Shown: positions 1-30,377 of the stretch, piece after piece
Numbering within the stretch: position 1 is the first letter of the stretch
Layout of the letters: each line of letters starts with the position of its first letter
Origin: a virus
Strand: one strand, 5' to 3'
DNA: 30,377 nucleotides
Virus record (IMG/VR): IMGVR_UViG_3300043395_002360
Location: 1 to 30,377 of that record
Made by a program: the position numbers and the translations under genes
Notes under the pieces: generated by a model
Told to the model about the DNA's origin: nothing
Seen by the model: only the letters and a program-made list of their open reading frames with translations
The model's database searches: none

Positions 1-732
1 TTATCACAAACAGATCAAAAGAAACGATCAAGGCAACTTGCTGATTTGATACTTGCTGAATGGTCGGCGGAGGCTAGAAGTTCGCTTAAAGGCAATATTC
101 AACAAAGCTATCTTAGATCACTCTCTATCAATCAAGCTGATGAAAATGGTATCTCTGTTAGTTTACCTAAGCCGGGGCAAAGTGCAACGCTTGCCCTTAT
201 GTATGAACTTGGAATGGGACCCGGTGGCATAGGGACGACGGGGCCTTATGATATGCGTAAATTCATGCTACAAGAGAAAACAAGAAACATACGAAGAGAT
301 AAAAAAGGTAACTTATATTTAAATGTTCCCTTTAAAAAGAGCGCAAAGAAACTACAATCTGAGAATGAAGATGTATATAAGAAAGCTAAGAAACTTGCAC
401 CTATGATCTCTTTTCATGCAAACGCGGGGAATGTAACACCCCAAGGAAGCCCAAGAGGAGCAAAAGGGAATCAATTGCCCCGCGGGTTGGTTGCTAAAAA
501 AGCCCCTCATCACGCAGTAGATATTTATGCAGGTATGAGAAGGCAAGCAAGCACATACTCAAACAAACAAGGCAAAACAACCACACAAACAAGCGGTTAT
601 ATTACTTGGCGCCGTATGACACTTGACCAAAAAGCGCCTAAGTGGATGCACCCCGGCATCAAGCCCTTGAACTTGGCTGATCGTGTTTTTAACGTGTTGC
701 CTCAACTCATTGATGAAGTTTATGGATATTAG
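1..732 (+). CDS. Neck / tail-completion-like protein, 5' end outside window
   Basis: The reading frame is open from base 1, so the gene begins before the window; an internal TTG near 46 is not needed as a start. At least 243 residues are visible. The protein is basic, and a Gly-rich stretch (ELGMGPGGIGTTGPYD, roughly residues 70-85 of the visible part) resembles the central loop of HK97-gp10-like and Mu-gpG-like tail-completion proteins. Its place directly before a second neck-type gene and the tail sheath fits a role at the head-tail joint. The family assignment is by position and general look, not by a diagnostic motif. Confidence 0.5.
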   Translation, partial: LSQTDQKKRSRQLADLILAEWSAEARSSLKGNIQQSYLRSLSINQADENGISVSLPKPGQSATLALMYELGMGPGGIGTTGPYDMRKFMLQEKTRNIRRDKKGNLYLNVPFKKSAKKLQSENEDVYKKAKKLAPMISFHANAGNVTPQGSPRGAKGNQLPRGLVAKKAPHHAVDIYAGMRRQASTYSNKQGKTTTQTSGYITWRRMTLDQKAPKWMHPGIKPLNLADRVFNVLPQLIDEVYGY

Positions 733-735
733 ACT

Positions 736-1380
736 ATGTTCGATTTATTACTACTTGAAACCCTGCATAATGGTTTTGAATACTACCTACAAAACAAGCC
801 CGCATTTAAAGCGTTGTTCTTTGGTTTAAAGGATGCCACGCTTGAATCTTGGTTCTCTTTATTCGTTGCTCAAAAGCCTGTGTTTCGTGCAAGGTATGCA
901 CAAGGCACAGCACAAGCCCCCATGATTACCGTTTTGACGGGTCAAGAGGATGTACAAGATAAGTTCATGGGAAAAACTGAATATAGAGATACCGATGGCC
1001 GTTTAGTCGTGGGTTATAATGTTTCAGAGAATGCACAAGTCGTCATACTTGCCAAATCCCCCGAACTTGCAAGAATTTACTTTATTGTGTTGCGTGCATG
1101 CTTTGAACAAGGCGCAAGGGCAATTATGAAAGCGGGTTACTCTCAAACCGCCTATGAGGGTACAACGCTACTTGACCCCGAAGAGGAATTATCTAGTGAA
1201 GAATTGGGGATATATGTTCGCAAGATGAATTTTAGTGCAAGTTATCCCGTTCAGATTAAACTAACAAAAGAAGCAGAGTTTGGGGATCAACCCACCTACT
1301 CAAGCATTGATGATTTGCTAATTTTAGCAAGGGATCAAGAAAAGAATGGGATTACGGGCGGGGTTACCCCAGAAACTTAA
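736..1380 (+). CDS. Probable tail terminator / neck protein
   Basis: This 214-residue protein starts three bases after the preceding stop, with only a weak ribosome site, so translational coupling is likely. It is a mixed alpha/beta protein without signal peptide or membrane segment. Segments such as DGRLVVGYNVSENAQVVILA followed by a helix are consistent with neck or tail-terminator proteins that cap the tail tube before head joining. It lies immediately before the sheath gene, the usual place for such proteins in contractile-tailed phages. I do not recognise a family motif, so the function rests on gene order. Confidence 0.4.
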   Translation: MFDLLLLETLHNGFEYYLQNKPAFKALFFGLKDATLESWFSLFVAQKPVFRARYAQGTAQAPMITVLTGQEDVQDKFMGKTEYRDTDGRLVVGYNVSENAQVVILAKSPELARIYFIVLRACFEQGARAIMKAGYSQTAYEGTTLLDPEEELSSEELGIYVRKMNFSASYPVQIKLTKEAEFGDQPTYSSIDDLLILARDQEKNGITGGVTPET

Positions 1381-1411
1381 GAAAAAATACAAAAATAACT
1401 TTAGATTATTT

Positions 1412-1440
1412 TATACTATGAAAGAAAGATGAGATAGGAG
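1412..1440 (+). promoter_or_regulatory. Possible -10 element and ribosome site before tail sheath
   Basis: The 67-bp gap before the sheath gene holds TATACT at 1412-1417 and a good Shine-Dalgarno AGGAG at 1436-1440, eight bases before the ATG at 1448. No TTGACA-like -35 is seen at the proper distance, so if this is a promoter it may be a late or activator-dependent one. The ribosome site is solid; the promoter is weak. Confidence 0.3.
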
Positions 1441-1447
1441 TTCACAT

Positions 1448-3388
1448 ATGCCAAGTTCATTAAACTTAAATGGCCTAAAGATATACAAACCCGGCGTTTA
1501 TGCTACTGTAGATGCAAGCGCTTTAGGTGGTCAAAATACAAGCACAGGCAATGTTTGCTTAGTTGGTGCTTTTCCTAGTTTTGAAGCTGACAATCCTCTA
1601 ACCTTTACAAGTGCAGGAGCGCTAAGGGATTATGACAGCACAGACAAAGAACTCGCATTACTTGGCAAACTTGCCTTTGCCCCTAGCGTTGACGCTCGTG
1701 TCCCCGCCGGCGCTAATTCTTTAACTTTGCTAAATGTTCAAACTTGCACACAAGCAAAATATGATCTAGTTAATGATACTGCTGATACTGTTGCCACCTT
1801 TGAGGCGTCCGTATGGGGCAATAAAGGAAACAATACTTATTTGACTTGTTCTTTTGACGGTGCATTTGATGTTACTTTAAACCGTAATGGCCTTGCAGAA
1901 GAATATTTAAATGTGACAAGCGGGGATGTTTGTTCTTTTGAATACACAGGCACAGCCCTATCAACTGCAAGCCTTGATCTTAGCGATACAAGTAATCTTG
2001 TAATCTCTTGGACTAAGACCGTTGATTTAAGTTCAAATAATGCTTCTGTAAATGTTACCGATATGAAAACAGTTGCGGGCTTAGGTTTCCAATTGGATGA
2101 AGCCCCCACGGGGAATGTTGTAATCGTGATTAGTGGTTATAATGTTGACGGTGTGGCAAGTACACAAACAATCACACTTAGCAATACTACTAAGGTAACA
2201 AGCAATGTTTTTACTCAAATCTATGGTTTAAGCATTACTAATACCGCAAAGGCGGGGCTTGTTCTCACAATTGACGGCGTGGCTTTTGATCTTGACCTCT
2301 CAACCTTTGAGAGTGCGGGGCATGTTGTTGAGTTTGTAAACCAAGCTAGCACAGATTATCATTTCACTGCAAACTATTTAGCAAGCAAACTATATGACGC
2401 AACAGTCTTAGATGGTTTTAGACTTGCACAAGACATTAAGGGCGTTGAGGCCGTTGTTACTGCAAACCTACAAGAACTTATTGACACTTTAGGCGTTTCT
2501 AAGGTGGTGTCTTTGGTTCGTGTTGGGACTGATGCTTGTGATGATTTTACTAATATCACAGGTACTTTCTTAGTCGGTGGTAACCAAACTCTTCCCGTCT
2601 TAAATGATTGGAAATCTTCCCTCGAATTGATTGAAACAAGTGACATTCAAATCATTGTGCCTTGGTCAAGTGATGTAGATATTCACAAAGCAATTCTTGA
2701 CCATTGCACAAAGTCCGCCTTGGCAGGTAGTGAAAGAAATGCTTGGGTCGGTGCTAGTGCTAATCAATCAATCACAAATATTAAAGATAATTGGGTTAAA
2801 GCTCTCAATAATAGAAACATTGCTATTGTTGGGCAAAGTGTCAAAGTTGTTAATCCTCAAGGTATTATTCAAACTCTTGAACCTAAATATCTTGCTTTGA
2901 TTTGTGCTTGTATGCAAGCCGGTACACCAGTCGCAACACCTTTAACTAGAAAACGCCCCGATGTCGTGGATGTGCTTGGTTCTTGGATTGCAAATAGAGA
3001 TGTAACAGATGCAATCAAAGCGGGCATTTGTGCTTTAACTTCCGATAATCAAGGTTGGCGCATTGAACGATCTGTCACTACTTGGATTAAAGACAATAAC
3101 CCCGTTTACTCTGAAGTATCGGCAAATGAGAGTATTAATACAAGCGTAAGGGATCTTAGAAACGCACTAGATATTTACATAGGTGATAGAAATCTCAATG
3201 TAACCAGTGCAAGAATTTTAGGCATTGTTTCCGCCCGCCTTGATCAACAAGTCTTGAATGGTGTAATCAAAGCATATAAGAACATCGTACTAGAGAACAT
3301 TGGTGACACTCTCAAGGTGAATTACACCGTTGCATCAGTAGAACCTTTGAACTTTATCGCAATTACTGCCAGCGTTAGCAGATTTTAA
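1448..3388 (+). CDS. Tail sheath protein
   Basis: This 646-residue protein forms the contractile outer tube of the tail. The C-terminal third is typical of myovirus sheath proteins: a segment around VATPLTRKRPDVVDVLGSW, then a stretch with NQGWRIERSVTTW, then IGDRNLNVTSARILGIVSARLDQ and a terminal beta strand ending in VSRF, as expected for strand-exchange arms of sheath subunits. The N-terminus (KIYKPGVYATVDAS) is also sheath-like. A beta-rich insertion near residues 110-300 would be a surface domain. It is followed 13 bases later by the tube gene, the canonical pair. The start has an AGGAG ribosome site. Confidence 0.9.
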   Translation: MPSSLNLNGLKIYKPGVYATVDASALGGQNTSTGNVCLVGAFPSFEADNPLTFTSAGALRDYDSTDKELALLGKLAFAPSVDARVPAGANSLTLLNVQTCTQAKYDLVNDTADTVATFEASVWGNKGNNTYLTCSFDGAFDVTLNRNGLAEEYLNVTSGDVCSFEYTGTALSTASLDLSDTSNLVISWTKTVDLSSNNASVNVTDMKTVAGLGFQLDEAPTGNVVIVISGYNVDGVASTQTITLSNTTKVTSNVFTQIYGLSITNTAKAGLVLTIDGVAFDLDLSTFESAGHVVEFVNQASTDYHFTANYLASKLYDATVLDGFRLAQDIKGVEAVVTANLQELIDTLGVSKVVSLVRVGTDACDDFTNITGTFLVGGNQTLPVLNDWKSSLELIETSDIQIIVPWSSDVDIHKAILDHCTKSALAGSERNAWVGASANQSITNIKDNWVKALNNRNIAIVGQSVKVVNPQGIIQTLEPKYLALICACMQAGTPVATPLTRKRPDVVDVLGSWIANRDVTDAIKAGICALTSDNQGWRIERSVTTWIKDNNPVYSEVSANESINTSVRDLRNALDIYIGDRNLNVTSARILGIVSARLDQQVLNGVIKAYKNIVLENIGDTLKVNYTVASVEPLNFIAITASVSRF

Positions 3389-3401
3389 AGGAGCTTAGAA
3401 A

Positions 3402-3839
3402 ATGGAAAAAGTCTTTAGTGGTGCAAGAGCAAAGTTATATTTTAATACAGCTTTGGGGCAAGTAGAGGCCGGATTCGCTACCGGTATTAGTGTCAATGAG
3501 AATCATACTCTACAACGTGTCAATGTGCTTGGAAACCTTGATTCAGAAGAAATCATCCCTACCTCTCGTTCAGTGGATGTTCGTTGCGATTTGGTTCGTA
3601 TTAGCGGGCGATCACTTCGTCAATTGGGCATTTGGCCTAAAGGTTCAACTGTTGATGTTCTTAGCTTCCCTGAACTCACCATAGTTGTCTATGATGGAGT
3701 GGAGAATAAGATCGTTGCTCAAATTGAAGGTGCAAGATGTGAAACAAGATCATTTCAAGTTCAAGCGGGGGCGATCGTTTCAGAGAATGCAAGTTTCCAA
3801 GCAAAACGATTAAAAGATGAAGCTGATCTTGTTTTGTAG
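3402..3839 (+). CDS. Tail tube protein
   Basis: This 145-residue protein lies directly downstream of the sheath gene and has the size and beta-rich make-up of a myovirus inner tail tube subunit. The pattern ARAKLYF, then GFATGISVNENHTLQRVNVLG, and a C-terminal strand pair around ARCETRSFQVQAGAIVSENASFQAKRL is like short tube proteins that build hexameric rings. An AAGGAG site seven or eight bases upstream fixes the ATG. Gene order sheath-tube supports the call strongly. Confidence 0.8.
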   Translation: MEKVFSGARAKLYFNTALGQVEAGFATGISVNENHTLQRVNVLGNLDSEEIIPTSRSVDVRCDLVRISGRSLRQLGIWPKGSTVDVLSFPELTIVVYDGVENKIVAQIEGARCETRSFQVQAGAIVSENASFQAKRLKDEADLVL

Positions 3840-3847
3840 GTTGTAAA

Positions 3848-4084
3848 ATGGAAACACAAGCAACCACCGAGCAAATTGATGTAAATCAAGAGATCAACCA
3901 ATTACAAGGGTTAGTCAAGGCAACAAATAATAACTTGCCTGTTGCTCTTGCGATCTTCATCGCGTTACTCATCGTCAAGTTTAAGCAGTCTGAACGCAAA
4001 CAAATTGATTGTGAAAAGGTTACTACGGACTTAACAAAACGAATTGAAAAACTAGAAGAAAAGATTAAAGAACAAAATTACTAA
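3848..4084 (+). CDS. Small membrane-anchored coiled-coil protein, unknown function
   Basis: The 78-residue product has a polar N-terminus (1-27), one clear hydrophobic segment (about 30-47, LPVALAIFIALLIVKF) and a charged helical C-terminus (about 48-78) with heptad-like spacing. This topology is seen in small phage membrane proteins, including some holin-like ones, but no family motif is visible. It is the last plus-strand gene before the opposite-strand methyltransferase block, and its 3' end overlaps the methyltransferase 3' end by 20 bp tail-to-tail. The ribosome site is poor. A role in tail assembly or lysis would be guesswork. Confidence 0.6.
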   Translation: METQATTEQIDVNQEINQLQGLVKATNNNLPVALAIFIALLIVKFKQSERKQIDCEKVTTDLTKRIEKLEEKIKEQNY

Positions 4085-5294
4085 ACAATGTTCTAAATGC
4101 AATTTCAGCGGTCGCAGGTACTACACCATTGCCTAACATTGCTATCTCATCATTGACACTTGAAAAACTATAACACAATCTTTCATAGTCCAACCAATCG
4201 GAAGCCCCATTAGCATCTCCACCCATCTCGGATTGATCATATATTTGTTCTCTTTGGGGTTCTGATCGTTCAACTCCCTCAATTCCTTCATCGTTTTGTT
4301 GTTCGTATTGTGTAACTTGTTGAATGTTTCTTTGTGTACTTGCCACGTCAATTTCTGATCGCCCCTGTCCTCGCCCGTCTTGCGGGGTTTGATTGGGATG
4401 TTCATCGTTGTATCTCCAAAATCCGACTTTGTTGGCGTTATCCATGATAGTTCGGATGAGCGTTCTAGGTGGTTCGTATTCTCGTTGTTCTCGATCTCGT
4501 CCACTTGGGAGGGCAATAGATTCGGATTCGATTGTTGCAAGTTCTCCAATTCCCTTAGTAAATCTTTGTAATATGAAGGTTTCACCACCATCGGAAGATC
4601 GTTTCTCACAAGTCGAATTTTCTGATTTTCGATATACAATATTTGTTTTGTCTTGTCGTGTAGTGTGTTCCCCTTTACTACTGTTTTGAAAGTATTCGGA
4701 AAATCGCGCAAGTTCAGAATTTGTAATATCTTTTCTTTTTCCCAAGATGAACACACGTTGTCGTCTATGGGGTAGGCCTGTTTCTCGCGCCGTGAACAAT
4801 CCCCACTCAACTGAGTAACCAATTCTTTCCAACTCTCTACAGACATGGAGCAAAACAGGCGTCCCTTTTGGATCATCTCCCCAATCTGATCGGAGTGTAC
4901 TTGAGACGATTCCTCGTACATTTTCCAAGAAAACAAAGGCAGGTCTACATTTCTTAATTCCTTCTTTGATGAAGGGGAAGAGATGGCGGGGGTCTTCATC
5001 TCCAAGTCTAGATCCAGCATCGGAAAAAGGTTGACATGGGAATCCCCCACTGAGGAAATCCACTTTTCCAAGAAATTGCTCGAATGGGAAAGTTTTAAGG
5101 TTTGACCAAATAGGGCAGGGCGGCAAGATTCCGTTTTCCATTTTCGAAATAAGATTTTCGATTGCGTAAAGTTCGATTTCACAGTAAGCGACGGTTCGCA
5201 AGTTTGGCAAAATTCGGCTAAGTCCGAGATCAATACCTCCGTATCCTGTACATAAGGAGATATGATTAAATTTTTTGGTAGTATCCACATTCAT
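4065..5294 (-). CDS. DNA (cytosine-5-)-methyltransferase
   Basis: This 409-residue protein carries the ordered motifs of C5 cytosine methyltransferases: motif I (SLCTGYGGIDLGL, near 13-25), motif IV with the catalytic Cys in GGFPCQPFSDAG (C87), motif VI ENVRG (124-128), motif VIII HRRQRVF (176-182) and motif X GNGVVPATAEIAF (from 388). It transfers a methyl group from S-adenosylmethionine to cytosine, in phages usually to evade host restriction. The region between VIII and X (about 190-380), where target recognition should lie, is unusually polar and low in hydrophobic residues. The same DNA also encodes another long frame, which may explain that bias. Target sequence cannot be read from the protein. 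Likely co-transcribed with the gene at 5373-5708. Confidence 0.92.
   Translation of the reverse strand: MNVDTTKKFNHISLCTGYGGIDLGLSRILPNLRTVAYCEIELYAIENLISKMENGILPPCPIWSNLKTFPFEQFLGKVDFLSGGFPCQPFSDAGSRLGDEDPRHLFPFIKEGIKKCRPAFVFLENVRGIVSSTLRSDWGDDPKGTPVLLHVCRELERIGYSVEWGLFTARETGLPHRRQRVFILGKRKDITNSELARFSEYFQNSSKGEHTTRQDKTNIVYRKSENSTCEKRSSDGGETFILQRFTKGIGELATIESESIALPSGRDREQREYEPPRTLIRTIMDNANKVGFWRYNDEHPNQTPQDGRGQGRSEIDVASTQRNIQQVTQYEQQNDEGIEGVERSEPQREQIYDQSEMGGDANGASDWLDYERLCYSFSSVNDEIAMLGNGVVPATAEIAFRTLFSNFVL
4142..5290 (-). CDS. Overlapping frame inside methyltransferase gene; target-recognition-like protein candidate
   Basis: A second frame on the same strand, +1 to the methyltransferase, stays open for 382 codons from an ATG four bases after the methyltransferase ATG. 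Such length without stops is very unlikely by chance in AT-rich DNA. It reads GDSHVNLFP (82-90) across the DNA of the catalytic motif, ESWKELVTQLSGD (152-164), SSW (181-183), SWITPTKSD (281-289) and ends with NPRWVEMLMGLPIGWT (353-368). From memory, SSWPTP-like and NPRWVE-LMG-P-GWT motifs recur in many phage proteins labelled cytosine methyltransferase. It lacks the SAM-binding and PCQ motifs, so any role would be accessory. Whether it is translated separately, or by frameshift, is not shown by sequence. Confidence 0.6.
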   Translation of the reverse strand: MWILPKNLIISPYVQDTEVLISDLAEFCQTCEPSLTVKSNFTQSKILFRKWKTESCRPALFGQTLKLSHSSNFLEKWISSVGDSHVNLFPMLDLDLEMKTPAISSPSSKKELRNVDLPLFSWKMYEESSQVHSDQIGEMIQKGRLFCSMSVESWKELVTQLSGDCSRREKQAYPIDDNVCSSWEKEKILQILNLRDFPNTFKTVVKGNTLHDKTKQILYIENQKIRLVRNDLPMVVKPSYYKDLLRELENLQQSNPNLLPSQVDEIENNENTNHLERSSELSWITPTKSDFGDTTMNIPIKPRKTGEDRGDQKLTWQVHKETFNKLHNTNNKTMKELRELNDQNPKENKYMINPRWVEMLMGLPIGWTMKDCVIVFQVSMMR

Positions 5295-5372
5295 TTTTTT
5301 CTTTCGTAGATTGATTAATTGCGAAAATAGTATATAAGAACAAATAAACTTAAATAAAATTAAATTGTAAAA

Positions 5373-5708
5373 TTAGATATAAGAGATTTCTCTTTTAACT
5401 TGGTCAAGTGCTGATTCTAGCTTTGCTTTGTATTCATTGATCGCGCTTGTATATGCCCCAAGCAACCTATCAATCTTATGCTCTAAGTCCTCATAGGTGA
5501 CTACTTGCATACTTCCCATTTTAGTAAATTCGCTTGATTCGGTGGTTGAGAGGATATAAAGATATTCCGAGTTCATAGAACAATAAATAATGCGAATTTG
5601 TGTACAAGCATTCTTTTCTTTTACGACAAGTTCAAGTCTTTGACAGTCATATTCTACTAAGTAACCATTAGCTATTAGTAGATCGGTGCAAAATAATAAT
5701 GTCATCAT
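5373..5708 (-). CDS. Hypothetical protein of the methyltransferase block
   Basis: This 111-residue protein is not recognised. It begins with a hydrophobic stretch (MTLLFCTDLLIANGYLV), has a beta-like middle part with several Cys and Tyr, and ends in a charged amphipathic helix (about 75-111). It lies 78 bp upstream of the methyltransferase on the same strand and directly follows a consensus promoter, so it is the first gene of a two-gene minus-strand unit. The leader has an AAAGGA ribosome site at 5718-5723, nine bases before the ATG. Its position suggests a partner or passenger of the methyltransferase, but function is unknown. Confidence 0.65.
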   Translation of the reverse strand: MMTLLFCTDLLIANGYLVEYDCQRLELVVKEKNACTQIRIIYCSMNSEYLYILSTTESSEFTKMGSMQVVTYEDLEHKIDRLLGAYTSAINEYKAKLESALDQVKREISYI

Positions 5709-5777
5709 TTGCTAAAATCCTTTGTGATTGGTTAAGGTGCTTTGATAATAATTCATAGTTTTTACTTTGTCAATAAA
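5709..5777 (-). promoter_or_regulatory. Sigma70 promoter and leader of the methyltransferase block (copy A)
   Basis: On the minus strand TTGACA (5773-5768) is followed after 17 bp by TATTAT (5750-5745). The transcribed leader, from AAAGCACCTTAAC to the ribosome site and GGATTTTAGCAAATG, is almost identical to the leader of the DNA polymerase gene at 25757-25821. This is the only near-consensus promoter for the opposite-strand block inside the tail operon. Confidence 0.75.
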
Positions 5778-5796
5778 TTTTACAAATATTTATATT
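5767..5796 (+). promoter_or_regulatory. Possible divergent promoter for the downstream tail genes
   Basis: On the plus strand TTGTCA (5767-5772) is followed after 18 bp by TATATT (5791-5796). Its -35 overlaps the -35 of the opposite promoter (TTGTCAA/TTGACAA). It could restart transcription of the tail operon after the minus-strand insertion. The region is very AT-rich, so chance matches are possible. Confidence 0.4.
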
Positions 5797-5852
5797 TTCA
5801 ATTTATCATTGAAATGCTTAGAGTAACTAAGAACCTATGAAAGGAATTAAAA

Positions 5853-6281
5853 ATGGATTTAAGAAACTTGGTAACAGAAGAAGAGGCCATCAAGCCACTA
5901 GTAAAAAGAGAACTTCCCTTAATCGTGACGTATATTGATCCAGAGGGAGAACGGCATCAAGATACTTTGATTTCAAAAGTACCTGATGGCGATGGCAAAT
6001 TAATGATTGATCGCAAGATGGCAATGCTTGCAAGTGGTGCATGGGAAAATCTTAGTCCTATGGCAAAGCTACGCATTGAAGCAATCGCAACTTTAAGCGT
6101 TCAATTGGTTTCCCCCCCCGAATGGGTTAATAAGTGGGCGGTGATTGATGATGAACTTTTATTTGATTTGAGGGAGCAACTTGGCAAGCACGCCAACTTG
6201 TACTTTCGCCCAAACATTGGAAAGGGTGAAGGAGTTGAGGCGGTCGCAAGGGTGGCGATTTATTCAAAAGAGCTTGCCTAA
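5853..6281 (+). CDS. Tail assembly chaperone (gpG-like)
   Basis: A 142-residue protein located directly before an overlapping second frame and the tape measure gene, which is the standard place of tail assembly chaperones. It has a short beta-rich N-terminal part (LPLIVTYIDPEGERH), then a helical part with WENLSPMAKLRIEAIATLSVQLVSPPEWVNKW. Such proteins bind the tape measure during tail assembly and are not in the virion. An AAAGGA ribosome site lies eight or nine bases before the ATG. A C8 run occurs at 6112-6119 but does not lead into the second frame (see rejected items). Confidence 0.7.
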   Translation: MDLRNLVTEEEAIKPLVKRELPLIVTYIDPEGERHQDTLISKVPDGDGKLMIDRKMAMLASGAWENLSPMAKLRIEAIATLSVQLVSPPEWVNKWAVIDDELLFDLREQLGKHANLYFRPNIGKGEGVEAVARVAIYSKELA

Positions 6282-6486
6282 TTCGTTTCCAAACTCACAG
6301 TTTAACCCCATTTATTCGGTTCTTTCTGAAAATGATTACTTTGAAACATGGCTTTTATCCTTATCTGATGAAGATTATGATAAAATACAACCTAGATACA
6401 CAGTAAACCAAGATAAAACCATTAAGCATGAAAACCCAATTGATGATCAATGGGAAAAAGATTTTTGGGATAAAGAAAGGGGTTAA
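6172..6486 (+). CDS. Second tail assembly chaperone frame (gpGT-type extension)
   Basis: The frame +1 (equivalently -2) to the chaperone is open from 6172 to 6486 and overlaps it by about 110 bases. It then covers the remaining space up to the tape measure, whose ATG comes three bases after its stop. Its C-terminal part (SENDYFETWLLSLSDEDYDKI... ending KDFWDKERG) is acidic and helical, as in T-domains of tail chaperones. There is no ATG and no well-spaced ribosome site in the overlap, only TTG and GTG codons. Expression as a frameshift fusion with the preceding frame is therefore more likely than separate initiation. The exact slip site is not clear. Confidence 0.65.
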   Translation, partial: GSNLASTPTCTFAQTLERVKELRRSQGWRFIQKSLPNSFPNSQFNPIYSVLSENDYFETWLLSLSDEDYDKIQPRYTVNQDKTIKHENPIDDQWEKDFWDKERG

Positions 6487-6488
6487 AC

Positions 6489-8432
6489 ATGGCAAGCAAG
6501 CGAGTAGAAATTATCCTTGATCTAAACGATCAAGAGGCTATGAACGCACTAAAAGCATTTCAAGAGCAATTTAAAGAAACGGCACAGATCAAAGAAAAAA
6601 GTTCTAAGCAAGAAGAACAAGCACTTAAACAACAAGTAAAAGAGCAAGAAAAACTTGCTAAAGCACAAGAAAAGCAAGCGCAAGCACAAGCAAGAGAGCA
6701 AGAACGCCTTGCCAAACTTCAAGAAAAACAATTTTCCGCAGAAATCAAAGCATTTGCCCAACAAGCAAAAGAACAAGAAAAAGAACAAGAAAAACGGTAT
6801 AAGGCACAAGAAAAATTTCTGAAAGAGCAAGAGAAACAATTACGTGCGCAAGAAAAAGAAAATCAAAAGATACTACAACAACGAGAAAAAGAAAAGCAAG
6901 CACAAGCAAGAGAACAAGAGAAAATTGCACAACAAGAAAAAGCACAAAAAGAACAAGTTGCACGTATGGAAGAGGCGGAACGAAACAAGCAATTAAGACA
7001 TGAAGAAAAATTAAAATTTATGCAAGAGGCACAGGCAAAAGCAGAAGAAAAAGAACAAGAAAAAGCGCAAGAAAAAAGAACTCAAGCTTTGGCCATACAA
7101 GCTAAAAAAGAACAAGAACTACAAGCAAAAAGACAGCTAGCGTATACAAATTTTGCAGGCGCACAAGTAACCGCCGGCGTGGGTGCCGTTATGGGTTCTA
7201 TGACAAGTTCAGATGCAAGCGGGGTAATCAATGCCCTTGGGGGTGGAATTGGGCAAGGCATCAATGCTTTTGGTGGTTTGTTAAGTAGTTTAGGTCACCA
7301 AAAGACGGGGTCAATTGTACAAACAGCCGGCGCATTAGTCCCTATGGTTGGGCAAGGTGTCGCACAAGCGATTGGGCAAGTCTATTCAAGATTTACAGAG
7401 GTTGCACAGTATGAATTACCTAAGATGATTGCAAGTTATAGACTTGGTTCGGGTATGGCGAAAAATGCCCCTAATATTGGCGGTGAGTTTGGTTATTCTA
7501 TGGGAGAATCATTAAGCAATTTAAATGCGTATGCCTCTGCATATGGTAGTAGGTCTGTTGGTGATTATTCATCTAAGCGTATATTTAAAGACATACGAAG
7601 TTCCGAGATGCTTGGTGTTAATCCTATGGCAATTCCTCAATTTGCCTCTTTAGGTGGTATAGGGGGTGCAATGCAAAACGAGGAGCAAATGGCGGGGATT
7701 GCACGAGGCGTTTTACAATATGCAAGTAAAAAAGACATGCTTGGTTCACAAGCTGAAAAGTTATTAGGTGCAATCAATTCAGGTATACAAGGCATGGCAT
7801 CAAAGGGCTTGGCCGTAGATGCACAATCACTAACCAGCTTTATCATAGGCGTATCAAATGCGGGCATTAAATCCGTTCAAGGTATGGGGGCGGTGCGTGC
7901 GGTGCAGGGTATTGAGTCAATTGCAGGGCAAGCAAAAGGGGGCTACTTAGGCAATTTCCAAGGTTTAGCAATGCAAGCACTACAAGCGGAAGCGGCAAGT
8001 AGCAGCGATGGAACACCATTAGGCATGATCAACATGCTTGAAAAGTTTCAATCTAATCCAAGACTTGCAACGCAAATCATTCAAAAGAGATTAGGCGGTA
8101 CAGTTTCCCGCCTTGCACTTGGTGGGGCGGGGTTATCACAAGCACAAATCAACGCTTTATTTGGAGCGGGAAAAGGTGAAATAGGGGGTGATTTTGATTT
8201 GACGGGTCAGATTGGGGATCAATTGGATGTAACAAAGAAACTGAATACATTAGAACGTGAACGAGTAGAAAGAAACTTTGATTTCTCACGATCTTCAGAG
8301 GGTTCTTTTCAAATTGATATTTTATTAGGGATTCAAAAAACTTTAGAACTCATGATTGAGAGCATAGGCACAAGCGATCTTTCAAGAGAATTGACCAATT
8401 TAGCAAAAGAAGTTGTTAACTATCTAAAATAG
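6489..8432 (+). CDS. Tail tape measure protein
   Basis: The 647-residue product has a very long charged coiled coil (about residues 15-215) built of Lys, Glu and Gln repeats such as KEQEK and QAQAREQE. A Gly/Ala-rich hydrophobic region (about 220-310) with possible membrane-active helices follows, then a helical rest. Tape measure proteins span the tail lumen, set tail length and exit at infection. At about 1.5 angstrom per residue the tail would be near 100 nm. Position after the chaperone pair and before hub and baseplate genes agrees. The coding repeats are AAGAACAAG-type and the opposite strand shows spurious Phe/Leu-rich frames. Confidence 0.88.
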   Translation: MASKRVEIILDLNDQEAMNALKAFQEQFKETAQIKEKSSKQEEQALKQQVKEQEKLAKAQEKQAQAQAREQERLAKLQEKQFSAEIKAFAQQAKEQEKEQEKRYKAQEKFLKEQEKQLRAQEKENQKILQQREKEKQAQAREQEKIAQQEKAQKEQVARMEEAERNKQLRHEEKLKFMQEAQAKAEEKEQEKAQEKRTQALAIQAKKEQELQAKRQLAYTNFAGAQVTAGVGAVMGSMTSSDASGVINALGGGIGQGINAFGGLLSSLGHQKTGSIVQTAGALVPMVGQGVAQAIGQVYSRFTEVAQYELPKMIASYRLGSGMAKNAPNIGGEFGYSMGESLSNLNAYASAYGSRSVGDYSSKRIFKDIRSSEMLGVNPMAIPQFASLGGIGGAMQNEEQMAGIARGVLQYASKKDMLGSQAEKLLGAINSGIQGMASKGLAVDAQSLTSFIIGVSNAGIKSVQGMGAVRAVQGIESIAGQAKGGYLGNFQGLAMQALQAEAASSSDGTPLGMINMLEKFQSNPRLATQIIQKRLGGTVSRLALGGAGLSQAQINALFGAGKGEIGGDFDLTGQIGDQLDVTKKLNTLERERVERNFDFSRSSEGSFQIDILLGIQKTLELMIESIGTSDLSRELTNLAKEVVNYLK

Positions 8433-8442
8433 GAACTAAGAA

Positions 8443-10014
8443 ATGATTAAATTTGAAATCAAATTAACACAATATAAGCAAGATATTTACATACAACCTA
8501 AGCAACTTGATACAAAAGATATTAGCGACTATGTAACAGAAATTCAATACACCTATTCAATCAAATCCCCCTATGAACAGGCAACACTAAGGGCAAAAAT
8601 GCCCTTTCCTGAGTTATATAGTCAATTAGGTAAAACAGTGACCCCGCCTAATAGTGCTTTTTTAGATTTTAATACTATGTATGCTGATGGGTGGGCAACA
8701 ATTCACGAAATAGACACAGAAACAAACACAAGACAACTTAGATTTTTTGGCGTGGTTTCCTCTATAAATTCGGGCTTGGTTGCTGATCAAAATGGTTTAA
8801 AAAGTACCATAGATTTAACAATTAGCTTGAGTTCGTGGATTTCCGTTTTACAAACACCCATCAAGCTAATTTTATCTAGTTACTACACCGCTAAAGGGTT
8901 GACGATTAACGGCGGGGCATCAAGTGAACTTGCATACTATGAGAAACTAGAATCTATTTTAAAGAATTTCCTTGATCCTAGAGATGCTATTAAACAATGG
9001 TATACCTTGTTTTCTAATTTCCTACCAGATACACAGATCACTAAAACACCCCTAAAGGATGTTATCTTTTTAACAAGAAACTCAGATTTAAAAGCCTATG
9101 GAGTAACTAAAAGAACTTTAACGGATATTGTTACTTTTAACTTTGATACCTTATTCCCCGCCCTCAATAATTCAATACTAAGTGCGATGACATCATCGTT
9201 TCAAGGTGAAATGGATTCGGTGATTGAGTTTTTCCCAAGTTATGAGGAAGTATCAACAAACGAGGGCTTATTTCCCGAAACAGTGGAAACAGGTCCACCA
9301 ACAAAGAAAGTTCAACCCGTTCTTATTTACCGTTATAGACCATTACCAAGCGACTACCAACGGGGAGTATCTGCTATCAATGTTTCACTAAATCAAGGGG
9401 CGATTAAGAGCGAAGTAAGAGTAAATGAACAGGGGGGGGGATATAAACAAGTGATTGAGCGTGAAGGTGGATCATTGAACTTTTCATCTATCAAACCAGA
9501 CACTTTAAAGCCGGTGGAGGTTAACACGGTCAACAATCTTTCTATCTCTTGGAATGCGGGGAATAGATTAAATTTGATCAATGTATCCACGCGAGCAAGT
9601 GGAGTGAATAACATTTTAGGCGTGACTACTGATTTCTATATAGACGAGGAATCAATTAAAAATTACGGTGTGTTTTCCTATGAAGCAACTTATCCATTTT
9701 TTGGATCAACACAAGAGAATAAGAAGATTAGGGACTTTGCAACAGAATTAACTACATATGTTCGATTATTGCTTGGCAGTGGGGAAACTTATGGTAATGC
9801 GCAATGTACTTCATACTATGAACCTAAAATCAAGCAAGGCGAATATGTTCGTATCGGTGTTTCTTATGGCGTGGGAAATATTGATTTCCCTAATGAATAT
9901 TATATTGGTTATTGTACTCAAGTAACACATAATCATAAAGCCCTTCCAGATGGTCGCATACAAAGATCATCAAGTTTCACACTAGAACGCTTTCAAATAT
10001 ATCAAGAGGCATAG
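8443..10014 (+). CDS. Probable baseplate hub protein
   Basis: A 523-residue, beta-rich protein directly after the tape measure gene, where gpD/gp27-like hub proteins normally lie. The N-terminal part (DISDYVTEIQYTYSIKSPYEQATLRAKMPF) is consistent with the first barrel of a hub protein that defines a coordinate-type deviation from a flow field, and the C-terminal region (KIKQGEYVRIGVSYG... YIGYCTQVTHNHKALPDGRIQRSSSFTLER) resembles the second barrel with its typical late strands. No enzymatic motif is seen. The hub attaches the tube to the spike. Assignment is based on order, length and overall pattern. Confidence 0.6.
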   Translation: MIKFEIKLTQYKQDIYIQPKQLDTKDISDYVTEIQYTYSIKSPYEQATLRAKMPFPELYSQLGKTVTPPNSAFLDFNTMYADGWATIHEIDTETNTRQLRFFGVVSSINSGLVADQNGLKSTIDLTISLSSWISVLQTPIKLILSSYYTAKGLTINGGASSELAYYEKLESILKNFLDPRDAIKQWYTLFSNFLPDTQITKTPLKDVIFLTRNSDLKAYGVTKRTLTDIVTFNFDTLFPALNNSILSAMTSSFQGEMDSVIEFFPSYEEVSTNEGLFPETVETGPPTKKVQPVLIYRYRPLPSDYQRGVSAINVSLNQGAIKSEVRVNEQGGGYKQVIEREGGSLNFSSIKPDTLKPVEVNTVNNLSISWNAGNRLNLINVSTRASGVNNILGVTTDFYIDEESIKNYGVFSYEATYPFFGSTQENKKIRDFATELTTYVRLLLGSGETYGNAQCTSYYEPKIKQGEYVRIGVSYGVGNIDFPNEYYIGYCTQVTHNHKALPDGRIQRSSSFTLERFQIYQEA

Positions 10015-10019
10015 AATAA

Positions 10020-10733
10020 ATGTTAAACCTACGAAAACCCGGAACATGTACCGCAAGAATACAAGGCAACGCATTAAAGATCAACAATCAACCCGTAATA
10101 GGCACAACCGTTTTTAATGGTTCTGCATCAAAATACACACCTATCATGGGGCTTGGTGGTGGTGAATCGTTTATCTATGCCCCGCCTCAAGATCAATCAG
10201 ATGCGTTCATAGAATACAATGATAAGATTTCAAGAGGTTTCTATGTTTCCTCTACAATTCCCAACGTGGAGACTATGCAAGAAACCACAGACACACCAAG
10301 CACAGAGCAAGACTATAAGGCTTCTCTTCAAGATGTCTTAGTAAAACAAGGGTCAAATGTGATTTCTGTATCAAAAGATAATGGGATTTGCTTAGACACC
10401 TCAAACACTGATCAAGCCATAAGAATCCAATTATCCAGCGAAGGCAAATTAAGAATCTCTTCTAATGGGGTCAGTGATGATTTTGTACTAATCGCAAGTG
10501 ATACAATGGCGTATTTGACCGCTGAAACACAAAAGCACGTTCTTTTACTTAATACCTTATCCGCTATTATCCAATCAATGCTTGTTACTCTTAATGCTTT
10601 AGGCCCTGTGCCTATAACGGGGGCAATCTTAGCGGGATTGATTACACCAATTCAAACGATTTTGAATAGTACAATTTTATCAAATCCGCCTGCAAGTATG
10701 GTATCATCTAAAATAAAGATACCAAGAGGATAA
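10020..10733 (+). CDS. Baseplate protein, possibly spike-associated
   Basis: A 237-residue protein between the hub-like gene and the LysM-gp25 gene. The first half is beta-rich with short polar repeats (VLVKQGSNVISVSKDNGICLDTSNTDQAIRIQLSSEGKLRISSNG) like the beta-helical stem of phage spike (gpV) proteins. The C-terminal part (about 165-225) is hydrophobic and helical (LLNTLSAIIQSMLVTLNALG and AILAGLITPIQTIL), unlike a classic spike tip. No His-x-His iron-binding tip motif is seen. Position supports a baseplate or spike role; the exact part is uncertain. Confidence 0.45.
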   Translation: MLNLRKPGTCTARIQGNALKINNQPVIGTTVFNGSASKYTPIMGLGGGESFIYAPPQDQSDAFIEYNDKISRGFYVSSTIPNVETMQETTDTPSTEQDYKASLQDVLVKQGSNVISVSKDNGICLDTSNTDQAIRIQLSSEGKLRISSNGVSDDFVLIASDTMAYLTAETQKHVLLLNTLSAIIQSMLVTLNALGPVPITGAILAGLITPIQTILNSTILSNPPASMVSSKIKIPRG

Positions 10734-10742
10734 GGGGGTTGT

Positions 10743-12320
10743 ATGCCTAGTTCAATGCCTATGGGCGTTTCTGTACCTAAAACGGGGCGATTGGGTACAT
10801 TGTTTAAAGTACCGATTGACTACATACTTGAAACAAGCCAAGGGGACATGATCACCTTGCCAAATAAACCAACTATGTATATGCAATCACGCCCAAGCGC
10901 CTCTTTGCTTACCTATACACTTAATTCTTATGTGAAAGAGAATACAAGATATAGGAATACAACAATCGAACTAAGGGGGGCAAGTGGTTATATGGAGCGG
11001 GCGGGGTATAATCGCAAGGGGGATGTTATTTTTCAAAATGGCTTGATTATCCTTGAGGAGTTTGATCATTGGCTGAATGAGTGGCAAAAGACCGCTGCGA
11101 ATCGTGATTACTTGGTTTTCCGTAGTTTGAATGAAGGCTTTGCCTATAAAGTGAGTGTTGATAAATTTGAATGGTCAAGAGATGCCGATCAATCCAAGTT
11201 TTCATACCAATGGAATTTATCACTACATGCCTATGATGAAGCACCTGAAAGCAAATTAACACCGATCTTTTCACCCGTTACGGAAACAGTCAAAGCAATT
11301 ACGGATCAATTGGATGTAGCAAGCGCAAGCATTGCAATCTTGGATAATGCGATTCAAAACACAAATAAAGAGGTTTCCCAAATCATACGGGGGCCTGTTC
11401 AAGCAGTGAATCGTATTGCTTTAGCCCTTAGACAAGTTACGAACAGTTTAGATGGCATTCTTTTACAATTGCCCAGCTCTGTCTTGTCAGATATTTTCAA
11501 AGTGATAGGGAATACAATTGAGGCGGTGAGAACTGTAAAAGGGACTGTTCAAGGTGTCTTAGGTATAGATGAAACTTTTGACCCCTATAAAGACCAAATA
11601 GACGAGCTACTCAGTGAATCGCAAGCTATGCAAAATTCGGTGGTGGAGCTTGCGGGCGTGACGGGGGCTTTAATTGTACCAAGTGCAAATACAGAAGCAC
11701 AAATAGAATTAAAGCGTGTGGATAATCAAGTTTCTTTACTATACACAATTAGACCGGGCGAGAGCATTAGAACCATTGCACAAAGACAATTGAACAATGA
11801 AGGGGCTTTAGGTGTCATTTTACTACTAAATAACCTACGAGATCAATACACATATGCAAATGGTCGCCCCGTCCTTCCCGGCGATGAAATTTTGATTCCT
11901 GTGCTAGAAATTGGCAACGGTGGCACATTCAAATTTAGACAAGATGACTACTTTTATACAGATTTTTTACTTGGTGATGATGGTGATCTAGAAATCAAGG
12001 GAAACGATTTAGTTTTAGTCACTCAAGAAAATAACCTAGTTCAAGCAATCAAGAATCGCGTTCTTACCGAAAAGGGAAGCGCAAGAACTATGCTTGATTA
12101 TGGCTTGCCTGTCTTAATTGGTGGTTCAGTAAACAACCGAACAAGTGCATTTTTGACAATGCACATTAAAGAACAATTACTAAAAGACCCTAGGATTTCA
12201 AGCGTTGCCCAAGTTCAAATACTCGTGCAAGGTGATCAAGTTGCTATAGAATGCAAAGTAACCAGTGTTCAAGGTGTTTCCATTCCCTTAATCGTACCAA
12301 TCAAAAGAGAGATAAACTAA
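10743..12320 (+). CDS. Baseplate protein with LysM and gp25-like domains (fusion)
   Basis: Three parts can be told apart in 525 residues. The first ~190 residues are a beta-rich baseplate domain. A helical linker follows (about 190-320). Then comes a LysM-like unit at about 330-390 (YTIRPGESIRTIAQRQL ... NNLR ... GRPVLPGDEILIP), and finally a GPW/gp25-like wedge domain from about 405, with DFLLGDDGDLEIKGNDLVLV, the NRVLTEKGS turn and the late strand pattern of the family. In T4-like baseplates LysM-bearing gp53 and gp25 are separate wedge proteins that contact each other; here both seem joined in one chain. The next gene is baseplate J, as expected after a gp25 homologue. Confidence 0.7.
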   Translation: MPSSMPMGVSVPKTGRLGTLFKVPIDYILETSQGDMITLPNKPTMYMQSRPSASLLTYTLNSYVKENTRYRNTTIELRGASGYMERAGYNRKGDVIFQNGLIILEEFDHWLNEWQKTAANRDYLVFRSLNEGFAYKVSVDKFEWSRDADQSKFSYQWNLSLHAYDEAPESKLTPIFSPVTETVKAITDQLDVASASIAILDNAIQNTNKEVSQIIRGPVQAVNRIALALRQVTNSLDGILLQLPSSVLSDIFKVIGNTIEAVRTVKGTVQGVLGIDETFDPYKDQIDELLSESQAMQNSVVELAGVTGALIVPSANTEAQIELKRVDNQVSLLYTIRPGESIRTIAQRQLNNEGALGVILLLNNLRDQYTYANGRPVLPGDEILIPVLEIGNGGTFKFRQDDYFYTDFLLGDDGDLEIKGNDLVLVTQENNLVQAIKNRVLTEKGSARTMLDYGLPVLIGGSVNNRTSAFLTMHIKEQLLKDPRISSVAQVQILVQGDQVAIECKVTSVQGVSIPLIVPIKREIN

Positions 12321-12321
12321 A

Positions 12322-13707
12322 ATGGCATATGTACAAAGAACAAAAGATGAAATACTAACAAGTCTACTTGCGAAAATGGTTGCAAGAAGCACAGTATCCG
12401 ACATTGTGGAAGGTAGCGTTTTATTTACGCTTATGAGTTCCATAGCTGAACAAATCGCTGATTCCGAATATAAACTAGCGAAACTTAGGCAACAATTCAC
12501 CTTAACAAATACCAATGGAACAGATTTAGACGATCGTGCTTTGGAGATTGGATTAACCCGCCTACCTGCAACCAATGCAACGGGGATTATCACTTTAACA
12601 AGATCAAGCATTGGAGCAAGTTTAACACTTGATGCGGGTTTAAGTGTTGCCAACCCCTCTAATCAATCATTAGTCTATTACACAAGAGAATCGGCGGTTT
12701 TTGCGTCCAATAGCTTGACTACTACCGTTTCAATTATTGCAGGGATTGCGGGGGCGGTGGGCAATGCACTAAATAACACAATAACAAGCCTTCAAAACTT
12801 TCCTAACCAAGTTATTTCATGTACAAATGTTAACGCGTTGACCAATGGTAATGATGAGGAAACAGACGAGCAACTAAGAAACAGGTGTAAACAAGCAATT
12901 CAATCACTTGCCAAAAGCCAACCCCAAGCCATAGAAACGTTTGCAAAGTCATACATTGCAACAGATGGCACAAGGGCGATTAATGCAAGTATCTATGAGA
13001 ATGAGAATATCCCTGCCTATTGTGAATTATTGGTAGATGATGGGAGCGGACTTTATAACAATGTAACCACCGAAACAATTACTAGTACTTCGTTTTCTGT
13101 TTATGGGGATCAAAGCCCCTTAATCATGCCTTTGTCTAATCCTATCACAGATACATCAAATCTTGTTTTGACAAGGTCAAGAGGTAGCTTAGTCATTAAT
13201 CCTAATAAATATAGAATTTTGCATGAACGGGGGCTTGTGATCTTTATGGATCGTAGTGATCTAGTAGACGGTGATTTAGTAACTACAAACGCCTATACAA
13301 TCTACACGGGTTTAATTAGTGAACTACAAAACTTGATTGAGGGGTCACCCGCTGATCCTATCAATAACCCCGGTCAAAGAGCGGTGGGCGTTCGCGTTCG
13401 TGTTTTACCCGCCCCTATTACACTCGTATCTTTTGATCTACAGATTACCGCTTATAACGGCGTGGACTTGGTAGCACTACAAGCACGATTACAAGGCATT
13501 GCAACGGGGTTTGTTAACTCACTAGAAGCGGGGCAACCTTTACTTATTGCACAATTGATTGATTCGCTTATGAATGATACAGATTTACAAAATGTTAAAG
13601 TGTATGCAAGCGCAAGTTTAAATCTAAGTCCAGATATTTACCCAACCACACCAAGACACATTTTAAAAGCTGACACAATTAACTTATTTGTTAGTACAAG
13701 GAGATAA
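12322..13707 (+). CDS. Baseplate J-like protein
   Basis: A 461-residue protein with the layout of the baseplate J (P2 gpJ/T4 gp6-like) family. An N-terminal helical part has SDIVEGSVLFTLMSSIAEQIADSEYKLAKLRQQFTLTNTNGTDLDDRALEIGLTRLPAT. A beta domain with GTDLD-type start follows, and the segment ETDEQLRNRCKQAIQSLAKSQPQAIETFA is highly typical. It forms the wedge ring of the baseplate and follows the gp25-like domain by one base. The ATG is preceded by GAGA within the end of the previous gene, so coupling is likely. Confidence 0.85.
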   Translation: MAYVQRTKDEILTSLLAKMVARSTVSDIVEGSVLFTLMSSIAEQIADSEYKLAKLRQQFTLTNTNGTDLDDRALEIGLTRLPATNATGIITLTRSSIGASLTLDAGLSVANPSNQSLVYYTRESAVFASNSLTTTVSIIAGIAGAVGNALNNTITSLQNFPNQVISCTNVNALTNGNDEETDEQLRNRCKQAIQSLAKSQPQAIETFAKSYIATDGTRAINASIYENENIPAYCELLVDDGSGLYNNVTTETITSTSFSVYGDQSPLIMPLSNPITDTSNLVLTRSRGSLVINPNKYRILHERGLVIFMDRSDLVDGDLVTTNAYTIYTGLISELQNLIEGSPADPINNPGQRAVGVRVRVLPAPITLVSFDLQITAYNGVDLVALQARLQGIATGFVNSLEAGQPLLIAQLIDSLMNDTDLQNVKVYASASLNLSPDIYPTTPRHILKADTINLFVSTRR

Positions 13708-13709
13708 AA

Positions 13710-15077
13710 ATGGATAAGATTAAAGTTTACCCACAAGAACGCTTAGACATTGTAGATGTTGACGCGTTACAAACTCTAGTTTATACCTATGTTCAAGAGG
13801 CGATGGGGTCACTGATTGGGCCTGCAAGGGGTTGTTTATCACAACCATCTGTAACTTTTATTGATGGAACACCCGATAAAATTTCTCTTAGTGATTTTAG
13901 CTTTGTAGCAAGTAAAGCAATTGGCAGTTCAATTTTTGGCAATAAAACCAAGTACAACAATTTTGCATCTCAAATTGTCAAGTTTGATAGTACATTACTT
14001 GATCATGGTAATTATCCCATACCTTTGACCGGTGTAGATACTACTATGTTTCTTTGGGCAAGGCCTTTAATGGTAGATACAGACTTGGCAAATCGTAGAA
14101 AATGGGATGTTGCGCAAGGTGCAGAAGTAACCTTCTCAGATGAAACAAGAAGCCGTATGCGTGTTGAATTTGTCTTTAGTGCTACCGATCCAACGATTAA
14201 CGGCGATGATTTCCAATATTCACCAATCGCAAAGGTTGCAACGATTACAGGTTCTTTAATCCTATTAACTTTTATTTCTGCTTTTGATTCTGCAGATATT
14301 CAAGCGGTAACAGGTGAGAGCGGTACTTTTTACGATAGTTCAAATACAAATGCAACGGCATTTAGTGGCATGCTTCCCACCTACAGATTAGATGATGCTA
14401 ATGTAAACACAGGGCTTTTAAGCGTTGTTCATGCCTTAGGTAGAATGGTTAGGCAAATGCACGCAAAGGGTCAATATGATCCAAGTGGTACAAGTAACCC
14501 TCTTCAATGGTATAACACACAGCCTAAGATTTCTCTGAATGGTGCGTATAAGGCAATCGACACACTAGAAACAGATGTAACCTCACTAGATGGGCGTGTT
14601 GATACCTTAGAAACACAAGTTCTTAATCGTGGAACTGTTCCGTTTGCATATTGGGTTGTGCGCGGTAATCCCGTTTATACAAGCAACATTTGGACAGTAG
14701 TACGAGGCACAACCAATCAAATCTATGTTGATCCAACAAACCCCAACAATTTCAGATTACTTATGAATAATGAGATGGTGAATAGTGGATTCTATGTAAA
14801 TGGTTGCAGTATTACACAGACACATAACCCACATAATCAAAATCATAATAGGTTATCTACTCAATTTAGATGGTTTAGCACACCAACAAATCACGCGGAT
14901 TGGATTGATACCGATGTAGGCAATCAAAGAACATTTTCTTTTGATACAATCCCATGGCAACTAGCAAATGAACAAGCATTTGATAGCTCTTTACCTACAA
15001 ACGATTACGGTAATTTAACAAGTTCTGCAAGTATTACACTGTTGATTACCTTATTCGGTGAACCCGTCAACCCTTAA
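13710..15077 (+). CDS. Tail/baseplate protein with coiled-coil segment
   Basis: This 455-residue protein starts two bases after baseplate J, with a strong AAGGAGATAA site. The N-terminal ~280 residues are mixed and have no motif I recognise. A short coiled coil (about 286-312, IDTLETDVTSLDGRVDTLETQV) leads into a beta-rich C-terminal domain with His-rich and Trp-rich loops (TQTHNPHNQNHN). The coiled coil plus beta head suggests a trimeric fibre-like or baseplate-peripheral protein. Placement in the P2-like order (J, I, H) would fit a fibre or a wedge-to-fibre connector. Function is inferred from context only. Confidence 0.5.
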   Translation: MDKIKVYPQERLDIVDVDALQTLVYTYVQEAMGSLIGPARGCLSQPSVTFIDGTPDKISLSDFSFVASKAIGSSIFGNKTKYNNFASQIVKFDSTLLDHGNYPIPLTGVDTTMFLWARPLMVDTDLANRRKWDVAQGAEVTFSDETRSRMRVEFVFSATDPTINGDDFQYSPIAKVATITGSLILLTFISAFDSADIQAVTGESGTFYDSSNTNATAFSGMLPTYRLDDANVNTGLLSVVHALGRMVRQMHAKGQYDPSGTSNPLQWYNTQPKISLNGAYKAIDTLETDVTSLDGRVDTLETQVLNRGTVPFAYWVVRGNPVYTSNIWTVVRGTTNQIYVDPTNPNNFRLLMNNEMVNSGFYVNGCSITQTHNPHNQNHNRLSTQFRWFSTPTNHADWIDTDVGNQRTFSFDTIPWQLANEQAFDSSLPTNDYGNLTSSASITLLITLFGEPVNP

Positions 15078-15087
15078 GGATTAGAAC

Positions 15088-15834
15088 ATGGCAAACTTAG
15101 CGATAAGCCCATTATCCTCTTTAATTGGTGATGATGGCGGTTATTTGATCTATGTAATCGGTGACTATTTCACAAATGGCACAATTACAAATGATCAAGA
15201 GATCAAGATTAGGCTAAAGAATACAAGTACACTTGCATTTACTCAATATCTTTATTCATGCTTGCCCGGTCATGGCGTCAACTGCCAAGTTCAGAGGGGG
15301 CAATATATTCTATGCTCTTCCCCAATCTTAGAACCCGGAATATATGATCTAGTTTTAAGTTATGGTGTACAAGACTACACAATCACCGCCGGCGTGCAAG
15401 TTAAAAGACGGCTTAGGAATTTAGAAACCTATGAACTACGTGCATCTTTGCCCCCTTTATACAAGGCAGGTGAACGCCTATTAAATCAAGATACGGTGTT
15501 TCAATATGCAAGCAATTCACTAGATACATATGAACTTGGCGTACTAGAGGCGTTGACCTCTTCCATTGGGCAAGAGCTTAACACGCTTAAAGGTACTGCG
15601 AAAACAAGGACTACAGATATAACTTTACTCTCTGAGATCATTGGGTCAAGTGATGATGTTCTTCTCAAGCTAGAAACCAATTTAGGCTTAGAAGCAAATC
15701 AATTTATATTTGTACAGGGGATCAAGTGCTTAGTTACTAGTATTGCGGGCGGTGCGACCTATATCCAAACAGAACAACCCTTTAGTACTATTCAAAAAGG
15801 GGCGGAGGTGACTTATGCTACTATCTCAAATTGA
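15088..15834 (+). CDS. Tail protein of unknown type, Ig-like N-terminus
   Basis: A 248-residue protein. The first ~110 residues (ISPLSSLIGDDGGYLIYVIGDYFTNGTITNDQEIKI... GIYDLVLSYGVQDYTI) have the strand pattern of an IPT/TIG or other Ig-like fold, common in virion surface or baseplate proteins. The rest is helical with a final beta part. It overlaps the next gene by 20 bases, and the ribosome site of that gene (GGAGGTGA) lies within its coding end. No specific family is recognised. It belongs to the late tail operon by spacing and direction. Confidence 0.5.
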   Translation: MANLAISPLSSLIGDDGGYLIYVIGDYFTNGTITNDQEIKIRLKNTSTLAFTQYLYSCLPGHGVNCQVQRGQYILCSSPILEPGIYDLVLSYGVQDYTITAGVQVKRRLRNLETYELRASLPPLYKAGERLLNQDTVFQYASNSLDTYELGVLEALTSSIGQELNTLKGTAKTRTTDITLLSEIIGSSDDVLLKLETNLGLEANQFIFVQGIKCLVTSIAGGATYIQTEQPFSTIQKGAEVTYATISN

Positions 15835-16726
15835 CAAGGCACGACATTCAACCATTTTCACAAGTGCAACCACGACCGATTTAGATAGACTTAGTTTTTT
15901 CTACGATCTTGTTCGCCCCGCTTCTTTTCCTCGCGCTTATTGGGCAAAAGTTATGCAAGCGATTATCTACCAACCAAAAGGCACTTACCCCCAACTGTTT
16001 AATGCGTTGTATTGGTTGTTTAAGCCGTGGATTGACCAAGAAACTTATGAGGATGTTTTAATCAATTCTAATGGGCGTTTTGCCTTGCCTACAGGTGACA
16101 TATCAAACGGAAGAGTTCATAAACTCATTCGTGTTACTCTTAGCGATGGTTCAATCAAGATTTTCATGGTTCGTTCTATACATGAAACAGGAACGCCCCC
16201 CATTGTAGTCAGAACATATCAACTTGTTACTAGTCCAACAATGAACAATGCAATGTTTCAAGCATACACAACGGGGCAAAGCACAACAGTAAAACAGATG
16301 GAATTTTTGCCCTTTTTGATCTTTGAAACTACAAGTGGGGGACTTGGTAACCAAAACCAAGCAAACGATCTAAAGAATGGCAAGTTTACAATTTACCTTG
16401 ATTCTACACTAGCAAAAGCCCCCCCAACCTACTTGAAGGAGGACGGCGAGGAAAGGGATGAAGGTGAACCATTTGGCGGGCAACTTTTAAACCTATTCGA
16501 TCTTGATCCAGACACAGAGGATTATGGCAACCAATTAACCGGGCCTTTTCCTCTCTATTTAGGCGGTACAAATTTAGAAGGTGTGTTTGGTACTATTTTA
16601 AAAAAGTGCATTGTGGCAGGGATTAAATATGAAGTGCTTAGTCAAGATTGGGATACTTCGCTTGAGTACCAATCACTAAGTATTTATGCACAACAAGGAC
16701 TTTTCCCATTTCCACCTAAGATTTAG
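15815..16726 (+). CDS. Tail protein of unknown type, last gene of late operon
   Basis: A 303-residue protein with an early helical part rich in aromatic residues (LSFFYDLVRPASFPRAYWAKVMQAIIYQPKGTYPQLFNALYWLFKPW). Beta-rich segments and an acidic loop (KEDGEERDEGEPF) follow. The helical start recalls tail proteins that bind next to baseplate J (gpI-like), but I see no firm signature. It is the last plus-strand structural gene before a 339-bp non-coding stretch and the replication genes. The ATG is set by GGAGGTGA six bases upstream. Confidence 0.5.
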   Translation: MLLSQIDKARHSTIFTSATTTDLDRLSFFYDLVRPASFPRAYWAKVMQAIIYQPKGTYPQLFNALYWLFKPWIDQETYEDVLINSNGRFALPTGDISNGRVHKLIRVTLSDGSIKIFMVRSIHETGTPPIVVRTYQLVTSPTMNNAMFQAYTTGQSTTVKQMEFLPFLIFETTSGGLGNQNQANDLKNGKFTIYLDSTLAKAPPTYLKEDGEERDEGEPFGGQLLNLFDLDPDTEDYGNQLTGPFPLYLGGTNLEGVFGTILKKCIVAGIKYEVLSQDWDTSLEYQSLSIYAQQGLFPFPPKI

Positions 16727-16743
16727 TTAGGATTAGGGGAGAT

Positions 16744-16772
16744 CGGGGGAGATGTTTTACATATATCCCCCC
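16744..16772 (+). other. G-run/C-run inverted repeat after the tail operon
   Basis: GGGGGA (16745-16750) can pair with TCCCCC (16766-16771), and TGT/ACA within the loop can add three pairs. It lies 18 bp after the last tail gene, so it could stop or stabilise the late transcript. It is not followed by a T-run, so it is not a standard intrinsic terminator. Confidence 0.35.
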
Positions 16773-16811
16773 TAAAAAATGATCAATGTTTTCAATTATT
16801 TACGGAGATGG

Positions 16812-16832
16812 TTAAGATGATTAAGATGTTTT
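16812..16832 (+). repeat. Tandem TTAAGATG words with GATGTTTT
   Basis: Two nine-base units (GTTAAGATG and ATTAAGATG) stand side by side and run into GATGTTTT. A third copy of TTAAGATG joined to GATGTTTT occurs at 16968-16979, so the composite word is repeated intact 140 bp apart. Candidate binding sites for an initiator or regulator. Confidence 0.55.
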
Positions 16833-17006
16833 AAGGATTTCCTTTATCTTGGTAATATATACATACATAGGATTCATATGTACTTTGTGTTTATATAGGA
16901 GCAAGGGAAAAAATGAAAACATCCCCACCATCTTCATAAGTATTTGAAATTAAAGAAGAAGATCGGGTTAAGATGTTTTTTTGAATCCCCCCCTAATCTT
17001 TTTAAA

Positions 17007-17035
17007 TTGACAGTTTAGGTTTTTTCCTATATTTT
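17007..17035 (+). promoter_or_regulatory. Sigma70-like promoter of the replication genes
   Basis: TTGACA at 17007-17012 is followed by TATTTT (17030-17035, 17-bp spacer) or TATATT (17028-17033, 15-bp spacer). The transcript would begin near 17042, shortly before the AGGAGA ribosome site and ATG of the primase-helicase at 17066. The last GATGTTTT repeat lies about 30 bp upstream. Confidence 0.65.
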
Positions 17036-17065
17036 AGATCAACCTTAATCCATGTAGGAGAAACA

Positions 17066-20000
17066 ATGACAAATCGCACAGGTTTATTTTATCCCTATCT
17101 CTCAGAACAAGATTTAAATACTTGGTATTCTGAACCCCTTTCATGCGCCGTTTTGCCTAATCTCAAAGTAAAGGCGGGGCAATATGGTCAAGTGTATCAT
17201 ATGGACTTGAAACAAGCTCTTAGCACTTTGTTTAAGACCGATGCACAAATGCAACCCGCCCACGCTCACCAATTGATCAAAAGCGATGGCCAAACTTGGC
17301 GCCTATCCGTTGACCAATTAAAAGATGTTCAAGTACAAATTGATTTTATTGCGCTTGATTTTGATGCAAAGCAAATTGATAACCCACGTGAAAAATGGGC
17401 ATGGTCAAACGATGATTTCACCGCTTGCGTTGTGTCTTGGTCAAGTCACCCAATACTTGGTAATTCACTGACTTATAAGACCAAGAACGGCTTGCGTTGT
17501 ATCATCCCATTAGAAGCCCCCTTCATCCTAGACAAGGATTTAAAGGGTAAAGATTGGGAAAAGGTCTATGAACAGATTTTAGCAATGCTTCCCAAGTCCA
17601 GCTATGGCGCTTTTGATGTTTCCTGCGATACAGTGGTTAAAACCTACCGATTACCCCAAGTTGTGAGAGAAAAAGAACCTTTACAATCTTTTTTCTTTGT
17701 GCCTAATAAGCAATATGTTCACAAATTCGACCGTTTAAGCCTATTCTCTGATATTTCCTACATCACAGCACAAAGACAAAGTATTAGAGGCGTGAATAAT
17801 GGCTTGATCGAGGTTTTCAAAGCCAGCAATTTGTATCTTGAACCAATGAACAAGCAAATCAACGGCCAGTTAGTCCATAGGGTTCAATGTCCTTGGCATA
17901 CTTTACATTCGTCAAACGAAGATAAAAGCACTGCAAGCGTTCTGTTTCTTGGTGATAATGGGTGGGTTTTCAATTGTATGCACGCATCTTGTAAAGCTGA
18001 ACGCACCAAGCCCAACGCGCTAAGAAATCGTTTCCCTAGAGAATGGGGCGATTTTGTACAAGATGGCTTTGAATTTGAGTATGATAGCACCGATGGGCAA
18101 GGTATCATCAAAAACCTTGTAGAGGTTCTTAAATCCTCTAAAGAAGCGCCCTTTTACCAAAGGGGTCATGATATTGTACGCGTTAAGATGAACGCTGAAA
18201 TTGATCAAGAAGTCATGTACATTCCTAGCATTGAGGAAATCACAGGGTACATTTTACAATTCTCCAAGTTCTACACTGTCAAGGTAAACAAAGAGGGCAT
18301 GACAAGAAATTATGTAGCTTTGCAAACCAATACAATTAAAACTTATTATGCTTATATTAAAGATGAACTTCCTAGAATTGAAGGAATTACGAGCTTGCCA
18401 CCTATCAACAATGCTTTTGAACCACTGCAAGCACATAAAGGGTTTTGCGAGGCGCAAGCGTGCTTTTATGCACCAGTCAAGCATTTTAATTCAAGTTCTC
18501 TCTTAAACATCCCATCAAGTATCAAAGACGCTAAAGAGTCCGCTTTACGGCTGCTTGATCTATTTTGCGATTTCCCATTTGCTCAAGAGTCTTATAGGCT
18601 TATGGCACTAGCCACTTTATTCACGGCGGGATTTCGTAAAAAGATTGACGCCCCCGCCCCCTTGTTTCTAGTGTCTGCAAACTCTAAGGCAACGGGGAAA
18701 ACAACATTCATTCAAACAGCCTTAGCGGGTGTTTATGGTATCAAGCACCCCTCAATCATTATCCCACCAGAGAAAACGGAAGAACTTGAAAAGCGGTTGG
18801 ATGGTCTACTTTTAAGCGGTGAAGATTATATAGTGATCGACAATATCACAAACTCACTTGGTACGGGTGGGCTTGATGCTATGCTCACAAGCACAGTTTA
18901 TAAAACACGTAGGCTTGGTTCTAGTGAAATGACCTCTGTAAAGATTAAAACATTCTTTGCAGGCACCGCAAACAACGCCGTTCTTAAGGCTGATACTGAT
19001 AGGCGTGTAATCACTGTTCGATTAGTATCGGATCTAGATAACCCCGCCGAACGAAGCGATTTTAAACATAAAGACATTGTGAGTTATGCTTCTCAACATA
19101 CAAGCTCAATTTGGCGTGATATGCTCACAATCCAAAAGAGTTATCAAGAGCATGCAGACATTGACGCTTTAAGCATTGAACTTAGTTCTATGGGCAGTTT
19201 TACTGAATGGGCTGATTGGGTACAGTACCCCGTTGCATGGGTTGGAAAGCTCTTAGGCTTTGAAAAGATTGATATTGTAGAGATGTCCCGCTCTGAAATC
19301 GTTTCAAGGGAAAATGATGATCTTTCAAATCTGTTTCAATCTTTATATGCTTATCAAAAAGAAGTAGGCATTGGGCAAACTTGGACTAGTCAAGATTTAC
19401 TCAATGCGCTTAAGAACAAAAGACAAGATGATTCACATCTTGAAATGCTCCAAGAAACACTATTACAGGGCGTTACTTTAAACATTGTTAATTTAGGCCG
19501 TAAATTAATGCGTTATAAAGATAAAGTTTGTAATGGGTATAAGTTACAGTTTCATAGATTGCGGGGTGGAACAAACGCATTTAGTCTTGTCAAAGTATCT
19601 CCACCAAGAAAAGAAACCCCTCCCCAAGAGTTCACACAATACACAAGCCCCAAGATTGAAACACAAGCAACACCCACCCCCGCACCAAGCAATCAAGCAA
19701 CCAAGCAAGAAAATGAGAATGTTGACCCTTTACAAGCATTACTAAGTAATTGTGGATTTAAAGAAGATGTAGATAAAAAGCAATCATGTAACTTTTTACA
19801 AGCTAATAATGTTTGCGGGCTTTCGGGGGATGCTTGTGATGCGGGGTTTATTTACCAAATACAAGAACCTAAGCAAGCACCTGATCAAGAAGACCCTAAA
19901 TCATTGTTTGATATGCCAAAAGTTGACCCCTTAATCGCTGTATTCACTGAGCCTTTGAAACTTAGATTATCTACACTTCTTAAAGAGCGTAAGAGACCCG

Positions 20001-20407
20001 CTGAGATCGTAGACATCTTGATCAAAGAAAATTTCCCCATAGATAAAAATAAATGGACTAGTGCAAAGGTAAACAAAGCCATTGAGTTCTTTGGTCTTAT
20101 AAAGGACAAAAAGAGCGGGGCGGAATTGAAACTTGAAAAGCGTGGTGTTTATGATCATAGGTGGCTACATAGCTTCCCCACTACTAGAATTTCAACGGAA
20201 ACTTATTTATCTCAATATTCGGAAGGTATCCCCGTTGGTGGTGTTACTTGCGACGCTAGTAGCACTAAAGGCAGTATCAGGTTTGATGCTAATAATTTGA
20301 TACAAAGTGTTTTAGGTGTATTTAGTATTAAAGAGGCAATAGGCAAGGCGACCACACCAGAACAAAGAGAACAAGCATCTAAAGAGAAATATGGTGATAA
20401 ACAATAA
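17066..20407 (+). CDS. Primase-helicase
   Basis: The 1113-residue protein looks multidomain. Residues about 85-230 resemble a primase-polymerase core, with the acidic pair in FIALDFDA (D98, D100), KNGLRCIIPL and a late Arg-rich VVKTYRLPQVVRE. A zinc-type set follows: C275-P-W-H278 and C304-x4-C309. A P-loop ATPase domain has SANSKATGKTT (K545) as Walker A and YIVIDN (D592) as Walker B. These replicative helicases unwind DNA while the primase part makes primers. After about residue 835 come a Pro/Gln/Thr-rich linker, a Cys-rich patch (C at about 895-930) and a probable winged-helix end. It overlaps the nuclease start by one base (TAATG). Confidence 0.8.
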   Translation: MTNRTGLFYPYLSEQDLNTWYSEPLSCAVLPNLKVKAGQYGQVYHMDLKQALSTLFKTDAQMQPAHAHQLIKSDGQTWRLSVDQLKDVQVQIDFIALDFDAKQIDNPREKWAWSNDDFTACVVSWSSHPILGNSLTYKTKNGLRCIIPLEAPFILDKDLKGKDWEKVYEQILAMLPKSSYGAFDVSCDTVVKTYRLPQVVREKEPLQSFFFVPNKQYVHKFDRLSLFSDISYITAQRQSIRGVNNGLIEVFKASNLYLEPMNKQINGQLVHRVQCPWHTLHSSNEDKSTASVLFLGDNGWVFNCMHASCKAERTKPNALRNRFPREWGDFVQDGFEFEYDSTDGQGIIKNLVEVLKSSKEAPFYQRGHDIVRVKMNAEIDQEVMYIPSIEEITGYILQFSKFYTVKVNKEGMTRNYVALQTNTIKTYYAYIKDELPRIEGITSLPPINNAFEPLQAHKGFCEAQACFYAPVKHFNSSSLLNIPSSIKDAKESALRLLDLFCDFPFAQESYRLMALATLFTAGFRKKIDAPAPLFLVSANSKATGKTTFIQTALAGVYGIKHPSIIIPPEKTEELEKRLDGLLLSGEDYIVIDNITNSLGTGGLDAMLTSTVYKTRRLGSSEMTSVKIKTFFAGTANNAVLKADTDRRVITVRLVSDLDNPAERSDFKHKDIVSYASQHTSSIWRDMLTIQKSYQEHADIDALSIELSSMGSFTEWADWVQYPVAWVGKLLGFEKIDIVEMSRSEIVSRENDDLSNLFQSLYAYQKEVGIGQTWTSQDLLNALKNKRQDDSHLEMLQETLLQGVTLNIVNLGRKLMRYKDKVCNGYKLQFHRLRGGTNAFSLVKVSPPRKETPPQEFTQYTSPKIETQATPTPAPSNQATKQENENVDPLQALLSNCGFKEDVDKKQSCNFLQANNVCGLSGDACDAGFIYQIQEPKQAPDQEDPKSLFDMPKVDPLIAVFTEPLKLRLSTLLKERKRPAEIVDILIKENFPIDKNKWTSAKVNKAIEFFGLIKDKKSGAELKLEKRGVYDHRWLHSFPTTRISTETYLSQYSEGIPVGGVTCDASSTKGSIRFDANNLIQSVLGVFSIKEAIGKATTPEQREQASKEKYGDKQ

Positions 20408-21582
20408 TGGGTGAGTTTAAACATGTTTCTGCATCACAGATTAAAACCTATCTTGATTGCCCCCGTAAATGGTATTTACAAAAGATTGTAGGGTTACCAA
20501 GCCCATCAAGCGCATCAACAGAACTAGGGAAAGAAATTCATAGTGTCATTGAGGCCTATTTCAGAGATGGCTTAGATATTCCTGATTCGGATATTGGGCA
20601 AATCGCTAAAAGAGGGCTTGAGTTTCTCCCAAGCCCCTCAGAGGATTTATCAATTGAATTAGGTATTCATGAAGTCCTCCCTATCAAAGAATCACCCGTT
20701 CCCATCATGGGTTTCATTGATTTACTCCATAAGGGGCAAGGGTTTGTAAGAATCATTGATCATAAAACCACAAGTTCAAAGAAGTACACAAAAACATCAA
20801 AAGAATTGGGTTATGATGTTCAGATGAATATCTATGCTAAGGCGGTATTTGATAACATGCCCGCCCTTGACCGTGTTGAAGTTGTGCATGTGTACTATGG
20901 TACAAAATCCCCCGCTTGGTCGTCTAGTGTTTCATATGTACTCACTAGACAAGAAAACTCAGATCATTTTGATGAGATTGTAAAAACAATTGACAAGATG
21001 AAATTTGACGCTATAAAAGAAGAAAACGAGGTTGAAAAGAACCTTGAATCATGTTTCAAATTTGGGGGTTGCCCCTACCGCTCCGAATGTCTTTTAAAAC
21101 GGAAAGAGATAGACACTATGACACAGACACAGACACAAGGGCTTGATCTAGCAAGCAAGCTAGGACTCACAGCACCTAAACCACAAAATGCACAAAATGC
21201 ACAAGTTGCACCAGCTACACAAGTTTCCCAGCAAGTAGAGGCAAAGATTCAAGCACAGATTGAAAAGCCTTTATCAATTGTTCCACCATATGAACGCAGA
21301 TCATTGTTTATTGGTTGTATGCCACAAAAAAGCACCATCGCCCCCGTATCTTTTTATGAAGCTTTTAGAGAAGAAATTCAGATGATTTGTAATCAATTTC
21401 AAGTGTTTCATTTGTCACAAGTTGACTATGGTAAAGGGTGGAATGCTTTCCAGTCTTTACTTGCTTCTCAAAGTTGGTCAAAGACAACCACAGCGATTTA
21501 CATTGATCCTATGAGTGATGAGTTTACAAGGGTCGGAAGTTTACTAATTGCAAATGCGAACACAGTAATTCGAAGAGTCTAA
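20407..21582 (+). CDS. PD-(D/E)XK nuclease, Cas4/RecB-like, with probable Fe-S cluster
   Basis: Residues 1-235 contain the RecB/Cas4-type nuclease pattern: SASQIKTYLDCPRKWY with C18, H45, GFIDLL with D105, IIDHK with D118 and K120, and QMNIYA with Q139 and Y143. Three further cysteines (C216, C222, C228) together with C18 form the four ligands expected for a 4Fe-4S cluster, as in Cas4 and AddB. It probably acts as an exonuclease in replication or recombination. A second part of about 155 residues (235-391) follows a Gln-rich linker and is not recognised. There are no other cas genes or arrays nearby, so it is not a CRISPR component. Confidence 0.85.
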   Translation: MGEFKHVSASQIKTYLDCPRKWYLQKIVGLPSPSSASTELGKEIHSVIEAYFRDGLDIPDSDIGQIAKRGLEFLPSPSEDLSIELGIHEVLPIKESPVPIMGFIDLLHKGQGFVRIIDHKTTSSKKYTKTSKELGYDVQMNIYAKAVFDNMPALDRVEVVHVYYGTKSPAWSSSVSYVLTRQENSDHFDEIVKTIDKMKFDAIKEENEVEKNLESCFKFGGCPYRSECLLKRKEIDTMTQTQTQGLDLASKLGLTAPKPQNAQNAQVAPATQVSQQVEAKIQAQIEKPLSIVPPYERRSLFIGCMPQKSTIAPVSFYEAFREEIQMICNQFQVFHLSQVDYGKGWNAFQSLLASQSWSKTTTAIYIDPMSDEFTRVGSLLIANANTVIRRV

Positions 21583-21589
21583 TTTAAAA

Positions 21590-23221
21590 ATGATTGCTAC
21601 TGAATGGGAACGCCTAAAATTAATTCCCCTAGATAAAATTGAACATACTAACGATTTAACTAAATACCTAAAGAAACCAGAAGGCAAACAACAGCTAAGG
21701 CCTATTCAAAATGAAATGCTATGGCAAGCAATTGACAGAAGGGGATTACTTGGCTTTGTTGCATGTGGTGAAGGTAAAACATTAGTTTCTATGCTCCTCC
21801 CAACAGTTTTGAGAGCTGAACGACCTTTGTTATTGTTGCCTGCGTTTATGATTACACAACATCTCTCAGATAGAACTGCGTATGGTTTACATTGGGACTT
21901 GAAAGCGATGAAAGTTTTATCTTATGAAACTCTCAGCTCACCCAAGCGACTAAAGGAACTTGAGGATTATGCCCCCGATCTGATTATATGTGATGAGGCG
22001 CATTGTCTACGTAATTTGAAGAGTGCACGAGTGAGAAGGCTTGATAATTATATGCTTAAGTTTACTCCTATGTTTTGCGCTTTAAGTGGTACATTGGTGG
22101 CAAGATCAATAAGTGACTATTCGCATTTGGCATCTTGGGCACTTGGGGTTTACTCCCCTATTCCTAGAGTTGCTCAGATCGTACAAGAATGGTGTTTAAG
22201 TATAGAAGACGGCCTCCCCTCCAAGCTAGTCAGTGACATTGTAAAAGGTGGATCAAAGGATGAGTACTTAAAGCGTTTACAGGGATCAAAAGGGATTGTG
22301 ATCACTAAAAGTCAAGAGGTTGGGGCGTCTTTGGTACTAAACAAAGAAAAGATCACAATGCCGGCAAGTCTAAAAAAGAGCATTGCCATTGCTATGAGTA
22401 CAAATGACATTGTTAGCGCAACAAATGAAATCCTAGATACCGATCAACTTGAAGCAATGTTTCAATCAAGCGACCTATGGACGCCTAAAGATGCCTTTTT
22501 ACTTAGAGTTTGGGGGCAAATCTCTTGCGGGTTTGTGTACACTTGGGATTGGGAAAATAGAGATGTAGATTCCGAATGGATTGAGTATAAAAGGGCGTGG
22601 GGGCGGTCTGCGTTTCAAATGCTTGAACGATCAAGTTTTGATAGTATCTCTTTGATCTCACAGTATGCAGAGACACCCCAAGCACCTAAAGGGCTTGCGA
22701 TTGCTTGGCAAAATTGGAAGCGTGTTAAAGATAGAGAACCACCTAAAACTAAAGCAATTTGGCTTGATGAGTACTTAATTGACTATGTTAAAAAGTGGAC
22801 GATTGAACAGGCTGATCCCGTTTTAATATGGTGTTCATATTCCGCCCTTGCGCATAAGCTCAAAGAGGCTTTGAATTGTGAGTTATATGGTGCCGGTGAT
22901 GAGGATGCAAAAAGACTTGATACAAATAAACACAAGGCACATACGGCGATCATGAGTATCCAAGCACATGGCACAGGCAAAAACCTTCAAGCATGGCATA
23001 ATCAAATCATAGTTCACCCACTAGCACACCCCAGCACTTGGGAACAACTACTAGCGAGGACACATAGACCAGGGCAAACAGCTGATGAAGTGCATATGTC
23101 TATTTTAAACATGGGATTATTTGCTAAATCATTTAATAAGGCTTTGAGAGATGCCCAATATATCCAAGACACAACAGGGCAAAAACAAAGATTAATCTAT
23201 GCAACAAAGAATAATAAATAA
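21590..23221 (+). CDS. SNF2-like superfamily 2 helicase
   Basis: The 543-residue protein has the helicase motifs in order: LRPIQNEML before motif I, ACGEGKT (K63), DEAH (135-138), CALSGT (164-168, motif III) and RTHRPGQ (about 490-496, motif VI). This set is typical of SNF2-type ATP-dependent DNA translocases that phages carry next to polymerase and nuclease genes. Likely roles are fork remodelling, recombination or strand displacement. It follows the nuclease gene after seven bases, with a poor ribosome site, so coupling is likely. The length is compact for the family and leaves no room for an added domain. Confidence 0.88.
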   Translation: MIATEWERLKLIPLDKIEHTNDLTKYLKKPEGKQQLRPIQNEMLWQAIDRRGLLGFVACGEGKTLVSMLLPTVLRAERPLLLLPAFMITQHLSDRTAYGLHWDLKAMKVLSYETLSSPKRLKELEDYAPDLIICDEAHCLRNLKSARVRRLDNYMLKFTPMFCALSGTLVARSISDYSHLASWALGVYSPIPRVAQIVQEWCLSIEDGLPSKLVSDIVKGGSKDEYLKRLQGSKGIVITKSQEVGASLVLNKEKITMPASLKKSIAIAMSTNDIVSATNEILDTDQLEAMFQSSDLWTPKDAFLLRVWGQISCGFVYTWDWENRDVDSEWIEYKRAWGRSAFQMLERSSFDSISLISQYAETPQAPKGLAIAWQNWKRVKDREPPKTKAIWLDEYLIDYVKKWTIEQADPVLIWCSYSALAHKLKEALNCELYGAGDEDAKRLDTNKHKAHTAIMSIQAHGTGKNLQAWHNQIIVHPLAHPSTWEQLLARTHRPGQTADEVHMSILNMGLFAKSFNKALRDAQYIQDTTGQKQRLIYATKNNK

Positions 23222-23234
23222 ATTGTAAAAATAT

Positions 23235-23280
23235 TTGACAATATTTAAAAAGCTTGTACACTACAAAAATCTTGTATACT
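23235..23280 (+). promoter_or_regulatory. Promoter of the three-small-protein operon
   Basis: TTGACA (23235-23240) with a 16-bp spacer leads to TACACT (23257-23262). A second -10-like TATACT lies at 23275-23280. Both -10 words sit in a direct repeat, CTTGTA-C/T-ACTAC, at 23253-23264 and 23271-23282, differing at a single base. Confidence 0.65.
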
Positions 23281-23301
23281 ACCAACAGAAAACAAGATTT
23301 T
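23266..23301. repeat. Perfect 10-bp inverted repeat, candidate operator or 5'-UTR hairpin
   Basis: AAAATCTTGT (23266-23275) and ACAAGATTTT (23292-23301) are exact reverse complements, separated by 16 bases. The element overlaps the second -10 word and would start at or near the transcript start of the first one. It could bind a dimeric regulator or fold in the leader RNA. It lacks a long T-run, so a terminator is less likely. Confidence 0.6.
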
Positions 23302-23323
23302 ACACTTATATGGAGATATACAT

Positions 23324-23770
23324 ATGGAACACCCAAGCGACGATGAAAAAGATTATTACAGTATTTCAAATGAAAAGTTTCTAGCGAGTAATGCACTAGA
23401 TGAGCGATTTGAAAACTTAACCTTCCGCGTAGCCATTCAAAAAACTCGCCAAGTATACAATGATATTTTTACACTGTTAGCGGTGTATGTAGGCGAATGT
23501 AAAAATGGTGCATTGTCACCAAAAGAAAAAGAAGAATTTTATAAAGATAGCCATTTTTTACTAAATCACTACTTTCATACATTGAGAGAATTGTTAGATC
23601 AGGAAATTAAAATGGTGGATGGTGTGATTAGACGCCTCCATAATATTTTAGAAATTGTATACTTAAACAAATTGAGTACTTTTAGTCAAAATGTTCCTGC
23701 GTATATCCTCTATCTTGAAACAATCCATAGATTACCCGGATTTCTCCCTGACGTAATTCTTGACAGATAA
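23324..23770 (+). CDS. Small helical protein, family of unknown function (member 1)
   Basis: This 148-residue protein matches no family I know. It is acidic at the N-terminus and mostly helical. Segments RQVYNDIFTLL (about 42-52) and IKMVDGVIRRLHNIL (95-109), with the end NVPAYILYLETIHRLPGF, recur in the next gene (RNLYNEILSLI, IKMVDGAIRRYHEML, NVPFSLLYLERINRMDGL). The two are paralogues. The start is set by GGAGATATACATATG, which happens to equal the well-known T7 gene 10-type leader. First gene of a promoter-driven cluster between helicase and SSB genes. Confidence 0.75.
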   Translation: MEHPSDDEKDYYSISNEKFLASNALDERFENLTFRVAIQKTRQVYNDIFTLLAVYVGECKNGALSPKEKEEFYKDSHFLLNHYFHTLRELLDQEIKMVDGVIRRLHNILEIVYLNKLSTFSQNVPAYILYLETIHRLPGFLPDVILDR

Positions 23771-23808
23771 CAATAGAACCCATACCTTACACTCTTAAGG
23801 AGATACAT

Positions 23809-24294
23809 ATGAGTGATTCAACAGCGGATACTATTCTTGAAAAGATTTTAAAAAATCAAACTGTTCATAGTGATGAATTTAGCGATATTCAATATGACAA
23901 CATGCAATTTTTATCTAAGCTCTCATTAGTCGATGAATGGAGTGACTTAGAAAAGAAAATGCAATACCAGATGGTTCGGAATTTATACAATGAAATTTTG
24001 TCATTAATCATTTTAAACAAGGCGGGGATCAATTGGAATTCATATTCCGATGCTGATACCGTAATCAATACACGAACAAATGAACTACTTAATATTTGTT
24101 TTCATAGTTTATCAGATGCTTTACTTCGAATTAAAATGGTAGATGGAGCAATCAGACGATATCATGAAATGCTACTCTATACTTTTTTCAATCAAAGTAC
24201 CGCAAATTTAGATAAAAATGTACCTTTCTCACTTTTATATCTAGAAAGAATCAATCGCATGGACGGATTAAACCCTGAAAAAATTGGCGTTTAA
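23809..24294 (+). CDS. Small helical protein, paralogue (member 2)
   Basis: This 161-residue protein is a diverged copy of the preceding one. The best shared part is residues 108-155 (IKMVDGAIRRYHE ... NVPFSLLYLERINRM). The N-terminal thirds differ. It is predicted cytosolic, with no signal or membrane segment. An AAGGAGATA ribosome site precedes the ATG by five bases. Function is unknown; small, early-promoter-driven duplicated proteins in phages are often host- or defence-directed, but nothing in the sequence proves that here. Confidence 0.75.
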   Translation: MSDSTADTILEKILKNQTVHSDEFSDIQYDNMQFLSKLSLVDEWSDLEKKMQYQMVRNLYNEILSLIILNKAGINWNSYSDADTVINTRTNELLNICFHSLSDALLRIKMVDGAIRRYHEMLLYTFFNQSTANLDKNVPFSLLYLERINRMDGLNPEKIGV

Positions 24295-24323
24295 TTCGTT
24301 CCCATCATGAAAGAGATCTATAT

Positions 24324-24818
24324 ATGAGTGATTTAAAGTTAGATACTACACTAGAGTTTGATACTGCACTAGATACACTTAGAGACGAAATTAATAAACA
24401 TAGAGATTTATATATGCTCCCCGGAACTCGTACTCAACAATTTGTTGTTGATTACGATAGCTTTGATACAGGGAGTTTGTTTATTAGTGAAATCACTTTA
24501 TTAACGCATCTTGTCAAAGTCAGCAGGCTCTATCGTGAATTAATTGATATTACAGAAGACACCGATTTTAGAAATGATTGCTCAGCACAGATCTATAAAG
24601 AGCAAACAGCACCATTGTACGAGTATCTTTGTTCTCTATTGAAGAATCGCCCTCGCGTACTATTTGCATATCCACATTTAAAAGGTATGCACACCACATT
24701 AATCTGCGACATTCAAGAAGCTTGCATACATATGCAAGATAAAACTAGCGAAGAAAAATTAGCTGTTTTTGAGCATGCAGATAGATATCAAAAGTTAATC
24801 GTTGTTTTAGGGTACTAA
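24324..24818 (+). CDS. Small helical protein, possible distant relative (member 3)
   Basis: This 164-residue protein follows member 2 by 29 bases and begins MSDLKLDTTLE, like the MSDSTADTILE of member 2. A helix with SRLYRELIDI (about 72-81) aligns with RQVYNDIFTL and RNLYNEILSL of the other two, but the IKMVDG motif is lacking. It may be a distant paralogue or an unrelated partner. The ribosome site is GAAAGAGA. It ends four bases from the end of a tiny gene on the other strand. Function unknown. Confidence 0.7.
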   Translation: MSDLKLDTTLEFDTALDTLRDEINKHRDLYMLPGTRTQQFVVDYDSFDTGSLFISEITLLTHLVKVSRLYRELIDITEDTDFRNDCSAQIYKEQTAPLYEYLCSLLKNRPRVLFAYPHLKGMHTTLICDIQEACIHMQDKTSEEKLAVFEHADRYQKLIVVLGY

Positions 24819-24822
24819 TTTC

Positions 24823-24960
24823 TTATTTATTCGATTTAATCAATCTTAAATTATTGTCATAGATCCCCGTTGCAATCAACACTTTTTTAAATCGTTCTTT
24901 GTCTGATACAATGATGGCTATACTTTCCATGATAATTTCAACATCTGTTTTTTTGTACAT
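24823..24960 (-). CDS. Predicted 45-residue protein on the opposite strand
   Basis: In the 259-bp gap before the SSB-like gene, the minus strand has an ATG-initiated frame of 45 codons: MYKKTDVEIIMESIAIIVSD, then KERFKKVLIATGIYDNNLRL, then IKSNK. Its residue use looks like real protein, with an amphipathic helix and a KERFKKVL motif, and AAGGAAAAGAG lies upstream. Without it the gap would be non-coding. It is convergent with member 3 and divergent from the SSB-like gene. No clear promoter is seen for it. It could be a small regulator; I do not recognise it. Confidence 0.45.
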   Translation of the reverse strand: MYKKTDVEIIMESIAIIVSDKERFKKVLIATGIYDNNLRLIKSNK

Positions 24961-25004
24961 GGTAACACTCTTTTCCTTTTAATACTCGTATCTTGTAAAA
25001 TAAT

Positions 25005-25032
25005 TTGACAAACTAGGAAAACATGCTAAATT
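25005..25032 (+). promoter_or_regulatory. Promoter of the SSB-like gene (extended -10)
   Basis: TTGACA (25005-25010), a 16-bp spacer, and TAAATT (25027-25032) preceded by TGC, which makes an extended -10. The transcript would start about 40 bases before the ATG at 25078, with AAGGAA as ribosome site. Confidence 0.7.
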
Positions 25033-25077
25033 GATCTTATCAAACATGCTCAACCCCTTTAAATAAGGAAATGACAA

Positions 25078-25590
25078 ATGACATTTGACATTAGTAAATA
25101 TGCTGCACAAATTGCACAAGCAACACAAGCACGCGTTTCCCGTGATAACATCTCTGCAGGTGATCACATCCTACAAATCGAAGCCGTTAAAGGCCTCACA
25201 AGCCAGAACGATGGTTCAGATTACATCATCATCGAGGCTTCCATCGTATCAAGTAGCAGTATGCAATCAGGTACACCCGTTAAGCACATGTACAAACTTA
25301 CAGGCGTCCCCGCTTGGAAACAAAAAGGAAACATTGAAGCCTTAAAGTCGTTTGTTTGCGCAGTTTTACCCCCCGAATTTCGTTCACAAGTTACCGCTGA
25401 GGTTGTCATTAACGCTTGTAATGGTGGGTCCGACTCCGTTTTGGTAAATCATCAAGTTCGCTGTAGGGTGGTGGAAAAGAAGAGCAAGAATGACAAGGCG
25501 TTTCTTGAAACTAATTGGATGTCCGTTGATACAAGCGCAAACATTCAACCAACAAGCGATGATGATGATGATGGCGCTTTGCCATTTTAA
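25078..25590 (+). CDS. Single-stranded DNA-binding protein-like
   Basis: A 170-residue protein with a beta-rich body (GDHILQIEAVKGLTSQNDGSDYIIIEASIV; later VRCRVVEKKSKNDKAFLETNWMSV) compatible with an OB fold. The acidic tail DDDDDGALPF closely mimics the C-terminal DDDIPF tip with which bacterial SSB proteins bind partner enzymes. The replication neighbourhood (helicase upstream, polymerase downstream) supports a role in coating single-stranded DNA. The body is not close to E. coli SSB, so it is a phage-type SSB. It has its own promoter, which fits the high protein amounts needed. Confidence 0.7.
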   Translation: MTFDISKYAAQIAQATQARVSRDNISAGDHILQIEAVKGLTSQNDGSDYIIIEASIVSSSSMQSGTPVKHMYKLTGVPAWKQKGNIEALKSFVCAVLPPEFRSQVTAEVVINACNGGSDSVLVNHQVRCRVVEKKSKNDKAFLETNWMSVDTSANIQPTSDDDDDGALPF

Positions 25591-25619
25591 AAAAAAAAGT
25601 GAAACTCTGAAATAAATCC

Positions 25620-25647
25620 TTGACAAACTTGTTTTATAGGATATATT
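25620..25647 (+). promoter_or_regulatory. Promoter of predicted small RNA
   Basis: TTGACA (25620-25625), 16-bp spacer, TATATT (25642-25647). It begins 30 bp after the stop of the SSB-like gene, and its transcript would run directly into the terminator at 25685-25725, with no gene of normal size between. Confidence 0.7.
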
Positions 25648-25653
25648 TTAATT

Positions 25654-25725
25654 ATCTCCTTTCGAGGGGGTTAAGGTGAAAAGAAAACCCGTGCGTCCAT
25701 CTCTTGGCCGTGCGGGTTTTTTTTT
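25654..25725 (+). ncRNA. Predicted small RNA of about 70 nt
   Basis: Transcription from the promoter at 25620-25647 should begin near 25654 and end in the T-run at 25725. The RNA would fold into a short 5' hairpin, CUCCU (25656-25660) paired with AGGGG (25665-25669) across a UUCG tetraloop. A purine-rich single-stranded part and the terminator hairpin follow. The 5' bases UCUCCUU resemble an anti-Shine-Dalgarno sequence. Alternatives are a simple terminator of ssb transcripts, or a GTG-started 24-codon frame (25676-25750) coding a basic-then-hydrophobic peptide. I know no named RNA family that fits. Confidence 0.5.
25685..25725 (+). terminator. Strong intrinsic terminator
   Basis: AAACCCGTGCG (25685-25695) pairs over 11 bp, with two G-U wobbles, with CGTGCGGGTTT (25709-25719) and a 13-base loop. 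The T-run continues from the stem to nine Ts, ending at 25725. It would stop readthrough from the SSB-like gene and end the predicted small RNA. Confidence 0.9.
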
Positions 25726-25744
25726 ATTTGTTGCCTATTTAATC

Positions 25745-25818
25745 TTTTAAAATTTATTGACAAAGCTAAAAACATTTCATAGAATAAAGCACCTTAACAA
25801 CACAAAGGATTTTAGCAA
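25745..25818 (+). promoter_or_regulatory. Sigma70 promoter and leader of the DNA polymerase gene (copy B)
   Basis: TTGACA (25757-25762), 17-bp spacer, TAGAAT (25780-25785), then a leader AAAGCACCTTAACAACAC with AAAGGA and GATTTTAGCAAATG. The block from AAAATTTATTGACAAAG through the start codon is nearly the same as the minus-strand copy at 5709-5777. Spacer bases differ while the -35 and the leader are conserved. Confidence 0.8.
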
Positions 25819-27702
25819 ATGAAATTTATCGCTATTGATACAGAAACCCACTTGATCGTGGATAACAATGTTCCCGCCCCCGTCTGCTTGACCGCCTTTA
25901 TACTTGATGAACAAGGCCAATCTGATTCATTTATCGCAAGATTTGATGAGAAACTTTACACTTGGTTAAAACAAGTATTCACAGACACAAACAAAACAAT
26001 CATCATGCACAATGCTTCATTTGATTTATCAGTGATTTGCGCCACATACCCAAGCCTATATTCTCCAGTGTTCAAAGCTCTCAAAGAGGGGCGCGTTCAT
26101 GATACCGGTATTATTGAGAAACTCCACAAAATCGCACATGGTGGCGAGGGTGTGGGCGTTATGGATGTCAATGGAACAAAGGTAGGAAAACTAAGCCTTG
26201 CGGGGCTTGTATACAAGTATTTCATGATTGATATTGCTTCATCCAAGCAGGCGGATTCTGTTCGTTATCAATATGATTCTTTTCGCAATCAATCGCTTGA
26301 TATTTGGTCACATGAAGCAAAGATTTACGCCATATATGATGCTATGTATACCATGTTAGTCTATCAAGTCCAAATGTCACAAATTCCCCAAGATGAGATT
26401 ATGGGACATGCTAAACAGACCGCCTATGATTTCGCTTTACGCTTGACGGGGTCGCATGGTGTTTGTGTTGACCCATCCAAAGTTTCATCTGTGAAAAAGA
26501 GCTTAGAGGATGCAATCAAAGAGCAAGAACAGCCATTACTTGATCTTGGTATTCTTAAGATGGAAAAGAACGAAATCAAAGAGAATAAAACACTGATCAA
26601 AGCACGAGTTCAACAAGCCTATGAATCTATGAAAAAAGAGATTAAGAAAACAGATACGGGCGGGATTAGTATGGATAAATCGGCGCTAGAAGAGAGCGAA
26701 GATCCTGATCTTTTATCTCTTTTAGAATATCGAGAAGTGACAAAATTACTAAGTACCTATATTGACTCGGTGGAAATGGTTAATCTGCCCCTTATGGATG
26801 GTAGATTACGATGTGATTATGAAGTACTTCAAGCAACAGGGCGCACCAGCTCAAAAGATCCCAACCTTCAAAATCTACCAAGACGCGAAGGCATTCGAGA
26901 TTGTTTTATTCCTAGCAAAGGGTTTGTATTTGTTGCTTGTGATTATGATGCAGCTGAACTAAGAACACTTGCGCAATGTCACTACTCAATAACAGGCAAT
27001 GAAAGCCCCCTTTTAAGTATGTATAAAAAGGATTCGGGGTTTGATCCTCATACTTGGTTTGCATGTAAAATGCTTGGGATTCCCTATGAAGAGGGTATGA
27101 CTAGGAAATCACAAGGTGATAAAGAAATTAAGAAACAAAGACAACGAGCAAAAGCCTGTAACTTTGGATTTCCGGGCGGTATGGGGGCAAGTTCATTTAT
27201 GGCATATGCAAAAGGTTACGGTGTTAATTTGACAAGGGATGAGGCACAAGAGTTAAAAAAACAATGGTTTGACGCTTGGCAGTTGTGGGATTGGTTAGAA
27301 CATGCACAACATGCACAAGAACAAGGATTTGTACTTATTCCCCAATCACAAAGAAAGAGGGGGCGTGTTTCCTTTACTCAAGCATGTAACACACCATTTC
27401 AAGGCTTGGCAAGTGATGGGGCAAAAGAGGCGCTTTTTCATGTTGCACTTGAGTGCTTTGCTGATCCCTCAAGTCCTTTGTATGACTCCCGCCCCGTTGT
27501 TTTTATCCACGATGAAATCATCATTGAATCACCAGAACACAAAGCACAAGAATCCGCCAAACGATTGCAAGAAGTCATGATTTCTTCAATGCAAACATTT
27601 TGCCCCGATACACCTATTGAGGCTTCGCCCACACTTATGCGCCTATGGTCAAAGAATGCAGAAAGTAAATTAGAGAATGGTACCTATACGATTTGGGGCT
27701 GA
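25819..27702 (+). CDS. Family A DNA polymerase with 3'-5' exonuclease domain
   Basis: The 627-residue protein has an exonuclease domain with D7 and E9 (IAIDTET), N65/D69 (MHNASFD) and Y170/D174 (YAIYD). The polymerase domain has motif A (DYDAAELR, from about 375), motif B (RQRAKACNFGFPGG, about 440-455) and motif C (HDE, 564-566). It lacks a 5' nuclease domain, as is usual for phage enzymes. The residue matching E. coli Pol I F762 is Phe, and the place of Y766 is Gly. A charged helical segment near 225-275 may be an insertion of the thumb. This is the replicative polymerase of the module. It ends flush against a minus-strand gene. Confidence 0.93.
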   Translation: MKFIAIDTETHLIVDNNVPAPVCLTAFILDEQGQSDSFIARFDEKLYTWLKQVFTDTNKTIIMHNASFDLSVICATYPSLYSPVFKALKEGRVHDTGIIEKLHKIAHGGEGVGVMDVNGTKVGKLSLAGLVYKYFMIDIASSKQADSVRYQYDSFRNQSLDIWSHEAKIYAIYDAMYTMLVYQVQMSQIPQDEIMGHAKQTAYDFALRLTGSHGVCVDPSKVSSVKKSLEDAIKEQEQPLLDLGILKMEKNEIKENKTLIKARVQQAYESMKKEIKKTDTGGISMDKSALEESEDPDLLSLLEYREVTKLLSTYIDSVEMVNLPLMDGRLRCDYEVLQATGRTSSKDPNLQNLPRREGIRDCFIPSKGFVFVACDYDAAELRTLAQCHYSITGNESPLLSMYKKDSGFDPHTWFACKMLGIPYEEGMTRKSQGDKEIKKQRQRAKACNFGFPGGMGASSFMAYAKGYGVNLTRDEAQELKKQWFDAWQLWDWLEHAQHAQEQGFVLIPQSQRKRGRVSFTQACNTPFQGLASDGAKEALFHVALECFADPSSPLYDSRPVVFIHDEIIIESPEHKAQESAKRLQEVMISSMQTFCPDTPIEASPTLMRLWSKNAESKLENGTYTIWG

Positions 27703-27981
27703 TTAAATATTTTTTTTTGCTTGCAGGTTTACTAATCGTTCTTCAATTCTACCAAGTAAAATCTTAATATCTGAAATCTCCGAAACAAGTTTATCTTGCT
27801 TTGTATCCATAGATTTAAGCTCTTGTTCAATAGATACATGTTTATCATTTAAGCTCTTGATCTCTTGCTCTAATCGTACTAATCTTTGTTCTTTATCACT
27901 TAGTGATTTATAAATAGGATATACAGAAGAGATCAAAGTTGATAGGCCTGCAATTGAGATTGTGATTGTTTGGTTATCCAT
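27703..27981 (-). CDS. Small hydrophobic-start coiled-coil protein of lysis cluster (holin-related?)
   Basis: This 92-residue protein begins with a moderately hydrophobic segment (about 5-24, ITISIAGLSTLISSVYPIY). A long heptad coiled coil follows (about 27-88, LVRLEQEIKSLNDKHVSIEQEL and KLVSEISDIKILLGRIEERLVNL). It lies right after the endolysin gene with GGAAGGGG as ribosome site inside the endolysin end. The gene order and shape suggest a holin or holin-partner, but a single weak membrane segment leaves this open. It ends directly at the stop of the DNA polymerase gene on the other strand, with a T-run just inside. Confidence 0.55.
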   Translation of the reverse strand: MDNQTITISIAGLSTLISSVYPIYKSLSDKEQRLVRLEQEIKSLNDKHVSIEQELKSMDTKQDKLVSEISDIKILLGRIEERLVNLQAKKNI

Positions 27982-27985
27982 TTTG

Positions 27986-28465
27986 TCACCCCTTCCATTG
28001 TGTCAAAGTGCCACGAACATCATAATGAACGAAGGTTTCATAGATACCTACACCGCCCTTTTTCATTTTACCTTGTTCGATTAACTTTAAAATGGTTTGT
28101 TGAACTTGTGTGGGGGTTACACCTTCAACACGAATATCCGACGCCTTAGCTTGCAGATGTTGGCTGTCTTTTGCCCCTTTGCATTGTGCATTGATCTGAG
28201 GGTTACGATAACCACCGCCGGGAATGATCTTGATAGGTCGCTTGAGTTCGTTTCTAAGCACTTGTAGGTTCTCTAGTACCTCTTGCGCGTTGTCTAGTAA
28301 CTCGGTAGGAATCTCACAAGAGTACTCCATTTCTTTGATAGAAAAGTTTTCTGTTCCATAGGTTTTACTTTCCAAAGGCACAGAATCCCCCTGCAATTGC
28401 TCCGATGGTACTAAATCCAAGATTGAAGTATTCTGAGATTTTGATGTTTTTGTTCTCACAGCCAT
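27986..28465 (-). CDS. Endolysin, M15-type peptidase
   Basis: This 159-residue protein matches the M15_3-type metallopeptidases used as phage endolysins. After a leader part come FSIKEMEYSCEIPTELLDN, a helix with NLQVLRNELKRPI, IIPGGGYRNPQIN, and the metal site SQHLQAKASDI with H103 and D110, followed by H147-Y-D149-V-R151. The enzyme cuts peptide cross-bridges of peptidoglycan. An AAAGAGG site supports the ATG at 28465. An alternative GTG start (residue 29, after AGGGGGA) would trim the 5' overlap with the upstream gene to 17 bases. No signal peptide, so release by a holin is expected. Confidence 0.87.
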   Translation of the reverse strand: MAVRTKTSKSQNTSILDLVPSEQLQGDSVPLESKTYGTENFSIKEMEYSCEIPTELLDNAQEVLENLQVLRNELKRPIKIIPGGGYRNPQINAQCKGAKDSQHLQAKASDIRVEGVTPTQVQQTILKLIEQGKMKKGGVGIYETFVHYDVRGTLTQWKG

Positions 28466-28643
28466 TTAAAGCCTCTTTCAGTTCGTCATTTTGTTGTTTT
28501 AGTTGTCTATTTTCTTCTTTTTGCCTTGTGATTTCAAGTTTCAAGTTTCTAAGCTCTTGCGCAAACAAGTTGACTAAAGCATCATCGTCGCTTGCTTGAA
28601 TAGGTGACAAAAAGATCAAAGTAAAAAGTAATAAGGTTTTCAT
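28365..28643 (-). CDS. Secreted coiled-coil lysis protein, spanin-like
   Basis: The start at 28643 is chosen because its ATG overlaps the upstream stop as ATGA and gives a proper signal peptide (MKTLLLFTLIFLSPIQAS). A nine-residue upstream extension exists but adds nothing. The 92-residue product then has a Gln/Glu/Lys coiled coil (about 29-62) and a short hydrophobic C-terminal segment (about 76-90, GFSTIGAIAGGFCAF). It overlaps the endolysin gene by 101 bases in another frame. Signal peptide, periplasmic coiled coil and place beside the endolysin suggest an outer-membrane disrupting spanin; no lipobox is present, so it is not a standard o-spanin. Confidence 0.6.
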   Translation of the reverse strand: MKTLLLFTLIFLSPIQASDDDALVNLFAQELRNLKLEITRQKEENRQLKQQNDELKEALNGCENKNIKISEYFNLGFSTIGAIAGGFCAFGK

Positions 28644-29161
28644 TTCCACGCCTTGATCAAGATATGGCATCTAAAATTAGTATTCCCCGCAAGTTGCGAT
28701 ACATTCAAACCCCCGCCCGCTCCGCCCCCTATCTTGGCCGCTTGGATTTTAAAGACGGTTGAGGCTGATGATGAATCGGCATAAAATATACATTTTTCTT
28801 GCGCATAGGCATAGGCTGAATCTCGATAGACGGCTATTGATCCCGTTGATGAAATTTGATTGTTTGATGTATCTGTAGCAATATATTGAAAATTTTCGCT
28901 AGCTGATGCGCTTGGGTCGGTGATCTTCATTTTCAGTTCAATCAAATATTTCCACCCGGCTTCAAGCGTGATCGTGGGCGGTGAAGCGTCTGTGGTCACT
29001 GTTGGGTATCCAATAGATGAAGCCATTTGAACGGTGGTAGGTACTGCGCTAGGAATAAAAATATTTACATCCTCATAAGCGCCTAGAATTGTCTGAATCC
29101 CTTGAGTGTAAATAGCTGAAATTGATATGTTTATTTTTTTTTCAGTTGAAAAATAGCTCAT
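28640..29161 (-). CDS. Beta-rich virion protein, probable fibre tip (MSY family, third in order)
   Basis: I take the ATG at 29161 (GGAGGATTCA upstream, ATGA overlap with the preceding stop), giving 173 residues; a longer frame starts at 29275 within the preceding gene. The chain begins MSYFSTEKK and has a C1q/TNF-like alternating strand pattern: TITLEAGWKYLIELKM, QYIATDTSNNQISSTGSI, FRCHILIKAW. ITLEAGWKYLIEL is close to ITLEAGFEYFI in the protein at 29538-29915. A Gly-rich GGGAGGG loop is also present. Likely a trimeric fibre or surface protein. Host binding is inferred from place and fold type. Confidence 0.6.
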   Translation of the reverse strand: MSYFSTEKKINISISAIYTQGIQTILGAYEDVNIFIPSAVPTTVQMASSIGYPTVTTDASPPTITLEAGWKYLIELKMKITDPSASASENFQYIATDTSNNQISSTGSIAVYRDSAYAYAQEKCIFYADSSSASTVFKIQAAKIGGGAGGGLNVSQLAGNTNFRCHILIKAWK

Positions 29162-29541
29162 TGAATCCTCCAATATGCTGTGATAAAAGATGAGTTCCCA
29201 ACTGATAAGGTAGCTGATCCCGTTGTTGAGGATTGCATTGAAATTGTTGCCCCCGGCGTATTTGATCCAATCCAAAGATCATCCGTCATTGTGTTTAGTC
29301 CTGTCACTGTGTTCCCGCGTATAGTAGCTCCCGCCCATTGAAAGCCCGTCCAATTGTAGAACAAGATCAATCCGCTTCCCGCCGATACCGTTGCCATTAA
29401 TCTTGACTCAATAAAATATTTATTTCTTGATGCAAAACTTGTACTTGTGCTGACTGTGATGTCATTGCTAAGAGTAACACCCCCATTTATGTCAATTTGC
29501 ACCGCCCTTGCCCCCTGTGCTTGAGATGGATCATAGCTCAT
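29158..29541 (-). CDS. Beta-rich virion protein, probable fibre component (MSY family, second)
   Basis: The ATG at 29541 overlaps the previous stop as ATGA and follows GGAGG, so I prefer it to an ATG five codons upstream. The 127-residue product begins MSYDPSQAQG and is built of short Ser/Thr/Gly-rich strands ending in ITAYWRIQ. The RNKYFIESRL strand corresponds to the AGxxYxI strand of its neighbours. It has no known catalytic motif. With the other two it forms a translationally coupled string of small proteins following a tail fibre. Confidence 0.6.
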   Translation of the reverse strand: MSYDPSQAQGARAVQIDINGGVTLSNDITVSTSTSFASRNKYFIESRLMATVSAGSGLILFYNWTGFQWAGATIRGNTVTGLNTMTDDLWIGSNTPGATISMQSSTTGSATLSVGNSSFITAYWRIQ

Positions 29542-29915
29542 AAAGGAAACCTCCATATTTGTAATCTTGAGTTACTGCCAATGGCTTGATCTGCATAAAG
29601 TGAAAATGTGGCTGAAGCATCCGCCTGAATTGATGATGTATTCTCATCAAGTCCTGAGGTCGTTGATGTGGCTGTGACTGTGTATGATGTTTGATCAACG
29701 CTATCAATGATGTGCTTATAATTCGTTGTAGTGCTTACCGTTGGCGTACTGACTATGAAATATTCAAAGCCTGCTTCTAGTGTGATTACATCGCTTGTTA
29801 TGGTTGGCGTGAAATCTCCATTGATAAAGGAAAAAGCAACATTTCCCGCTACACTAGAGGAAAATGAACACAAAGCAAGTTGGGGGTTTACATTCCTAGC
29901 AATTTTATAACTCAT
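29538..29915 (-). CDS. Beta-rich virion protein, probable fibre component (MSY family, first)
   Basis: This 125-residue protein begins MSYKIARNVNPQ with GGAGGA nine bases upstream; its ATG overlaps the upstream stop as TAATG. Strands such as DVITLEAGFEYFIVSTPTV and the end SRLQIWRFPL follow the pattern seen in the third protein of this string. It is Ser/Thr-rich, which is common for phage surface proteins. Likely part of a tail fibre tip or adaptor. Confidence 0.6.
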   Translation of the reverse strand: MSYKIARNVNPQLALCSFSSSVAGNVAFSFINGDFTPTITSDVITLEAGFEYFIVSTPTVSTTTNYKHIIDSVDQTSYTVTATSTTSGLDENTSSIQADASATFSLYADQAIGSNSRLQIWRFPL

Positions 29916-30377
29916 TATTCAATCCTCCACCCTAAATTAGTCGCTGTTAAAGTGACAGATGAATTTTGAAGAGATAAGGCGAAGGTTAAAGCCCCGTCAA
30001 TTGTTTCGGAACCATTTGCATCAATGGTAACTGTGCCTGTGCCAAGAATTTTGATAACAAGCTCTAATGCGTCACAAGTTGCCACCGCTGGCAAGTTTAC
30101 CGTAACGGCTGATGCCCCATTGTTTACATAATACTTTTCTTTGATAGATGTTGAATTAGGCGCTATGGTTGCGGGGAAAGATGCTAAGACGGCATAAGGC
30201 GCACGAGTCCCCCCGCCCCCGCTAACTGTGCCGGGTTTCCATAGAGAGCTTGAACTTTCCCAAACAAGGGCTTGCCCATTGGTTGGGGCGGTGGTTGCTG
30301 TGTCTACATCCGAAAGCTCATTAATAGAGAAGCCACTAAGTGAAACAGTTGAATTGATTACATTAGAATTATCTACA
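29915..30377 (-). CDS. Tail fibre protein, C-terminal part (start outside window)
   Basis: The minus-strand frame is open from the window edge down to a TAA at 29915-29917 and shows 153 residues of a protein starting outside. ELSDVDTATTAPTNGQALVW with LWKPGTV is a typical linker in phage tail fibres. The end, TVTIDANGSETIDGALTFALSLQNSSVTLTATNLGWRIE, is a familiar beta-strand ladder at the C-terminus of such fibres. The reading was made directly from the reverse complement. It is the first seen gene of the minus-strand fibre and lysis operon. Confidence 0.75.
   Translation of the reverse strand, partial: VDNSNVINSTVSLSGFSINELSDVDTATTAPTNGQALVWESSSSLWKPGTVSGGGGTRAPYAVLASFPATIAPNSTSIKEKYYVNNGASAVTVNLPAVATCDALELVIKILGTGTVTIDANGSETIDGALTFALSLQNSSVTLTATNLGWRIE

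Follow-up and report, generated by a model that had tools for sequence, protein, structure and literature searches.

A phage cytosine methyltransferase gene with two open frames and its probable organisation as a split enzyme

Two overlapping frames at the methyltransferase locus

The DNA analysed here, hereafter the window, is a stretch of 30,377 nucleotides from a virus (IMG/VR record IMGVR_UViG_3300043395_002360). On its minus strand, to which all feature coordinates of the gene refer, lies a C5-cytosine DNA methyltransferase gene with two open frames. Frame 0, termed alpha (4065..5294, 409 aa), encodes the large part of the enzyme. Alpha contains motif I (5223-5258), motif IV with PCQ (5028-5045), motif VI with ENV (4917-4925), motif VIII (4743-4778) and motif X with LGNGVVP (4116-4136), the set by which a C5-cytosine DNA methyltransferase is recognised. 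It matched Pfam PF00145 with E=1.8e-36, covering profile positions 1-199 of 324 only, and it also matched TIGR00675. The recognition region and motif IX that a monomeric C5 methyltransferase carries between motifs VIII and X are absent from this interval of alpha. The initial annotation had described the main frame as oddly polar between these two motifs, and this is borne out by composition: polar, charged and glycine residues make up 71% of the interval versus 52% of residues 1-188.

The +1 frame, termed beta (4142..5290, 382 aa), is predicted to encode the small-domain subunit. The two start codons are neighbours within ATGAATGTGG (5285..5294), with the alpha ATG at 5294-5292 and the beta ATG at 5290-5288, four bases downstream. 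The beta frame contains ESWKELVTQLSGD, SSW, SWITPTKSD and NPRWVEMLMGLPIGWT. The second frame had initially been annotated at 4142-5290 with 382 codons, a start four bases downstream of the main ATG and this list of motifs; the coordinates, length and offset are exact and every motif is present. An internal methionine of beta, Met149, lies in MSVESW (4829..4846) and is a possible alternative beta start; M149 and W154 are invariant in 58 beta sequences. As the sole start of beta, Met149 is disfavoured because the frame upstream of it is open and selected, which points to the outer start. A shorter second beta product starting at Met149 is possible.

Just upstream of the methyltransferase lies a 111-aa ORF (5373..5708, minus strand), which likely shares a transcription unit with it. 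A near-identical ORF is found upstream in L001, a contig of a syntenic phage, and L002, L003 and L005 have other ORFs in its place. Positions 1994-2079 of L001, just upstream of the small ORF, are 85% identical to window positions 25741-25822, the region just before a DNA polymerase-like gene. The two segments are possibly a shared promoter-like element.

Distribution of motifs and modules among relatives

Relatives of the locus were recovered by alignment-based searches of viral contigs and cellular genomes. A search of the second-frame protein on its own, as proposed in the initial annotation, was informative in part: beta gave no usable match to Pfam, NCBIfam or PDB sequences, and a viral contig search with the single beta sequence found no relatives, its patterns being too strict, but relatives were reached via the alignments. 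Matching loci were confirmed in two viral scans (260 and at least 450) and in cellular genomes (at least 437). The best 80 matches of each scan were read and then deduplicated to 146 viral and 73 cellular loci. The cellular loci belong to Alphaproteobacteria, Verrucomicrobia, Bacteroidetes, Firmicutes, other groups and an archaeal MAG. For one cellular locus the phylum was sampled evenly, and a beta profile matched 13 of the 299 genomes, centre genome included. Among the relatives were five IMG/VR contigs, in which alpha is 56-64% identical to that of the window (best segment), and phage C75C1, in which it is 48% identical; in these contigs and in C75C1 the second frame is open for 460-534 codons and carries the same motifs.

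Frame 0 carried motifs IV and X, and +1 a IX-like motif, in 120 of the 146 deduplicated viral loci and in 68 of the 73 cellular ones, tallies that describe this family rather than all C5 methyltransferases, since most of the relatives were found via beta or alpha similarity. At most of the off-pattern loci, no motif X or IV could be recognised within range, many of these loci lying at a contig end, or motif X also lay in +1. A shifted frame pattern was seen at one locus in each set. In contrast, the main frame of six ordinary C5 methyltransferases used as controls contained both motif IX and motif X, and their +1 frame held 10-27 stops.

At the place matching motif IX, which alpha lacks, the +1 frame of the window reads INPRWVEMLMGLPIGWT (4187..4237), conserved in 58 beta sequences. 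The +1-frame consensus in relatives is LNPxWVExLMGxPxGW. A profile of 211 beta motifs had as its best alignment motif IX of ordinary enzymes (LTxRxxARLQGFPDDW), a weak match in hhalign (P=0.016), and the identity of this motif is better backed by the rearranged relatives described below. The predicted target-recognition region of beta is a hypervariable segment (4248..4672) that contains SWITPTKSD (4421-4447). DNA flanking this segment aligns at 76-84% to the syntenic phages L001, L002 and L005, whereas the segment itself is unalignable to them except for one 125-nt stretch in L001, and it is the sole part of the gene neighbourhood that aligns poorly with the syntenic phages. From 0 to 7 copies of a WxTP module precede motif IX in each beta, and the closely related contigs L002 and L005 have their modules in different orders. 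Hypervariability and reordered WxTP modules are what diversifying exchange would be expected to produce in a target-recognition region. The initial annotation had placed a target-recognition-like part in the second frame; these findings support that placement and sharpen it, because beta also carries the motif IX that is absent from alpha.

Residues 180-270 of the window's beta form a helix-hairpin-helix stretch, with local pLDDT up to 75-89 in the helices. It replaces the usual first WxTP module, and similar sequence is found in near relatives.

In some relatives the same pieces are rearranged. Motifs IX and X both lie in the beta frame in L106, L135, L147 and L165 (Gordonia phage Upyo). In Mycobacterium phage Rita (L166), the catalytic motifs, LLPTP modules, IX and X are all in one frame. 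In the clade of L046 (3001-4160), L076, L145 and L151, stop codons close the alpha frame directly behind motif VIII, and an ORF of its own carries motif X together with a WPxRPxxxQYxWEEPRV segment; in L046, L145 and L151 this ORF has an ATG with AAGGAG or GGAGAAAA ahead of it. Beta is intact in all members of this clade while alpha is interrupted between motifs VIII and X. This speaks against frameshifting and shows that the interrupted alpha stretch is dispensable. This arrangement suggests that the clade may encode a three-piece methyltransferase.

Two further observations concern these rearrangements. Motif X also lies in the beta frame in L213, L217 and L227; in these, as in L106, L135, L147 and Upyo, the split is M.AquI-like yet overlapping. 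In Rita, a +1 open frame with LLPTP-like modules (L166, 1670-2128) overlaps the catalytic part and is perhaps a remnant of the beta frame.

The initial annotation had offered two outcomes, two proteins or a frameshift product joining the two parts; two proteins made from neighbouring starts are favoured, and the frameshift product is disfavoured. Programmed frameshifting would have to move ribosomes by +1 into beta once motif VIII is passed, and by -1 beyond motif IX to reach motif X, giving one monomer. Along the DNA the motifs indeed follow the order of a monomeric C5 methyltransferase, and Rita carries all of them in one frame. However, two opposite shifts would be required, and beta has a conserved ATG of its own and is open and selected from beside the alpha start, 150 codons ahead of any useful shift. 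Together with the separate motif X ORF of the L046 clade, which has an ATG and ribosome site in three members, this makes frameshifting very unlikely.

It is also conceivable that beta is made but acts independently, for instance as an inhibitor or anti-restriction factor, and not as a methyltransferase subunit. A Pfam search found no known relatives of the N-terminal half of beta. AlphaFold models of beta alone reached pLDDT 55 for the window's beta and 57 for that of a compact relative, and a Foldseek search with the predicted structure, of low pLDDT, found no match to an M.HhaI-type small domain or to any other fold. An N-terminal half with no known relative in that search and a beta that does not fold confidently by itself would fit an independent protein. 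Against this, motif IX is rightly placed before motif X and is absent from alpha, in rearranged relatives the C-terminus of beta is joined with motif X or with the complete enzyme, and M.EcoHK31I, considered below, provides a precedent for a split enzyme. An independent role of beta is accordingly very unlikely.

Openness of the beta frame and selection on both proteins

When the synonymous codons of alpha were shuffled among themselves, the 382-codon beta frame acquired a mean of 7.7 stops and was stop-free in 0 of 20,000 shuffles. Recoding alpha with codons from the other genes of the phage gave a mean of 12.8 beta-frame stops, with 0 of 5,000 sequences stop-free. Because the synonymous shuffles were never stop-free, the open beta frame is not due to chance. 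The same holds across relatives: in 71 non-redundant viral loci (22,993 codons), the beta frame contained 25 stops versus 437 expected from synonymous shuffles, and the third frame of the same loci contained 1375. Most of the 25 came from ATGAATG, whose TGA lies ahead of the beta ATG, and a clear stop within beta was found in L070 and L053 only. Stops scattered through the second frame of homologous loci, which the initial annotation had named as evidence that would speak against dual coding, were not what was observed.

The beta start is conserved as well. With start codons in relatives assigned by rule, the two starts overlapped as ATGTG (beta ATG, alpha GTG) in 38 of the 71 loci, and in another 20 the alpha start was followed by the beta ATG at a distance of 4-10 nt, the layout also seen in the window. 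A ribosome-site-like sequence was present upstream of the beta ATG in 48 of 65 cases, and the N-terminus of beta in relatives is MWILP or similar.

Selection was measured on 65 deduplicated pairs, with changes classed by their effect on each protein. Omega was calculated from isolated differences with a simple transition weighting and changed little for weights of 1.5-5. Where the catalytic half of alpha lies over the N-terminal half of beta, omega was 0.12 for alpha (95% 0.08-0.20) and 0.45 for beta (0.32-0.73), and over the recognition region and motif IX it was 0.27 for beta (95% 0.19-0.42) and 0.46 for alpha (0.32-0.67), values drawn from small numbers of doubly silent changes (32 and 37). 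Fourfold-degenerate sites of alpha differed at a frequency of 0.187 in the catalytic-half overlap and 0.109 in the recognition-half overlap, versus 0.321 in the non-overlapped tail. Judged by these substitution patterns, alpha and beta are both under purifying selection, with the emphasis reversed between the two halves, and the comparison of dN/dS in both frames that had been proposed as a check of the initial annotation comes out in its favour.

An untranslated second frame, arising as a by-product of alpha codon use and protein conservation, is extremely unlikely, for although the highly conserved catalytic half of alpha alone would keep some beta residues, synonymous shuffles never left the frame open, changes that are silent in alpha but alter the beta protein are under-represented, conservation over the recognition region is higher in beta than in alpha, and beta is intact where alpha is broken. 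The dual coding of the methyltransferase gene put forward in the initial annotation is upheld by the shuffles, the depletion of stops and the selection on both frames. On this evidence from the sequences, one stretch of viral DNA is almost certainly read in two frames to give two different proteins.

A probable split methyltransferase and its relation to known systems

We conclude that the locus very probably encodes a split C5-cytosine DNA methyltransferase, in which one DNA segment would be read in two frames and the products, alpha and beta, would assemble. This reading draws on the position of motif IX in +1 and motif X in frame 0 across the family, unlike in the ordinary controls, and on the depletion of beta stops, the selection on both frames, the conserved beta start and the natural rearrangements of the same pieces. 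Ribosomes would start at two adjacent start codons on one message. Alpha would supply the large catalytic part, with AdoMet-binding motif I, PCQ of motif IV, ENV of motif VI, and motifs VIII and X, and beta would supply the small-domain part, made up of a conserved N-terminal region, the WxTP target-recognition region and motif IX. The enzyme would be split at the domain boundary, and alpha and beta would come together as one cytosine-methylating enzyme whose target site is determined by beta. Its role would most plausibly be to protect phage DNA from host restriction, as suggested by general knowledge of phage methyltransferases.

A broader reading, towards which we lean with less assurance, is that these loci form a widespread two-subunit class. 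Its members would have about 250-530 dual-coded codons, overlapping AUG/GUG starts, an N-terminal half of beta that functions as a domain in its own right, for instance in docking to alpha, shuffled recognition modules and, in some lineages, three pieces.

It is rare for a long same-strand overlap to show selection on both of its proteins, and here one occurs in hundreds of phage and bacterial loci. This recurrence offers a natural series for studying two proteins evolving on one sequence. Several named records annotate one frame only, or call the pieces hypothetical protein or methyltransferase, and the target-recognition parts of many methyltransferases have therefore probably been missed. 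The split arrangement would explain why many phage cytosine methyltransferases seem to be without a recognition domain.

Two-polypeptide enzymes of this kind are known. M.EcoHK31I (YGGCCR), to which M.EaeI is akin, has a small polypeptide of ~176 aa; in work by Lee et al. in 1995, its coding sequence reportedly lay inside that of the large polypeptide, in a different frame. An overlap of this type between the small and the large part is found in the window and its relatives. In M.EcoHK31I, a natural two-polypeptide enzyme, motifs I-VIII and X are on the large polypeptide and motif IX is on the small one (PMC3404938). The window shares this distribution, with I-VIII and X in the large part and IX in the second polypeptide, a likeness judged on motif layout. 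The arrangement differs from M.EcoHK31I in that beta starts beside the alpha start and covers almost all of the gene; in the window and its nearest relatives it is 382-534 codons long. Our assignment places the recognition modules in beta, whereas the large subunit of EcoHK31I carries the predicted recognition domain (PMC3404938). M.AquI is also a natural two-polypeptide enzyme, split as I-VIII and IX-X, and resembles the window as a C5 methyltransferase in two polypeptides divided after motif VIII (PMC3404938). In contrast to M.AquI, whose small subunit holds IX and X, motif X of the window stays in alpha; the M.AquI-type union of IX and X in the second polypeptide is absent from the window and present in L106, L135 and L147.

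Among phage protein families, beta of phage C75C1 matches phrog_1008 (E=1.6e-12), which also includes motif X, and its alpha matches phrog_363 (E=9.9e-49). PHROG 1008 and PHROG 363 are filed as separate phage DNA methyltransferase families and are not marked as overlapping partners. The ShiLan-type mycobacteriophage methylases, which have an out-of-frame HNH insertion, resemble the present loci in being phage cytosine methylase genes with a second overlapping coding frame (PMC11855218). The second frame there is a mobile HNH endonuclease within an insertion, whereas here it would be part of the enzyme (PMC11855218). In the collection of papers searched, none described an overlapping split methyltransferase as a widespread phage gene type. 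Compared with the systems above, what looks new is the breadth of the arrangement, the near-full-length overlap, the touching starts, the shuffled recognition modules within the overlap and the clade with a separate motif X ORF.
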